Shown here: positions 1 to 64,000 of the stretch, piece after piece
Layout of the letters: every line of letters starts with the position of its first letter
Position numbering within the stretch: the first letter of the stretch is position 1
The notes under the pieces: generated by a model
Seen by the model: only the letters and a program-made list of their open reading frames with translations
The model's database searches: none
What the model was told of the DNA's origin: nothing
Assembly (NCBI RefSeq): GCF_904846285.1
Contig: NZ_CAJHAD010000012.1
Span: 1 to 64,000 of the forward strand
From: Psychrobacter immobilis
Lineage (GTDB): Bacteria; Pseudomonadota; Gammaproteobacteria; Pseudomonadales; Moraxellaceae
Reading direction: 5' to 3'
Length of the DNA: 64,000 nucleotides
Made by a program: the position numbers and the translations under genes

Positions 1-38
1 CACATATAAGTCATTCCGTTTGTCTTAATGAGGTGCGT

Positions 39-66
39 ATTATAGACGCTTTAATCAGTAAGTCAA
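39..66 (-). promoter_or_regulatory. Strong sigma70 promoter firing leftward out of the window
   Basis: Read on the minus strand, TTGACT (61-66) and a perfect TATAAT (39-44) are separated by 16 bases. Immediately upstream of the -35 box lies an A/T tract built from repeated TTTTA units (about 70-97), which looks like an UP element. Strong core plus UP element is typical of rRNA and tRNA promoters. The transcribed gene lies left of the window, so its identity is inference. Confidence 0.75.
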
Positions 67-188
67 GAGGTTATTTTATTTTATTTTATTTTAAATGAAT
101 CTAAAATTAGAAATAACTTACTTAAAGCTGGTTAGAATTATTTGAATGACAAGTCATTCTCAATCCGCCTTCCCTTCGACTGGGTGGC

Positions 189-216
189 ATTATACGCGGT
201 TTGATGTGGGGGTCAA
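189..216 (-). promoter_or_regulatory. Second strong sigma70 promoter firing leftward
   Basis: Read on the minus strand, TTGACC (211-216), a 16-base spacer and TATAAT (189-194) form a near-consensus promoter, 150 bases upstream of and in tandem with the one at 39-66. A/T-rich sequence (about 232-247) lies upstream. Downstream of both promoters the initially transcribed region contains GAATGACTT on the minus strand (8-16 and 151-159), so the promoter pair looks duplicated. Confidence 0.75.
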
Positions 217-351
217 GGGGGTTTGGACGTTTAAATTAATATATATCCTAACCCCTTGATTGCTTACGATTTAACTTTGAGACTTTAGCTTTATTCTATA
301 GTCTTATAAATCTAAGCTTGTAGTAATGCCAAAACATTATTAAGGATGTTT

Positions 352-876
352 ATGAAATTAGGCTTATTAATAGTTGGCTGGATCTCTCTTTTAGCAACTA
401 CTGCTGCGCTTGCTAATATTAGTTCTGATTATACCTCTCTTAAAGAGGAAGACTGCCAAACTTTGAATATGGTCGAAAATCTATATCAGGCAAATTGCCC
501 TTCAAAACAGAACTATCTGTTGCATACATTCAGTCGTGATTTGAGATCTGGGGTAGATTTAATATATCACAATCGCAAGGTATCTTATCAGCCTATACTG
601 CCTTTTCATGTGGGCGCGACTGTTGAGTGGAGATATGAGAAAGTTGGTAATGCAAAGAAGTGCCATGCTCTTATCTATCGTGTTTATATGGCTCAAATGG
701 ATCCCTTGGATAGTGATTCGTTTTATTTACCGAGGGAACAGGACAAGCAGCAATTGATTGTTATTCGTTTGAACAAGGAGAAGTTGTGTTTGCTGGGTGT
801 TATTGAACCAAGTAAAAATATGAATACAGAAGCTCGAAAGCTTGCGGACAATAAATCTGCTAGATGTATTAAGTAG
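352..876 (+). CDS. Hypothetical exported protein
   Basis: 174 residues that I do not recognise. The first ~22 residues (MKLG, a hydrophobic run, then an ALA-N junction) look like a Sec signal peptide with cleavage after ALA, so the mature protein is probably periplasmic. Five cysteines lie outside the signal, which could allow disulfides. The start at 352 is preferred over the ATG at 346 because the TAAGG at 341-345 abuts the first ATG but sits six bases before the second. The gene stands alone, divergent from the strong leftward promoters and well separated from thrS. No family, domain or function can be given. Confidence 0.6.
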   Translation: MKLGLLIVGWISLLATTAALANISSDYTSLKEEDCQTLNMVENLYQANCPSKQNYLLHTFSRDLRSGVDLIYHNRKVSYQPILPFHVGATVEWRYEKVGNAKKCHALIYRVYMAQMDPLDSDSFYLPREQDKQQLIVIRLNKEKLCLLGVIEPSKNMNTEARKLADNKSARCIK

Positions 877-1340
877 TTCAAACCTTTTCGTTACTGTCAT
901 GATGCATATTGATAGTACCCTTCTCTCTCTAGGTCCATAGCTATCTGTATATTTATCCTTCTTGATATTTATACAGATAGCACCTATATATAGAAGCTGA
1001 CGTAACCCCTTGCTTGCTAGTGTTAATAGACGGTTTTTGCTATAATAGCTGCTTTTATGACATTACTGCATAGCATGTCTGCCTACCTTTATTAGAACGG
1101 TACTTATTTATCATCATACTAAGTTGATTACGGGTCATTAGATGACTTAATAATTTTCCTACTATATATATGATGCTATATAAGTTTAAGCGCAGTGCTT
1201 GTAGTTAATGCTCACTTCTTACAACATATCCAACATATCCAACATATCAAAGCGGTTAGATATAATTGACGCAGTCTTACGGTTATATGATTGATGGTTG
1301 CAATCATCACTGCCAACGGACGCAAAAAGGTGAATAGATT
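877..1340. other. Intergenic region / thrS leader
   Basis: 464 bases with no convincing gene. They hold a perfect 11-bp inverted repeat (941-951 with 970-980) lacking a T-run, an extended -10 TGCTATAAT (1038-1046) and three tandem copies of a 9-base unit AACATATC(C/A) (1223-1249). If transcription starts near 1053, the thrS mRNA has a leader of roughly 290 bases. Confidence 0.55.
1038..1046 (+). promoter_or_regulatory. Probable thrS promoter (extended -10)
   Basis: TGCTATAAT is a perfect extended -10 element. No good -35 box lies at the right distance, which is acceptable for this class. It is the best promoter in front of thrS. The same extended -10 pattern recurs before several other genes in the window. 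Confidence 0.5.
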
Positions 1341-3275
1341 ATGGTAGCGATTACTTTACCCGATGGTAGCGTAAAAAACTTTGAAGGCAATACAACGGTC
1401 ATGGAAGTGGCGCAAAGTATTGGGGCAGGATTGGCGAAAGCGACGGTCGCTGGGCGCGTAGATGGTCAGTTAGTCGATGCGCACGACCCTATCGCCCATG
1501 ATGCCAAAGTTGAAATCGTAACGCCAAAAGATGCTGATGGTGTCGATATCATTCGCCACTCGGCTGCCCACTTACTAGGTCATGCCGTTAAGCAGCTATA
1601 TCCTGACGTAAAAATGGTGATTGGTCCTGTCATTGAAGATGGCTTTTATTACGACATCTATAGTGAGACGCCATTTACGCCTGAGCACATGGAAAAAATT
1701 GAAAAACGCATGATGGAGCTGATTAAGCAAGATTATGACGTTATCAAAAAAATAACGCCACGCGATGAAGTTATCAAGATATTTGAAGAGCGCGGCGAAG
1801 ACTATAAGCTTAAGCTGATTAATGATATGCCGGGCGAAGAAGCTTTTGGTCTATATCATCATCAAGAATATGTCGATATGTGCCGTGGTCCACACGTACC
1901 AAACACTCGCTTCTTAAAAGTATTTAAACTGACTAAAATGTCAGGTGCTTATTGGCGCGGCGATGCCAAAAACGAACAGCTACAACGTATCTATGGTACG
2001 GCGTGGGCAGATAAAAAAGATTTAAAAGCATATATTCAACGTATTGAAGAGGCCGAAAAACGCGATCACCGTAAGATTGGTAAAGCGTTAAATCTGTTCC
2101 ATATGCAAGAGCAAGCGCCGGGTATGGTGTTTTGGCATGCTAACGGTTGGACGATTTATCAGGTACTTGAGCAATATATGCGTAAAGTACAACATGATAA
2201 TGGCTATGAAGAAATCAAAACGCCACAAATCGTCGATCGTAGCCTGTGGGAACGCTCAGGCCATTGGGGTAACTATGCCACCAACATGTTTACCACCTCG
2301 AGTGAAAACCGTGATTACGCGGTAAAACCAATGAACTGCCCGTGTCACGTGCAAGTCTTTAACCAAGGTTTAAAGTCTTACCGTGAATTACCGCTACGTA
2401 TGGCAGAGTTTGGCTCGTGTCATCGTAATGAACCATCAGGTTCGCTACATGGTTTGATGCGCGTGCGTGGTTTTACCCAAGATGATGCGCATATCTTCTG
2501 TACCCAAGCGCAGATTCAGCAAGAAGTGGCGGACTTTATTAAGCTGACGCTTGCCGTTTATGAAGATTTTGGTTTTGATAATATTATTATGAAACTCTCG
2601 ACCCGCCCTGAAAAACGGGTTGGTAGCGATGAATCTTGGGACTTTGCCGAAAAAGCCTTGGCAGATGCGTTAGATAGCTCAGGACTAGATTGGGCTTATT
2701 TGCCGGGCGAAGGCGCATTCTATGGTCCGAAGATTGAATTTAGTCTAAAAGACTCGCTAGGTCGCGTCTGGCAGTGCGGTACGATTCAGGTTGATCCCAA
2801 TATGCCTGAGCGCCTCGATGCTGAATTTGTTAATGAGCAAAATGAGCGTGAAGTGCCTATAATGTTGCACCGTGCTATCTTGGGTTCATTTGAGCGCTTT
2901 ATCGGTATCTTAATTGAAAACTACGCCGGTTGGATGCCAGTATGGTTGGCACCGCAGCAGGTTGCAGTGATGAATATCACTGATAAACAAGCTGATGCTT
3001 GCGAAAATGTGGTGCGTGAGCTGAAAAATGCAGGTCTGCGAGCCACTAGTGACTTGCGTAACGAAAAGATTGGATTTAAGATACGAGAGAAAACATTAGA
3101 ACGCGTTCCCTATATGCTAGTATTGGGAGATAAAGAAGTCGAATCGGGCAGCGTCAACGTCCGAACTCGTGAAGGTGAAAACCTCGGCGTCATGAGTGTT
3201 GCAGAATTTATTACATTAGTACAGACCGCTGTTGGCAAAAAAGGCCGACAGACCCCAAAAACAGATGAGGAGTAA
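1341..3275 (+). CDS. thrS: Threonyl-tRNA synthetase
   Basis: Cytosolic class II aminoacyl-tRNA synthetase that charges tRNA-Thr. At 644 residues it has the full family length: TGS domain (about 1-62), editing/SAD domain (about 65-225), catalytic core (about 240-535) and anticodon-binding domain (about 540-640). The zinc ligands of the active site are visible as Cys333 (in MNCPCH), His384 (DDAHIFC) and His510 (MLHRAILGS). The third residue after Cys333 differs from the common MNCPGH motif. AAGGTG lies about nine bases before the ATG. Its stop codon lies six bases upstream of the infC start, so the two genes form an operon. In E. coli ThrRS represses its own translation by binding the leader; the long leader here is compatible with that but no such structure was shown. 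Confidence 0.97.
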
Positions 3276-3283
3276 TACCTATT
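3267..3283 (+). promoter_or_regulatory. infC ribosome-binding site and AUU initiation codon
   Basis: GAGGAG (3267-3272) overlaps the last codons of thrS, followed by an eight-base spacer and ATT (3281-3283) in frame with the IF-3 coding sequence. Strong Shine-Dalgarno plus rare start codon is the known autoregulatory signature of infC. Confidence 0.88.
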
Positions 3284-3802
3284 AAACAGTCAAACCGTTT
3301 GAACATCAACGAAGATATCACAGCCAAAGAAGTCCGTCTCGTTAAAGAAGACGGCGAACAGATGGGCGTGGTAGATATCGATACCGCGATGAAAGCGGCA
3401 CGTGAGGACAGTCTAGATTTGGTCGAATTGGTTCCAGATGCCAAGCCGCCAGTATGCAAAATCATGGATTATAAGCATTTCCTCTATGATCAAAAGCAAA
3501 AAGCGAAAGAAGCTAAAAAGAACCAAAAGCAAACTCAGCTGAAAGAGATGAAGCTGCGTCCTAGTACTGAAGAAGCCGATTATCAGGTCAAACTGAAAAA
3601 AATCGTCAGCTTCTTAGAAGACCAAGACAAAGTTAAAATCAGTATTCGTTTCCGTGGTCGTGAAATGGCGCACCAAGAGATTGGTCGTAAGCAACTAGAT
3701 CGCATCATCGAAGACACTGCTGAGATTGCAAACGTCGAGCAATATCCAAAGATGGAAGGTCGTCAAATGGGTATGCTGTTAGGTCCTACCAAGAAAAAAT
3801 AG
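3281..3802 (+). CDS. infC: Translation initiation factor IF-3, AUU start
   Basis: IF-3 binds the 30S subunit, prevents premature 50S joining and proofreads the start codon. The 173-residue protein has the usual N-domain (about 1-75), a lysine-rich linker ([13 protein letters not shown]) and the C-domain ending in GPTKKK. No ATG/GTG start fits the conserved N-terminus (NRLNINEDI). The in-frame ATT at 3281 does, and has GAGGAG (3267-3272) eight bases upstream overlapping the end of thrS. AUU is the classical infC start: IF-3 rejects it, so the protein limits its own synthesis. A TTG at 3299 would delete conserved residues and lacks a ribosome site. The usual next genes, rpmI and rplT, are absent. 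Confidence 0.93.
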
Positions 3803-4168
3803 TCTGTTCAACAGCTTGCGATTCGTCGTGGCTATCAGCAGCCTATATAGACATTTAAATAGCTATTTAAATTCAAGCCATCAATATGCTACGGGATATT
3901 GATGGTTTTTTAATATATAAACCAGCAAATCATTATTTTTTAATCTATGAAACTTGCGAAACCTAGTTTACAAAACCTATCTTCTCAACCTTTTCATTAC
4001 CAGTTAATCTAAAGGTCTGTTCTATTACGCTTAAAAGCAATCCAAATAACAATAATCAATAACATAACAATTAAGAGCATAGCCATTAAGAGGACAGCCA
4101 TAGTCGATACTAAGACTATTAATGTCTTTGATAACTACATTAGCTCTTTAAATATTATAGGAAATTCC
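3803..4168. other. infC-telA intergenic region
   Basis: 366 bases with no gene. It contains the infC terminator (3878-3911). After it comes A/T-rich sequence with two adjacent copies of a ~15-base unit (TTAAGAGCATAGCCA-like, about 4071-4100). No ribosomal protein L35 or L20 reading frame is present here. No promoter for the next gene is convincing. Confidence 0.6.
3878..3911 (+). terminator. Rho-independent terminator after infC
   Basis: Perfect 10-bp stem (3878-3887 with 3896-3905), eight-base loop, then six T residues. It ends the thrS-infC transcript. Confidence 0.85.
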
Positions 4169-5413
4169 ATGCAAGAACTAACCCCACCCGAAAACGCCTC
4201 AACGCCAAGCATTACTTTAAGTGCACCTGAGCCGGTGAAAGAAATACAAAGAAGCGAAGCTGATCAAATGGTAAAGCTGGATGAAAGCCATATTCCAGAA
4301 CTTGATGCCAAGGTCGATGCCTTTGTTGATCACGTGATTAACAACTCGGTACACAGCTCTGAGTTTCAACAAAACGTGCAATCTATTCATAATTTGGGCA
4401 ATAAAGAAATCCGTGAATCGGCGCAAGTGTCGAACCGTATGCTTGATCTGCCAGCGAAAAGTCTCAATGAGAGCTTGTTTGACAATTCGCCTATTGCCAA
4501 GTCATTGACTGAGCTGCGCGGGATTGTCGAAGATTTAGACCCGAGCAAAAAAGAGCTAACTAGCTCACGTAAACTGTTTGGTCTTATTCCATTTGGCAAT
4601 AAAGTACAAGATTATTTCCGGCAATACGAATCGGCGCAATCGCATATTAACGCGGTGGTGACCAGCCTTTATAATGGCAAAGACGAGCTGCTCAAAGACA
4701 ATGCCATGATTGAGCAAGAAAAAGTCAATATGTGGGAATTGATGCAATCGATTCGCCAATATATCTATGTTGGTAAAAAAATCGATGAGCAGCTTGAGCA
4801 AAAGGTTTATGCTGTTGAAGCCACTGACCCTGAAAAAGCGCGTATTATTAAAGAAGAGATGCTGTTTTATGTGCGTCAAAAAAATACTGACTTTTTAACC
4901 CAATTAGCCGTAAACGTGCAAGGTTATTTAGCCCTTGATACTATTCGTAAAAATAACTTAGAGCTAATTAAAGGCGTAGACCGCGCGACCACGACGACTA
5001 TCTCGGCACTACGTACAGCAGTGGTTGTCGCTCAAGCAATGACCAATCAAAAACTGGTACTTGACCAAATTACGGCGTTAAATAAAACCACCAGCAGCTT
5101 GATTGAATCGACATCGGCAATGCTCAAACGTCAGTCACTTCAGATTCACGAGCAGGCAACCAGTAGCACGATTGAGCTTGATAAACTGCAAAATGCCTTC
5201 AATAACGTCTATGATACAATGGATATGATTAGTAATTATAAAATTGAAGCGTTAGAAAATATGAAGCAGACGGTCAATACTTTGACAGCTGAAGTTGATA
5301 AAGCGCAGAAATATCTCGATAAATCTAATCAAACGACAGTACTAGAGGTGTCGAAAGAGTTAAATACTAAAAAGATAACCAATCAATCAAATACGGTTGA
5401 TATCGATATTTAG
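4169..5413 (+). CDS. Toxic anion resistance protein, TelA/YceH-type
   Basis: 414 residues resembling the TelA family, soluble helical proteins linked to resistance to tellurite and other toxic anions; their biochemical role is unsettled. Visible traits are a disordered acidic/proline N-terminus (1-30), a DPSKKELTSSRKLFGLIPFGNK segment followed by YFRQYESAQSHINAVVTSLYNGKDEL, the KVYAVEATDPEKARIIKEEMLFYVRQKNTDFLTQLAVNVQGY core and long coiled-coil-like helices to the end. No signal peptide or membrane segment is seen. It is a single-gene unit between infC and rnr, with no ter genes nearby, so a role in tellurite resistance should not be assumed. Confidence 0.8.
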   Translation: MQELTPPENASTPSITLSAPEPVKEIQRSEADQMVKLDESHIPELDAKVDAFVDHVINNSVHSSEFQQNVQSIHNLGNKEIRESAQVSNRMLDLPAKSLNESLFDNSPIAKSLTELRGIVEDLDPSKKELTSSRKLFGLIPFGNKVQDYFRQYESAQSHINAVVTSLYNGKDELLKDNAMIEQEKVNMWELMQSIRQYIYVGKKIDEQLEQKVYAVEATDPEKARIIKEEMLFYVRQKNTDFLTQLAVNVQGYLALDTIRKNNLELIKGVDRATTTTISALRTAVVVAQAMTNQKLVLDQITALNKTTSSLIESTSAMLKRQSLQIHEQATSSTIELDKLQNAFNNVYDTMDMISNYKIEALENMKQTVNTLTAEVDKAQKYLDKSNQTTVLEVSKELNTKKITNQSNTVDIDI

Positions 5414-5568
5414 TATTTGGTTTATCTCCCATGTTGAATACTGTTAGCTATTAACGCTAGCAGCGACTTGCTATCTGATGCACATAAGACAATTGACCTA
5501 AGATATTACGGCGTTGTTCGTGTTAAGATAGTACTTATTAATAATTTTAAAAATAGATACGGTAATTT

Positions 5569-7863
5569 ATGAGTTGGAATGATCCAAACGCCTCGAATGA
5601 GGCACAAAAATACGTCAACCCTATTCCTAGTCGCGAACTGATACTCAGTACGATTAATGAATATGGCGAAGTCACGCATCAACAATTGGCAAAAGCCTTT
5701 AATATTGATGACCCTGACCAATTTGACGCTTTGGGCAATCGCCTAAAAGCAATGGCGCGCGATGGTCAAGTAAATCGAGACGGGCGTCCTTATCGATATC
5801 GCACCGTGACCGAGCATGATATCGTCACGGGCACAGTGTCAGCTCATCCTAAGGGTTTTGGCTTTGTTGTATTGAGCGATATGCCTGACCTGTTCTTGCA
5901 TGAAAAGCAGATGCGCTGGGTATTTAATGGCGATACAGTACAAGCGGTTGGTACGTCTACGGATAACCGTGGTCGCACTGAAGGTCGTATTGTCGATGTC
6001 GTTGAACGTCGCCAAAACAACTTCATTGGTACATTGGCGCATGATGAAGATGGTTATTGCGTTGAGCTTGGTAGTCCAAACAACCATCAGCCCATTACCG
6101 TCACTGAAGAAAACGTACAGGCGTTCAATGCCAAGCAAGGTGCGCCAGTCAAAGTCGATATTATCGATTGGCCGAACCAGCATGAATTTGCCACTGGTAA
6201 AATCACTGAAGTATTATCTGATGACAATGACCGTGAATTAATTATTGAGACTACCCTACTTAACTACGATATTCCGTCAGACTTTAGCGAAGCTGCGCTA
6301 CAACAGGCTAATGCGTATCAAGAGCCGACCGAAAAAGATTTGAAAGGTCGTACAGACCTGCGTGATTTACCCCTGATTACCATTGATGGTGAAGATGCGC
6401 GCGACTTTGATGATGCCGTATTTGCCGAAAAACGCTCAGGTGGTAACTATCGTGTGTTAGTGGCGATTGCCGATGTGAGTTATTACGTGACGCCAAATTC
6501 ACCACTTGATAAAGAGGCTTTCGAGCGCGGAACGTCAGTCTACTTCCCGCATCGCGTCATTCCAATGTTGCCAGAAGTATTATCTAATGGTTTGTGTTCA
6601 TTGAACCCTGAGCGTGACCGTCTCTGTATGGTTGCCGATATCAAAATATCTCGTGCCGGTAACGTTACTGGCTATGAGTTCTATCCTGGGGTTATGCATT
6701 CGCAAGCGCGTCTCACTTACAATCAAGTGAATGCTTACCTTGCTAATCCAAAAGATAACAGCGTACCTACATCATTAACCGGTAATAAAGACGTCAAAAA
6801 ATCGGTCGATACCTTACATCAATTGTATGAGCTGCTGCTGAAAAAGCGTGAAGAGCGTCATGCAATGGAGTTTGAGACGGTTGAAACTTATATTAAGTTT
6901 AATGAAAAAGGTGGTATCGAAGCCATTTTACCACGCACGCGCGGCGATGCGCAAAAGCTTATCGAAGAGTGCATGTTGCTTGCCAATACCTGTGCGGCAA
7001 ACTTTGCCCTGAGAAATGAGCTGCCTGTTTTATATCGTAACCATGATAAGCCTGATGGCGAAAAGTCGATGCGTATTCATGAATATGCAAAAAACTTTGG
7101 TCTAAGCTTCCCAGAAGAAAACCCAACGCAAGCGGATTATCAGCGGATTATCGAAGCGACTAAAGAGCGTCCTGACGCGATTAGTATCCATAGCATGCTA
7201 CTGCGCTCGATGATGCAAGCGAACTATGCACCTGACAATATCGGTCACTTTGGTTTGGCTTATGACGAATATAGCCACTTTACCTCGCCGATTCGCCGCT
7301 ATCCTGATTTAATGCTGCATCGTGCAATCAAAGCGAAAGTGACTAATAGTCAGCAGCCTGTGATGGACTTCTCGCTTGACGCTGCTGGCACGCAAACCTC
7401 AGATACTGAGCGCCGCGCTGAAAAAGCATCGCGCTATGTAGAATCTTGGCTCAAGTGTCATTATATGAAAGACCATGTCGGCGAAGAGTTCGATGGCGTC
7501 GTGACTACCGTGACGAGCTTCGGTCTATTTGTCACCTTGACTGACTTGTATATTGATGGTCTAGTGCACATTTCAAACGTTGGTGATGATTTCTTTGTCT
7601 ATGATGAGCAGCAACAACAGCTTATTGGTAAAGACAGAGGCACTGTATTTGGTCTCGGTGATTTAATCAAAGTGAAAGTAGCGGGCGTCAATATGGATCT
7701 GCTACAAATCGACTTTGATCTAAAAGCTAAGCTACAAGCGAGCCAAATGAATCAAACCAAAAGAGATCAGCCAAAGAAAACTCCGGCTAGCAACACTTCG
7801 GCTAATACAACCTCTGCTAAAAGAAGCAGCAGTCGTGGTAAAGGTGCTAGTAAGAAAAGCTAA
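5569..7863 (+). CDS. rnr: Ribonuclease R
   Basis: 3'-5' processive exoribonuclease of the RNase II family that degrades structured RNA and takes part in rRNA quality control and trans-translation. The 764 residues contain an N-terminal helix-turn-helix (about 15-65), cold-shock domains (GTVSAHPKGFGFVVL and following), the RNB catalytic domain with metal-binding Asp273, Asp279, Asp281 and Asp282 (in DGEDARDFDDAVF), an S1 domain (about 640-720) and a lysine/serine-rich tail ending in KGASKKS. In many gammaproteobacteria rnr precedes rlmB; here it is monocistronic with its own terminator. RNase R is often induced in the cold, which would suit a psychrotolerant host, but no cold-shock leader was identified. 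Confidence 0.95.
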   Translation: MSWNDPNASNEAQKYVNPIPSRELILSTINEYGEVTHQQLAKAFNIDDPDQFDALGNRLKAMARDGQVNRDGRPYRYRTVTEHDIVTGTVSAHPKGFGFVVLSDMPDLFLHEKQMRWVFNGDTVQAVGTSTDNRGRTEGRIVDVVERRQNNFIGTLAHDEDGYCVELGSPNNHQPITVTEENVQAFNAKQGAPVKVDIIDWPNQHEFATGKITEVLSDDNDRELIIETTLLNYDIPSDFSEAALQQANAYQEPTEKDLKGRTDLRDLPLITIDGEDARDFDDAVFAEKRSGGNYRVLVAIADVSYYVTPNSPLDKEAFERGTSVYFPHRVIPMLPEVLSNGLCSLNPERDRLCMVADIKISRAGNVTGYEFYPGVMHSQARLTYNQVNAYLANPKDNSVPTSLTGNKDVKKSVDTLHQLYELLLKKREERHAMEFETVETYIKFNEKGGIEAILPRTRGDAQKLIEECMLLANTCAANFALRNELPVLYRNHDKPDGEKSMRIHEYAKNFGLSFPEENPTQADYQRIIEATKERPDAISIHSMLLRSMMQANYAPDNIGHFGLAYDEYSHFTSPIRRYPDLMLHRAIKAKVTNSQQPVMDFSLDAAGTQTSDTERRAEKASRYVESWLKCHYMKDHVGEEFDGVVTTVTSFGLFVTLTDLYIDGLVHISNVGDDFFVYDEQQQQLIGKDRGTVFGLGDLIKVKVAGVNMDLLQIDFDLKAKLQASQMNQTKRDQPKKTPASNTSANTTSAKRSSSRGKGASKKS

Positions 7864-7883
7864 AGTAGTCTAAAACTTAAGAT

Positions 7884-7919
7884 TAAAAAAAGACTAACGT
7901 TATCGTTAGTCTTTTTTTA
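7884..7919 (+). terminator. Rho-independent terminator after rnr
   Basis: GACTAACG (7892-7899) pairs with CGTTAGTC (7904-7911) around a four-base loop, extended by an A-tract/T-tract pair. It could work on both strands but best serves rnr. Confidence 0.9.
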
Positions 7920-8035
7920 TGTGTTGATTAATTGGTAGTTCATTGAATGGCTGGATTAAGATGCGGGATATTTGAGGCCTAAAAACTCTAAGCACTAATA
8001 ACTCTAAACATTAATTATTCTAAGCACTAAAACAA

Positions 8036-8356
8036 TTATTGTGTGTCCATCATTTGCTCGCTACGTTGTTGGTTTACCTGCTCTGCTTGCTCTATCTGAG
8101 TGGTCGCCTTATCGATGATGGCTTTTGGCTGTTGCCCTAACGGCTTGCTTGCGATATCTGACGTATTGGTAGTGGGATTAACATTGCTGACATTAGCGTC
8201 ATTGCTCTCAGCTGCATTAGTAGCAGTTTTTTCTACTTTATTACTAGCGGCTATTACTTCTCTATTTTTTTCACGTTGGCTGCCGCTAATCATATTAAAC
8301 CCTAATAAAATAACCATACCTGCCAAAGCAAAAATAATCAGATGTTTCATTTGCAT
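8036..8356 (-). CDS. Hypothetical single-pass membrane protein
   Basis: 106 residues, not recognised. An N-terminal hydrophobic segment (about 4-24) is followed by a basic SGSQREKNRE stretch and a polar tail rich in Asn, Thr, Ala and Gln. It probably stays as a membrane anchor with the tail outside the cytoplasm. The ATG at 8356 is followed two codons later by another at 8350; neither has a clear ribosome site. It lies 118 bases downstream of the BON-MscS gene on the same strand, so co-transcription is possible. Composition gives no functional clue. Confidence 0.55.
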   Translation of the reverse strand: MQMKHLIIFALAGMVILLGFNMISGSQREKNREVIAASNKVEKTATNAAESNDANVSNVNPTTNTSDIASKPLGQQPKAIIDKATTQIEQAEQVNQQRSEQMMDTQ

Positions 8357-8474
8357 AAAAATGTCTCGTCTATTGCGATAAAATGTAGATAGATGTTTCG
8401 TTGCATTTTTTATGCCGACTTTTATCTTTAGTATTCATCTTTCTATAGGGAATATTCACCATTATCCTTGAGGG

Positions 8475-10274
8475 CTATTCTTGCGGGCTATTGTTACTTA
8501 ATAAATCAGTTTCATCTGAATTTTCGACAATCTCTTGCTCAACTTTTTCCATCAGCTTTTCGTCAGGACGAGTATCAAGCACTTCGTCGGCATTTCGACC
8601 TTGCAGAATATGCTTTGCACGTGCCTTCGCTTGTTTTTTATCCTTATCCTCAACTGTAGTTTCGACAGCTTGAACTTTATTAGATGCTTTAGAAGCACTA
8701 GAGTCGTCGGGAACGTTAGAAGTATTGGATGTTAAGGTTACCTCAGCATGAGCGTTATCAATACATTGAGTGCTTTGACTACTTTGGAACTGCTCAAACG
8801 CTTTTTCTAACTTATGATTAAAGCGTAACTGATAAATCGGCTCGGGTAAGCTAAAGCCTTCATCTTCCAGAGCATGCTTGGTTTCGCGAATGGCAATACT
8901 GCGGGCTTTGGAAAAATCAGCTTCTAATTGATTGACCCATACTTGAAACTGCAAAATGATATTTGAGTCGCCAACTTCTTTGATAATCGCTGTGACCTTT
9001 GGCTTATCTAGAGCAAAACCCAACTTACATATGGCATCGATACCTACTTTGATAGCAGCGAGCGGATCATCATTTGCATCTACGCCTAGCTCAAAAGTAA
9101 AACGGCGCTCAGGGTTTTTGGTGTAATTTAAAATCGTCGCTTTAAAGACTTCCGCATTGGGAATACGTAACTGGTTACCATCTAAAGTCATCAAAATAGT
9201 CGCGCGTGAGGTTAGGCGTACGACAATACCTTCTTGTTTGTTAATCAAAATATGATCGCGGGCGCGAAACGGTTGGCGAATACTGAGCATGAGCGAGGCA
9301 ATATAGTTCTCAATCGTGTCCTTGACGGCAAAACCAACGGCGATACCAATAACGCCTGCGCCGCCAAGTAGCGTGCCCAAGATAGTCTCAGCACCAATCA
9401 AGCTTAACGCCAAAATCAAACCAAAAATGATAAAGATGACTTTGACGGTTTGTGCCAGCAGCTCAGCGACAAAAGGATTGGGCGTAAAACGTTGCCACAT
9501 TTTTTGCCGATTAGATAACCAACTACCAAACCAAGTGACCAAGGCAAATAAAAGAATCCCTACCAATAGTAGCGGCAAAGCTTTGACTAAGTTTTTGCTT
9601 TGCGCCTTGAGGCTTTGATAAACGGTCGAGACATTATCTTGCACATCAAGGGTACGATTGATTCTATCTTCTACCGTCACTACGTCCGTTAAGCGATTGG
9701 TTAAATTAATGGCTTGCTGGGCTTTTTTTTCATTGGGCGTCTCACCCGTTAAGGTAACAACCCCTTGGTTGACGCTTACATTGACCGCTTGTAAGCCGTC
9801 AATTTCGGAAAAAATGCCACTGATGCGTTGACGAATGTCATTGTCTTTTAATGGGGTTGGGGTGGTTTCGATTTGAGCATTATTAGTGCTTTCATCGCTG
9901 ATAACCGGTGGTAGCTCAACTGGCGGCGTCGGCGGCACAGAGTCGGAAGTATTCGGAATCGCAGGCGTGATAGCTATAGTACTATTTAGACTGTTATTTG
10001 GCTCATTGATAGCTGGTGCGTTAATAGCTGGTGCGCTAACGGTAGTCGGCTGATTGCTTTGCTCATTATCAATTATACTATTATCAGCAACCTCATCAGT
10101 GACTACAACATTCTCACTGATGCTACTTTTTTCAGCCGCATAACTGGGCAGGTTTAAAAGGATGCTTAATAGCAATAACAGCTGAGTGCAAGCCTTTGTC
10201 GTTATGCGTGACTTGCCTAGCCTGCTGAATCTGCGCAGCCTACGTAATTCGGGCTGGTCAAAATACGCTGCCAT
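8475..10274 (-). CDS. BON-domain mechanosensitive channel, MscS family
   Basis: About 599 residues. Order of parts: signal-like hydrophobic segment near the N-terminus (about 28-48, ending SYAAEK), a low-complexity Asn/Pro/Thr linker, a BON domain (about 145-210, including VNQGVVTLTGETPNEKKA), hydrophobic helices, then an MscS pore and beta domain (GVIGIAVGFAVKDTIENYIASLMLSIRQPF, then NKQEGIVVRLTSRATIL and GNQLRIPNAEVF) and an acidic C-terminal tail. MscS channels release solutes on hypo-osmotic shock; BON domains are thought to bind membranes. The start at 10274 is chosen because AAGGG (10281-10285) lies six bases before it; an ATG at 10280 abuts that site. It lies 70 bases downstream of hisA on the same strand. 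Confidence 0.87.
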   Translation of the reverse strand: MAAYFDQPELRRLRRFSRLGKSRITTKACTQLLLLLSILLNLPSYAAEKSSISENVVVTDEVADNSIIDNEQSNQPTTVSAPAINAPAINEPNNSLNSTIAITPAIPNTSDSVPPTPPVELPPVISDESTNNAQIETTPTPLKDNDIRQRISGIFSEIDGLQAVNVSVNQGVVTLTGETPNEKKAQQAINLTNRLTDVVTVEDRINRTLDVQDNVSTVYQSLKAQSKNLVKALPLLLVGILLFALVTWFGSWLSNRQKMWQRFTPNPFVAELLAQTVKVIFIIFGLILALSLIGAETILGTLLGGAGVIGIAVGFAVKDTIENYIASLMLSIRQPFRARDHILINKQEGIVVRLTSRATILMTLDGNQLRIPNAEVFKATILNYTKNPERRFTFELGVDANDDPLAAIKVGIDAICKLGFALDKPKVTAIIKEVGDSNIILQFQVWVNQLEADFSKARSIAIRETKHALEDEGFSLPEPIYQLRFNHKLEKAFEQFQSSQSTQCIDNAHAEVTLTSNTSNVPDDSSASKASNKVQAVETTVEDKDKKQAKARAKHILQGRNADEVLDTRPDEKLMEKVEQEIVENSDETDLLSNNSPQE

Positions 10275-10344
10275 AAGCATCCCTTTATTATTCTAGCTTT
10301 ATGCTACATTGCCAATAACATTATCTAGATATGACCATTAAAAA

Positions 10345-11085
10345 CTATTTACTATCTAGATAAAGCTGCGCCTCACCCAAATCTAGAGTACCTTCATAGA
10401 TAGCGCGACCAGTGATAATACCTTCGATACAATCACCATAAGGTTTTAGCAATTCGATATCTTTCATATCGGTGACGCCACCTGAGGCAATCACCGGTAA
10501 ACCGCCTTCACGCGCTAAGTTGACCGTCTGCTCGACGTTGACGCCTTGCATCATGCCATCACGGTTAATATCGGTATAAACGATTGACGATACGCCGACA
10601 TCAGCGAAACGCTTGGCAAGCTCAGTGGCCTTGGTATCAGTGACGTTTGCCCAACCGTGCGTTGCAACCATACCGTCTTTGGCATCGATACCGACGATGA
10701 TATGTCCGGCAAATTCGCGACAAGCTTCGGCCACAAAATCAGGCTCTTCAACGGCTTTGGTACCGATGATGATATAAGTCAGACCAGCAGTAATATACTG
10801 CTCGATAGTTTTCATATTACGTACACCGCCGCCCAATTGAATCGGCAGCTTAGGGAAGGCTTTGGCAATGTCATGGACCACTTGCTTATGGACTGGAATG
10901 CCGTCAAATGCGCCATTTAAATCGACCAAATGCAAGCGACGCGCGCCTTCGTTGACCCAACGCGCCGCCATAGCGACTGGATCATCAGAAAATACCGTGT
11001 CGTCTTCCATACGACCTTGTTTTAAGCGCACACATTTACCATCTTTTAAATCAATAGCAGGGATAATGACAGGGACAGCACACAT
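10345..11085 (-). CDS. hisA: Phosphoribosylformimino-5-aminoimidazole carboxamide ribotide isomerase
   Basis: TIM-barrel isomerase for the fourth step of histidine synthesis (ProFAR to PRFAR) in the cytosol. The 246 residues match the family: [14 protein letters not shown] at the start with the catalytic Asp, the [12 protein letters not shown] and QLGGGVR strands, the second catalytic Asp in [13 protein letters not shown], and ASGGV phosphate binding near the C-terminus. The other his genes here, hisB and hisH, are 18 kb away on the same strand, so the pathway is dispersed. A TGCTATGCT extended -10 on the minus strand (11198-11206) could be its promoter. Confidence 0.95.
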
Positions 11086-12069
11086 ATAACATTCCTTATA
11101 AAAACGATATGAACAATAAAAAATTCAAAAATAAAACAAGTATCAATAGCTACTTAATCAATAGACACTTAAAGAGCGAATAAATAACAGTCATTTAGCA
11201 TAGCAAATTAAAAGTGGCTGTTAGGAGAAATTCGCTAACTATTGGAATGATAATAAAAAAACAAGAAAACTGTCTAAAATTTGGCTAAATAATGGCGAAA
11301 AACAGACAATCATAACTATAAGTTTTGGCACTTGGATTCACTGGTAACATTAGGTAAATTCACTTACCAACTGGCAATTTTAGGTCAGTTTAGCGTATAA
11401 TCCTAGGTAAATTTGTATTTGTGCGATAAAACCTAATCGTCTGCTACCTATTGACGATTTTAATCAGCACAAGGTAAATACAAGCTTAGTATTAAGAACC
11501 AGATTAATGCTTACGCTTATAGATTGCGCTTATCAAGCAATTGAATTTACCCTGTAATCATAGGTCATTAAACAGCGCTTAGATAGTTTACTAAAAGATG
11601 GCTTGTATAAAGCATGAACAAGTCTCTTATTTCTCATTTATATTCACTCGAATGCATAGCGCTGCTTAAATCACAAAGATTCTATGATGTACAGATATTC
11701 TGATTTATAGATATTAGGATTTCTAATACTACAAATTTTAAGATTTTAATAAATCGTATGTTAAAACTGTCTTTTATCTAACGTCAGCCTAGTTAAGGGT
11801 AATATTAGATTGGAAGGTTTTAGTGTACACCTTGGTAGCCAGTCGTCACTTTGGTCATTCGAATAAGACATTAACGTGTTGTTAAGGAGTCTAAGGTCAG
11901 CGTTAATACTCTTACTTGTAGTTATGATGATGTGTTATGTCTAGAGCGCTTTTTCACGCCCTTTTTTGGGCTTGATAAGGGACTTTATTGATAACGCTGT
12001 TAGTCATGCTGCCGATATACCAAACAGGACGTCTGGTATCGTTTTAGACTATGGACTAAGTTTTCGCTT
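11086..12069. other. Long gene-free region between hisA and nqrA
   Basis: 984 bases with no credible reading frame on either strand. Contents: a possible hisA promoter (minus, 11198-11206), a TATAAT (11396-11401) with TGGCAA 18 bases upstream that could drive nqr, several copies of an AGGTAAAT/AGGTCA motif between about 11351 and 11570, and a weak inverted repeat ATACCA/TGGTAT (12017-12039) just before nqrA. A start near 11408 would give an nqr leader of about 660 bases. Confidence 0.5.
11372..11401 (+). promoter_or_regulatory. Candidate nqr operon promoter
   Basis: Perfect TATAAT (11396-11401) with a poor -35, TGGCAA (11372-11377), at 18 bases. It is flanked by TAGGTAAAT copies on both sides (about 11351 and 11404), which may be regulator sites. 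Alternatives nearer nqrA exist but are weaker. Confidence 0.4.
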
Positions 12070-13422
12070 ATGATTACCATCAAAAAAGGTTTGGATTTAC
12101 CCATCACTGGTGAACCCTCCCGCGAGATATCTGAGCACAGACCCGCCTATGTAGCACTTGTTGGCTATGATTATGTGGGCATGAAGCCCACGATGAATGT
12201 CAAAGAAGGCGACATCGTAGCAAAAGGTCAGCCCGTTTTTGAAGATAAAAAACGAGTCGGCGTTATCTACACTGCCCCTGCTGCTGGTAAGGTCATCGCC
12301 GTGAATCGCGGTGAGCGTCGTGTGTTCGAAAGTCTTGTGATTGCGGTCGACCCAAACGGTGAAGAAGTAGAATTTCAGCGCTACGACTCCCAGCAACTTG
12401 CTGACCTAGATTCTGAAGTCGTTGAAACCCAACTGCTTGCCTCTGGTGAATGGACCGCGTTCCGTACGCGTCCCTATAGCCGCTCTCCTGAAATAGGTGC
12501 TCGTCCGCACGCTATCTTTGTCAACGCCATGGATACCAATCCATTAGCATTTGACCCGATGTTGCTGATTAATGAGCAATTGCAGGCGTTTAATGACGGA
12601 CTTGCCGTATTATCAACCCTCAGCCCCAAGACCTTTGTCTGCCATCATGGCGATGCCCAGTTGACGCCAGTTGCCAAAACGGCGGCTAATAATGTCACTG
12701 AGTATCATAGCTTTGCCGGTAAACATCCAGCTGGTCTTGTTGGTACGCACATTCACTTTTTGCATCCCATCATGCGCGGCGTGACCGTTTGGACGGTTGG
12801 CTATCAAGACGTGATTGCCATTGGTAAATTGTTTACCACGGGGCGCTTATATACGCGCCGCATGCTTAGCCTTGCCGGTCCTGCGGTCAAAAACCCGCAC
12901 TTAATCGTCACCGAACGTGGTGCTGATATCACGGCTTTGACCAAGGGTAAGCTTGAGGCTGGTGAGAACCGTATTATCTCAGGTTCTGTGCTATCAGGTC
13001 GTAAAGTGTTTGGCAATACTGCTTATCTTGGTCGCTTTGATAATCAAGTCAGTGTGCTATCTGAAGGTCGTGAGCGTCCAGCGTTCCATTTCTTAAGCGT
13101 CGGTAGCAACCGCTTTTCAAAATTGCCTATCTATATTTCTAAGTTTTTTGGCAATAAGAAATATAACTTCACAACTACCAGTAATGGCTCACCGCGTGCG
13201 ATGGTGCCAATTGGGGTTTATGAAGAGGTGATGCCGCAAGACTACCTGCCAACGCAACTATTACGTGCTTTGATTGTCGAAGACATCATTACGGCAGTAG
13301 ATTTGGGCGTACTTGAATTGGACGAAGAAGATTTGGCATTATGCACCTTCGTATCTCCTGGCAAATATGAATTCGGCGATATTTTGCGTGATAACTTAAC
13401 GCGCATTGAGCTGGAGGGCTAA
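12070..13422 (+). CDS. nqrA: Na+-translocating NADH:quinone reductase subunit A
   Basis: Peripheral subunit of Na+-NQR, the respiratory complex that oxidises NADH, reduces ubiquinone and exports sodium. The 450 residues start with [16 protein letters not shown], the conserved NqrA N-terminus, which fixes the start although no good Shine-Dalgarno sequence is visible. Other family signatures are [18 protein letters not shown] and GTHIHFLHP. There are no membrane segments. It is the first gene of nqrABCDEF; nqrB follows after five bases. Confidence 0.96.
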
Positions 13423-13427
13423 CCACG

Positions 13428-14663
13428 ATGAAATTTTTACACAATATGTTCGATCGTATGGAGCCGTCTTTCACCAAGGGTGGCAAACACGAAAAATACT
13501 ATGCCATCTTTGAGATGTTTGATACGTTTTTGCGTCAACCAAGCTCAACGACATACGCATCATCACACGTACGCGACGGTATTGACCTCAAGCGTATTAT
13601 GATTACCGTTTGGTTATGTACCTTCCCTGCTATGTTTTGGGGTATGTACAACATCGGTCATCAAGCATTAACGGCGATTGCAACGCTTGGCTTACAGCCT
13701 GAAGGTTGGCGCACTGTTATTACCAGTATGGCAGGCTATAACCCAGACAGTATCTGGGCAAGCTTTGTCTACGGTGCCATGCAATTCTTACCCATTTATC
13801 TTGTGACTTTTGGGGTCGGTATTCTCTGTGAGATTATCTTTGCCGTCGTGCGCGGGCATGAAGTCAACGAAGGTTTCTTTGTCACCTCGGTACTGTTTGC
13901 ACTCTGTTTACCACCAGATATTCCTTTATGGCAAGTTGCCCTAGGTATTATCTTTGGTGTGGTCGTGGCAAAAGAAGTATTTGGCGGTACGGGTAAAAAC
14001 TTCCTTAACCCTGCCCTATCAGGTCGTGCCTTCTTATACTTTGCTTATCCTGCTTATATGTCAGGCGACTCAGTATGGACAGCCGTTGATGGTTTCTCAG
14101 GTGCAACGCCCCTTGGTCTTGCCGCGCTTGGCGTCGTTCCACAAGATTTTGTCGATGTTTACGGCAATGCCATCACCTGGAGTGATGCATTCTTAGGCAA
14201 CATGCAAGGCAGTATCGGTGAAGTATCGACGCTGGCTATCTTAATGGGTGCAGTGGTTCTACTGTGGACGCGCATTGCCTCATGGCGCATCATGGCAGGT
14301 TGTGTGGTTGGTCTCATAGCCACTTCACTGGTCTTTAACATGGTTGGTTCTGAAGACAATATGATGATGAAACTGCCGTTTTATTGGCACTTAGTTATCG
14401 GTGGCTTCGCCTTTGGTGCGGTATTTATGGCAACCGATCCTGTGTCAGCTGCGCATACCAATAAAGGCCGCTGGGCTTATGGTATCTTGATTGGTTTTAT
14501 GACCGTATTGATTCGTGTCGTCAACCCAGCCTTCCCAGAAGGCATCATGCTTGCCATTTTATTCGCTAACTTATTTGCGCCACTATTTGACTATTTTGTG
14601 ACGCAAGCAAATATCAAGCGTCAAACAGCACGGAGGGTTCGCTATGTCCAAGCCCAAAAGTAA
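13428..14663 (+). CDS. nqrB: Na+-translocating NADH:quinone reductase subunit B
   Basis: Integral membrane subunit carrying covalent FMN and riboflavin; it lies on the sodium pathway and is implicated in ubiquinone reduction. The 411 residues contain about ten hydrophobic helices. The flavinylation motif DGFSGAT places FMN on Thr227. Other hallmarks are [16 protein letters not shown] and [17 protein letters not shown]. The FMN is attached by ApbE, whose gene lies downstream. The 3' end overlaps nqrC by 20 bases, suggesting translational coupling. Confidence 0.97.
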
Positions 14664-15576
14664 TAATGCAAAAACCATCAGCGTGGCGTTGACGCTATGC
14701 TTGGTGTGTTCTGTATTGGTCTCAGCCGCTGCTGTTGGTTTAAAACCAGCGCAAGTTGAAAACGCGCGCTTAGACCGTAACAAAAATATCTTAGTAGCAG
14801 CCGGTATGTTTGATCCGGCGTCCGATACCAATGAAGATGTGGCTGAGCGTTTTAAAGATTTTGAGGTAAAAATTGTTGACCTTGATAAAGGCAACTACCT
14901 CGATGACGACGCGCTAAAAACCGCTGGTATCCCTGATCGTAACGCTTACGATGCCAGTCAAGCGACCAAGAACAAAGCCTTAAGTGAAGACTTGGGCAGT
15001 AACGATCCTGCCGGTATCGGTCGTGTTCCTAAATACGCCAAAGTCTATGTCAAAAGTGATGACGCTGGAAAGCCTGAAATGGTGGTGTTGCCGATTCAAG
15101 GTTATGGACTATGGGGTACGATTTATGGTTTCTTAACGCTTGAAAGTGACATGAATACCATCAAAGGTATTAGTTTCTATGAGCACAAAGAAACCCCAGG
15201 TCTAGGCGCGCGTATTGAAGAACCAGAGTGGCGCGCTATGTGGAGCGGCATTCACTCTTATGACGAAAACGGCGCTGTTGCTACTGGCGTGACCAAAGCC
15301 GGTAATCCAAAAGAGAACTGGGTTGATGGTATCAGTGGCGCAACCTTAACTGGTCGCGGCGTCAGTAATATGATTCAGTTTTGGTTGGGTGAGCAAGGCT
15401 ATAAGCCATACCTAGACCAACTGCGTAAAGAAAGCGGCAAAACACTGGCAGATAGTGAAGTAAAAGCCAGTCAAAGCCCGTATAAAAAGCTGGGTCAGAA
15501 CTTACATCAACAGCAGACGCATCCCGTAACCGAACTGGTCGCAGTAGTACCAGCAGCACACGGCAAGGAGGCATAA
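14644..15576 (+). CDS. nqrC: Na+-translocating NADH:quinone reductase subunit C
   Basis: Subunit anchored by one N-terminal helix (about 10-32) with a periplasmic FMN domain that passes electrons on through the complex. The flavinylation motif DGISGAT gives Thr234 as the FMN site. GGAGGG lies seven bases before the ATG, inside the end of nqrB. At 310 residues it is clearly longer than the ~257 of Vibrio NqrC; most of the excess is a C-terminal tail after [12 protein letters not shown], rich in Gln, His, Ala and Val. The tail may be periplasmic and is not part of the conserved fold. nqrD begins one base after the stop. Confidence 0.96.
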
Positions 15577-15577
15577 C

Positions 15578-16249
15578 ATGGCTGATACAAAAAGTATTTT
15601 AACCTCGCCTATTTTTGATAATAACCCCATTGCGCTACAAATCTTAGGTATCTGTTCGGCATTGGCAGTGACCACGAGTGTGGCAAATGCGTTGGTAATG
15701 AGTGTGGCGTTGACCTTGGTCACCGCATTTTCAAGCTTTTTTATCTCTATTATCCGTAAGCAAATTCCAGCCAGTATTCGTATTATTGTGCAGATGACGA
15801 TTATTGCGTCATTGGTTATCGTGGTCGATCAGATCTTAAAAGCGGTCGCTTATGACGTTAGTAAAGGCTTGTCAGTATTCGTTGGTTTGATTATCACCAA
15901 CTGTATCGTCATGGGTCGTGCTGAAGCCTTTGCGATGAGCAATCCACCAGTACCGAGCTTTTTAGATGGTATTGGTAACGGTCTTGGGTATTCGGCGGTA
16001 CTGCTATTTGTCGCCAGTATTCGTGAAATTTTAGGTGCAGGCAGTTGGTTTGGCATCACCCTTTTACAAACTGCGACCGATGGTGGCTGGTACGTACCAA
16101 ATGGTCTACTGCTACTACCACCTTCAGCGTTCTTTATTATCGCCCTGTTTATCGTGATTATCCGTACATGGAAACCAGAACAGGTTGAAGAAGCTGAATT
16201 TGTAATGAAGCCGCAATCTAAAGGCATGGCACAAGGAGGCGGTCACTAA
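15578..16249 (+). CDS. nqrD: Na+-translocating NADH:quinone reductase subunit D
   Basis: Hydrophobic 223-residue subunit with about six membrane helices. With NqrE it forms an inverted pair that holds an iron centre in the membrane, ligated by cysteines such as the one in [10 protein letters not shown] (about residue 27) and [23 protein letters not shown] lies just before the ATG, inside the end of nqrC. Its stop overlaps the nqrE start by one base. Confidence 0.96.
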
Positions 16250-16857
16250 TGGGACATTATGTCAGTTTATTTATAACCTCAGTCTTTATCGAGAATATGG
16301 CGCTGGCCTACTTCTTGGGCATGTGTACCTTTTTGGCAGTATCGAAAAAGGTCTCAACCGCTATCGGTCTTGGGGTAGCTGTGGTTGTCGTCATGGCGAT
16401 TACCGTACCGCTAAACAACCTACTGTTTCAGTTCATCCTAAAAGATGGTGCGCTGGCATGGGCAGGTTTCCCTGATATCGACTTAAGCTTTTTGGGACTA
16501 CTCAGTTATATCGGTTTGATTGCCGCTGTGGTACAGATTCTAGAGATGTTCTTAGATAAGTTCGTCCCAAGTCTGTATAACGCCTTAGGGATATTCTTAC
16601 CACTCATTACCGTAAACTGTGCCATTTTAGGTGGCGTGCTATTTATGGTTGAGCGTGATTATAACTTTGGTGAATCGATGGTATACGGCGTTGGCGCAGG
16701 CTTCGGTTGGGCATTGGCGATTACCGCATTGGCGGGTATCCGTGAAAAGCTAAAGTACTCAGACATTCCAGCACCGCTGCGTGGTCTTGGTATTACCTTT
16801 ATCACGGTCGGTCTGATGTCACTTGGCTTTATGTCTTTCGGCGGTATGTCAATTTAA
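16249..16857 (+). CDS. nqrE: Na+-translocating NADH:quinone reductase subunit E
   Basis: 202-residue membrane subunit homologous to NqrD/RnfA, with about six helices. Conserved cysteines lie in [17 protein letters not shown] (about residue 26) and [19 protein letters not shown] (about residue 120); together with those of NqrD they bind the intramembrane iron centre. AGGAGG precedes the start inside nqrD. It is followed by a 123-base gap with two hairpins before nqrF, the only sizeable gap in the operon. Confidence 0.96.
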
Positions 16858-16859
16858 AC

Positions 16860-16957
16860 CGCTAAGCGTTAAAGCTTATTTAGCGATTTGACCTATTTAA
16901 TTCATTTATTCGGTAGGGGTTCAGAAAACACGCAATGACGTCTTTTCGCACCCCTAC
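16860..16957 (+). other. Two hairpins in the nqrE-nqrF gap
   Basis: First hairpin: CGCTAA (16860-16865) with TTAGCG (16880-16885). Second: GTAGGGGT (16913-16920) with ACCCCTAC (16950-16957), both arms perfect. Neither is followed by a T-run, so they look more like RNA-stability or processing elements than terminators. Confidence 0.5.
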
Positions 16958-16980
16958 TCCATAGATTAAGGATACCTACC

Positions 16981-18216
16981 ATGGATTACGCTACGGCGAT
17001 TGGTGGCGTTGCTATGTTTACCTTGATCATCATGGGCCTCGTTGCCATTATTTTGGCGGCGCGCTCAAGACTGGTCAGTTCAGGCGATGTTACTATCCAT
17101 ATCAATGATAATCCCGATAATGACGTCGTGACAGCTGCAGGCGGAAAACTGCTACAAACACTGGCGAGCGAAGGTATTTTCTTATCTTCAGCCTGTGGTG
17201 GTGGCGGTACGTGTGCGCAGTGTCGTTGCCGCGTTATTGAAGGGGGCGGATCTATCTTGCCCACCGAAACGGGTTACTTTACCCAAGGTGAAATCCGTAA
17301 CCACATGCGCCTTGCCTGTCAGGTTGCGGTAAAGCAAGACATGAAAATCGAGATTGACCCTGAGTTTTTTGATGTACAAAAGTGGGAATGTGAAGTTATC
17401 TCTAACGATAACGTTGCCACTTTTATTAAAGAGTTGGTGCTTAAAATTCCAGAGGGCGAGGAAGTCAATTTCCGTGCCGGTGGCTATGTACAGTTAGAAG
17501 CGCCACCGCATGAAGTGCATTATAAAGACTTTGTGGTTGACGAAGAATACCGCGAAGACTGGGACAAATTTGGTATTTTCAACTATGTATCAAAAGTTGA
17601 TGAGCCGGTTATCCGTGCGTATTCGATGGCCAATTACCCTGAAGAAAAAGGCCTTATCAAGTTTAATATTCGTATCGCCAGTCCACCGCCACGTGGTCCT
17701 GACGGTATTCCACCGGGCAAAATGTCCTCTTGGGTATTTAGCCTAGTACCTGGCGATAAAGTGACAGTTTCTGGTCCTTATGGTGAGTTCTTTGCCAAAA
17801 AGACTGACGCTGAAATGATTTTCGTCGGTGGTGGTGCGGGTATGGCGCCGATGCGCTCGCACATTTTTGATCAGCTTAAGCGCTTGAATACTGATCGTAA
17901 GATTAGCTTTTGGTATGGTGCACGCTCGATTCGTGAGATGTTCTATGTTGAAGATTATGATCAACTAGAAGAAGAGTTTGATAACTTTGAGTGGCATGTG
18001 GCCTTGTCTGATCCCTTACCAGAAGACAATTGGGAAGGTCCAACGGGCTTTATCCATAACGTGCTACTTGAGAATTATCTCAAAGACCATCCAAATCCAG
18101 AAGACTGTGAATACTACATGTGCGGGCCACCGATGATGAACGCGGCGGTCATCGACATGCTACACAGCTTAGGTGTGGAAGATGAAAACATCATGCTTGA
18201 TGACTTCGGTGGTTAA
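16981..18216 (+). CDS. nqrF: Na+-translocating NADH:quinone reductase subunit F
   Basis: Entry subunit: oxidises NADH and passes electrons through FAD to a 2Fe-2S cluster. The 411 residues start with one membrane helix (about 5-27), then a ferredoxin domain with cluster ligands Cys72, Cys78, Cys81 and Cys113 ([10 protein letters not shown] and LACQV), an FAD domain ([11 protein letters not shown]) and an NADH domain ([25 protein letters not shown]). The length and cysteine spacing match Vibrio NqrF. A good ribosome site (AAGGATACC) precedes the start. It closes the nqr operon before a terminator. Confidence 0.97.
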
Positions 18217-18302
18217 ACGGGTGGTTAAGCTGCTTGATTAAATGGGATGATAAAACCTGTTCATCAAGCAAACACGATTAGCTCGATAATATATGCTAAA
18301 TT

Positions 18303-18329
18303 AAGAGTCTCAATGGAGGCTCTTTTTTT
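18303..18329 (+). terminator. Terminator after nqrF
   Basis: Nine-pair stem with one G-T wobble (18303-18311 with 18316-18324), AATG loop, and a T-run to 18329. It separates nqrA-F from the SDR gene. Confidence 0.85.
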
Positions 18330-18388
18330 ATGGGCTAAATAAATTAGATGATGTGACGAAAAACATCTTCGCAGCAGAAAGGATTCTT

Positions 18389-19189
18389 ATGAAAAACAAA
18401 GTGAAAGATTTAACCATTTGGATAACTGGTGCTTCTAGCGGTATCGGTGAAGCATTATCTATCGCCTTTGCCAAACGCGGTGCCACTATTATTTTAAGTG
18501 GGCGTGATAAGGATAAATTAGAAGCGGTTAGAAATCGCTGCAAGAATAGCAAAAAACATATCGTTGTCCCGTTTGATATCGCCGATGCTAAGCAAGCAAA
18601 AGAAGCCTATGAAGCGGTCAAAGCTAAAACTGAAAAAGTAGATTGGCTGATTAACAATGCTGGTATCAGTCAACGCTCGCTTATCATGGAAACCACTGAA
18701 GAAGTTGAACGACAGTTGATGGAAGTAGATTACTTTGCGCAAACGCGTCTGACCAGACTGGTATTGCCAGATATGATCGCGCAAGGCGGTGGCAAAGTGA
18801 TCATGGTATCAAGTGTGGCGGGTTTACTCGGTACGCAATATCGCGGCGCGTATGGTGCTGCCAAAGCGGCCATCCATATGTGGGCAAATAGTCTACGTGC
18901 TGAATTACATGGGCAAGGCATCGAGGTGGCGACGATATTTCCAGGATTTATTCAAACCAATGTTTCTATTAATGCCTTGACTGGTGACGGTAGCGCTCAA
19001 GGGACGATGGATGAGGCGACCAATAAAGGACTGACGGCGATGGCTTTTGCCAAACAGGTCATCAAAGCCCTTATTAGCGACGAAGAATATATTATCGTTG
19101 CCGGCAATAAAGAAAAACTCGCCACTAGGGTCAACCGTTTATCACCGCCAAAGCTTTATAAGCTTATCCGTGAATCAAAAGTAACATAA
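18389..19189 (+). CDS. Short-chain dehydrogenase/reductase (SDR)
   Basis: 266-residue classical SDR. It shows the cofactor motif TGASSGIGEA near the N-terminus, NNAG (about residue 90), the catalytic Ser in MVSSVAG and the YGAAK Tyr/Lys pair. An Arg after the glycine motif (LSGRDKDK) suggests NADP(H). The substrate is unknown; related enzymes act on lipids, ketones or acyl chains. AAAGGA lies five bases before the ATG at 18389; an upstream GTG at 18353 lacks a ribosome site. It sits between the nqr operon and apbE but after a terminator, so a link to the pump is only positional. Confidence 0.88.
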   Translation: MKNKVKDLTIWITGASSGIGEALSIAFAKRGATIILSGRDKDKLEAVRNRCKNSKKHIVVPFDIADAKQAKEAYEAVKAKTEKVDWLINNAGISQRSLIMETTEEVERQLMEVDYFAQTRLTRLVLPDMIAQGGGKVIMVSSVAGLLGTQYRGAYGAAKAAIHMWANSLRAELHGQGIEVATIFPGFIQTNVSINALTGDGSAQGTMDEATNKGLTAMAFAKQVIKALISDEEYIIVAGNKEKLATRVNRLSPPKLYKLIRESKVT

Positions 19190-19343
19190 ACATAGCAGGC
19201 TAAGCAGATATATCTTAGGTCGATGATTGGCGTTATGGGTGACAAGGGGTGTAAAATAGGCAACGCTTAGCTTGCTTAGTTATTGACTAATTGTTTTTGC
19301 TAGCTAATGCGCCCCACTCACCCCTTTGCTCTATCAAGCTGTG

Positions 19344-20483
19344 ATGACTCCTATGACAAACTTAACCTCGCTTAGCGCTGCTAACCCATCAATGAAACCC
19401 GCCTTTCTGTCTGTGATTGCTATCGGCTCCGTACTTGCTCTTAGCGCTTGCCAGCAAAAGACTGATTATAACAATCTCAGCGGCGAGACCATGGGCACCA
19501 GCTACCATATCAGTTATCAATTGCCTAAAGGCGCTGATGAAGCTGCCATACAAGCCGCCATCGATAAGCGCCTGCAAGACATCAATGACAGCATGTCCAC
19601 TTATCAAGCGGACTCTACCATTTCTAAATTCAACCAATTAGATAAAGATACCCCTATTGCTATCGACGCCGATTTCAGCCATGTCTTAGAAGCGTCTAGG
19701 CAAGTCTATGAGCTATCGGGCGGCGCGTTTGATCCTACGGTGATGCCATTGATTGAAACCTGGGGTTTTGGCAGTACCATGACGGTTGAGCGCTTACAAA
19801 GTCCACCGACGGCGCTTGAGATTGCACAAGCAAAAGCATTGGTCGACTTTAAAAGCGTGATACAAAAAGACCAAAGCATTTATAAAACCAAAGATGGCGT
19901 AGAGCTTGATTTTTCGGCGGTGGCTAAAGGCTATGGCGTTGACGTTATCGCCGATGTACTCAGAGATGACTATCAGATTCGCAATTATATGGTTGAGATT
20001 GGCGGTGAAGTCGCGACCTCTGGCGTCAGTGCTCAGCAGCAACCGTGGCAAATTGCGATTGACGCGCCCATCGAAGGCAGCACAGTAAGCGCACGCCAAA
20101 CCATGGCAGTGATTCGTCAGCCTATTAATAATGGCACTACTATGTCGCTTGCAACCTCTGGCAATTATCGCAATTCCGTCGTTTTTGATGGTAAGCACTA
20201 CAGTCATACTATCGACCCGACGACAGGCGAACCAATTGTGGGCGGTGCGCCCTCAGTAACCGTTGCTGCAGAAACAGTTGCGCTGGCTGATGCTTGGGCA
20301 ACTGCCTTAACCGCCATGCCTTATGAAAAAGCGCTAGCAACCGCCAAAGAGCACAATATCTCTGCTTTATTTGTCATTTTGGCTAAAGCCGTTACAGCAG
20401 ATACCGCTACCGACAGTATTGATGATTGGCAAGTGGTAGAAACTCCTGCGATGAAAACCCTGCGGGCTGATAAAAAGTCTTAA
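19344..20483 (+). CDS. apbE: FAD:protein FMN transferase (lipoprotein)
   Basis: Transfers FMN from FAD to the Thr of Dxx(S/T)GAT motifs, here very probably those of NqrB and NqrC. Hallmarks: GETMGTSYHI, GGAFDPTVMPL, LDFSAVAKGYGVD, YMVEIGGEV, and YSHTIDPTTGEPI with the Mg2+/flavin site. The segment MKPAFLSVIAIGSVLALSAC is a lipoprotein signal with the lipidated Cys in LSAC, fitting a periplasm-facing anchored enzyme. The start is uncertain: ATGs at 19344, 19353 and 19392 are in frame and none has a clear ribosome site; 19392 would start exactly at the signal peptide. The ApbE-NqrB/NqrC link is established for the family; neighbourhood supports it. Confidence 0.93.
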   Translation: MTPMTNLTSLSAANPSMKPAFLSVIAIGSVLALSACQQKTDYNNLSGETMGTSYHISYQLPKGADEAAIQAAIDKRLQDINDSMSTYQADSTISKFNQLDKDTPIAIDADFSHVLEASRQVYELSGGAFDPTVMPLIETWGFGSTMTVERLQSPPTALEIAQAKALVDFKSVIQKDQSIYKTKDGVELDFSAVAKGYGVDVIADVLRDDYQIRNYMVEIGGEVATSGVSAQQQPWQIAIDAPIEGSTVSARQTMAVIRQPINNGTTMSLATSGNYRNSVVFDGKHYSHTIDPTTGEPIVGGAPSVTVAAETVALADAWATALTAMPYEKALATAKEHNISALFVILAKAVTADTATDSIDDWQVVETPAMKTLRADKKS

Positions 20484-20540
20484 TATCAAAAGCCTAGGCT
20501 TTAATGTACCTGCTAAGCACAAACGAGCAAGGCGAATTTT

Positions 20541-20549
20541 TGCTATACT
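20541..20549 (+). promoter_or_regulatory. Candidate nqrM promoter (extended -10)
   Basis: TGCTATACT matches an extended -10 element and lies in the apbE-nqrM gap, about 57 bases before the nqrM start. No convincing -35 box. Confidence 0.4.
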
Positions 20550-20605
20550 ATAAGCAAGTTATCGAATAGATGACTGTCCCATATTTTAAACGAGAGGTTC
20601 CCTCT

Positions 20606-20851
20606 ATGCTTAACCAATTGCTTCCTATGCTTGCCATTACCTTTACCGTCTTCATGCTGTTTTTTATCTTCATGGGCATCGGTTATATGGTCAAGAAAAA
20701 GCCGCTTAGAGGCTCTTGCGGTGGTGTGGCGAAATTGATGGGCGACGAACACTGCTCATTTTGTGGTAATGACCCCAACAAGTGCGATTCACTGGTCGAC
20801 CAACAGCAAGAAATCGCGCTTAAGGCGGCCCAACTAGGTAAGTCTGTCTAA
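20606..20851 (+). CDS. nqrM: Na+-NQR maturation protein NqrM
   Basis: 81-residue protein with an N-terminal membrane helix (about 5-28) and a cysteine cluster in GSCGG, HCSFCG and NKC. Such proteins (formerly DUF539) are needed to assemble Na+-NQR and are thought to deliver iron to the NqrD/NqrE centre. The start at 20606 is preferred, with GAGAGG about nine bases upstream; an earlier in-frame ATG at 20570 would add an unlikely soluble leader before the helix. Position after apbE completes the pump-assembly cluster. Confidence 0.93.
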   Translation: MLNQLLPMLAITFTVFMLFFIFMGIGYMVKKKPLRGSCGGVAKLMGDEHCSFCGNDPNKCDSLVDQQQEIALKAAQLGKSV

Positions 20852-21242
20852 ACGCCTTATTTGTTACCATACGCTGGTAGCATTCACCTAACATCTGTTC
20901 CTATAATAGCGTCTAGTCCTTTGTAATTAATATTGCAAGCTAACAGTGACTGACGCTATTTTTTTATGCGCTTAACGTTTATAGCTTAGTATTGGTATAG
21001 AAGGCTTTTTATAAGCAAAAAATCAAAGCCATTATTCATATATTAAGTTTGCCCTGCTCGATAGAACAACCATTACATATGGCTTGCTTTCGGAAAGCGT
21101 TTTTATATTCTGAACTCTTACATTCTAATCTATTGTCTCAATCACCTTTTGGGTGACGTACTCTGGTGTTATTTTATAAGCTATGGTGCGCCTGCGCTTT
21201 TTAATGACGTGTCCTTTTTCTTATGCTGATAGTCGTGCTGCT
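20852..21242. other. nqrM-MFS intergenic region
   Basis: About 390 bases without a credible gene. It holds the nqrM terminator, a small GCTTT/AAAGC hairpin followed by GTTTTTA (21086-21104) that may be a second terminator, and A/T-rich sequence before the MFS gene. No strong promoter is evident. Confidence 0.45.
20905..20965 (+). terminator. Terminator after nqrM
   Basis: AATAGCGTC (20905-20913) pairs with GACGCTATT (20952-20960), continued by AGTC/GACT after a one-base bulge, then a T-run to 20965. The loop is long. Confidence 0.65.
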
Positions 21243-22529
21243 ATGTCTACCTCTCCTAATGTGCAAAATGATTTGCCGCTCCATTCTTCCGAGTCTCAGT
21301 CGGGTGCGCCGTCAAACTTTAAGCTGCCCTCTTCACGCTTTACGTTTTGGCTAGTGCTCTGTGCCATGATTTTATTGGCGACCAATATGCGCTCGCCAAT
21401 TGTGGCGCTGGGTTCTATTGCGCCGGTAGTTCAAGGAGCGCTCAATATCTCCGAAACCCAAATCGGTTGGCTTGGCGCAGTGCCAATGCTGACTTTTGCC
21501 CTTGGGGCTTTTATTTCGCCAGCGATTGGTAAGCGTTTTGGGCTTGAAAACACTCTGATTGCGATGATTGCCCTCTTAACGACGGGCATGATTATTCGTA
21601 GCCTTATCCCCACTTGGATTGGCTTTTTAGGTGGCACATTACTGCTGACGTTGGCCATTGGTTTTGCCAATACCCTTGCTGCACCTGTGATTAAGCAGCG
21701 AACACCAAATCACATTCCTTTGATTACGGGATTATTCAGTCTGACTATGACCGTGTCGGCAGGGATTGTCGCAGGCGTGGTCTTGCCATTATCCGAACAA
21801 GTTGGCTGGCAATGGGCACTTGGTGGTTGGTCAATTTTAGGCGTGTTTGCCTTAATTATTTGGGTGCTGCTACGACTGCGTTTGGGCTCGTCAAATCATC
21901 AGCCAGTTGTACCGCTTGCTGAAGGCGTAAAAGCCCCGTCACCCATCTCCATGTGGCGCACGCCTTTTGCTTGGCAAATTGCGGTTTTCATGGGCTTACA
22001 GTCGCTGCTTTTTTATACCGTTGCCAGTTTTTTACCCTCGATTTGGCTCAGTAAAGGACTATCGGCGGTAAGCGCGGGGCAGATGAACTCGGTATTCCAG
22101 TTTATGGCACCGGTAGCGATTTTAAGCTTAACTTGGCTGGTCAATCGTGGACGCCCTATTCAGGCGTTGGCGGTATTTGCTGCCGTCTTAAACATGATTG
22201 GCATTTTAGGAGTCAGCTATTTATCAGCTGATTTGGCGTGGTTATGGTCGGCGCTGATGGGCATTGGTTGTTCAGCGATTTTTACCTTAAGTATGATGCT
22301 GTTTTCGATGCGGACTTATACTGCCAATCAATCAAGCGAGCTGTCGGGCATGGCGCAAGCAGTCGGTTATCTGATTGCGTTCTTTGGTCCGCTAGGTACC
22401 GGCTGGTTGCATGAAGCAACGGACAGCTGGGATTTGCCCTTATTCATCATGTTGGTTTTGATGGTGTTAAACGTGGGTTTTGCATGGATGGTCAGCCGTC
22501 CAGTAATGGTCGATGGTAAGAAGGTTTAA
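21243..22529 (+). CDS. MFS transporter, CynX/NimT-like
   Basis: 428 residues with about twelve membrane helices in the cytoplasmic membrane. The start of helix 1 (LLATNMRSPIVALGSIAPVV) and the following ISETQIGWLGAVPMLTFALGAFISPAIGKRFG resemble the CynX/NimT branch of the major facilitator superfamily, whose members move cyanate, nitroimidazoles or other small molecules. The substrate is unknown. The start at 21243 (MSTSPN) gives an ordinary hydrophilic leader; an ATG at 21183 in the same frame would add 20 odd residues. Neither has a clear ribosome site. It stands alone. Confidence 0.8.
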   Translation: MSTSPNVQNDLPLHSSESQSGAPSNFKLPSSRFTFWLVLCAMILLATNMRSPIVALGSIAPVVQGALNISETQIGWLGAVPMLTFALGAFISPAIGKRFGLENTLIAMIALLTTGMIIRSLIPTWIGFLGGTLLLTLAIGFANTLAAPVIKQRTPNHIPLITGLFSLTMTVSAGIVAGVVLPLSEQVGWQWALGGWSILGVFALIIWVLLRLRLGSSNHQPVVPLAEGVKAPSPISMWRTPFAWQIAVFMGLQSLLFYTVASFLPSIWLSKGLSAVSAGQMNSVFQFMAPVAILSLTWLVNRGRPIQALAVFAAVLNMIGILGVSYLSADLAWLWSALMGIGCSAIFTLSMMLFSMRTYTANQSSELSGMAQAVGYLIAFFGPLGTGWLHEATDSWDLPLFIMLVLMVLNVGFAWMVSRPVMVDGKKV

Positions 22530-22603
22530 TTTTTACCGTTAATGTCAACTGACAGACAGGCAATACCGTTAACTGTCGCGCCATATTGCTCATAAGCTTA
22601 GTT

Positions 22604-22612
22604 TGCTACACT
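22604..22612 (+). promoter_or_regulatory. Candidate tesA promoter (extended -10)
   Basis: TGCTACACT, an extended -10 with one weaker base, 30 bases before the tesA-like start. No clear -35 box. Confidence 0.35.
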
Positions 22613-22641
22613 GGTTTGATTGTAAATAGGACAGCAAAATT

Positions 22642-23457
22642 ATGATAAATATCTCTTCTTATTTGACTAAACCTTTAATAATAGCGGCAGCATTAGCCGT
22701 TACCCTTGTGGTTAGCGGCTGTCAAAAAGAGCCTGATAGCAATACGGCTGATGATAGTACGCAAACTACCAGCACTCAAAGCACTAGCGCCCAAACTAAT
22801 GAAACTCAGAAAATAACAGAGGCAACTGAGCAGCAGCAAGCGCCATTAACAATATTGGCATTGGGCGATTCATTAACCGAAGGGTTGGGCGTCGATAACG
22901 ATGCCAATTATCCCGCGCAGCTAGAAGCACGTTTAAAAGAGCTTGGCTATAAAAATGTCAAAGTAGTCAATTCAGGCTTAAGCGGTGAAACCAGTACGGG
23001 CCTCGTCAATCGCTTAGATTGGGTTTTGCAAACCAAGCCTGATATTACGATTTTGACTGTTGGTGCCAATGACGCCATCCGCGGTATTGATGTAGCAACG
23101 GTCGAAGCCAATATTCGCACCGCTGTTAAACGCCTGCAGGATAATGGTAGCGAGGTTATCTTAGGTGGCATGCAGATTTATGACAACCTTGGCTCGGACT
23201 ATGTAGAGTCGTTTGCCGCGATATACCCAAGAGTGGCTAAAGATATGAATGTGACGCTGATTCCTTTCTTTTTAGATGGTGTGGGCGGCGACCCTAAGCT
23301 CAACCAAGCCGATGCGATTCATCCAACCAAAGAAGGCTATACTATTATCGTTAATGATAATATTTTGCCAATTTTACAGCCTAAAATTGAAAAGTTAGAA
23401 GCTAATCACGCCAATACAGCAACGAAATCTAGCACACCTACTGAGACTACCCAATGA
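22642..23457 (+). CDS. tesA: Arylesterase / lysophospholipase L1-like lipoprotein (TesA family)
   Basis: SGNH-fold hydrolase, 271 residues. It has a lipoprotein signal (hydrophobic run ending VVSGC, lipid Cys near residue 27), a Thr/Gln/Ser-rich linker, then the family blocks: GDSLTEGLG (catalytic Ser), NSGLSGETS, TVGANDAIRG and DAIHPTKEGY (catalytic Asp and His). Family members hydrolyse aryl esters, acyl-CoA and lysophospholipids in the periplasm. E. coli TesA is a soluble periplasmic enzyme, so lipid anchoring is a difference. The ATGA overlap with the next gene places it first in a tesA-ybbA-ybbP operon. Confidence 0.9.
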   Translation: MINISSYLTKPLIIAAALAVTLVVSGCQKEPDSNTADDSTQTTSTQSTSAQTNETQKITEATEQQQAPLTILALGDSLTEGLGVDNDANYPAQLEARLKELGYKNVKVVNSGLSGETSTGLVNRLDWVLQTKPDITILTVGANDAIRGIDVATVEANIRTAVKRLQDNGSEVILGGMQIYDNLGSDYVESFAAIYPRVAKDMNVTLIPFFLDGVGGDPKLNQADAIHPTKEGYTIIVNDNILPILQPKIEKLEANHANTATKSSTPTETTQ

Positions 23458-24137
23458 CCGCTACACCCAATAACAAAGCACTACTTACCGCCTCCAAGCT
23501 GAATAAAACCGTGCAAGTCGGTGAGCAAAAGCTATCTATCATCAAAGACGTCGATATATATGTCAATGCGGGCGAGTTTGTGGTCATTATGGGTAAATCT
23601 GGCTCCGGTAAATCTACCTTGTTAGGTCTATTAGCGGCGTTAGATTATCCTGATAGTGGCTCGGTTGAGTTAGCGGGACAAACGTTAAGCAGCCTTGATG
23701 AAGATGCGCTGGCAGTCATTCGTCAACGCGATATGGGCTTTGTCTTTCAGTCGTTTCATCTATTACCGACATTGACGGTAGCAGAAAATATTGCTTTTCC
23801 GCTTGATATCGCCCGTCGTCCGAATAAAGCACGGGTAAATGAGCTGATTGAAGCGGTTGATTTGGGGCATAGGCGTGATAGCTTACCCAATCAATTATCA
23901 GGTGGTGAGCAGCAGCGTACTGCCGTTGCGCGCGCCTTGGTTTCGCAGCCAAAAATCGTCTTTGCCGATGAACCAACCGGTAACTTAGATGAGCAAAATG
24001 CCAATCAAGTGATGCAGCTACTATTAGATTTACGCCAGCAAGTTGGCTCGGCATTGGTTGTTGTGACCCATGATGCCGCGCTGGCGGAGATGGCAGATCG
24101 GGTTATTACTATGCACGACGGGCGGATTATTTCTTGA
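23454..24137 (+). CDS. ybbA: ABC transporter ATP-binding protein, YbbA/LolD-like
   Basis: 227-residue ATPase with Walker A (GKSGSGKST), Q-loop, signature LSGGEQQR, Walker B (IVFADEPT) and the switch His in VVTHDA. It belongs to the MacB/LolD group that powers FtsX-type permeases. It overlaps tesA by ATGA and the permease gene by one base, so the three proteins are expected in fixed ratio. In E. coli ybbA-ybbP lies beside tesA, divergently; here all are collinear. Confidence 0.92.
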   Translation: MTATPNNKALLTASKLNKTVQVGEQKLSIIKDVDIYVNAGEFVVIMGKSGSGKSTLLGLLAALDYPDSGSVELAGQTLSSLDEDALAVIRQRDMGFVFQSFHLLPTLTVAENIAFPLDIARRPNKARVNELIEAVDLGHRRDSLPNQLSGGEQQRTAVARALVSQPKIVFADEPTGNLDEQNANQVMQLLLDLRQQVGSALVVVTHDAALAEMADRVITMHDGRIIS

Positions 24138-26824
24138 TGAATAACTTAAAGAATAATAAGCAAACAGAGAAACATTCAGCCATCGATGCTACTGCTACGA
24201 CTGATACTCACATGGCAAAAGAGTCAGATTATACTAGCGGTATCATGCGCCAGCTGTTTAGCAGTATTTTGAGTTTGCCAATATTGGGTTTACAAGGATT
24301 GGGCGCACAAGCCTTAAGTCGTAGCTGGTGGCAACGCTGGATTTATCCGCTATTATTTTTATTGACGCTAACGTTATCGCTTGCAACCTACTTGACCCTC
24401 GACTCCGTGCAGCAATCGGTTAATACTTATATCAATGATAATCAGCGCGCGCTCGTTGGCGGCGATTTAATATTAAACAGCAAGCAAGAGTGGCCAAGCG
24501 AAGTATTAACACAGGTAGAGACGGTTACTGATACACAAATAGTATATGACTATCAGTTTAGCGCGATGGTTGTGACCGATGAGCAAACCTTGCTTGCCAG
24601 CGTCAAAGCCGTCTCTCCGGCTTATCCGTTATATGGGGAAGCCAAGCTTGCTTCAGGGCAACCGTTATGGGAGCAATTAAGCGCTGATAATGTTGTCGTC
24701 GCACCAGAAGTCCTGAACAGCTTAAACGCCAGTGTCGGTGACCAAATCACCATTGGTGATGCTGAATTTACCATTAGCGACGTGCTGACCAAAGAGCCTG
24801 ACCGTCCATTGACCGCATTTGGTTTTGGCGGGCGGGTTTTGATGCATCAAGATGCGCTCGCAGCGACCAATTTATTGGGACAGCGTAGCCGCATTAATTA
24901 TCGTATTGAACTGGCTGGCGAGCCTGAATTAATGGCCGTGCAGCGTGATAAACTCACGCAAATACTAAGCAATTACCCTGATATCGAGCTCTCTGATGCA
25001 GAATCAGCAGATACCTCTGTCTCGCGTATTTCTGATAATGTATTGATGTTCTTAAAGCTGCTCGTCATTGCCGTGCTCTTGTTATCTGCGGTAGCGATGT
25101 ATGGCGTCATTACGGCTTTTGTGACCAAGCAGCAGTCTAGTAACGCCATTCGCTTAGCATTGGGTGAACCGCTCAAGTCGCTGAAACGCAGCTACTATCA
25201 GCTTTTGATTGTTACCACTATCATCGCCTGTATTGCCGCAGTTATCGTCAGTTTTGGCTTACTTAAAGTCGGTCAGCCGTATCTGATTGCTATCTTGCCT
25301 GCTGATGTTGGTCTAGCTATCAATCCTATCAGTGCCATTAAAACCATTATTATCGCTTTAGTGCTGACCCTACTGATTGCTCAGCGTGGTTTAAGCACAC
25401 TAAGTACGACCAAGCCTGCTACTTTACTCAATCAAGGAGCAAGCACAAACTCGCAAAATATGCCTTGGTATCAACGCTTGCCATTATTATGGTATGGGTT
25501 GATGCTAATCGGGCTTTATGCGTTTTTTGCTTATGAAGTCAATTCTCTGATACTAGGTGCGCAGCTCTTGATAGGCTTGACTGCCTTCGTAGCGATATTT
25601 TGGCTATTGGCGCGCGGTTGGTTATGGCTACTGACTAATTTTGCCAAACATTCTAATATCAGCTGGATGCAGCGTATTGCTATCCATAACCTTGCCCGTA
25701 AAGGCAATCAATCAGCATTATTTTTTGTCACTTTATCGCTGTCAGTGGCGGTCTTAACCTTGATTACTACGCTTAATCATAGTATCAATGCGCAGTTTAT
25801 TAATGCGTATCCTGAAGATGCGCCCAATTTATTTTTGCTCGATATTCAAAGTGATCAGCATGATGAGATTAATAACATCATTGCTGCACCTGTGAGCTAT
25901 TATCCTGTCATTCGTGCGCGCGTCGTCACTGCTAATGATGTGCCTGTGCAAGATATCGAACCTGCCGACGGCTTTGATGAACCGACGCGCGTCTTTAATT
26001 TAAGCTACGCCGATACGGTGATGGATACTGAATTCATTACTGATGCTGCAGAAGACAATAAACTTTATACCCCTATTAAGACTGCAGATAATGAGCCAGC
26101 GCAAACCGTTGCCCCATTATCGATTTTGGATACTGCTGCCAGCTTGCTAAACGTCGGCATGGGTGATCAAGTGCGCTTTAATATCCAAGGAATTGAGATC
26201 GTTGGGCAAATCACCAGTATTCGCTCGCGCTATGAGAAAGGACCCAGTCCCTACTTTTACTTCTTATTTGAGCCAGCAGTTCTCTCCGCCGCTCCGCAAA
26301 TCCAATTTGCCACTGCCCACGTCGCAGCAGAGGATATTCCAAAGCTCCAAGGTCAGTTAGTACGCGAGTTTCCTGCGGTAACGACCATCGACGGTACGGC
26401 AATTGCGCAGCAAGTCCAAGAGTTGGTCGTGCAAATGAGCCGCTTGGTTTATGTCTTCACCTTACTGGCATTGCTGACGGGTATTATGGTTTTGATTAGC
26501 TCGCTACTCTCCACCTCACAAGATCGCATGGCGGATAGTGCTTCATTTAGGCTGCTCGGTATGCAAAAGCGCGACTTATATATGCTAAATATCTTAGAGC
26601 TTGGCATACTTGGCATTAGTGCCGCTTTATTTGCGGTAATTATCGCTAATATCGGGGCGTGGGCTGCTATTACCCAATGGTTTAATCTGCGCTTTAGTGT
26701 GCCATGGGTTAGCTTAGGCATCGGCGGTGTGGCGTTAATTGCGTTGTTGTTCGCTATCGCTATTATTTATGTGCGCTTAGTGATTGGGCGCGGGATTATG
26801 GCGAGGGTACGGGCGATGATATAA
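24137..26824 (+). CDS. ybbP: FtsX-family ABC permease, YbbP-like
   Basis: Large permease of about 895 residues in the cytoplasmic membrane. It has an unusual ~65-residue hydrophilic N-terminus, a first helix (about 68-90), a big periplasmic domain, FtsX helices around 300-420, more helices (about 450-500 and 530-555), a second periplasmic domain, and final FtsX helices from about 770. The two-module layout is typical of YbbP. The start is taken as the ATG at 24137, which shares one base with the ybbA stop; a TTG at 24134 is possible. The transported substrate is unknown; lipid or lipoprotein handling is suspected for the group. Confidence 0.9.
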   Translation: MNNLKNNKQTEKHSAIDATATTDTHMAKESDYTSGIMRQLFSSILSLPILGLQGLGAQALSRSWWQRWIYPLLFLLTLTLSLATYLTLDSVQQSVNTYINDNQRALVGGDLILNSKQEWPSEVLTQVETVTDTQIVYDYQFSAMVVTDEQTLLASVKAVSPAYPLYGEAKLASGQPLWEQLSADNVVVAPEVLNSLNASVGDQITIGDAEFTISDVLTKEPDRPLTAFGFGGRVLMHQDALAATNLLGQRSRINYRIELAGEPELMAVQRDKLTQILSNYPDIELSDAESADTSVSRISDNVLMFLKLLVIAVLLLSAVAMYGVITAFVTKQQSSNAIRLALGEPLKSLKRSYYQLLIVTTIIACIAAVIVSFGLLKVGQPYLIAILPADVGLAINPISAIKTIIIALVLTLLIAQRGLSTLSTTKPATLLNQGASTNSQNMPWYQRLPLLWYGLMLIGLYAFFAYEVNSLILGAQLLIGLTAFVAIFWLLARGWLWLLTNFAKHSNISWMQRIAIHNLARKGNQSALFFVTLSLSVAVLTLITTLNHSINAQFINAYPEDAPNLFLLDIQSDQHDEINNIIAAPVSYYPVIRARVVTANDVPVQDIEPADGFDEPTRVFNLSYADTVMDTEFITDAAEDNKLYTPIKTADNEPAQTVAPLSILDTAASLLNVGMGDQVRFNIQGIEIVGQITSIRSRYEKGPSPYFYFLFEPAVLSAAPQIQFATAHVAAEDIPKLQGQLVREFPAVTTIDGTAIAQQVQELVVQMSRLVYVFTLLALLTGIMVLISSLLSTSQDRMADSASFRLLGMQKRDLYMLNILELGILGISAALFAVIIANIGAWAAITQWFNLRFSVPWVSLGIGGVALIALLFAIAIIYVRLVIGRGIMARVRAMI

Positions 26825-26888
26825 CAGTTGATATTGTCAATGTCAGTCAGTCAGTCTTAATATTCCAGCTCGTTTAAAACTGACTATT

Positions 26889-26897
26889 TGCTATACT
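26889..26897 (+). promoter_or_regulatory. Candidate avtA promoter (extended -10)
   Basis: TGCTATACT, same element as before nqrM, 63 bases before avtA. -35 box weak. Confidence 0.45.
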
Positions 26898-26959
26898 AAT
26901 GCCCATCTCAATATTTATATACAGCTCTCATAAACCACTCATAAAAGTACGGTAACCTT

Positions 26960-28306
26960 ATGAAATTCTCAAAGTTCGGTCAAAAATTTACCCAGCCAAC
27001 TGGCATCTCACAACTGATGGATGATTTGGGCGATGCGCTAAAAAGCGATCAGCCTATCAATATGCTAGGCGGTGGTAACCCTGCCAAAATTGATGCCGTT
27101 AATGAGCTATTTTTAGAGACCTATAAAGCGCTTGGCAATGATAACGATGCCGGCGAGGCCAACAGTAGCGCTATCATTAGCATGGCAAATTATTCCAATC
27201 CGCAGGGTGATGCAGGCTTTATAGATGCTTTGGTTGGTTTCTTTAATCGTCACTATGATTGGAATTTGACCGCAGAAAATATCGCTCTGACCAATGGCTC
27301 ACAGAATGCTTTTTTCTACTTGTTTAATTTATTTGGTGGGGCTTTCGTTGATGAAAACAGCCAAAATAACGAAAATCAATCTGTCGATAAATCAATTCTA
27401 CTACCATTAACGCCTGAATATATTGGTTATAGTGACGTTCATGTCGAAGGTCAGCATTTTGCAGCCGTACTGCCACATATTGATGAAGTAACCCACAATG
27501 GCGAGGAAGGCTTTTTTAAGTATCGCGTAGATTTTGAAGCGTTAGAGAACTTGCCAGCGCTAAAAGAAGGTCGTATCGGCGCGATTTGCTGTTCGCGTCC
27601 GACCAATCCAACCGGTAATGTATTGACCGATGAGGAGATGGCGCATTTGGCCGAGATAGCCAAGCGTTATGACATACCGCTGATTATCGATAACGCCTAC
27701 GGTATGCCCTTCCCTAACATCATCTATTCAGATGCGCATTTGAACTGGGATAATAATACGATTCTTTGCTTTAGCCTGTCTAAAATTGGCTTGCCCGGTA
27801 TGCGTACCGGCATTATCGTGGCCGATGCGAAAGTCATCGAAGCGGTCAGCGCCATGAATGCGGTGGTCAATCTAGCACCGACGCGCTTTGGTGCAGCGAT
27901 TGCGACGCCATTGGTGAACGATGACCGTATCAAGCAGTTAGCTGATAATGAGATTAAACCCTTTTATCAAAAGCAAGCCACATTAGCGGTAAAGCTTTTA
28001 AAAGAAGCGTTGGGTGATTATCCATTAATGATTCATAAGCCTGAAGGCGCGATTTTCTTATGGTTATGGTTTAAAGATTTGCCGATTAACACGCTTGAGC
28101 TATATGAGCACCTTAAAGAAAAAGGCACCATCATTGTACCGAGTGAATACTTTTTCCCCGGTGTCGATGTCAGCGATTACCAGCACGCGCATGAATGTAT
28201 TCGTATGAGTATCGCCGCTGACGAACAGACCTTAATAGATGGTATTAAAGTCATTGGTGAAGTAGTGCGTGAGCTTTATGATGAGGCTAGCAGTCAGAAC
28301 GACTAA
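26960..28306 (+). CDS. avtA: Valine-pyruvate aminotransferase
   Basis: PLP-dependent fold-type I aminotransferase, 448 residues, that makes valine from 2-ketoisovalerate with alanine as donor. The N-terminus FSKFGQKFTQPTGISQLMDDLG and the LGGGNPAKID block are characteristic of AvtA. The PLP lysine lies in LCFSLSKIGLPGMRTG, and the substrate-carboxylate Arg in HECIRMSIA. ilvD, acting two enzymatic steps away in branched-chain synthesis, lies 4.5 kb downstream. The gene is monocistronic, with a strong terminator. Confidence 0.93.
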   Translation: MKFSKFGQKFTQPTGISQLMDDLGDALKSDQPINMLGGGNPAKIDAVNELFLETYKALGNDNDAGEANSSAIISMANYSNPQGDAGFIDALVGFFNRHYDWNLTAENIALTNGSQNAFFYLFNLFGGAFVDENSQNNENQSVDKSILLPLTPEYIGYSDVHVEGQHFAAVLPHIDEVTHNGEEGFFKYRVDFEALENLPALKEGRIGAICCSRPTNPTGNVLTDEEMAHLAEIAKRYDIPLIIDNAYGMPFPNIIYSDAHLNWDNNTILCFSLSKIGLPGMRTGIIVADAKVIEAVSAMNAVVNLAPTRFGAAIATPLVNDDRIKQLADNEIKPFYQKQATLAVKLLKEALGDYPLMIHKPEGAIFLWLWFKDLPINTLELYEHLKEKGTIIVPSEYFFPGVDVSDYQHAHECIRMSIAADEQTLIDGIKVIGEVVRELYDEASSQND

Positions 28307-28341
28307 GCCTTTTATTATACAAAGCGTTAAAGATAGAAATA

Positions 28342-28370
28342 AAAAACGGACTTATGAATAGTCCGTTTTT
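28342..28370. terminator. Bidirectional terminator between avtA and a minus-strand gene
   Basis: Perfect 11-bp stem (28342-28352 with 28360-28370), seven-base loop, A-tract on one side and T-tract on the other. It serves avtA and overlaps the 3' end of the convergent gene. Confidence 0.9.
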
Positions 28371-28744
28371 TTCTGTCGTTTAATCATAGGTTTGACGGTG
28401 TTGATTGACTGAAATGTCTTTGTCCATACGGTAAAGCCATAGATTATATAAGACAGCAGACAGGTATTAACAATATCATGGATACTGGCCTTTATTTCTG
28501 CAGCTTGTAACCCTGCTAGACCGAGCTCAGTAATCGTCTGGCGATTGTCTAGATATTCGCCCAGTAAGGCGATGGCGGTCACCATAATTAAAGCGATAAA
28601 CGCCCTGACGCTGTATTTTTTGAAAATTGGACGTAGCAAGATTAAACTTAATAGGTAGACGCTGATGCCCACATAAATATGTAAGGCGTCTTTGTCTAAT
28701 CCTGTGGCATCCACGACACCGTTTTTAAAGAGATAAAAATCCAC
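28352..28744 (-). CDS. Hypothetical inner-membrane protein
   Basis: About 130 residues with three likely membrane helices (IYVGISVYLLSLILL, AFIALIMVTAIALLGEYLD and the DIVNTCLLSYIIYGFTVW region) and a basic C-terminus. The GTG at 28744 gives MDFYLFKNGVV and has a GGA eight bases upstream; an ATG at 28798 would add 18 residues ahead of it. I recognise the general pattern of small membrane proteins with a KDALHIYVG motif but cannot assign a function. It converges on avtA and shares its terminator. Confidence 0.6.
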   Translation of the reverse strand: MDFYLFKNGVVDATGLDKDALHIYVGISVYLLSLILLRPIFKKYSVRAFIALIMVTAIALLGEYLDNRQTITELGLAGLQAAEIKASIHDIVNTCLLSYIIYGFTVWTKTFQSINTVKPMIKRQKKTDYS

Positions 28745-28817
28745 GATTTTATTCCGCGTATAAGAGATAGAAAATAACTGAGTATAAATGAAAAACAACT
28801 AATTATATATTGAGAAT

Positions 28818-28852
28818 AAAAAAGGTAGATTAAGCATTTGCTAACCTACCTT
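28818..28852 (-). terminator. Terminator after hisH
   Basis: On the minus strand AAGGTAG pairs with CTACCTT (28846-28852 and 28822-28828), followed by T-rich sequence. It lies 45 bases beyond the hisH stop. Confidence 0.65.
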
Positions 28853-28897
28853 CCTGTTTAATCAAAACTGTCCAATCAAACATGTAATACATGCTTT

Positions 28898-29542
28898 TTA
28901 GATATTCCAATCTACAAAATTCTTTAGCAGCTGTAAGCCCGCGGTGTGGCTTTTTTCTGGATGGAATTGGGTCGCAAACAAATTATCTTGCAAAATACTG
29001 GCACAAAACGGCTGACCGTAGTCACAAACGGCAGCCACTTGCGAGCTATCGGCTGGCGCGCAGTAATAGCTATGGACAAAGTAAAAATGCGCATTATCTT
29101 CGATGCCATTCCACAACGGATGGGTAAAATCCATACCGTTAATGGTATTCCAGCCCATGTGCGGTACTTTAATGGTTGCACCTTGCTCATCTTTCCAAGT
29201 GGGGTCAAACGCTTCTACATTGCCATCTAAGATGCCCAAGCATGTTGTGCCACCATTCTCAGCGGATTGCTCAAATAACGCCTGCATGCCAACACAGATG
29301 GCCATGACGGGCTTATTAAATATCGCCTGACGTATGACCTCGTCAATCCCTGCCTCATGCATGCCAGCGATACAGTCGCGCATGGCACCGACACCCGGGA
29401 AGAAAATCTTATCAGCCGCCGCGACCACTTTTGGGTCATTGGTAATAACGACTTCCGCGCCTACCGCTGACAATGCCTTGCTGGCCGAGTGCAAATTACC
29501 CATGCCATAATCTAATAATGCAATCTTTGTGGTTCGGCTCAT
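28898..29542 (-). CDS. hisH: Imidazole glycerol phosphate synthase, glutamine amidotransferase subunit
   Basis: Releases ammonia from glutamine for HisF to make imidazole glycerol phosphate and AICAR. The 214 residues show the class I amidotransferase triad: Cys in [10 protein letters not shown], and His/Glu in FHPEKS. The N-terminal [13 protein letters not shown] block is diagnostic. It begins immediately after the hisB stop (TAG-ATG), so the two are coupled. The partner hisF is not in the window. Confidence 0.96.
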
Positions 29543-30217
29543 CTAAAAAGCCTCTTTGGTCGATGGCAAGGTATTCAGCGCACGCTCATCATATTCGCAA
29601 GCCATGCGTAGCGCACGGGCAAAGGCTTTAAAGGTAGATTCGATTTGGTGATGGCTGTTTTTGCCTTTAAGATTGTCTAAATGCACCGTCATCCATGAGT
29701 GATTGACGAAGCCGTAGAAGAATTCGCTGAACAAATCGACATCGAAATTACCGACGTGCGAGCGGGTAAAAGGAATGTCCATATGCAAACCAGGACGGCC
29801 TGATAAATCAACCACTGCACGCGTAAGCGCTTCATCGAGTGGCGCATAAAAATGCCCATAACGACGGATGCCTTTTTTATCGCCCAATGCTTTATTGAAT
29901 GCTTGCCCAAGCGTGATACCCGTATCTTCAACACTGTGGTGATCATCGATAAAGGTGTCGCCGGTACATTTAATATCTAAGTCAAACAAACCGTGACGTT
30001 TGATTTGATCAATCATATGATCCAAAAACGGCACACCAGTATCGACAGTGCCTTGACCCGTTCCATCAAGATTAACGGTGCAAGTCACTTGCGTTTCAGC
30101 AGTATTACGCTCAACGGTGGCAGTACGAGCTGGGCGACCATGTAAATTTAGATTGGTAGATTGGTTTTGCTCAGTTGCATTGGCTGTATTGGTTGTCGTC
30201 GTAGAATTGGCAGTCAT
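29543..30217 (-). CDS. hisB: Imidazoleglycerol-phosphate dehydratase
   Basis: Dehydrates imidazole glycerol phosphate in histidine synthesis. Monofunctional form (224 residues) without the phosphatase domain found in E. coli. Mn-binding motifs DDHHSVED and SHHQIEST are intact, as is [13 protein letters not shown]. The first ~27 residues are an Asn/Thr/Gln-rich, low-complexity extension before RTATVERNT, where family members normally start; the true start could be different, but no other ATG follows before the conserved part. A TTGACC/TTTATA promoter may lie upstream on the minus strand (about 30296-30325). Confidence 0.95.
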
Positions 30218-30602
30218 GGCTACTCTCTATAAATGAAAAGCGGTCAATAAAATAGGGCGAAAAAGCGCCCAAAGCATTCTTACTAGCATCTAAAATATAA
30301 AAAACTAAGCTAAAAGTGGGGTCAATGTTTATGCAAAAGGCTTATTCAAATTCTTACTAAAAACACATATTGAAAAAGCCGAAATATTAGGTTTTTTGCA
30401 TATAAACCATTGTCTATCCTCATCATAGCAAACCCTAGCATTTACTGCCACGACCAAGCAGTAATCCATGCACAAAATCGCCCTATTCTGCTAAAATAGT
30501 GCGTTCAGTATTATCAATCATAAGCCGCGCCGACTCTACAATGCTACACTCGATGCCACGCTGTATCACCTTATAGCAACCGATTATTTATAGGAACTGA
30601 TT
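30218..30602. other. Divergent regulatory region hisB / PanZ-like gene
   Basis: 385 bases without a gene. It contains a GGGCG/CGCCC hairpin in the hisB leader (about 30255-30270), a weak minus-strand promoter (30296-30325) and a plus-strand extended -10 TGCTAAAAT (30489-30497) for the next gene. Confidence 0.45.
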
Positions 30603-31025
30603 ATGCCTTTAGAAGCGATCGCCATCAACAGCTTAGATGCACCACTGATTAAAAAACCTGCGCGTGAAAACGAACTATCCGAGCGCTTGCATGCCTTATA
30701 TGACAGCGATGACAACCAGCCAAGTGGTGCAGAAGTATTAAATCTCGTTGAGCAAGGTTTTAAGCGCGGTCAAACCCTGTATGTCGGCATGTTTAATGAC
30801 AAGCCAATCGCAGCGGTTGCTTGCTTTGATGACGGACAAACGGATGCCAAACGCTTGCAATACCTCACTGTGCATACGCAAAATCGTGGTCGCGCTATCG
30901 ATGCTAAGTTTATCAAACTGGTCTATGATGCCGAAGTGAAAAAAGGCGTGCGCGAGTTTGTCCCAGTCGATGCAGATATTCATCGTATCATGAGCGAGTA
31001 TGAGCTACTGCGCGTTAAGGATTAG
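30603..31025 (+). CDS. GNAT-fold protein, PanZ/PanM-like
   Basis: 140 residues. The layout (YVGMFNDKPIAAVACFDD, then LQYLTVHTQNRGRAIDAKFIKLVYDA) fits an acetyltransferase fold with a modified acetyl-CoA loop, as in PanZ, which binds acetyl-CoA and triggers maturation of aspartate decarboxylase PanD for pantothenate synthesis. The match is by pattern only; a plain GNAT acetyltransferase is the alternative. An AGGA ribosome site precedes the ATG. It is monocistronic, upstream of tRNA-Phe. Confidence 0.6.
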   Translation: MPLEAIAINSLDAPLIKKPARENELSERLHALYDSDDNQPSGAEVLNLVEQGFKRGQTLYVGMFNDKPIAAVACFDDGQTDAKRLQYLTVHTQNRGRAIDAKFIKLVYDAEVKKGVREFVPVDADIHRIMSEYELLRVKD

Positions 31026-31101
31026 ATACGAGTTTAAAACCTTGTATTTGGCTTATATTTGACTATTTATGCGATTTTTTCGCTTATTATGCAAAAAGCG
31101 C

Positions 31102-31130
31102 TTGACAGTAACGGCTATATTTAGTTTAAT
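31102..31130 (+). promoter_or_regulatory. tRNA-Phe promoter
   Basis: Perfect TTGACA (31102-31107), 17-base spacer and TTTAAT (31125-31130). The tRNA begins 17 bases after the -10 box, so the 5' leader is very short. Confidence 0.8.
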
Positions 31131-31147
31131 AGCGCCTCAACGAAGAC

Positions 31148-31223
31148 GGCTCGATAGCTCAGTCGGTAGAGCAACGGATTGAAAATCCGTGTGTCGGCAG
31201 TTCGAACCTGCCTCGAGCCACCA
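31148..31223 (+). tRNA. tRNA-Phe (GAA)
   Basis: 76 bases that fold as a standard cloverleaf. Acceptor arms GGCTCGA (31148-31154) and TCGAGCC (31213-31219), discriminator A, and genomically encoded CCA (31221-31223). The D-arm is AGCTCAGTCGGTAGAGC, the anticodon GAA is at 31181-31183 in the loop TTGAAAA, and the T-loop is TTCGAAC. It is a single-gene unit with its own promoter and terminator. Confidence 0.97.
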
Positions 31224-31239
31224 TTCGTTTAAGCATTCT

Positions 31240-31275
31240 AAAAAGCCCCAGACATTTATGTTTGGGGCTTTTTTT
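31240..31275 (+). terminator. Terminator after tRNA-Phe
   Basis: AAAAAGCCCCA pairs with the TGGGGCTTTTT strand around a ten-base loop, followed by a T-run. Confidence 0.88.
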
Positions 31276-31417
31276 ATGCTTAAAATTTAATAAAAATTAT
31301 AGGGATAGCTACTAAGCGTGCTTTTACTTGCACTGATAGATAACACTTTTATGCTGTTTTTGAGGTATAAATTATCTCTATACTAAAGCGATTAATGCAA
31401 CGCTAGAGGTAAAAACT

Positions 31418-31918
31418 ATGAGAGAGTTTGATTATGATTTGGATTATAAAAACCTAGATTTGCGTGCGCAGCCCGAGCTGTACCGTGTCGGTCATGGTGA
31501 GCAAGGGGTATTATTGGTAGAGCCTTACAAGTCCGAAATATTGCCACATTGGCGCTTTGCTACGCCTGATATTGCGCTTGAGAGTAGCGAGATTATTTAT
31601 CAGATGTTTTTAGATTATCTGGCTGCCGATGACTTTGTTGGTGCCGATATGGCGCGCAAATTTATTCAAATGGGCTATACCCGCGCCCGTCGCTATGCCA
31701 ATCATAAAGGTGGTAAGAAATACAAAGGTGCGGTCCCTGATGATAAAAAAGGTCAGAGCGGTGCGCATGGGCGCGAAGAGCTACCGCGGCAAACTGAAGA
31801 CCCTATTAAAGCAGAGTCGGCACGTATCTTTAAGCAAACTTGGGATAAATGCCGCGAAAACGCAGACTATTTAAAGATGAAAGACGAACATCGTCAACGC
31901 TATAAAGATATTGAATAA
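31418..31918 (+). CDS. DUF4385 family protein
   Basis: 166-residue soluble, charged protein. It matches the pattern of the DUF4385 family: FDYDLDYKNLDLRAQPELYRVGHGEQGVLLVEPYKSEILPHWRF at the N-terminus, FVGADMARKFIQMGYTRARRYANHKGG in the middle and a basic, glycine-containing stretch near 98-125. No catalytic motif, signal or membrane segment is visible, and the family has no known function. It stands alone between tRNA-Phe and gph. Confidence 0.75.
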   Translation: MREFDYDLDYKNLDLRAQPELYRVGHGEQGVLLVEPYKSEILPHWRFATPDIALESSEIIYQMFLDYLAADDFVGADMARKFIQMGYTRARRYANHKGGKKYKGAVPDDKKGQSGAHGREELPRQTEDPIKAESARIFKQTWDKCRENADYLKMKDEHRQRYKDIE

Positions 31919-32031
31919 TCGAGCAAAAATACGCTTTGAATGCCTATTGAATGCGTTTAGATAGCTTGTTGTGCTATGGTTAAAGCATAGATTTAACAAA
32001 CAGACGTGATAACCCCTAAAGGCTAGTAATA

Positions 32032-32709
32032 ATGGATAAGCAACTTTTAATTTTTGACTTCGACGGCACCTTAATTGATAGCGTACCAGATTTGGCTGAT
32101 GCAACTAACGCGATGTTAACGACACTTGGCAAAACACCTTATCCAATTGAGACTATTCGTAACTGGGTCGGTAATGGCTCAAAGGTGCTGGTCGAGCGCG
32201 CATTGGTGGGTAAAATAGAGGTGTTAGAAGGTGAGTTGACGGTCGAGGAAGCCGATCATGCTGAACAAGTATTTTTTGATGCTTATAAGAATCTTAGCGG
32301 TAGCAAAACCGTCGCTTATCCCGATGTCGATAGTGGATTAAAAAAGCTAAAGTCAGCAGGGTTTACGCTAGCATTGGTGACCAATAAACCCATTCGTTTC
32401 GTACCGAAAATATTGCAATCTTTTGGCTGGCAGGACTTGTTTAGTGAAGTGCTAGGCGGTGATAGTCTAGCGCAAAAAAAACCAGACCCTACACCACTAT
32501 TGCATGTCTGTGAAGCATTGAATGTTGCTTCAACGCAGGCGGTGATGATTGGCGATTCAAGAAACGATATCTTAGCCGGACAAAACGCCAATATGGATAC
32601 GCTTGGGCTATCTTATGGTTATAACTATGGGCAAGATATTCGTGAGCTCAACCCTACTGCAGCATTTGATGATTTTGCGGCATTGGTTGACTATATTTTA
32701 AAAGATTAG
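32032..32709 (+). CDS. gph: Phosphoglycolate phosphatase-like HAD hydrolase
   Basis: 225-residue HAD-superfamily phosphatase. Motif I is DFDGTLIDS (nucleophile Asp), motif II VTNKP, and motifs III/IV include KKPDP and IGDSRNDILAG. The cap domain (about 20-90) is of the Gph type. The expected reaction is 2-phosphoglycolate dephosphorylation, which clears a product of oxidative DNA damage repair. Other small phosphorylated substrates are possible. Confidence 0.88.
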   Translation: MDKQLLIFDFDGTLIDSVPDLADATNAMLTTLGKTPYPIETIRNWVGNGSKVLVERALVGKIEVLEGELTVEEADHAEQVFFDAYKNLSGSKTVAYPDVDSGLKKLKSAGFTLALVTNKPIRFVPKILQSFGWQDLFSEVLGGDSLAQKKPDPTPLLHVCEALNVASTQAVMIGDSRNDILAGQNANMDTLGLSYGYNYGQDIRELNPTAAFDDFAALVDYILKD

Positions 32710-32830
32710 AGCGTATTTATAATAGTTAAAAATAAGAAGAAAACCTTTTACCTTACACACTTGCAAACTATGATTAGCCTTTATTTAAGCTTAAGTAAGC
32801 CAATAAAACGTACGCTATTGGAAACAGAGA

Positions 32831-34513
32831 ATGATTAAAAAAGACAATACCAAAAGGAAGTACTCCGCTATTTTGGTCGATGGCATTCAAAAAGCACCCG
32901 CGCGTTCTATGCTGCGCGCGGTTGGTTTTACCGATGAAGATTTTAAGCGCCCGCAAGTGGGAATTGCCTCGACTTGGAGCCAAGTGACGCCTTGTAATAT
33001 TCATATTAACGGTTTAGCTGAGGAAGTGGCTAAAGGCGTTTATCTTGCCTATGCCAAACCTATTATTTTCAATACCATTACCATCTCCGACGGTATCGCT
33101 AACGGTTATCAAGGTATGAAGTACTCCTTGGTATCGCGTGAGGTGATTGCGGATTCTATTGAAACCGTCTCAGGCTGCCAAGGTCACGACGCGATCATTG
33201 CTATTGGTGGCTGCGATAAAAACATGCCGGGTTGCCTGATGGCCATGGCGCGCTTAAACCGTCCTTCGCTATTCATTTATGGCGGCACCATTCAGCCGGG
33301 TAAAAACCATACTGACATCGTTTCTGTATTCGAAGCCGTCGGTGCCAATGCCCGTGGTGATATGACCGAAGAAGAAGTGTTGGAGATTGAAAGAACGGCT
33401 ATTCCTGGTCCGGGTTCTTGTGGTGGTATGTATACTGCCAACACCATGGCATCAGCGATTGAAGCCTTAGGCATGAGCTTACCGGGCAGCTCTGCTCAAG
33501 AAGCTATTTCTCCTGAAAAACGTGAAGACTGCCGACAAGCAGGTGAAGCGATCCAGTGGTTAATTGACAACGATATTAAGCCTAGCGACATTATGACGCG
33601 TAAAGCCTTTGAAAACGCTATTACAATGGTGATTGTTTTGGGCGGTTCTACCAACGCTGTACTACATTTACTGGCCATGGCCGATGCGATTGACGTAGAG
33701 CTAAATATTGATGACTTTACCGAAATAGGTAAGCGCGTGCCAGTACTCGCCGATTTACGCCCATCAGGGAAATACTTAATGTCAGAGCTCATCAAAATTG
33801 GTGGTATTGCGCCATTAATGAAGCGTTTGCTGGCAAAAGATTTACTACACGGCGACTGCTTAACCGTTAGCGGCAAAACCATTGCTGAAAATTTAGCTAA
33901 CGTAAAAGACTACCCAGTAGACCAAGACATTATCAGGCCTTTTGATAAACCCATTAAAGCCGACAGCCACTTACGCATCTTACGTGGCAACATTGCACCG
34001 ACTGGTTCGGTGGCAAAAATCAGTGGTCAAGAAGGTACTCTATTTACTGGCACAGCCCGTGTATTTAACTCCGAAGAAGACTCCATGAGCGCTATTTTAG
34101 ATGGCACTGTGGTGGCGGGTGACGTAGTTGTGATTCGTTATGAAGGCCCTAAAGGTGGCCCCGGCATGCGTGAAATGCTGTCACCGACTTCTGCCATTAT
34201 GGGTCGTGGTTTGGGTAATGACGTTGCATTAATTACCGATGGTCGCTTCTCTGGTGGTAGCCATGGCTTTGTCGTCGGCCACATCACCCCTGAAGCGATG
34301 GTTGGCGGCCCGATTGCTATTATTGAAAATGGCGACACCATTACCATTGATGCCGATAATAATGAAATAAACTTAAACATCAACGAAGAAGACATTCAAA
34401 AGCGTTTAAGTACATGGCAAGCGCCAGAACCAAATGTAAAACGTGGCGTACTGGCTAAATATGCCAAAACGGTTGGCAGTGCCTCGGAAGGTGCCATTAC
34501 TGATAAGTTTTAA
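32831..34513 (+). CDS. ilvD: Dihydroxy-acid dehydratase
   Basis: Fe-S enzyme for the third common step of valine, leucine and isoleucine synthesis. At 560 residues it is the short form, as in Bacillus and mycobacteria, rather than the ~616-residue E. coli type. Cluster cysteines lie in [18 protein letters not shown] and [14 protein letters not shown]. The Mg-carbamyl-lysine region (GCDKNMPG) is intact. Its product feeds AvtA, encoded 4.5 kb upstream. No leader peptide or attenuator is seen. Short forms often carry a 2Fe-2S rather than a 4Fe-4S cluster; that is family knowledge. Confidence 0.94.
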
Positions 34514-34674
34514 TCGCTATTAAAAACACCTTGAGTAAAGGAATGTCTAAGGTGGTTTGTGGCATTATTATAAAAATGCTCGAACTACCTAATAGCCCTT
34601 TAGATAAATATAAAGGTTTAGAAGGTTTAAATGGCGTTAGTAATATTACAGGATTTTTCTAAGTTAATAATACA

Positions 34675-36234
34675 TCACTTACTACGATAACTTAGCGCCT
34701 CTGACACATGGACGCTCGTGATATCAATACTATCAGCCAAATCAGCTATTGTCCGCGCGACTCGCAAGACACGATGATAGCCACGCGCGGATAAATTTAG
34801 CCGTTGCTGAGCAAGCTGTAAGAGTTGTTGTTCAGCTTCGCCTAGCTGAATGTATTTATCAATCTCACTGGGACTCAGCTCATTATTAACCTTTTTCTGC
34901 CGTATTAATTGACGCTTATGTGCTGCAGATACTCGAGTGCGGACTTGCTCGGAGGTTTCACCCGCTTGAGCGTTTTGCAAATCGGCAATCGGTAGCGCAG
35001 GCACGGTAATATGCAAGTCAATGCGATCAAGCAGCGGGCCTGATAGCTTGTCTTGATAACGTTTAATCTGCTCAGGCCTGCAGCGACAACGTCCTGAAGC
35101 ATCGCCATCGTAGCCACACGGACAAGGATTCATCGCTGCGACCAGTTGAAAGTTTGCTGGAAAGGTCATTTGTGAGTTGGCACGGCTAATGGTGATTTGT
35201 TTGGCCTCTAACGGTTGGCGCAATACCTCTAGAACGCTGCGTTCAAATTCAGGCAGCTCGTCTAAAAATAAAACGCCCTTGTTGGCAAGCGTAATCTCGC
35301 CAGGTTTGGGACGAGAACCACCACCGACCAATGCCACCGCAGATATAGTATGATGTACTTGGCGAAATGGCCGCGTACCATAATCGTAGTCGCTGTCTGC
35401 CACTGAATAGGTACTGGCAACTTCTAATGCGTCTTCGTCACTCAAATCCGGCAAGATAGTTGGTAGCCGTGATGCCATCAAAGTCTTGCCGGAACCGGGT
35501 GGCCCGGTAAATAATAGCGAATGACCACCTGCAGCGGCTATCTCTAACGCCCGCCTCGCATGATGCTGACCCTTTACATCGGCTAAATCTACTTTATAGC
35601 CAGCATGCTGCTGCGCCGGACCGGGCGTGACTATTTCCAATCTCTCAGTGGTTACGCTTAGGTCTGCTAACGACTGCAGATGACCACAAACTGCTTTTAG
35701 GCTTTGAGCGCCTAATATCTCGACGCCATCGACACGGCTTGCCTCTGCTCCATTATCAATCGGTACTATTAATTGCCGTAATTGCCGTAACTGGTGCGGC
35801 GCTTGTTCATCAGCTGTTGCAGTCTTTACCACTATCGACTCTGCTTTTATTGCCCGCGTCACCGCCAAGCTACCACTCACCTGTCGCAGCTCACCATTGA
35901 GCGCAAGCTCTCCAATAAACTCAAACCCTGACAATACTTCTGGCTCAAGTTGCCCGCTAGCGGCTAAAATACCGATGGCAATAGGCAAATCTAATCTTGC
36001 GCCATCTTTTGGTAAGTCTGCTGGTGCTAGATTAATCGTCAAGCGCCGATTAGGGAACTGAAATCCTGAATTCAGAATGGCAGAGCGCACCCTATCTTTA
36101 CTTTCGCGTACGGCAGCAGCAGGCAAGCCGACAATGGTGAGCGCTGGCAAGCCTTGCGATAAATGCACCTCAATAATAACTTGCGGTGCATGCAGCCCAA
36201 CGACTGAGCGCGTATACACTTGGGCAAATGACAT
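34675..36234 (-). CDS. comM: YifB/ComM family Mg-chelatase-like AAA+ helicase
   Basis: 519 residues. A Lon-like N-terminal domain (about 1-170; GLHAPQVIIEVHLSQGLPALTIVGL) is followed by an AAA+ module with Walker A GPPGSGKT, Walker B VLFLDELPEF, and the CPCGYDGDASGRCRC cysteine cluster. ComM is a hexameric helicase that drives branch migration during natural transformation. dprA, another transformation factor, lies 20 kb away. It is convergent with ilvD and divergent from the acylase gene. Confidence 0.92.
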   Translation of the reverse strand: MSFAQVYTRSVVGLHAPQVIIEVHLSQGLPALTIVGLPAAAVRESKDRVRSAILNSGFQFPNRRLTINLAPADLPKDGARLDLPIAIGILAASGQLEPEVLSGFEFIGELALNGELRQVSGSLAVTRAIKAESIVVKTATADEQAPHQLRQLRQLIVPIDNGAEASRVDGVEILGAQSLKAVCGHLQSLADLSVTTERLEIVTPGPAQQHAGYKVDLADVKGQHHARRALEIAAAGGHSLLFTGPPGSGKTLMASRLPTILPDLSDEDALEVASTYSVADSDYDYGTRPFRQVHHTISAVALVGGGSRPKPGEITLANKGVLFLDELPEFERSVLEVLRQPLEAKQITISRANSQMTFPANFQLVAAMNPCPCGYDGDASGRCRCRPEQIKRYQDKLSGPLLDRIDLHITVPALPIADLQNAQAGETSEQVRTRVSAAHKRQLIRQKKVNNELSPSEIDKYIQLGEAEQQLLQLAQQRLNLSARGYHRVLRVARTIADLADSIDITSVHVSEALSYRSK

Positions 36235-36602
36235 CGGCCTTTCCTAGTATAGTGATGAATCGATAATAAAGCATTATTAATAAGTGCGCAAATGTCGTGT
36301 TTTAATTTTTATTAATTCGTTTAAACAGTATTGTTCCTAGCCTATTATTTAGCTATATAAAACGAATTCATTGCTATTTTTAAACCACATATCAGCCATT
36401 AATTCCCTTGGTTTATTCGCTAGCATAGAGGTTTAAAATTATTATATGATTGATAAATGCTTTTTAATTTATCTTATATATCAAAAAATATAAGACCTAA
36501 AAAAAGTATGGCAATAAAAGGAATTTATTGACACTTAAAGCTTGATGGTGGGTTTTTGCCAGCGCTTTATATAATCGTAATTAACCATGGATGGGTAAGA
36601 TT
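36235..36602. other. Divergent region comM / acylase
   Basis: 368 A/T-rich bases with no gene. A TATAAT (36570-36575) about 28 bases before the acylase start may be its -10 box; TTGACA (36528-36533) upstream is badly spaced for it. No clear comM promoter. Confidence 0.4.
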
Positions 36603-39101
36603 ATGAGCATCAACGTGCTTAATCGGCGTGTACACACACTCACGCTATTGACGATGGCAGTCTCGTTGGGACTGTTTGGTTGTTCGGATAACGATAATTT
36701 TAATGGCAATATAGATAGCGACACTAGCGATAGTACCTATGCGGCTGATATTCAGCGCACTGAGTTTGGGATACCGCACATCACCGCTAAGAACTATAAA
36801 GGCTTGGGTTACGGCGTCGGCTATGCCTTTGCCGAAGATAATATCTGCTCACTGGCACGCGAAATCGTGATAGCGAAAGGTCAGAGTATGCGTTATTTGG
36901 GTGATAAAGGGGATGTTGATAGTGATGTCTTTTATACTTGGTATAATTCAGACGCTAAGCGTCAGCAATTTTTAGACGCGCAAGAGCCTGAGATTTTGGA
37001 TGCGGTAGCAGGTTATGCCGCGGGTTATAGCCGCTATTTACGTGATAAAGGCGTCGACAATATCGATCCTGACTGTGTTGGCGCTGAATGGGTTCGCGAA
37101 ATCACTACCGATGATTTGCTAGCGCTTTACGGTAAGGCTAATTTGCGCGGTGGTCTATCAAATTTTATTACGCCTATCGCCACTGCGACGCCGACTGTAG
37201 CAAACGGCATCATGGGCAGCTCTCGAATGCGTACGCTTTCTATAGAACCAGAGAACGATTTATCGTCAGAGTCTGCCGCTGATTTGGCCTCAGGTTTTGA
37301 TTTTGATATGAAAACTATCAATGTGACTGATGGCGGCAGCAACGCCTATGCCTTTGGTAGCGAAGTCACTGGCACTAAGAGTGGTATCCTTTATGGCAAT
37401 CCTCATGAGCCATGGGATGGTTTACAACGCTTTTATGAATTTCATGTGACGATGCCAGGCGAGCTTGACGTCATGGGAGCAGGACAGCAAGGACAGCCTT
37501 TCCCCAACATTGGCTTTAATAAAGACGTCGCTTGGAGTCATACGGTTTCTACCGCCAAACGTTTTACCCTTTATCAGCTCAGCCTAGTAGACGGCGACCC
37601 AATGAAGTACAACTATACCAATAGTGAAGGTGTGGTTGAGCAACGTGATATTAAAAAGGATGACGTCACCATCCAACTGCCCAATAATAAGACGCTAGTA
37701 AGATCGGTTTATTCTTCACATTTTGGTCCTATGATAGCCGTCAATCAAGTCAATGGCTTATTGCCAGCTTGGGGCGCGAACAATATCGCCTTTACCATCC
37801 GTGATGCTGCGGCCGAAAATGCCCGCTCACTGAACCAGTGGCGCAGCATGAATAAAGCCACCAGTGTCGAGGACTTAGTTGATAGAATGCAAGATCAGGT
37901 TGGACTAGGATTTGTTAATACCATTGCCACCGACCGCTATGGTAAAGCGCTTTATGCTGACATCTCGACCGTGCCACATGTCACCGCTCAAAAACTCACA
38001 AGTTGTACTGCTGGCAAGCCTTATTTACAAGCCATCGTAAGTTTTGGTCTACCAGCATTAGATGGTAGCAAAGCGGATTGTGAATGGGGTAATGATGCCG
38101 ATTCGCCGCAAGCAGGTATTTTTGGACGCTCAAATCTGCCTTTCTTAATTCGTGATGACTATGTGCTTAACTCAAACGATACTTATTGGTTGAGTAATTT
38201 AGATGAGCCATTAACAGGATTTTCACCGCTGCTACGTCGTCGTTTAACGCTATTCCCTAGTGCAACTAGCCCAGAGGGCGTGCCACTTTCTTTGCGCACA
38301 CGTATGGCATTTCAGCAGGTTTTAGACCGTCTTGATAACTCAGATAGCTTGGGTGGCAATACCTTTACCTTAGACAATATGCAAGACGTCGTTTATGGCA
38401 ATCGTAGCGATGCTGCCGAGTTGGTTCTTGATGATGTTTTAGCAGATTGTAACGCAAACTCTATGTTGCCTCTGACAGGTGGCGGAACTATCGATGGCAA
38501 ACAAGCCTGTAGCATCTTGAGTAATTGGGATCGTCGCAACAACATCGATAGCCGAGGCGCGCATGTGTTTAGAGAGTTTTGGGGCAAAGCTGGTTTTACC
38601 GAATATACAAATGATTCGTTTAAAGTACCCTTTAACGAGGCAGACCCTGTCAATACGCCGCGCGAGCTAAAAATAACCGCACAGACTCGCCAAGCCTTGG
38701 GCGATGCGATTGCCTATTTCCAAAATAAGGGCATTGCACTTGATGCAAGCTTGGGTGAACTACAATATGTACTAGATGCTGGCAAGAACAATCAGCGCAT
38801 TCCTATGCATGGTGGTTATGGTAGCGAAGGTATCTTTAACGTTGCACGAGGTGCAGGAGTTAATGAGGCTGGAAACTATATTATTAATAATGGGCCAACT
38901 TATATGCAAACGGTGACTTTTGATGACAAAGGTCCTATCGTAGAGGCGCTGCTTGCCTATTCACAATCAGGAGATACTACGCGCCCTTACCATCGAGATC
39001 AGACTCGTCGTTACTCGAAAAAAGAGTGGATTCGCGTGCCTTTTAGCACTAGTGAAATTGCTGCGCAAGCCGTTGGTAATAAGCTTCAACTAAGGGAATA
39101 A
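36603..39101 (+). CDS. Penicillin acylase family lipoprotein (AHL acylase-like)
   Basis: About 832 residues, Ntn-hydrolase family that includes PvdQ-type acyl-homoserine lactone acylases and aculeacin acylase. It carries a lipoprotein-like signal (MSINVLNRRV, hydrophobic run, LGLFGC), an alpha-subunit region beginning ADIQRTEFGIPHITA, and the predicted autocleavage site DGG|SNAYAF with nucleophile Ser246, followed by GNPHEPW, as in the family. The substrate could be a long-chain amide such as an AHL, siderophore or lipopeptide. The start is uncertain: an ATG at 36591 adds four residues; 36603 has GGATGG about eight bases upstream. Monocistronic, with a terminator. Confidence 0.87.
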   Translation: MSINVLNRRVHTLTLLTMAVSLGLFGCSDNDNFNGNIDSDTSDSTYAADIQRTEFGIPHITAKNYKGLGYGVGYAFAEDNICSLAREIVIAKGQSMRYLGDKGDVDSDVFYTWYNSDAKRQQFLDAQEPEILDAVAGYAAGYSRYLRDKGVDNIDPDCVGAEWVREITTDDLLALYGKANLRGGLSNFITPIATATPTVANGIMGSSRMRTLSIEPENDLSSESAADLASGFDFDMKTINVTDGGSNAYAFGSEVTGTKSGILYGNPHEPWDGLQRFYEFHVTMPGELDVMGAGQQGQPFPNIGFNKDVAWSHTVSTAKRFTLYQLSLVDGDPMKYNYTNSEGVVEQRDIKKDDVTIQLPNNKTLVRSVYSSHFGPMIAVNQVNGLLPAWGANNIAFTIRDAAAENARSLNQWRSMNKATSVEDLVDRMQDQVGLGFVNTIATDRYGKALYADISTVPHVTAQKLTSCTAGKPYLQAIVSFGLPALDGSKADCEWGNDADSPQAGIFGRSNLPFLIRDDYVLNSNDTYWLSNLDEPLTGFSPLLRRRLTLFPSATSPEGVPLSLRTRMAFQQVLDRLDNSDSLGGNTFTLDNMQDVVYGNRSDAAELVLDDVLADCNANSMLPLTGGGTIDGKQACSILSNWDRRNNIDSRGAHVFREFWGKAGFTEYTNDSFKVPFNEADPVNTPRELKITAQTRQALGDAIAYFQNKGIALDASLGELQYVLDAGKNNQRIPMHGGYGSEGIFNVARGAGVNEAGNYIINNGPTYMQTVTFDDKGPIVEALLAYSQSGDTTRPYHRDQTRRYSKKEWIRVPFSTSEIAAQAVGNKLQLRE

Positions 39102-39126
39102 AATTAGAGTCATTTTTGATATTAAT

Positions 39127-39162
39127 AAAAAAGACTTTAGGTTAATCCTGGAGTCTTTTTTT
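39127..39162 (+). terminator. Terminator after the acylase gene
   Basis: AAAAAAGACT (39127-39136) pairs with AGTCTTTTTT, with AGG/CCT continuing after a two-base internal loop, and a T-run to 39162. Confidence 0.85.
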
Positions 39163-39233
39163 ATTCCAGATAACAATACAACTTTATGGGTATATACGAA
39201 AACTTGCCGTCCATGCCACTATAACCAATGATT

Positions 39234-39242
39234 TGTTATACT
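39234..39242 (+). promoter_or_regulatory. Candidate hemN promoter (extended -10)
   Basis: TGTTATACT, followed directly by the 13-bp repeat block. No clear -35 box. Confidence 0.4.
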
Positions 39243-39253
39243 GCTTATCACCT

Positions 39254-39318
39254 ATTTAGCGTTACTACTTAGCGTTAATATTTAGCATCGATATTTAACA
39301 GGACCATTTAGCTTACTT
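39254..39318. repeat. Five-copy 13-bp imperfect tandem repeat in the hemN leader
   Basis: Units begin at 39254, 39267, 39280, 39293 and 39306, each exactly 13 bases apart. Four of the five read A(T/C)TTAGC at the start and the fourth reads ATTTAAC; the last six bases vary. Confidence 0.6.
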
Positions 39319-39480
39319 AATGAGCCATATAGCTTGTCTTAACGCAACTCAGAGCAACCTAATTTCTAGCAAAAATGTATTTAGAAAATCCCACTTAGCA
39401 AAGCAATTATCCGAATAAAAAAGCCATGCGCTCATCGCGTAAATAATGGCGATTTATACCGTCAAACCGAGGAATCTTGC

Positions 39481-41025
39481 ATGTCAGAACCATCCGATCT
39501 CAATAGCGCCCAAAACCCTTCTTCGCTTACCAACGAGCAGCCTACAACAGCACGCCCTGTAGTTGAGACGCCCAATCCATATGCCAGTACCCGTGGTAGC
39601 ATTACTAGTAAGCAGCTACCCGCATTCGACGAAGAGATTATTAATAAATACAATCGTTCAGGGCCACGCTATACCTCCTACCCGACCGCTTTAGAATTCT
39701 CACCGATGCCAGCAGGTCTTGAGACCAAAATTCTACAAGAGCGCGAAGCCCATGCACCTCTATCGCTCTATTTTCATATACCGTTTTGTCGCCACCTTTG
39801 CTATTACTGTGCTTGTAATAAAATTATTACCAAAAAAAATAGCGATGCCGGCGATTATCTAGAATATTTGATGGCGGAAATTAAGCACAAACGTAGCTTA
39901 TTAAAAACACCAGCAGACGGTAAAAAACCACTGGTCAAACAGCTACATTTTGGTGGTGGTACGCCAACCTTTCTACAAGATAATGAGTTGATACAACTTT
40001 GGGAATTTTTACAGACCCAGTTTGAATTTCTGCCAGAAGACCAAGGCGATTACTCTATTGAAATCGACCCGCGCGAGCTGGGCCACGAGACATTAACAGT
40101 ACTGCGCAACTTGGGTTTTAACCGCGTCAGTTTGGGCGTGCAAGACTTAGATGACAAAGTACAAATCGCGGTCAACCGCATAAATTCTGCCGAGCTCATT
40201 GAGAATGTGCTTTCTGAAGCGCGTAGATTGGGCTTCCATTCTACTAACGTTGATCTGATTTACGGCTTACCACATCAAACGCCAACGACCTTAGATAAAA
40301 CAGTACGCCGCATTATCGAGATGGCACCCGACCGCTTATCGGTCTTTAATTATGCCCATCTGCCTGAGCGCTTTAAATCTCAACGCCAAATCAAAGAGGC
40401 AGATTTACCGACACCAGCTGCCAAACTTACGATGCTCGGTAATACCATCAATACCTTGAGCGAAGCTGGTTATCAATATATTGGTATCGACCATTTTGCC
40501 AAACCTGATGATGAGCTTGCTATCGCCCAGCGCGAAGGTAAGTTGCATCGTAATTTTCAGGGTTATACCATCATGGGCGATTGCGATTTATTAGGCTTTG
40601 GGGTGTCGTCAATCAGCCAAATCTCTAATGCCAATAGCAGCTATATCCTACAAAATCATACGGATTTGCAGGTATATAAAGAAAATGTTGATGCGGCTCG
40701 CGATAATCCAACCATCATGCCCGCGGTCAATGTCATTAAGACCTCGATTAAAGATCGTCTGCGTGAATACGTGATTATGAATTTATTGTGTCACGACTAT
40801 ATCGATTTCAGAGACGTCAATCAGAAGTTCGGTATCGATGCCATTACCTACTTTATTGAGGAAATTCAGCAACTGGGTCAAATGCAAGACGACCGCCTGA
40901 TTGATATGGATGCTGCTGGTATTCGCGTCCTGCCAAAAGGTCGACTATTAGGTCGTAATGTCGCCATGGTGTTTGATGAGTATCTTGAGAAAAAACATAA
41001 AAATCGCTTTTCTAAAGTTATTTAA
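39481..41025 (+). CDS. hemN: Oxygen-independent coproporphyrinogen III oxidase
   Basis: Radical SAM enzyme that converts coproporphyrinogen III to protoporphyrinogen IX without oxygen in heme synthesis. The 4Fe-4S ligands are Cys103, Cys107 and Cys110 in CRHLCYYCAC, with Cys112 completing the HemN-type CX3CX2CXC pattern that sets it apart from HemW. The GGGTPTFL and NYAHLPERFK blocks are intact. At 514 residues it has about 38 extra, Ser/Pro/Thr-rich N-terminal residues before IINKYNRSGPRYTSYPTALEFS, the usual beginning. A terminator follows. Confidence 0.95.
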   Translation: MSEPSDLNSAQNPSSLTNEQPTTARPVVETPNPYASTRGSITSKQLPAFDEEIINKYNRSGPRYTSYPTALEFSPMPAGLETKILQEREAHAPLSLYFHIPFCRHLCYYCACNKIITKKNSDAGDYLEYLMAEIKHKRSLLKTPADGKKPLVKQLHFGGGTPTFLQDNELIQLWEFLQTQFEFLPEDQGDYSIEIDPRELGHETLTVLRNLGFNRVSLGVQDLDDKVQIAVNRINSAELIENVLSEARRLGFHSTNVDLIYGLPHQTPTTLDKTVRRIIEMAPDRLSVFNYAHLPERFKSQRQIKEADLPTPAAKLTMLGNTINTLSEAGYQYIGIDHFAKPDDELAIAQREGKLHRNFQGYTIMGDCDLLGFGVSSISQISNANSSYILQNHTDLQVYKENVDAARDNPTIMPAVNVIKTSIKDRLREYVIMNLLCHDYIDFRDVNQKFGIDAITYFIEEIQQLGQMQDDRLIDMDAAGIRVLPKGRLLGRNVAMVFDEYLEKKHKNRFSKVI

Positions 41026-41051
41026 AGTGTATTGATTAAGCCATAGAAAAT

Positions 41052-41082
41052 AAAAAAAGACCTCACGCGCGAGGTCTTTTTT
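41052..41082. terminator. Bidirectional terminator between hemN and the esterase gene
   Basis: GACCTC (41059-41064) pairs with GAGGTC (41071-41076), flanked by an A-tract and a T-tract. It serves hemN and probably the convergent minus-strand gene. Confidence 0.9.
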
Positions 41083-41142
41083 ATGGTTTGCAATCAATGG
41101 GACTTTTTTATAGTAAATGAATTTATGTTAAATCAGGCCGCT

Positions 41143-42519
41143 TTACTCTGTCGGCATCACAATATATAGTCGATTGGCATCTATTATCGTTTTTTCTTTA
41201 TCGAGATATTTTTGTTCAACGCTACTTTTTGGATTGATTATATCTGTATCTGTCATCGCAAAATCATCATCGTTGAGCAAACCTAATGAGCCATCTTGCC
41301 GTAGCCACAAGCCTTCAAGTTTATCATGCGGATACTCTAAGCTCGCTAAGACATCGACGACCAAGGTTTTTTTAACGGGCGTGATGTTTATGTTTTCAAG
41401 CATTTGCCAGTTTTCTTCGTCAGTGGCAATCAACTGCTCAAGTGTTTGGCTATTAGTGGTCAAACCAAGCGTATCGTCCTGTTTAACACTTTCATCATTT
41501 AAAATAGTTTCAATATCTGTTGCTTGCGCGATATCTACTTTATAAATGAGTTTTTGTGCCGATTCATCTTGTAGCGGAAACTTACGATCATGTTCTATCA
41601 AATAAAACTTATGGTCACTAAGCGCCACGATGCCAGAAGTGACGTGCTGTGAATTATCCAATCGATATAAATACTGCGCTATTTGCCCCGAAAATAAATT
41701 AATCGTGACCATACGTACCAAACTAGAGATACGCCCTGACTTATCGGGATTGTCCATGGATGACTCCATGATACCGACCAGCGTGCTTTGGTCGGGCGTA
41801 ATCGTTAACGCCTCCATACCGCGATTGGCACGGCGTTTGGTAAACTCTGTCGGTAACAAAAGTGTCTTACCATCAACCATCACATTATTACGCTCATCAC
41901 TGGCAAAAGCATTGATACGCCCAATTTCTAACCCATTGGCATCATAATGCACAAGGTGCGGACCATATTCATCACTGATCCAAAAACTGCCATCTTTGAG
42001 CGCTGCCAACCCTTCAGGATCCAAACCATTAATATCGGTTTTGATAGGATTGTTCACTGCATCAAAAGGCAGGCTTGGATTGACCGTCATCGGCTGACCA
42101 TTAACATCATAAGGTACTTCATTAGTGCCGCCAAAAGCCTTTGGGTTTGGTAAGCCGGAGATAGGATTGCCACTGCTATCTTTTAGAATTATTTCTTTTA
42201 CTTTGATAATTTTGCCATCAGCTTGTAATTCAAACAGTCCAATAGATGGCGTATAGTTTGGTACGAGAAACTGCTTACCTTTACCATCAATCCCGTCAAA
42301 GTCGGCATTAGGACCACGATCGGTAAGGGCATAAAATTGATTAGCATTGGTTGGATGTGCCGCAGCATCTGAACCGTAGCCACCACCACGAATTTCTAAC
42401 CTGCGCTCAGGATAAGCGGCATTGATATGCGTCGCATCAAGCACGGTATAAGGTAAGGGGCTACCTTGAGGAAATTCATTCATAGCAATAATTGCAGCAT
42501 TTATATCTTGCGTGGTCAT
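41143..42519 (-). CDS. Phytase-like esterase family protein
   Basis: About 458 residues of the esterase-like phytase family (beta-propeller type). Family signatures visible are LEIRGGGYGSDAAAHP, FYALTDRGPNADFDG, DPEGLAALKDGSFWISDEYGPH and NRGMEALTITPD. Most relatives are exported, but this one has no signal peptide, so it may be cytosolic. The start at 42519 (MTTQDINA) is chosen because GAGGAAA lies six to seven bases upstream; the ATG at 42534 overlaps that site. The substrate is unknown; phosphate-ester or calcium binding is only inferred from the family name. Confidence 0.8.
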   Translation of the reverse strand: MTTQDINAAIIAMNEFPQGSPLPYTVLDATHINAAYPERRLEIRGGGYGSDAAAHPTNANQFYALTDRGPNADFDGIDGKGKQFLVPNYTPSIGLFELQADGKIIKVKEIILKDSSGNPISGLPNPKAFGGTNEVPYDVNGQPMTVNPSLPFDAVNNPIKTDINGLDPEGLAALKDGSFWISDEYGPHLVHYDANGLEIGRINAFASDERNNVMVDGKTLLLPTEFTKRRANRGMEALTITPDQSTLVGIMESSMDNPDKSGRISSLVRMVTINLFSGQIAQYLYRLDNSQHVTSGIVALSDHKFYLIEHDRKFPLQDESAQKLIYKVDIAQATDIETILNDESVKQDDTLGLTTNSQTLEQLIATDEENWQMLENINITPVKKTLVVDVLASLEYPHDKLEGLWLRQDGSLGLLNDDDFAMTDTDIINPKSSVEQKYLDKEKTIIDANRLYIVMPTE

Positions 42520-42630
42520 TATTATTTTCCTCATTTATTTATTTATTTTGATAGGCGTATTTTTATTATTAAATAAAAAAAATATCGCAGGCTAAAAAAC
42601 TACTGAGATGATTATGTATAAATTAAAGTT

Positions 42631-42671
42631 AAAAAAATAGTCAGCACGTAAAACGCTCACTGACTATTTTT
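42631..42671. terminator. Terminator between qmcA and the esterase gene
   Basis: Perfect 12-bp stem AAAAATAGTCAG (42633-42644) with its complement (42660-42671) and a 15-base loop, with T-runs on both strands. On the minus strand it ends the nfeD-qmcA transcript. Confidence 0.85.
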
Positions 42672-42705
42672 ATAACAGATTTAAATACGCTTAAAACATG
42701 CTTAG

Positions 42706-43566
42706 TTAAACTTTAAGCTTATCACCTACCATGCCTTTGATTGTACTTAGAATGTCAGCGGGTAGTACCACCATTTTCGCGTTATCGGACTCCGCCAACT
42801 GGCGAATCGATTTGATATATTGCTCACCCAATAAGTAGACGATTGGCATCTCTTCCGTGCCCATTGCCGCTGTAATCAGACGAATAGACTCCTCTGAACC
42901 TTTCGCCAACACCACTTGCGCTTCAGCATCACGGCGTGACGCTTCTAAGCGACCATCGGCTTCTAAGATAGCGGCTTGCTTTTGCCCATCAGCACGGGTG
43001 ACGGTGGCACGGCGTAGACGCTCTGCTGCTGCCTGCTCTTCCATCGACGCTTGCATGGTCTGCGAAGGGTTAATATCTTGGATTTCTACCGTTTTTAGGG
43101 TAATCCCCCAATCAGCGATATCCTCTGAGATGGCATATTTCAATTTGGTTTTGATTTCATCACGGCTCGACAAAGCGCTGTCTAAATCCATCTCACCAAT
43201 GATTGAACGCAAAGATGTCTGTACCAAATTTCGAATACCGTACTCATAATCTTCGATACCATAAACCGCTTTATCAGGACGGACGATATTAATATAAGCA
43301 ACGGCGTTGGCGATAATCACCACGTTGTCTCGCGTAATAACTTCTTGCGAGGGAATATCAAGCACGATATCTTTAGTCGTGACTTTATAAGCCACATTGT
43401 CGACATAAGGGATGATAAGGTTTAATCCAGGCTCTAGGGTTTGGCTATATTTACCGAGTCTCTGAACCACCCATTTATAGCCTTGTGGGACAATCCGTAC
43501 GCCTTTAAATACTGTAAGTACGACCAGTATAACTAGAACCATCATAACAATACTAAAACTTCCCAT
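42706..43566 (-). CDS. qmcA: SPFH/Band 7 protein, QmcA/stomatin-like
   Basis: 286 residues: one N-terminal membrane helix (about 4-22), then the SPFH domain (VRIVPQGYKWVVQRLGKYSQTLEPGLNLIIPYVD onwards) and a charged coiled coil (about 170-230) ending in LLGEQYIKSIRQLA. Such proteins form large ring assemblies that organise membrane microdomains and regulate membrane proteases such as FtsH. It is encoded 15 bases after nfeD, its usual partner. Confidence 0.92.
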   Translation of the reverse strand: MGSFSIVMMVLVILVVLTVFKGVRIVPQGYKWVVQRLGKYSQTLEPGLNLIIPYVDNVAYKVTTKDIVLDIPSQEVITRDNVVIIANAVAYINIVRPDKAVYGIEDYEYGIRNLVQTSLRSIIGEMDLDSALSSRDEIKTKLKYAISEDIADWGITLKTVEIQDINPSQTMQASMEEQAAAERLRRATVTRADGQKQAAILEADGRLEASRRDAEAQVVLAKGSEESIRLITAAMGTEEMPIVYLLGEQYIKSIRQLAESDNAKMVVLPADILSTIKGMVGDKLKV

Positions 43567-43581
43567 ATTCCACCCCTATTA

Positions 43582-44076
43582 TTATATTTGACTGTTTTTA
43601 TTCATCATTGCTTGTGACGTCATCGTACTGACAATCAGCTCATTGCCCACGATATCTGTTACCATCACTCTATCACCGACTGCCACTTGCTCTCCGCGCG
43701 TACGGCACATCCATTCGGCGGCACCAACAATAGGCACACTAAAGCGCACCATACCTGCTCTATCTGGCTGTGGTGCTAAGATAATCATACCGGTCTCACC
43801 GATAATCACACTACCTCCCAATCCTGCTTTAGTACGATCAACAGAAAGTGGCTTGATAAATTTGAACCATGCCAATAAAAATATAGCTGAAAGTATCAAC
43901 CAAATAATGATTTGTACGGATACAGAGATAGGTATCAACCATGAGAGGGCGGCAATAATAATAGCCGCGGCCCCAAACCAAAGGCTGGCAAACGTCGGCA
44001 CAAACATCTCGACGATTAGCAACAAAAAGCCTAATACCAGCCAGTGCCAAGGTTCAAGCATCCAAAGCATCTCCAT
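43582..44076 (-). CDS. nfeD: NfeD family membrane protein
   Basis: About 164 residues: a cluster of hydrophobic helices (about 6-75; LVLGFLLLIVEMFVPTFASLWFG is typical) followed by an OB-fold domain (VGETGMIILAPQPDRAGMVRF and later GDRVMVTDIVGNELIV). It is the short NfeD1b type lacking the protease domain and pairs with the stomatin-like protein downstream. The start at 44076 is chosen by homology of the MEMLWMLEPWHW beginning; the in-frame ATG at 44136 would add an unlikely polar leader. Confidence 0.87.
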   Translation of the reverse strand: MEMLWMLEPWHWLVLGFLLLIVEMFVPTFASLWFGAAAIIIAALSWLIPISVSVQIIIWLILSAIFLLAWFKFIKPLSVDRTKAGLGGSVIIGETGMIILAPQPDRAGMVRFSVPIVGAAEWMCRTRGEQVAVGDRVMVTDIVGNELIVSTMTSQAMMNKNSQI

Positions 44077-44161
44077 TATTGTTATATTCCCTATTCTTGC
44101 CAAACTAGCTTTCAATGTAGCACATTTTGTTATCAAACAACGCCTTAAAAGTTATACGCAT

Positions 44162-44192
44162 AAAAAAACGGCCACCGAAGTGATCGTTTTAT
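44162..44192 (-). terminator. Terminator after the first OMP gene
   Basis: Hairpin with arms AAAACG..CAC and GTG..CGTTTT around a CGAA loop, T-run on the minus strand, 54 bases past the stop of the gene at 44246. It is nearly identical to the one at 44949-44980. Confidence 0.75.
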
Positions 44193-44245
44193 TTATTCAA
44201 CTGATTTAACTTTGCAAATAGTAAAGCTAAAAACCTAGACTTATA

Positions 44246-44794
44246 CTAGAATTTGTAATGTGCACCAACAGTTAATAGCGCAATATCTTCAGCAACATAA
44301 TCATATTCAGCTTCAATGCTCATGTTAGGATTAAAGTTATAACCTAGACCGATACCACCAGCAAGACCGCTATCGCTATCACTATCGCTAATAGAGCCTC
44401 CTAAAACGTTGCTTGCAGAAACATCAAGCTCAGCTTTAGCAAACCCTATTTTACCTTTGGCATATAGACCGGTATTAGGGAATTGATAACGGTAAGTACC
44501 GTAGGCGCCATAAGTTTTAAGATTATATTCAGCATTAACGCCTATAACACCCGTATCAACATCAGTGTCACTAGAGCCTACATACTCAATTTCAGCACCA
44601 AAGTTAGGATCAAAGTTATAACCCGCATAGATACCGTAAGCAGTAGGATCATCTAGACCATCAGTATCTACCAGAAACTTACCAGCTTTAACACCAACAT
44701 AAGGCTGACCTGCATAATTAACTGCTGCTTGTGCACTTACAGTCAGTAAAGAACCAACTACTAGTGCGCTCAAAGCTTTTTGTAAAGTATTCAT
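44246..44794 (-). CDS. Outer-membrane beta-barrel protein (OmpW/Opa-like size), copy 1
   Basis: 182 residues with a Sec signal (cleavage near AQA-AVN) and alternating hydrophobic/polar strands, ending in KF, the C-terminal aromatic typical of outer-membrane barrels. Recognisable segments: QPYVGVKAGKF, YGIYAGYNFDPNFGAEIEY, TYRYQFPNTGLYAKGK and GGIGLGYNFNPNMSIEAEY. It is probably an eight-stranded barrel of the OmpA-like type. Function is unknown: adhesion, small-solute passage or stabilisation. It is a tandem paralogue of the gene at 45054, with loop regions (around SDSDSDSG) that differ most. Confidence 0.82.
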   Translation of the reverse strand: MNTLQKALSALVVGSLLTVSAQAAVNYAGQPYVGVKAGKFLVDTDGLDDPTAYGIYAGYNFDPNFGAEIEYVGSSDTDVDTGVIGVNAEYNLKTYGAYGTYRYQFPNTGLYAKGKIGFAKAELDVSASNVLGGSISDSDSDSGLAGGIGLGYNFNPNMSIEAEYDYVAEDIALLTVGAHYKF

Positions 44795-44948
44795 ATATTT
44801 CCCCGTTAAATAAAACTAAAATCCAATTTGGATGAATATTATAAACCATACAAATTAGTTCAACTATTGTTGGACGCGAAATATTAACAGAATAACTTTC
44901 GTAATACTTATTTTTTAATGACGCTTAAATCACTTTTTCTTTTGCCAT

Positions 44949-44980
44949 AAAAAAACGACCACCGACGTGATCGTTTTTTA
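44949..44980 (-). terminator. Terminator after the second OMP gene
   Basis: Hairpin AAAACGACCAC / GTGATCGTTTT with a CGAC loop and a T-run on the minus strand, 74 bases past the stop of the gene at 45054. Together with 44162-44192 it shows that gene and terminator were duplicated as a unit. Confidence 0.8.
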
Positions 44981-45053
44981 TTTTAATTAGTATCTAAGTC
45001 TTTAGTGACTAAGTTTCTACTAATTATAGAACTTAAACTTAAATTTCAATTAA

Positions 45054-45596
45054 TTAGAATTTAAGTTGTGCACCAACGGTCATAAGGTCAGCATCACTAC
45101 CTAATTTGTCATATTCAGCTTCAACGCTGAAGTTAGGGTTTACTGAATATCCAAGACCTATACCACCAGCTAGACTAGTATCACTCTGAGAGATTGACTT
45201 TCTCTCAGCATCTTTAACTAGATAGTTACCTTCAATTTCAGTTTTCGCCACACCTAACTTACCTTTGGCATATAGACCAGTGTTAGGGAACTGATAGCGA
45301 TAAGTACCGTATGCGCCATAAGATTTAGCGTCGATGTCACCGTTATAGTAATCAGCGTCATCTGAACCTACGTATTCAGCTTCGATACCGAAGTTAGGAT
45401 CAAAGTTGTAACCACCGTATACGCCATAAGCAGTTGGCTTATCAGCACCGTCTACGTCTAAGTCAAACTGGCCAACTTTTACGCCGACGTATGGTTGTCC
45501 AGTATAGCCGTTACCATAAGATACGGCTGCTTGTGCACCCATGCTTAGTAAAGAACCAGCTGCTAGTGCAAGTAGTGTTTTTTGTAGTGTTTTCAT
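45054..45596 (-). CDS. Outer-membrane beta-barrel protein, copy 2
   Basis: 180 residues: signal peptide (MKTLQKTLLALAAGSLLSMGAQA), barrel strands such as QPYVGVKVGQFDLDVDG, YGVYGGYNFDPNFGIEAEY and YRYQFPNTGLYAKGKLG, and a terminal KF. AAGGAG lies six to seven bases before the ATG at 45596, which makes it a better start than an in-frame ATG 30 bases upstream. It is the upstream member of the tandem pair and has the better promoter (45680-45706), with an inverted repeat in the spacer. Confidence 0.82.
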   Translation of the reverse strand: MKTLQKTLLALAAGSLLSMGAQAAVSYGNGYTGQPYVGVKVGQFDLDVDGADKPTAYGVYGGYNFDPNFGIEAEYVGSDDADYYNGDIDAKSYGAYGTYRYQFPNTGLYAKGKLGVAKTEIEGNYLVKDAERKSISQSDTSLAGGIGLGYSVNPNFSVEAEYDKLGSDADLMTVGAQLKF

Positions 45597-45679
45597 GTGT
45601 AGCTCCTTAAAAATTAATTGGTACAAACAAGTTATTTATTTATGTGGGCTTTTCGCCATATCGCCTTGTTTGCTAACGA

Positions 45680-45706
45680 TGTATACATAGTAACAAACTA
45701 TGTCAA
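45680..45706 (-). promoter_or_regulatory. Promoter with operator-like inverted repeat for the OMP gene at 45054
   Basis: On the minus strand TTGACA (45701-45706) and TATACA (45680-45685) are 15 bases apart. Between and overlapping them lies a perfect inverted repeat CATAGT-AACAA-ACTATG (45686-45702). A repressor bound there would block RNA polymerase. The short spacer suggests a weak or activator-assisted promoter. Confidence 0.55.
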
Positions 45707-45855
45707 AAACTCTGTCAGTGTTTAATGGTAAGAAAGTTAACTTTTGCAAGTGTTTGTCAGCCTTCGGGTTACAAAGGGCACTATATGAAATCTTTTGTTA
45801 CAACCACCGGTTTTGAGTAATACTTCCTACTCATTAGCTTTAACAGACTTTGTAA

Positions 45856-45893
45856 AATAAAAGAACGCATCTCGAAAGATGCGTTCTTTATTA
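45856..45893 (-). terminator. Terminator after dnaK
   Basis: Perfect 13-bp stem (45860-45872 with 45877-45889), CGAA loop, T-rich tail on the minus strand. Confidence 0.88.
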
Positions 45894-45934
45894 TAAAATC
45901 AACTATCAAATAAACATTGATTTAAGCAATCATA

Positions 45935-47878
45935 TTACTTTTTATCTTCGTCAACTTCAGTGAACTCAGCATCAACCACATCGTCGTCTGCTTGATTGCT
46001 TTCGCTTGCATTATCCGCACCTTGTTGGAACTGGTTTGGATCCATACCTTCAGCGCTAGCGCCTGCATCCGCATAAATCTTCTGGCTAACTGGCAAGAAG
46101 GCATTGTCTAATGCTTCAAGCTTGGCTTTGATGTCGTCGTGGTCGTCTTCTTTAGCAGCTGCTTCAAGCTCAGAGATAGCCGTCTCTACTGATGATTTTT
46201 CATCGTCAGATACTTTATCTGCGGCTTCTTTTAACGCTTTTTGTACCGCATGGATACGACCATCTGCTTCGTTACGCACTTGCGCAAGGTTAGCAAACTT
46301 TTCATCTTCAGCGGCATTGGCCTCAGCATCACGTACCATTTGTTCAACTTCTTCGTCCGACAAACCAGAATCCGCTTTAATCTGGATACTTTGTGCTTTA
46401 CCTGTACCTTTGTCAGTCGCTGAAATATTCATGATACCGTCAGCGTTGATGTCAAAGGTAACTTCGATTTGTGGCAGACCACGTGGTGCTGGTGGAATAT
46501 CCGTCAAATCAAAACGACCAAGCTGTTTATTTTGGTTAGCGATTTTACGCTCACCTTGATAAACCTGAATCGTTACGGCTGGCTGGTTGTCTTCTGCCGT
46601 TGAGAATACCTGTGATTTCTTGGTAGGAATCATGGTGTTTTTCTCAATAACTGGCGTCATAACACCACCCATTGTTTCGATACCTAGCGTCAATGGCGTC
46701 ACATCAAGCAATAGCACGTCGGTTTTGTCACCAGATAATACTGCACCTTGAATCGCAGCACCAGCGGCAACCGCTTCATCAGGGTTGACATCTTTACGTG
46801 GCTCTTGACCAAAGAACTCTTGTACTTTTTGCTGTACTAGAGGCATACGAGTCTGACCACCAACTAAAATGACATCATCGATATCGCCGATTTTTAGACC
46901 AGCATCTTCGAGAGCAATCTTACAAGGACCCATTGTACGTTGTACTAACTCTTCGGTTAAGCTTTCAAGTTTTGAGCGACTAATAGTCACTACTAAATGC
47001 TTAGGACCACTGCTATCAGCAGTAATATACGGCAAGTTTACTTCAGTGCTTTGGGCGCTTGATAGCTCAATTTTTGCTTTCTCTGCAGCTTCTTTTAGAC
47101 GCTGCATCGCAAGAGAGTCACCTTTTAAGTTAACGTCTTGGTCTTTTTTGAATTCGCTTACTAAAAAGTCAATCAACGCTGAGTCAAAATCTTCACCACC
47201 AAGGAATGTATCACCATTGGTCGCAAGTACTTCAAACTGCTGCTCGCCATCAACGTCAGCGATTTCGATGATTGATACGTCAAAAGTACCACCACCCAGG
47301 TCATAAACAGCAACAGTGCTATCGCCTTGCTTTTTATCCATACCATAAGCAAGTGCTGCAGCGGTTGGCTCGTTAATAATACGTTTTACATCAAGACCGG
47401 CAATTTTACCCGCATCTTTCGTTGCTTGACGCTGTGAGTCATTAAAGTAAGCAGGTACGGTTACGACTGCTTCAGTCACCGCTTCACCAAGATAGTCTTC
47501 TGCTGTTTTTTTCATTTTTTTCAAGATTTCAGCAGAAACTTGTGGTGGCGCTAATTTCTTACCGTTGATTTCTACCCATGCATCACCGTTATCGGCTTTG
47601 GCGATTTTATAAGGCACCATGCCGATGTCTTTTTGTACGACTTTGTCATCAAAACGACGACCAATCAAACGTTTAATAGCAAATAGCGTGTTGTTTGGGT
47701 TGGTTACCGCTTGACGCTTCGCTGACTGACCAACAAGGATCTCGTCATCTTTATAAGCGACAATCGATGGCGTGGTACGAGTACCTTCAGCGTTTTCGAT
47801 GATTTTAACTTTGTCACCTTCCATCACTGCCACACATGAGTTCGTTGTACCTAAATCAATACCAATTACTTTACCCAT
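45935..47878 (-). CDS. dnaK: Chaperone protein DnaK (Hsp70)
   Basis: 647-residue ATP-dependent chaperone that acts with DnaJ and GrpE. Signatures: [46 protein letters not shown] and [14 protein letters not shown], then the substrate domain ([18 protein letters not shown]) and the acidic tail ending in [15 protein letters not shown] lies nine bases before the ATG. grpE is upstream on the same strand with a 252-base gap containing a heat-shock-type promoter. dnaJ is not in the window. Confidence 0.98.
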
Positions 47879-47976
47879 AATTAATTACTCCTAATGTATT
47901 TTTAAATAAAAATATCTATATCATCAGACCCTAGACTATGAAAACTATCGACATCTAGTCGGTCACTTGTTGCTTT

Positions 47977-48005
47977 ATATCGGTTTGAGGCTTCGTTTTT
48001 TCAAG
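47977..48005 (-). promoter_or_regulatory. Probable sigma32 (heat-shock) promoter of dnaK
   Basis: On the minus strand CTTGAAA (47999-48005) matches the sigma32 -35 consensus exactly. After a 14-base spacer comes ACCGATAT (47977-47984), a reasonable match to CCCCATNT. Transcription would start about 92 bases before the dnaK ATG. Confidence 0.65.
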
Positions 48006-48130
48006 TCAATCCACAGCTAAATATTGCCTTTTGTGTGATTTTTTGTGTAAAACCTTATTAATAACAAGGTTTAGCACAGTTAAAGACTTATTTTTTAAAT
48101 ACTAACCTCGTCAATTTTAGACTTTGAATA

Positions 48131-48745
48131 CTATTGTCCAACGCGTACCATTGCAGGGCGCAATAGACGACCATTTAAGCTATAGCCTTTTTGCAACACT
48201 GTACCGACAGTATCAGCTGGTGCTTCGGCATCGATACCGACCGCTTCATGTAAATCAGCGTTGAATTTCTCGCCTTGTGGGTCAACCATTTCGACACCGT
48301 TCTTATTTAATACGTCCAATAACGCTTTGTGCGTCAATCTTACCCCTTCGGTGACAGGGTCATCGGCATGGGCACTTTCGATAGCGCGTTCTAAATTATC
48401 GAGCACTTCTAACAGCTCTTTGGCAAATTTCTGTAAGGCAAAACGCTTACTCTTATCCGCTTCTTGTTCCATACGTTTTTGCGCGTTGTAAGTTTCGGCA
48501 TTGGCACGCGCGGTATGCTCTTTAGCTTGTTTCACTTCACCTTCTAATTCGGCGATACGAGCTTTAAACGCGTCTAAATCAATATCGTTTTCAATCGTGC
48601 TCTCTGCGCCTGAGTTATTTTTTGGATCAAACTCCTGCAACGTTTCATTCAAAATACTGTCATCGTGTTCCACATTATCGTGTGAGACATTGTCATGTTG
48701 CATATTTTTCTCATTAGATTCGTGGTTATTATTCTGCTCGCTCAT
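48131..48745 (-). CDS. grpE: Nucleotide exchange factor GrpE
   Basis: 204-residue thermosensing co-chaperone that releases ADP from DnaK. It has an acidic, His/Asn-rich N-terminus, a long coiled coil (about 55-130; ELEGEVKQAKEHTARANAETYNAQKR) and the C-terminal beta domain (LHEAVG...GTVLQKGYSLNGRLLRPAMVRVGQ). AAGGAGCT precedes the ATG. It is followed by dnaK on the same strand. CCCCATTA upstream (about 48770-48777, minus) resembles a sigma32 -10, but no -35 partner was found. Confidence 0.95.
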   Translation of the reverse strand: MSEQNNNHESNEKNMQHDNVSHDNVEHDDSILNETLQEFDPKNNSGAESTIENDIDLDAFKARIAELEGEVKQAKEHTARANAETYNAQKRMEQEADKSKRFALQKFAKELLEVLDNLERAIESAHADDPVTEGVRLTHKALLDVLNKNGVEMVDPQGEKFNADLHEAVGIDAEAPADTVGTVLQKGYSLNGRLLRPAMVRVGQ

Positions 48746-49251
48746 GATAGCTCCTTAATAGGGATATAATTATTAATGGGGTTGTTAACTTAATAATGCT
48801 GGATTAAAAAACACAATAAACCGGCTAATGGCTAGCCAAACTGTGTTTTTCTCCATTGCTTACTTAATAGATTTATCGGCTTTTAATAATCATCTGGCCG
48901 TTATCACTCACTTTTTTATAAATCACGGATTTTTAGCAATCGCTTTCTTAACCTCTTCTGATAGCTGCTTGATAAAGGTGATGGGGGCAAATTTCAAGCC
49001 TAAACTGAGGAATTTTTCTTGATATTGATGAATATCAGCATAATAGCAGGCTACATTTCTCAAAATAGCATTATTAAGTTTACGCAGGTTGTCAATAAGT
49101 AGTTAATTTAACTAACAAAACCTACAAAAAAGTGGCAGTTATTCCAAATAACTTACTATTAACGTTCAAACTATTACCAAATAACACTCAACTTTATTTC
49201 TGCATATTTTATGATTACTATAAATATTATTTAGCGTTTATAGGAGGTGTT
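48746..49251. other. grpE-hydrolase intergenic region
   Basis: 506 bases between divergent genes. It includes promoter sequence for grpE, a minus-strand open frame of 59 codons without an ATG (48923-49102, listed separately), and a T/A-rich stretch before the hydrolase gene with AGGAGG at 49242-49247. Confidence 0.45.
48923..49102 (-). pseudogene. Possible gene relic, minus strand
   Basis: An open frame on the minus strand, 59 codons to a TGA, with a protein-like product: charged and hydrophobic residues alternate as in helices (DNLRKLNNAILRNVACYYAD, later KFAPITFIKQLSEEVKKAI). There is no ATG or GTG; the only usable start inside is a TTG that would leave about 46 residues. It looks like the 3' end of a decayed gene or a very short protein. 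I cannot name a family, and chance openness in a short A/T-rich stretch is not excluded. Confidence 0.3.
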
Positions 49252-50742
49252 ATGCCTTATCCAAATACATTATCAGTCAACACCTTACTTAATAAAGCAG
49301 TGAGAACACTGAACTTACCTACTGTTGTGGGCCAAGAAAAGCTTGCAAGTTTGGGGCAAGAAAAGTCCGTAAGCTCATTTGATGACGTGTCAAATAACGC
49401 GGCAAACCATAATGAATTAAATAATTTACAAACGGAAACTGCAGCCAGTGCTGAATCTAAGCCATTACCTATTAGAGACAAAATCCTTCATCACAACTTA
49501 ATGACGACGTATCAGCCGCATCTATTGCATTATGCGATGAAAGGTATCGGCTGCTTACCAGAGGCAGTATTAGAAAGCCTAGTCGGTTATTTACATGGAT
49601 CGACCGCCAAGCAATATGAGCATGTCGATGCGCATCTGCGCTTAATACTTGCGGTTAATAGCAAGCTGAAAACTCCGTTACAACTTGCAGAAATGGTCGA
49701 GCTGCGTAAACGATTTGCTGCTGACGCCGTTGCGATGCAAGCGCCAAAAGCATGGCAACAAGCGAGCTCTACTCTATTTAGCAGTATAAAACCCTTTGCT
49801 ACAAAGGATGTAAATTCTGTCAATTGGCAAGACAAAACTATTACTAATGCCGATGATGACGATATGACTATTCGTTGCTATCAAAAGCAAGCAAGCGCCT
49901 CGGGCTTTAGTTTTAAGAAGAAAGCCAAACGCAATCCTGACCAAACCGTGATGTTGTTTTTTCATGGCGGTGGATTTTGTATCGGTGATGTCGACACTCA
50001 TCATGAATTTTGCCATACCGTCTGTGAGCAAACAGGCTGGCCGGTCGTCAGTGTTGATTATCGTTTGGCACCTGAATTTCCTGCACCGACAGCGTTAAGA
50101 GATTGCATTGCCGCTTATGGATGGTTGGCTGAAAACTGTCAAACGCTTGGCGCCTTGCCTTCGCGTATCTTATTGGCAGGTGATAGTGCGGGCGGCGGAT
50201 TATCGACCATGGTTGCCCAACAAGTCATCAGCCCGACTGCAGAAGCGTGGCATGACTTGGGTGCTGATGGTCAAAAAACTTTTGAGCTATTGCAGCGCCT
50301 GCCAAATCCAATGGCGCAAATGCCTTTATACCCTGTGACCGATATCGAAAATGACTATCCAAGTTGGGAGTTATATGGCGAAGGTTTATTATTAGACCAC
50401 GCCGATGTGGCAGTATTCGATGCTGCGTGTTTGGAAAACAGTCCGCTACCACGCCAGCATATCCTGACTTCACCTATGCTCGGTGACAATAGCCAAGTCT
50501 GCCCTACCTATGTCGTTGCGGCAGAATTAGACGTCTTGCGTGATGAAGCTTTTGCCTATGCTAAGCAGTTAGAGAGCTATGGTGTCGCTGTTCAAACTTA
50601 TACAGTCTATGGCGCGCCGCATGGTTTTATCCACTTTATGAGTGTGCATCAAAGGCTTGGAGAAGAAGTTCATTATATTATCGATGATTTTGCCAGCTTT
50701 GTACGTGAGGTTATCAGCACACAAGCATTATTAGCAGCATGA
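49252..50742 (+). CDS. Alpha/beta hydrolase, hormone-sensitive lipase family
   Basis: 496 residues. An N-terminal ~215-residue helical part (a cap or unrelated domain) is followed by the hydrolase fold with the oxyanion motif FFHGGGF, the nucleophile Ser312 in GDSAGGG, DVLRDEA (Asp) and PHGFIHF (His), the pattern of HSL-type esterases and lipases acting on short- to medium-chain esters. No signal peptide, so it is probably cytosolic. The start at 49252 has an excellent AGGAGG four bases upstream; the longer frame beginning with GTG at 49132 has none. Confidence 0.88.
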   Translation: MPYPNTLSVNTLLNKAVRTLNLPTVVGQEKLASLGQEKSVSSFDDVSNNAANHNELNNLQTETAASAESKPLPIRDKILHHNLMTTYQPHLLHYAMKGIGCLPEAVLESLVGYLHGSTAKQYEHVDAHLRLILAVNSKLKTPLQLAEMVELRKRFAADAVAMQAPKAWQQASSTLFSSIKPFATKDVNSVNWQDKTITNADDDDMTIRCYQKQASASGFSFKKKAKRNPDQTVMLFFHGGGFCIGDVDTHHEFCHTVCEQTGWPVVSVDYRLAPEFPAPTALRDCIAAYGWLAENCQTLGALPSRILLAGDSAGGGLSTMVAQQVISPTAEAWHDLGADGQKTFELLQRLPNPMAQMPLYPVTDIENDYPSWELYGEGLLLDHADVAVFDAACLENSPLPRQHILTSPMLGDNSQVCPTYVVAAELDVLRDEAFAYAKQLESYGVAVQTYTVYGAPHGFIHFMSVHQRLGEEVHYIIDDFASFVREVISTQALLAA

Positions 50743-50866
50743 TTAACTAAATAATAGCCATGAGTGATTGCTAAACATGGTTTAAAGTTAAGTTTGGTGG
50801 GCAGTTGAACAGGATAGAAAATAGAAAAATCAATTATGAATGGGCTGATTGCTATCAAACTGACTA

Positions 50867-52003
50867 TTATGAGTCAGCTTTACCGATCAAAGTAATTAGC
50901 CAAATCTCAGAACGTGACCCTAAACGAAACGGTATACCCCAAAACCCATAACCTGAAGACACTACAAAGTGGCCTGTACCGATTTCTTCATAGCCATAAC
51001 CTAAACGATTAATAGCATTGACGATAAAATTGGCCGGAAAAATTTGACCATTATGGGTATGTCCAGAAACCTGTAAGTCTATTGGTAACTGGCTATGTGC
51101 CATAATATCGCTCGGTCTGTGGTCTAACAGAATGACTGGCTCAGTCGTATTAACTTGAGCTAGCAGCTCGGTTGTCGCTACACGCTGGCGTTTATGATTA
51201 TCAAAACGTCCTAGCAGCCAAATAGATTGGCCTTGATGCGACAGGCAAGTCACATCATCGTTGAGCAACTGCACGCCAGCATCTTGTAAAGCCTGACTAA
51301 TCGGCTGCTCGTAACCGTATAAATCATGATTGCCTAATGTCGCATAGATGCCGTACGGTAAGCTGTTGATCAGTTTTGCTAAATTCTCTGCCATATTATA
51401 ATCAGTGAATGCTTGCGTGTTGTCATCCATAATATCACCCGGCATCAGTAATATATTGGCTTGATGACGATTGATAAGAGCGTGCAATCTTGCAATAGCT
51501 TTATTGCCAAATAAGCGCCCCAAATGCAAATCACTGGCTACCGCAATACGCAGCGGATGGTTAAGTGGTTTATTAATCTTAATAGATAGCTTGCGCACCA
51601 CTGGCACATAAGCGCTATATAAACTATAAATAAATAGCCCTATAAAAAATAGCAGCGCAAAAATTCGTAAACCAATAGCGAAGATTTCTGAATCATAAAC
51701 TACATTGCTAGATACTTCACTTAAAAGCCAGAGCCCTGCATACAACAGACTGGTTGATAGAGCAGTCAGTATCATAAAATGCATCACCAACATCCAAGCG
51801 CTTATCCAGCGATAACTATTAGCAAATAACTTTATGACGGTAAGCAGCAACAGGATATTGGTAATCGCAAAAACTATTATCCATGGAACGGTGTGTAATG
51901 CAGGATGGCTCCAAGGCTGTAGCCACCATTCTAAACTCAGTGCCGCACCGAAACTAAATAGTTGTAGCAGCACAATAATGGTAATAATAAATGCATAGCG
52001 CAT
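50867..52003 (-). CDS. Membrane metallophosphoesterase, YkuE-like, copy 1
   Basis: About 378 residues: four N-terminal membrane helices (about 5-145), then a calcineurin-like phosphoesterase with all metal motifs: ASDLHLG, PGDIMDD, LGNHD and SGHTHNGQIFP. The domain should face the cytoplasm or periplasm next to the membrane; the substrate is unknown, possibly a lipid-linked phosphate. ATG at 52003 has AGGA six bases upstream. A TTG at 52009 is a weak alternative. It lies downstream of a paralogue on the same strand. Confidence 0.87.
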   Translation of the reverse strand: MRYAFIITIIVLLQLFSFGAALSLEWWLQPWSHPALHTVPWIIVFAITNILLLLTVIKLFANSYRWISAWMLVMHFMILTALSTSLLYAGLWLLSEVSSNVVYDSEIFAIGLRIFALLFFIGLFIYSLYSAYVPVVRKLSIKINKPLNHPLRIAVASDLHLGRLFGNKAIARLHALINRHQANILLMPGDIMDDNTQAFTDYNMAENLAKLINSLPYGIYATLGNHDLYGYEQPISQALQDAGVQLLNDDVTCLSHQGQSIWLLGRFDNHKRQRVATTELLAQVNTTEPVILLDHRPSDIMAHSQLPIDLQVSGHTHNGQIFPANFIVNAINRLGYGYEEIGTGHFVVSSGYGFWGIPFRLGSRSEIWLITLIGKADS

Positions 52004-52118
52004 AACCAATCCTAGCAGTGCTATATGATGTTAATTAGTGATAGATAGCGCTTGTACTTTTAAATTAGCACTCTCTTAGTAGCTTTTTTTCTAATTACTG
52101 TGCTGCTTATTTTGCCGC

Positions 52119-53192
52119 CTATTTTGTAGACTGTAAGGTAATCATCCATATCTCAGAACGCGTACCCAATCTAAAAGGCACCGCACCAATACCATAACCT
52201 GAAGTCACCAAAAACTGCGTACCTTCTAGTTTCTTGGCACCATAAACCAGTGGCGTAAACCATTTTAGCAATATTGTTAAAGGAAATATCTGCCCGCCAT
52301 GCGTATGCCCTGATAAATGTAAATCAATAGGCAAGCCTTTTATTTGTGCTAAATCGGCAGGGCTATGCTCTAAAAATATCACCGGTTTATCAGCCCTCAC
52401 TTCACCAAGTAAATCTGTCGCGGCAGGGCGTGCAGGATCTGTTTCATCCGAACGACCGATTAATAACACCGAACTATCCAACCAGACACTTTTATTATCA
52501 ATCAACTGAATACCGGCTCGTTCAACGGCTTTGGCAATGGCGACTTCATTACCAGAATAATCATGATTGCCCAAAGTGGCATAAACACCTAGCGGCGCTG
52601 TTAATTTTGATAAATGCTCATGCATATTGGTATCGTCATAAGCATCAGTGGAATCATTCATGACATCGCCTGCAATCACCACTACATCTGGACTTTGGGC
52701 ATCAATTAACTTGACCATCTTATCTATCTGCCGATTGCCAAACCATCTGCCTAAATGCGTGTCAGATACCAAAGCAATTTGCAGCGGTTGCTTAAGCGGT
52801 TTATCTGTCGTTACTTGCAGTCGATGCACAACAGGTGAATAGGCATTAAATACTGCTACACCCACAATACCAACATAAACCACAGCAGTAACGGTTCTAA
52901 TGAGCATTGGATGATATTTTTGCTTAAGGATATAAACATAAACCAAGGTAATGGCAGCGGTTATTAAAACTGCATAGAACATAAAACCTTGCAAAATGCT
53001 GACAACTAAATAGACATGAAAACGCTCGTGCCAAAACTCACTCAATCCGTAGAGCAGAAAAGCATTATTGATAATAAAAACGCTTAAGACTAAGCCGAAT
53101 TTGACCAAGCGCCGTTTTGGTTTGATAAACCAGTACAATATCACGCTACTCACCATCGCGAGCAGCTGGGTAATTATAATAAAAGTCCACAT
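52119..53192 (-). CDS. Membrane metallophosphoesterase, YkuE-like, copy 2
   Basis: 357 residues with the same plan as its neighbour: four membrane helices, then SDTHLGR, AGDVMND, LGNHDYSG and SGHTHGGQIFP, ending in VTSGYGIGAVPFRLGTRSEIWMITL. Both genes share the fixed C-terminal block SGYG..G(I/A)PFRLG(S/T)RSEIW, so they come from a duplication. The gap between them is 115 bases. No clear ribosome site before the ATG. Substrate unknown. Confidence 0.87.
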   Translation of the reverse strand: MWTFIIITQLLAMVSSVILYWFIKPKRRLVKFGLVLSVFIINNAFLLYGLSEFWHERFHVYLVVSILQGFMFYAVLITAAITLVYVYILKQKYHPMLIRTVTAVVYVGIVGVAVFNAYSPVVHRLQVTTDKPLKQPLQIALVSDTHLGRWFGNRQIDKMVKLIDAQSPDVVVIAGDVMNDSTDAYDDTNMHEHLSKLTAPLGVYATLGNHDYSGNEVAIAKAVERAGIQLIDNKSVWLDSSVLLIGRSDETDPARPAATDLLGEVRADKPVIFLEHSPADLAQIKGLPIDLHLSGHTHGGQIFPLTILLKWFTPLVYGAKKLEGTQFLVTSGYGIGAVPFRLGTRSEIWMITLQSTK

Positions 53193-53327
53193 AATAAAAT
53201 AGAATCAACCAAAGACGGGCTTATAGTACGTCAATATTCTTACCTGTTGTAGACAGCATAATTATTTATTGAAACTTGATAAAAGCTATAAAAGAATATG
53301 GTCAAATTTTTTTCGTTTTAGGAAGTG

Positions 53328-53349
53328 GATTGTTTCATGTGAAACAATC
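53328..53349. other. parS-like ParB-binding site, one mismatch
   Basis: A palindrome with arms GATTGTTTCA and TGAAACAATC around TG. The core TGTTTCATGTGAAACA (53331-53346) differs from the parS consensus TGTTTCACGTGAAACA at one central base. It lies in the gap between a metallophosphoesterase and the TIGR01777 gene and lacks a T-run, so it is not a good terminator. Confidence 0.65.
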
Positions 53350-53361
53350 GATTAGATAAGT

Positions 53362-54327
53362 TTATACTTGCTGCTCTAACGCTTGCTTAAGGGTTGGCTG
53401 TTTAAACTCAAAGCCCGCATCTAGTAATGCTTGTGGCAACACCTTTTGCCCATCAATCAGCAAGGTCGACATCTCGCCAAACATCAGCTTTAATAAAAAT
53501 GTTGGTAAAGTAAAAAACGTCGGACGATGTAACCAAGCGCCAAGCGTCTTAGTAAAAGTATGATTGGGCACAGAATTAGGCGCGGTTAAATTATAAACCA
53601 CGGCTGGTGTATCATTTGCTGTTTTCAAAATATTGCCAGTATTATTTAAATGAGCTTGCTGCTGACCAGTAAGATGCTGCTCGATAATAAATATCGCGGC
53701 CCTTACCCAATCTTCACGACTAATCCAACTCATAATTTGCTTGCCATCAGCCAATTGACCGCCAACACCCATCTTAAACGGTGTTAATAATTTGCTAACC
53801 ATCCCGCCTTCAGGATGGATAACGACACCGGTACGTACGATGGCCACAGGAACGCCATAATCGGTGGCTTTCAATGCCAACTGTTCCCAAGCATCACATA
53901 ATTTATGCGAAAAATCAGTGTTAAAATCACTGCTCTCAGTTAAAGGTTTATCGCCTTGTACGCCATACCAACCAATTGCTGAACCGCTAACCAGCAGTTT
54001 AGGCTTAGTGCTACTACGTGCCATAAAAGCAAGTAGCGCCTCAGTAGGCTTTACACGGCTGGCAAGCAGTTGCTCTTTACGCTCATCACTCCAACGCTTA
54101 TCCGCAATGCCAGCGCCTGCTAGATTCAAAATAACATCAAAACTCTGATTCGATTTCGCTAGCTCATCATAAGTTATCATCTTAATATCGACAGGGTGCG
54201 CTTGGCTACTATCACGCGTCAGCCACGTAACCTGCACCTCTTTATGATCTTTTTGATAACGCTTGATAAGTGCTTCACTAAACGCGCTACCTAAAAATCC
54301 TGAGCCGCCACTGATTAGAATATTCAT
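53362..54327 (-). CDS. TIGR01777 family NAD-dependent epimerase/dehydratase
   Basis: 321-residue extended SDR (YfcH type). It has the cofactor motif ISGGSGFLGSAF at the N-terminus, LVSGSAIGWYG, and a DUF1731-like C-terminal part (LLKLMFGEMSTLLIDGQKVLPQALLDAGFEFKQP). Family members bind NADP(H); their reaction is not established. Monocistronic, flanked by a parS-like site. Confidence 0.88.
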   Translation of the reverse strand: MNILISGGSGFLGSAFSEALIKRYQKDHKEVQVTWLTRDSSQAHPVDIKMITYDELAKSNQSFDVILNLAGAGIADKRWSDERKEQLLASRVKPTEALLAFMARSSTKPKLLVSGSAIGWYGVQGDKPLTESSDFNTDFSHKLCDAWEQLALKATDYGVPVAIVRTGVVIHPEGGMVSKLLTPFKMGVGGQLADGKQIMSWISREDWVRAAIFIIEQHLTGQQQAHLNNTGNILKTANDTPAVVYNLTAPNSVPNHTFTKTLGAWLHRPTFFTLPTFLLKLMFGEMSTLLIDGQKVLPQALLDAGFEFKQPTLKQALEQQV

Positions 54328-54372
54328 TATTATTTATCCTTATATATTCATCTTAAATTTTTATCAGTGTGA

Positions 54373-54401
54373 CAAAAAACCTCCTACAAAAACAAGAGGT
54401 T
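54373..54401 (-). terminator. Terminator after tsaC
   Basis: On the minus strand AACCTC (54396-54401) pairs with GAGGTT (54378-54383) around a 12-base loop, followed by a T-run. Stem is short. Confidence 0.5.
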
Positions 54402-54556
54402 AATTGTAGGTCTAAGGCTTAAAGCAGGAATAAGTATAAATATAAAGATTTAATGATATCAGCGGTTTAAGTAGTCAGTGATAAATAGGCAAAAAATAAG
54501 GTAACTTACCAATAGTTAGCGACTATTATAAAAAATCGTTAAGTTTTGAATGGCTG

Positions 54557-55252
54557 CTAACGAATCACGTGACCTGTTAAGGCATCGCTGATTTGGCTAG
54601 GCAATAGATAGCCAAGCGTCTCGCCTTTTAAATAGCCGACTTGTTCGTTTCTACTCATATTAGCTGAGGGTTTGAAATCGATTTTTTGATGAGGATTGAT
54701 ACTATTATCAGCGCTTAGAAAATAAGCCTGCGCTTCTGCTAATGACAAAGCAGGCGGCTGACCAGAAGGGTTACAGCTGGTCGAGACGACAAAACCATAA
54801 GGGTTGCGGACAGAAACCACTTGTTGACACAACTTCTGTACCAAAGGATGGTCGATAACTCGCACCGCCACACTATTATGAGCGCCGGTTATCCATGCGG
54901 GAATAGCAACAGGCAAGTTTGGCGCTAAAGGCAACAACCAAGTATGCGCCTGCTTAGTACTATCATTAGCATTAGAGTCGTTATGCCAGCTGTCTAATAC
55001 TAACTGGCGTTGCTCATCACTTAGATAATCTAGCAATGATGTCAGTCGGCTGGCGCTATCGGTGACCACTATCATGCCCTTCTCTAGCGGTCGTTGCTTG
55101 ATTGTCAAAAGCTGCTGTACCGCTTGTTTATTAAATGGATCACAGCCGATACCCCAGACGCTTTCGGTTGGATAAGCAAGCAGATGTCTGCCTTGAAGCC
55201 AAAGCGCAGCTTCAATGACAGAATCGGTAATGAGTGGTTTAGATGTAGACAT
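54557..55252 (-). CDS. tsaC: Sua5/YciO/YrdC family, TsaC-like
   Basis: About 231 residues. The family makes threonylcarbamoyl-adenylate for the t6A modification of ANN-decoding tRNAs. The signature LAYPTESVWGIGCDPF and KQRPLEKGM (substrate Lys/Arg), together with VSVRNPYGFVVSTSCNPSGQPP, are intact. It is longer than the ~190 residues of E. coli TsaC. The start at 55252 (MSTSKPLITD) is preferred; an upstream TTG at 55291 gives an odd leader. No good ribosome site is visible. Position next to dprA is the same as yrdC-dprA in Pseudomonas. Confidence 0.85.
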   Translation of the reverse strand: MSTSKPLITDSVIEAALWLQGRHLLAYPTESVWGIGCDPFNKQAVQQLLTIKQRPLEKGMIVVTDSASRLTSLLDYLSDEQRQLVLDSWHNDSNANDSTKQAHTWLLPLAPNLPVAIPAWITGAHNSVAVRVIDHPLVQKLCQQVVSVRNPYGFVVSTSCNPSGQPPALSLAEAQAYFLSADNSINPHQKIDFKPSANMSRNEQVGYLKGETLGYLLPSQISDALTGHVIR

Positions 55253-55354
55253 AGCTGAAGGAGGAGAAAAGGGTGAGAGGATATAATACAACTTTAATGA
55301 TAGGCAAAATAGTATGTTTAAAAATTTCTCAAAATCGCGTTAAGCTTAAAAAAG

Positions 55355-56626
55355 TTACACGCGCAAATAACGCCCACCTTGCATACTGATAACCCCTAAC
55401 AATTCAAGCTCCATAAGCTGCCCAATCAGTTGCGGTGGCGTCAGGTTAGTAGTGCCTAATAATGCATCCAAATCTTGCCCCTGCCAGTCAAGCTGCTCAT
55501 AAACCTGCGTTAAATGCTCAGGGATAACGATAGCATTGGAAGAAGATTTAATATTAGACTGCGGCGACTGACCAATAGTTGCGATAGAATTTCTGTCTTT
55601 ATTTAGAGTATGAGAGATTTGGCTAATATTTTTTTGAGTACTATTTTCTTGAGGGCTACTAGCTTCTGCATTGTCCGATGACTTGTAGCCATGGCTTTGA
55701 TAGCCCAATTGACTATTGATATCTTCGAGGACTTGCTGCGGATGATAAATCAAAGTTGCGCCCTCACGTATCAAGTGATGACAGCCTTCGGCATTACTAT
55801 TATCGATATGACTTGGAATTGCAAAGACTTGCTTACCTTGCTCAGAGGTTAGGCGCGCAGTAATAAGCGAGCCACTTTGGATAGTCGCTTCGGTGACAAT
55901 GGTCGCTAGACTGAGTCCTGCAACTAGGCGATTACGGCGCGGAAAGGTATGCTTATGTGGCAGTGTATGTGGTAACAACTCGCTAATAATACAGCCACCT
56001 TGCTCAATAATTTGACTAAATAATTTATCATGATGATTAGGGTAATTGACATCAATTCCTGTACCCATCACACCAACTGTACGACCTTGATACTCCGCAT
56101 CAACTTGGGCCAAAGCGCCTAGGTGTGCGCGCTTATCGACACCCATAGCAAGGCCGCTAGTGATAATATAACCAGCTTGCGCTAAATATTGCGCCATATC
56201 AAAGGTGATTTTTTGTGCGTGGGCAGTAGGTTTACGGCTACCAACGATGGCGATTTGCGCTTGCTGCAAACGCGCTTTATCGCCGCGATAAAATAATAAG
56301 GGCGGTGGGTCATAGATTTGCGAGAGTTGCGCAGGATAATCGGGCTGATTTGCAAATAGCAGACCGTATTTGTTATCTAGCAATGCCTGTTGGATACTAT
56401 CTATAGTGGCTTGCGTTTGCTCTGGATTTTCATGACGTTTGATATGCGTACTATGAATACCAAGCTGCCGCCACGCTTCTACTTTCGCACCCCAAGCAAG
56501 CTCTGCATTACCAAAAGAGGTGATAAGCTTATGATACGCCGATAATGACGCATTCACTTCAGTCCACAGCGCTAATACTGCTCGCTGCTCAGCGGATAAA
56601 AGAGAAGTGACTGCAGTCATAATCAT
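55355..56626 (-). CDS. dprA: DNA-processing protein DprA
   Basis: 423 residues. DprA binds incoming single-stranded DNA and loads RecA during natural transformation. The Rossmann-fold core runs from about 120 to 290 (IAIVGSRKPTAHAQ, SGLAMGVDKRAH, VTEATIQSGSLITARLTSEQG, IREGATLI), with an N-terminal SAM-like domain and a C-terminal winged helix (about 355-420) after a Ser/Asn-rich linker. ATGs at 56626 and 56620 are both possible. It follows the LysM gene by 55 bases on the same strand. With comM it supports natural competence. Confidence 0.93.
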   Translation of the reverse strand: MIMTAVTSLLSAEQRAVLALWTEVNASLSAYHKLITSFGNAELAWGAKVEAWRQLGIHSTHIKRHENPEQTQATIDSIQQALLDNKYGLLFANQPDYPAQLSQIYDPPPLLFYRGDKARLQQAQIAIVGSRKPTAHAQKITFDMAQYLAQAGYIITSGLAMGVDKRAHLGALAQVDAEYQGRTVGVMGTGIDVNYPNHHDKLFSQIIEQGGCIISELLPHTLPHKHTFPRRNRLVAGLSLATIVTEATIQSGSLITARLTSEQGKQVFAIPSHIDNSNAEGCHHLIREGATLIYHPQQVLEDINSQLGYQSHGYKSSDNAEASSPQENSTQKNISQISHTLNKDRNSIATIGQSPQSNIKSSSNAIVIPEHLTQVYEQLDWQGQDLDALLGTTNLTPPQLIGQLMELELLGVISMQGGRYLRV

Positions 56627-56681
56627 CTAGCTCATCTAGTCTAAATTAGAGTGTGCATCTCAAAAATAAGCATTGCACTCA

Positions 56682-57779
56682 TTATAGGTACGGTGGTGGT
56701 AATAACTGATCACCTACGTTAAGTGGTAGCTCAGAATCAAGCACATAAGCATAGCTGATATTGTCAAAGGTATTAAACACCATCACCATACCAGTTGGCT
56801 CGCTTGGCAAACGTACTGGCGTATCGTTATCCTTGATATCACGTATGACTGCGCCTTTTTGATAAACGGTCAATACATCACCAGGTTTAGCTCCATGTGT
56901 GCTACCTAAATTGATAGCAACCACACTACCTTTAGCGGCTGAACTGATAGAATCCATGACGCGGACAATCATACCGCCACGGTTGACGACAGCAGGCGCT
57001 GGATAAAATACTGGCGGGATAGAATTGTTTAATTCTACAAAAACGCGGTCACCTTCACGGACTTCTTTGCCATAACTGTCAATAAGCTGCAAGCTCGTGA
57101 CACCGTTGGTTTCTGTAGAGGTGACCAAACCAGTAGCAACTTGGGTGACTTCTAGACCAATGATGTTTTGTGTTTTAGGGTCAACATACCTCTCGCCTTC
57201 ACGGTAAACACCATAGCGCTGTCCAACGATAAGTGGTACGCCTTTGGCATAGACTTTATCGCCGCTCGCGGTAATTAGATTGCCTTTTTTCGAGGCTAAG
57301 ATATATGGAGTGGTATTAAAATCTGCTGGATTAACAATGATGGTCTTATCGAGCCAATGCTGAATCGCAGACCATGGAATAGGTGGAATGCTATTAGCGG
57401 TCGACGTGACTGAAAGTGTGCTAGACACTACATTACCCGTTAACTGTTTCTCAACGCCCGCACAACCCTCACCTGTATCAACACCAATCAAAGTTTTACC
57501 TTTAATCACGCATAAGATAAGAATGTCGTTAGGGTAAATAAGGTTAGGGTTTTTGATTTGCTTATTGGTCGCCCAAATCTCTTTCCAGCGCCATGGGCTG
57601 TCTAAGTAACGCCCTGAGATATCCCATAAAGTATCGCCTTTTTTGACGATATAGCGATTGGGCGCATCCGCTTTAATGGTCGGCGGTGGATTATTAGCAT
57701 GGGCAGTGGTCATCAGCATTGCACCACTAAATGTCGTCACCAATAGTGCTTTTACTATCTTTTCTAAGCTCATCTTCAT
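56682..57779 (-). CDS. LysM-domain exported protein
   Basis: About 365 residues. A signal peptide (MKMSLEKIVKALLVTTFSGAML, cut near AHA) precedes a LysM domain (about 40-90; RYIVKKGDTLWDISGRYLDSPWRWKEIW). The rest is a long beta-rich region ending in PLNVGDQLLPP, without a catalytic motif. LysM binds peptidoglycan; in Pseudomonas the equivalent gene sits in the same place upstream of dprA. The start at 57779 or 57773 is preferred over the in-frame ATG at 57815, which would put a polar leader before the signal. Confidence 0.87.
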   Translation of the reverse strand: MKMSLEKIVKALLVTTFSGAMLMTTAHANNPPPTIKADAPNRYIVKKGDTLWDISGRYLDSPWRWKEIWATNKQIKNPNLIYPNDILILCVIKGKTLIGVDTGEGCAGVEKQLTGNVVSSTLSVTSTANSIPPIPWSAIQHWLDKTIIVNPADFNTTPYILASKKGNLITASGDKVYAKGVPLIVGQRYGVYREGERYVDPKTQNIIGLEVTQVATGLVTSTETNGVTSLQLIDSYGKEVREGDRVFVELNNSIPPVFYPAPAVVNRGGMIVRVMDSISSAAKGSVVAINLGSTHGAKPGDVLTVYQKGAVIRDIKDNDTPVRLPSEPTGMVMVFNTFDNISYAYVLDSELPLNVGDQLLPPPYL

Positions 57780-58125
57780 TGTTATATCCACAATATGTAC
57801 CGCTATTAATGCCATAGTTAGGGATATCTAAGTTTATTTTTTACGTCTATGGCTTATTTCTAATTAATAAGTATCAGAAAACATAAATGTAAAAGACTTA
57901 AAATACCGCTATCATAATGTCTATAAAGCAGCTATTCAGTATTATTAACTGATGTGATTGACGGGTTTGATTGCTAAAAAAGCGTCTAGCTTAATGATGA
58001 CCTGCCGACGCTGTTTCTAATATTACAATTATATCTACCATAACACAATCATAAACACTTTATTACAATAGCGTAACCTTCAATTGGATATTAATTTCAA
58101 CGAATATTCGATATATATGGTCTGA
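57780..58125. other. LysM-thrC intergenic region
   Basis: 346 bases without a gene. It contains the thrC terminator (57975-58012) and A/T-rich sequence upstream of the LysM gene. I see no clear promoter for the LysM gene. Confidence 0.5.
57975..58012 (-). terminator. Terminator after thrC
   Basis: On the minus strand AGCGTC (58007-58012) pairs with GACGCT (57981-57986) around a 20-base loop, then a T-run. Confidence 0.65.
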
Positions 58126-59547
58126 CTACACTGGATTTGGCGTAACATGTTGGCGTATTTGCTCAGCGACCAATTCGGCATTATTATCTAATACCACTAC
58201 GTGCTGCGGTAAATCCTCTAAGCCTTCGGTATGGGTTGGGCGGGCGATTTCTATTTGACCAATAGCCTCAACGATAGTATCCGCAAACTTAACTGGCAAT
58301 GCCGTTTCTGCACAGACAATCACCTCGCCCTCGCGCTGCAATTCTTTAGCGACTTTAATACCATCAGCAGTGTGAGGATCGACTAGCTCACCATGCTGCT
58401 CATAAAGCGCTTTAATGGTTTGCAGGCGGTCACTATGGGTCGATTTACCCGCCGCAAAACCATAACGTGTATTAACCGCTTGCATCAAATCAGACAAGTC
58501 AAAACCTTGACCGGATTTCACTCCTTCAAATAACTCATGAACACGCGCGCTGTCTTTATCTAATAAGAGATAGACAAAACGCTCAAAGTTAGAGGCTTTA
58601 GAGATATCCATTGAAGGACTTGAAGTGATATAAGTTTTGGCAGTCGGACGCGGCTGATAAGCACCTTGATTAAAGAAGTCATTGAGCACGTCGTTCTCAT
58701 TGGTCGCGACGATTAAACGCTCAACTGGCAGCCCCATTTCACGGGCGATATGACCGGCACAAATATTACCAAAGTTACCTGATGGTACACTAAAGCTAAC
58801 TTTTTCATCATTATTCGTAGTAACGGCAAAATAGGCTTTAAAGTAGTAAACAATCTGCGCTAGGATACGACCCCAGTTAATCGAGTTGACCGTACCTAAG
58901 TTATAAGCGGCTTTAAATTCTGCATCTTGCTGTAATGCTTTGACGATATCTTGGCAATCATCAAACATACCATCGATGGCGATATTATGGATATTTTTAT
59001 CAGTCAGGCTATACATTTGCGCGCGCTGGAATTCGCTCATTTTGCCATGCGGTGACAACATAAAGACTTCGATATTTTCTTTACCGCGCAGTGCATATTC
59101 CGCCGCACTACCCGTGTCACCACTGGTGGCACCAATGATCGTTATACGCGCGTCTTTTCTTTTCAGCACGTATTCAAAGGCGTTACCTAAGAATTGCATC
59201 GCAACATCTTTAAAGGCTAGCGTTGGACCATTCGACAAGCCTAAAATATACAAACCATCTTCAAGCTTGCGGACAGGAACAATCTCATCAGAACCAAATA
59301 CCTCAGAGGTATAAGTGCGCTCAATAATATCCTGTAAATCAGTCGCAGGAATATCAGTGGCAAAACGCTGCATAATCGCCATTGCCAACTGTGGGTAGCT
59401 AAGCGCGCGCCATTCCGTAAGCGTCGCACTATCAATATTCGGATAGTGCTCAGGCAACATCAAACCACCGTCTGGTGCAAGACCCATTAATAACACATCA
59501 CTAAAATCCATCGGCGTTGTCTGACCACGGGTACTGATATATTTCAT
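58126..59547 (-). CDS. thrC: Threonine synthase
   Basis: PLP enzyme converting O-phosphohomoserine to threonine. 473 residues, the longer class. PLP lysine Lys113 in NGPTLAFKDVAMQFLGN, cofactor-phosphate loop in IIGATSGDTGSAAEYALRG and VPSGNFGNICAGHIARE are intact. It lies 41 bases downstream of rsmB on the same strand, so fmt-rsmB-thrC may be one transcript. In many relatives thrC follows hom; hom is not seen here. Confidence 0.95.
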   Translation of the reverse strand: MKYISTRGQTTPMDFSDVLLMGLAPDGGLMLPEHYPNIDSATLTEWRALSYPQLAMAIMQRFATDIPATDLQDIIERTYTSEVFGSDEIVPVRKLEDGLYILGLSNGPTLAFKDVAMQFLGNAFEYVLKRKDARITIIGATSGDTGSAAEYALRGKENIEVFMLSPHGKMSEFQRAQMYSLTDKNIHNIAIDGMFDDCQDIVKALQQDAEFKAAYNLGTVNSINWGRILAQIVYYFKAYFAVTTNNDEKVSFSVPSGNFGNICAGHIAREMGLPVERLIVATNENDVLNDFFNQGAYQPRPTAKTYITSSPSMDISKASNFERFVYLLLDKDSARVHELFEGVKSGQGFDLSDLMQAVNTRYGFAAGKSTHSDRLQTIKALYEQHGELVDPHTADGIKVAKELQREGEVIVCAETALPVKFADTIVEAIGQIEIARPTHTEGLEDLPQHVVVLDNNAELVAEQIRQHVTPNPV

Positions 59548-59588
59548 TAGATTGTCCTGTCTACAATGAGATGATTAATTAAAACAGT

Positions 59589-61163
59589 TTATTCAGCAGT
59601 TTTTTGCAGCAAGGCATAATAAAAGCCATCGCCGCTTTCGCTATCTATTGGTAAGCACTGGCGACCAATCGCTTGTTCTATACCCCAATTGCAATCGTCG
59701 CTAAATTCAACGGCTACTACATTATTATAGTAAGTCATAAAATCCTGCATCTGCTCGACGTTCTCTTGCTTCAAGATAGAACAAGTGACATACAATAAAT
59801 AACCACCAACTTTAAGTTGTGGCCAAAGGTTATGCAAGATATCAGCTTGTAACAATGCCGTTTGCTCGACGTCTTCTTCGGTACGCAAGATACTGATATC
59901 AGGATGACGACGAATCACACCAGTCGCCGTACAAGGTGAGTCTAATAATATAGCGTCAAATACGAGTTTGCTCTTTTTCTTGCCAGCCCCTTGCCATGTC
60001 GTCGCGTCAGCACAGACAATATTGAGCTCAATATTTTTCTCAGCTTGCTGCAAGTCATGCTGACTTAAGTTTAGGCGCTGTAAATTAGTATGAATACGCT
60101 CGATACGTGGCGCTTCATTATCTATCGCAGTCAGCTTTACTTTCGAAATCACAGTCGACGTTTCAGCATTGTCTTGTTTCACGTGAAACAACGGAGACTC
60201 ATTTGAGCTGATTAATTCTAACCAATGAGCTAATTTACCACCCGGCGCGGCACAAGCATCTAAAATGCGGATCTCGTTGTTATTCGTGTCTGTATCGCCG
60301 TCTGCATCATCGTTTTTAACACTCAGCTTATTAAGTAGCGCACTACGGATAAGCGGCGCTGCAAGCTGGGCATGCATGTCTTGTACGCTAGCCGCCCCTT
60401 CAGCGAATTGCGGTAAGGCATTGACTGCGGTACTTTGATATAATCTTAACCCTTTGGTTAATATGCTATTAGCTGTGACTGTATCAGATGAGTTGGATAA
60501 ATTAAAGCCACTTGTTAGCTCAACCAAATCCGCCTCAACTTCAGCTTCTACTAGTGCTTGCTGATAATCCTCTACCGAGGTAACCGCTGTATTCACGCGC
60601 AAAAACATAGGTGCAGGTTGACGTAGACCCTGCATCAGATCGTCATACTGCTCACTCCAATCTTGCTTAAGCTGATAGGCAAGCCAATTCGGTAAGCTGT
60701 GCTTTTTATCACACTTCTTACGGAACTTACTTGGGTTCTTAGCCACTTTACGCAAGATGGCATTAATTAAACCCGTCGCATGCGCAAACTCAATTTCTTT
60801 CGCTGCTTCAACCGTTTCGTGAATTGCCGCATGATCAGCCACTTGCAAATAGAGCAGCTGCGTCAAACCTACTTGAATAGTCGTACGCACTTCTTTTTCA
60901 TCAATCGGGTTATCAGCCAGACTATCGAGTAAGCGCTCAAGGGCATACCATTGGCGCAACGTTGTGAGCAATAACGCATGAGCAAAACCTTTATCCCCAT
61001 CATGCAAACTGTTTAATAGCGGATCAAGGACGCTCGCTAGCGACTGACCATTCTGAATCGCCAGTAAAGTGCGAATGACGCGAACGCGGACGCTACCATT
61101 CATGATAAGGTTGCTTGACGGTTTAAGCTTATTGTTTCTTGGCGCAGTACTGGTTTGTCTCAT
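59589..61163 (-). CDS. rsmB: 16S rRNA (cytosine-967-C5)-methyltransferase
   Basis: Methylates C967 of 16S rRNA with S-adenosylmethionine. The N-terminal part is NusB-like (about 25-165). The methyltransferase part has LDACAAPGGKLAHWLE (SAM site), the catalytic Cys motifs LDSPCTATGVIRRHPDI and VTCSILKQENVEQM. At 524 residues it is longer than the ~430 of E. coli, partly from inserted polar segments (NDDADGDTDTNNNE and NESPLFHVKQDNAETST). The second insertion encodes the DNA palindrome at 60174-60191 (LFHVKQ), an exact parS site. fmt precedes it by 70 bases. Confidence 0.95.
   Translation of the reverse strand: MRQTSTAPRNNKLKPSSNLIMNGSVRVRVIRTLLAIQNGQSLASVLDPLLNSLHDGDKGFAHALLLTTLRQWYALERLLDSLADNPIDEKEVRTTIQVGLTQLLYLQVADHAAIHETVEAAKEIEFAHATGLINAILRKVAKNPSKFRKKCDKKHSLPNWLAYQLKQDWSEQYDDLMQGLRQPAPMFLRVNTAVTSVEDYQQALVEAEVEADLVELTSGFNLSNSSDTVTANSILTKGLRLYQSTAVNALPQFAEGAASVQDMHAQLAAPLIRSALLNKLSVKNDDADGDTDTNNNEIRILDACAAPGGKLAHWLELISSNESPLFHVKQDNAETSTVISKVKLTAIDNEAPRIERIHTNLQRLNLSQHDLQQAEKNIELNIVCADATTWQGAGKKKSKLVFDAILLDSPCTATGVIRRHPDISILRTEEDVEQTALLQADILHNLWPQLKVGGYLLYVTCSILKQENVEQMQDFMTYYNNVVAVEFSDDCNWGIEQAIGRQCLPIDSESGDGFYYALLQKTAE
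60174..60191. other. parS: parS, exact ParB-binding consensus
   Basis: An 18-bp perfect palindrome whose core TGTTTCACGTGAAACA (60175-60190) equals the conserved bacterial parS. It lies inside rsmB, encoding Leu-Phe-His-Val-Lys-Gln in a non-conserved insertion. ParB binds such sites, usually within a few tens of kilobases of oriC, to segregate the chromosome. Confidence 0.88.
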
Positions 61164-61233
61164 TAAATTGAATTTCCTTGACGCCTAATAGTTAGCGTCT
61201 TGTGCGATTTGGATTGTGTGTAGTTAGATTAAA

Positions 61234-62325
61234 TTATTTCGTTTCTTTACTGAACTGGTCGCCATCATTGAGCTGATTTCCATGGCAAATTTGTTCGGCG
61301 CTCACCGGCTTGCTACCTGAAAACTGTAGCTGAGTAATAGCTAAAGTAGTAGCTTGTTGATCATGATTACTTTCTTTGCCACAAGCTACTAAAATCGCCT
61401 TGCGTCCAACGCTTATAACCGTGCCTGCTGGTTTATCGGTTAGCTGCGATGCATTCACAGGCAAGCTGGCTAAAATCTTGACACGCTGTCCTACCAAAAA
61501 AGTATAAGTACCAGGCCAAGGGGTTAAGCCACGAATTTGTCGTTCAATTTCAGTAGCTGATTGTGTCCAGTCAATTTCGCCTTCAGTTTTGACCAGTTTT
61601 TCAGCATAATTGGCTTGGCTGTCATCTTGTACTATAGCCTGAGCTTGATAATATGGTAAATCTTTTAGCACAGTAATAATGGCGGTCGCACCAAGCTCAG
61701 CGATTTTATCATGTAGGCTGGCAGCCGTATCATCAGACTCAATAGGTGCGCTGACTTTATAAAGCATGTCACCAGTATCGAGTCCTTTATCCATCTGCAT
61801 AATAGTAATGCCAGTCTCACTATCACCTGCCAGTAATGCGCGGTGAATAGGTGCCGCACCGCGCCAGCGTGGTAATAAGGAAGCATGAATATTCAGGCAA
61901 CCATAAGTAGGTGTGGTTAATACGCCAATCGGTAAAATAAGCCCATAAGCAGCAACAATCATCATATCTGGCTGATAACTACGCAGGGTCTCGCGCGCCG
62001 CCAACCCTTCTATGCTAGATTTTTTAAAGGTAGCAGGTTGTTCCACTACAATATCATTTGCCAATGCCACTTGCTTGATCGCCGACGCGGCCAGCTTTTG
62101 CCCGCGACCTGCCTTACGGTCAGGCTGCGTATAAACGGCAACGATATCTATATTAAGCGCTGATTGCTGCTTGATAAGCGCTTCAAGGCTAACAGCAGCA
62201 AACTCAGGCGTTCCAGCAAAGACCACTCTGAGTGGCTTAGCGACAGCCGGCACTGCGATTACGGCGCTTTGCTGAGGTTGAGTGGCGTCAGTAGATACAT
62301 CAGTTTGTGCAGCAAGTGTGGTCAT
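61234..62325 (-). CDS. fmt: Methionyl-tRNA formyltransferase
   Basis: Formylates initiator Met-tRNA with 10-formyltetrahydrofolate. The formyltransferase domain (about 32-235) shows VVFAGTPEFAAVSL, LNIHASLLPRWRGAAPIHRAL and KGLDTGDML with the Asn, His and Asp catalytic residues, and a C-terminal tRNA-binding domain. The 363 residues include about 27 extra N-terminal, Ala/Thr/Gln-rich residues compared with E. coli. No other start is obvious. def, its usual partner, is not adjacent; rsmB follows on the same strand. Confidence 0.95.
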   Translation of the reverse strand: MTTLAAQTDVSTDATQPQQSAVIAVPAVAKPLRVVFAGTPEFAAVSLEALIKQQSALNIDIVAVYTQPDRKAGRGQKLAASAIKQVALANDIVVEQPATFKKSSIEGLAARETLRSYQPDMMIVAAYGLILPIGVLTTPTYGCLNIHASLLPRWRGAAPIHRALLAGDSETGITIMQMDKGLDTGDMLYKVSAPIESDDTAASLHDKIAELGATAIITVLKDLPYYQAQAIVQDDSQANYAEKLVKTEGEIDWTQSATEIERQIRGLTPWPGTYTFLVGQRVKILASLPVNASQLTDKPAGTVISVGRKAILVACGKESNHDQQATTLAITQLQFSGSKPVSAEQICHGNQLNDGDQFSKETK

Positions 62326-62355
62326 AGTCAGGCATTATTTATGGTTAATTTGCCT

Positions 62356-62384
62356 ATTATAGGTGAGTTTGTGGTGTTGTGCCA
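62356..62384 (-). promoter_or_regulatory. Candidate fmt promoter
   Basis: On the minus strand TATAAT (62356-62361) lies 17 bases from TGGCAC (62379-62384), a weak -35. Transcription would begin roughly 24 bases before the fmt ATG. Confidence 0.45.
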
Positions 62385-62558
62385 TGATTGTAATAGCAGC
62401 AATCATGCGCTACTAATGAGGCGTTTTATCTCTATAATAGTAAGTAAGCTCAGCTATTTATCTATCACATAAAGTATAGCCAGAAAATCTGTCAGATTTA
62501 TCATTATTTTACGACGCGCTATCACACCGACTTACAGTCGATTTAGGGTCATGCTTTT

Positions 62559-64000
62559 ATGCAACAATTTCAATCTCTACAACGCTTGCTGATTTTTTAT
62601 ACACTGACATTATTGGCGATGTTGACGGTGTATTACGGCACCATGTTTTATGAGATGAGGCAGCATAATGAGCAGCACAGTATAGAGAGCTTTTATTCAT
62701 TAGAGCATGAGGTTACTGGACTTACTAACCCTACGAATGCTGAGATTAAAAAGATATTAGAAAAGCCTTTTTTAAAAGATATCAGCTATCAGCTAATTTT
62801 TATGAAGCCGTCTGGACAGACATATATTCACCGTCATACCCGTCCTAATGAACGGGAATTTACCGTTATCACCTTTCCCAATGTCATCACCTCACTACCT
62901 TCTAACAGCAATCACTATAGTGCCTATACGCTGAGAAATCGTAATTTGGTCGGTACCATTGAGCTCAAAAGTGGTCATAAAATTTACACGATATTGCGTC
63001 ATGAGCCGCTTGATATTAATTGGATATCGTATCGCTATTGGCTACCTTTGATGATAGCCATTATGTTTTTCACCCTAGCATTATTATATACGCTAAAGCG
63101 CAGTGCTAATTGGCAACAATTGCTTATTTATACCGATGAGTTAAGTAGCCATGCCAAAGATGCTTACATCACGCCGCCATTTATTGAAAAGAAAACCACG
63201 GCTGAGTTTTTGCGCTTGGGGCATGCGCTCAGCCGTATCAGCTATCAGTTGCATAATAACCATCGACACATTACCACGCTAAAACACCGTCTAGAGCGTT
63301 TGGTTGATCATGCCCCACTGCCGATGCTAATGATTATGAGACACGGTCAAATCAGCTTTTTTAATCAGCGTTTTGAGCAAGTATTTGCAACGCCTTTTCA
63401 AAGCGATAGCCATTATCAATTGACCGACTTTGTCTTTGCTGAAGATGAGGCCACTCAGTCACTACTACAAAAATTGGCAGATTTGCGGGTCACGCGCACG
63501 CTGCTGGTTTATGGATTGCATAATAAAAAAGCTTATCAGTTGCATGTTACCCCGTGGTTTGGCGAGCATGGACAAGTACATGGCTTTACAGTACTGCTAA
63601 ATAATATCCATGAGTTGGTCAATCAAAGCGAGCAATTACAACAACAAAACCAGCAGCTACAACGCCAACTTGATGATTTTAATACACTTAAATCAACCAT
63701 GGGTCACGATTTACGCCTACCGTTAGAGGCAATGATTGACACCTTAGAGCCGATTGACCCCGAAACGTTAACAGTTGCTCAAAATGAGATTTTAAACACC
63801 TTAATTCAGACCAGTCATTCGATGCTTACCATGCTGAACGATATGCTAGATATCGGTGAGATAGAGGTCCGTAAAACACGCTTAAATATTAAAGCAGTCG
63901 ATATTTATAAGCTTGGGCAAGAGGTCAGTCAGTCACTCATAGATAGAACTAGGCAGCAAGGGTTAGAGTTACTTTATTTCTTTACACCTAACAGTCCGCG
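62559..64000 (+). CDS. Sensor histidine kinase, N-terminal part (cut by window end)
   Basis: 480 complete codons before the edge. Layout: first membrane helix (about 10-30), a ~125-residue periplasmic domain, second helix (about 163-180), a cytoplasmic linker, a PAS-like segment (about 258-365; HAPLPMLMIMRHGQISFFNQRFEQVF), a Gln-rich coiled coil, then the phosphoacceptor box MGHDLRLPLEAM with the conserved His, and dimerisation helices. The ATP-binding domain lies beyond the window. The pattern resembles GacS/BarA-type or hybrid kinases, without proof. The ATG at 62559 has AGGG about ten bases upstream. It is divergent from fmt. Confidence 0.83.
   Translation, partial: MQQFQSLQRLLIFYTLTLLAMLTVYYGTMFYEMRQHNEQHSIESFYSLEHEVTGLTNPTNAEIKKILEKPFLKDISYQLIFMKPSGQTYIHRHTRPNEREFTVITFPNVITSLPSNSNHYSAYTLRNRNLVGTIELKSGHKIYTILRHEPLDINWISYRYWLPLMIAIMFFTLALLYTLKRSANWQQLLIYTDELSSHAKDAYITPPFIEKKTTAEFLRLGHALSRISYQLHNNHRHITTLKHRLERLVDHAPLPMLMIMRHGQISFFNQRFEQVFATPFQSDSHYQLTDFVFAEDEATQSLLQKLADLRVTRTLLVYGLHNKKAYQLHVTPWFGEHGQVHGFTVLLNNIHELVNQSEQLQQQNQQLQRQLDDFNTLKSTMGHDLRLPLEAMIDTLEPIDPETLTVAQNEILNTLIQTSHSMLTMLNDMLDIGEIEVRKTRLNIKAVDIYKLGQEVSQSLIDRTRQQGLELLYFFTPNSP

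Follow-up and report, generated by a model that had tools for sequence, protein, structure and literature searches.

The window, that is, the whole stretch of DNA analysed here, comprises 64,000 nucleotides and corresponds to bases 1–64000 of contig C12 of a Psychrobacter genome. It contains rsmB, whose coding sequence includes an 18-bp perfect palindrome enclosing a 16-bp word that we take to be the parS consensus. The features of the window on which the analysis centres are the following.

59589..61163, minus strand: rsmB, encoding a 16S rRNA methyltransferase and hosting the parS site (assigned by Pfam domains and the match to 1sqf)
60144..60206, minus strand: lineage-specific RsmB loop around the parS-encoded FHVK, approximately codons 320–340 (borders approximate; from alignments and a structure model)
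60174..60191, no strand: 18-bp perfect palindrome TTGTTTCACGTGAAACAA enclosing the parS 16-mer (direct reading)
60175..60190, no strand: exact, palindromic parS 16-mer TGTTTCACGTGAAACA, a predicted ParB nucleation site
53331..53346, no strand: second parS-like site of the window, with one mismatch, 20.4 kb from dnaA

Direct reading bore out the initial annotation, which had described a perfect 18-bp palindrome with the parS 16-mer encoding LFHVKQ in rsmB; these residues are codons 325–330. Residues C411 and C461, which we take to be the two catalytic cysteines, were invariant in an alignment of 19 RsmB rows (alignment A1). The product contains the NusB, RsmF/B ferredoxin-like and RsmB/F methyltransferase domains of Pfam, and among solved structures E. 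coli RsmB (PDB 1sqf) matches it best. In the alignment with 1sqf, codons 319–339 (approximately) stand opposite a 21-residue gap, so that, measured against E. coli, there is a true insertion. The predicted structure has a coil between a helix (309–319) and a strand (341–348); this low-confidence model, built from 19 close homologues, was poor (mean pLDDT 49.7) and was used solely for the helix–coil–strand order across codons 309–348.

The exact 16-mer occurs once in the genome (3.23 Mb, 79 contigs), where simple base counting predicts about 0.0008 copies. When up to two mismatches were allowed, 13 places were found genome-wide (one exact, ten with one mismatch and two with two) against an expectation of about 0.85 by base counting, and a reversed control pattern gave no match in the whole genome at the same threshold. 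At up to three mismatches the window itself held two places, compared with 0.26 on average over 100 shuffles, five of which reached two. The second parS-like site of the window lies outside any ORF of at least 80 codons.

parS-like sites around dnaA, and the position of the parA–parB locus

The 13 places are confined to 2 of the 79 contigs, nine on C12 (98,971 bases) and four on C8 (130,336 bases), and are thus not scattered over the genome. The dnaA gene lies at C12:73758–75161, on the same contig as the rsmB site and 13.6 kb from it, and the parS-like sites of C12 span −20.4 to +8.1 kb relative to dnaA. In the single-contig genome G028, sites in matching order are found at +29.5, +33.1, +47.3 and +95.0 kb from dnaA. 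Because of this matching order, the comparison suggests that C8 adjoins C12, which would place the C8 sites at approximately +28, +32, +47 and +95 kb from dnaA. With this placement of C8, the genome carries several parS copies clustered around the replication origin.

The same clustering was seen in five relatives at up to two mismatches. All 14 sites of G027 (−20 to +38 kb) and all 14 of G034 (−68 to +117 kb) were near dnaA, as were 18 of the 19 sites of G035, the one stray having two mismatches. Among the matches listed for G028 (14 found), 12 of 12 were near dnaA (−20 to +95 kb). The 16 sites of G021 were all within the first 159 kb, where dnaA lies, or past base 3,332,000 of the same contig, and were counted as around dnaA by their position at both contig ends. 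With the reversed control pattern, G021, G027 and G034 had a single match each, whereas G028 and G035 had none. An exact parS copy was present in 33 of 36 Psychrobacter genomes and, elsewhere in the order, in 6 of 21 genomes.

A single ParB was found in each of the 12 genomes of the first set, that of the window included, and 30 of the 31 Moraxellaceae genomes searched gave one match each to the ParB family. Together with the distance to dnaA and the clustering of the sites, the single ParB upholds the earlier proposal that the window belongs to an origin-proximal ParABS domain. One genome, G106 (genus g31, a single contig listed as 100% complete), had no match to RsmB, DnaA or ParB, and is an odd genome, a case of masking or an artefact. 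The motifs GERR, GKAR and GHAR were present in 30 of 30 ParBs. When the ParB of the window's genome was compared with the solved ParB 6t1f, the equivalents of R173 and G201 were kept, and Q162 and S172 were replaced by H and A, respectively. PMC7383237 describes R173 and G201 as conserved without exception among ParBs and as key to their specificity for parS, and Q162 and S172 as contact residues common to ParB and Noc. The genome holds ParA and a ParB with the parS-type recognition residues R173 and G201, not Q162 and S172.

The par genes of the genome are arranged as follows.

G000:C14:38671–41636 (= L127 7671–10636): rsmG–parA–parB, in the window's own genome

Among 30 short ParB loci, parA adjoins parB in 29, and part of rsmG could be seen in 16. 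None of the 30 ParB loci (3.5 kb each) contained a parS with up to two mismatches.

In the usual ParABS arrangement, parAB stands beside oriC, a common but not defining trait. This arrangement was found in none of the 24 Moraxellaceae genomes with dnaA and parB on one contig: the two genes were 684–1861 kb apart, or 29.9–49.3% of the length (six denominators being rounded genome sizes, the rest contig values). The sample consisted of 31 genomes, six of which, including that of the window, had the two genes on different contigs. In other families of the order, parB (best ParB match) was 8.3–63 kb from dnaA in all 16 measurable genomes; this control covered 18 of the 21 sampled genomes, two of them with dnaA and parB on different contigs. 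Since parB lies far from dnaA and the parS sites cluster at dnaA, parS stayed at the origin and parAB lies apart from it. The displacement of parAB was seen throughout the sampled part of Moraxellaceae.

Coding use and codon uniformity of the palindrome

Of the 13 parS-like sites, eight are inside ORFs and five in no ORF of at least 80 codons. The hosts are rsmB and the genes for riboflavin synthase, MnmE, RecF (two sites), a UPF0029 protein, an ABC-type ATPase and a 2OG-Fe(II) oxygenase. Only two frames of the exact palindrome are open, giving FHVK or VSRET, since the third contains TGA; five sites use the FHVK frame and three the VSRET frame. In the RecF gene (L123 6648–7898), the first site encodes FHMK and the second, some 12 codons short of the gene's end, FHVK. 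A parS within coding DNA is ordinary, since 9 of 10 P. aeruginosa sites are predicted to lie within coding sequences according to PMC4368675.

RsmB relatives in 58 named loci, all from Psychrobacter, showed 69–96% identity. The rsmB site had no mismatch in 48 of these loci, one in seven and two in three. A recent plasmid or phage origin of the site was rejected on account of its presence in rsmB, with 0–2 mismatches, in all 58. Codons were counted in 58 aligned genes (the window and 57 loci); L121 was omitted, as the record interrupts its rsmB reading frame, and the L108 row, although the ORF is truncated, includes the site. In L121 (10001–11517, Psychrobacter sp. WY6), the match to rsmB runs across several frames, although the parS word is exact; the frame break may be a sequencing error.

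The site codons were strikingly uniform: TTT in 58 of 58 genes, AAA in 58 of 58, GTG in 57, and CAC in 52 with CAT in five, and each of the 52 rows with glutamine at the site used CAA. The uniformity of the site's F and V codons was matched by none of 9 other F and none of 18 other V columns; for the remaining residues, 3 of 57 other L, 4 of 10 H, 1 of 19 K and 2 of 24 Q columns were equally uniform. LFHVKQ was the most codon-uniform of 469 six-codon segments in rsmB. At four codons, FHVK was first of 450 segments in rsmB and tenth, tied with HVKQ, of 3345 segments in ten genes of the region. The ribE parS ranked 61st in the larger set. Apart from the mnmE parS, the segments ahead of FHVK are at the start of thrC and in the start region of a LysM gene, and are unrelated to parS.

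The mnmE parS (VSCET; L122 18462–19907, site at C12:68741) ranked first of the 3345 segments; its one-mismatch word is conserved still more tightly than the word in rsmB. Codon choice in roughly the first 18 codons of thrC (59494–59547 of the window) was unusually uniform in 58 rows, perhaps reflecting a translation-start or leader constraint. Codons 6–22 of the LysM-domain ORF (57750–57800 of the window), around the likely true start, were unusually uniform in 57 rows; the listed start is probably too early.

The residues flanking FHVK on both sides differ in kind and number, and the DNA word is conserved across relatives beyond coding need. That the site codons are among the most uniform of the 3345 segments and that the word is exact in 48 of 58 loci argues that selection acts on the DNA of the rsmB site.

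History of the RsmB loop in Moraxellaceae

The family search covered 149 genomes. rsmB DNA was examined from 37 of 40 genomes of genus g36, presumably Acinetobacter, from 13 of 22 of g31 and 6 of 6 of g28, presumably Moraxella and its kin, and from one or two each of g23, g24, g26, g30 and g32; g25, g27, g29, g33, g34, g35 and g37 were left out. The rsmB ORFs of relatives were picked by blastp, since searching for C[AS]APGGK failed to recover 19 of 47 loci and a looser motif 6 of 47. Loop length was taken as the number of residues between PGGK and the A-I-D motif; five g31 and two g26 rows were unmeasured, and the g36 rows were read by eye.

The loop had 12 residues and no parS in 37 of 37 g36 rows, 2 of 2 g32 rows and 2 of 2 g30 rows. 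It had 13 residues in the sole g23 row and 17 in the sole g24 row, both without parS. Lengths were 12–17 residues in g31, where 8 of 13 rows could be measured, 18–22 in the six g28 rows and 21–44 in 69 Psychrobacter rows. A loop parS with up to two mismatches was found in 7 of 13 g31 rows and 5 of 6 g28 rows, and was absent from 7 of these 19 Moraxella-like rows.

The individual Moraxella-like rows include intermediates. In L180, L183 and L190, the site encodes FHMK and differs from parS at one, one and two positions, respectively; it lies in a 12-residue loop without insertion, and these loops align beside FNPK-like loops of g36. Thus, the insertion is not needed to host parS. The sites of L186–L188 are read as FHVE (TGTTTCACGTGGAACA), and L176 carries the symmetric double change TGTTCCACGTGGAACA. 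Longer loops without parS also occur: the closest words in L175, in L181 (FHVE) and in L182 have seven, three and three mismatches, respectively, the outgroup row L200 has a 17-residue loop, and L179, L184, L185 and L189 have no site at up to four mismatches anywhere in the gene despite a longer loop. All seven rows of the parS branch that lack the site (L175, L179, L181, L182, L184, L185 and L189) have loops of more than 12 residues too.

A quick tree of 88 rows, made with the loop columns excluded and having long branches, placed all loop-parS rows in one branch with support 100. The loop-parS state needs five changes on this tree, which fits, and does not prove, one gain and four losses. 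Since near-exact parS words stand in short uninserted loops, the site looks older, and the loop appears to have grown around it; the parS word most likely preceded the growth of the loop. This growth may have relieved a strain imposed by FHVK or may have been neutral.

rsmB has also hosted parS elsewhere. In 16 of the 37 g36 genomes, a parS with at most one mismatch is present in rsmB outside the loop, 15 times as RRVSRET (at about codons 122–151 of the frames as read) and once, in G150, as RHVSRET near codon 180. No parS with at most one mismatch was found in 671 kb of flanking DNA from 40 loci (37 of g36 and one each of g32, g30 and g26). The genome of G161 has no such site other than the rsmB copy. 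Five changes on the tree are required to explain this state and, as the g36 rows are related, the 16 carriers reflect a few events, not sixteen.

Interpretation and comparison with known systems

The rsmB site is very probably a genuine chromosomal parS, with its DNA in conserved dual use. We hold with high confidence that it would be a working site whose DNA word is selected and around which the loop was later expanded in Psychrobacter. In this scheme, based on comparison of sequences and on known ParABS systems, about 13 predicted ParB nucleation sites would be spread from approximately 20 kb before to 95 kb after dnaA, assuming that C8 follows C12. ParB produced from the distant rsmG–parA–parB operon would load on the palindrome and then spread, after which ParA would move the origin region. 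Selection would maintain the parS word, and rsmB would tolerate it because the frame of the palindrome reads FHVK in a loop adjoining the SAM-binding motif I. The word may have arisen by point changes in a short loop of the common ancestor of Psychrobacter and the Moraxella-like lineages, and would then have been lost a few times. In Psychrobacter, the residues on either side of it would have expanded to give the loop of 21–44 residues. What speaks against this scheme is the loss of the palindrome core in L071, the absence of a loop site at up to two mismatches from 7 of 19 Moraxella-like rows, the equal uniformity of some codon segments unrelated to parS, the low rank of the ribE parS, and the H and A at the equivalents of Q162 and S172.

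Several alternatives bear on this reading. If FHVK were kept for a need of the RsmB protein, such as contacts with RNA or SAM, the palindrome would be a by-product of coding. The invariance of F326, H327, V328 and K329 in alignment A1 agrees with this, but the F and V codons are more uniform than those of any other conserved F or V residue (the argument is weaker for H and K, with 4 of 10 and 1 of 19 other columns equally uniform) and the motif is absent from the RsmBs of other genera. Moreover, where the protein has changed, as to FHMK or FHVE, the DNA is still within one or two mismatches of parS in L176 (with its symmetric double change), L180, L183, L186–L188 and L190, though L181 (FHVE) has three, and L071 retains the loop as FNVK with the core of the palindrome gone (TGTTTAACGTCAAACA). 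We therefore consider a protein need very improbable. Even less credible is an operator for a regulator other than ParB: any palindrome could serve as one, but this is the exact parS word, placed in coding DNA, with 12 similar sites clustered around dnaA, and the genome encodes a ParB that carries the main parS-type residues.

That the rsmB site is an ancestral parS, now redundant and slowly drifting while copies nearer dnaA do the work, is unlikely but deserves more weight. PMC4368675 reports that, of the four sites nearest oriC in P. aeruginosa, one alone is both required and enough; the present genome has a dozen near copies, and the site has been lost in L071 and in 7 of the 19 Moraxella-like rows. 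Among all sites up to 10 kb from rsmB in the 58 loci, however, the rsmB site matches the consensus best, the other classes being mostly one or two mismatches off, and in G161 the copy in rsmB stands alone at up to one mismatch. A similarly small chance is given to the view that the loop lengthened in order to host parS. The initial annotation had suggested this for part of the insertion, and it stands in so far as the FHVK core is conserved as DNA amid variable flanks, the length is 12 without parS in all measured g36, g32 and g30 rows, and it grows in the parS-bearing clade. Against it stand the near-parS words in the uninserted 12-residue loops of L180, L183 and L190, and the longer loops without parS in L175, L179, L184, L185 and L189 and, outside the clade, in L200; the suggestion is half right.

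A working parS with a loop expanded around it would give one DNA stretch under two constraints, a centromere word and a protein loop, and the living intermediates (no insertion, short loop, long loop) make its history unusually readable. With parAB having left the origin and parS having stayed, Moraxellaceae offer a natural test of the usual linkage between parAB and parS. A wider reading, which we put forward only tentatively and think somewhat less likely than its opposite, is that rsmB of Moraxellaceae has been a recurrent centromere host (in three places, with turnover inside the gene), that the Psychrobacter loop was reshaped around parS, that parAB moved to the terminus half, and that the parAB–parS linkage would be dispensable. 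Among the literature matches listed (titles and starts of abstracts), there was no report of chromosomal parS in Moraxellaceae and none of displaced parAB in the family, which is weak evidence of absence; the loop history, the repeated use of rsmB and the displaced parAB may be new.

E. coli RsmB/Fmu (Sun), the protein of 1sqf, belongs by sequence to the same protein family as RsmB of the window, but is without the parS-bearing loop segment. P. aeruginosa has chromosomal parS of the same kind as Psychrobacter, in several copies near oriC and mostly in coding DNA. Its parAB is close to oriC, whereas rsmG–parA–parB of Psychrobacter is far from dnaA; Psychrobacter also differs in having one parS in a protein loop that appears to have grown around it. 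In B. subtilis, a parS lies inside spo0J and, like the rsmB site of Psychrobacter, is translated as part of an origin-proximal gene. The host in B. subtilis is the ParB gene itself, whereas in Psychrobacter it is the gene of an unrelated rRNA methyltransferase, far from parB.
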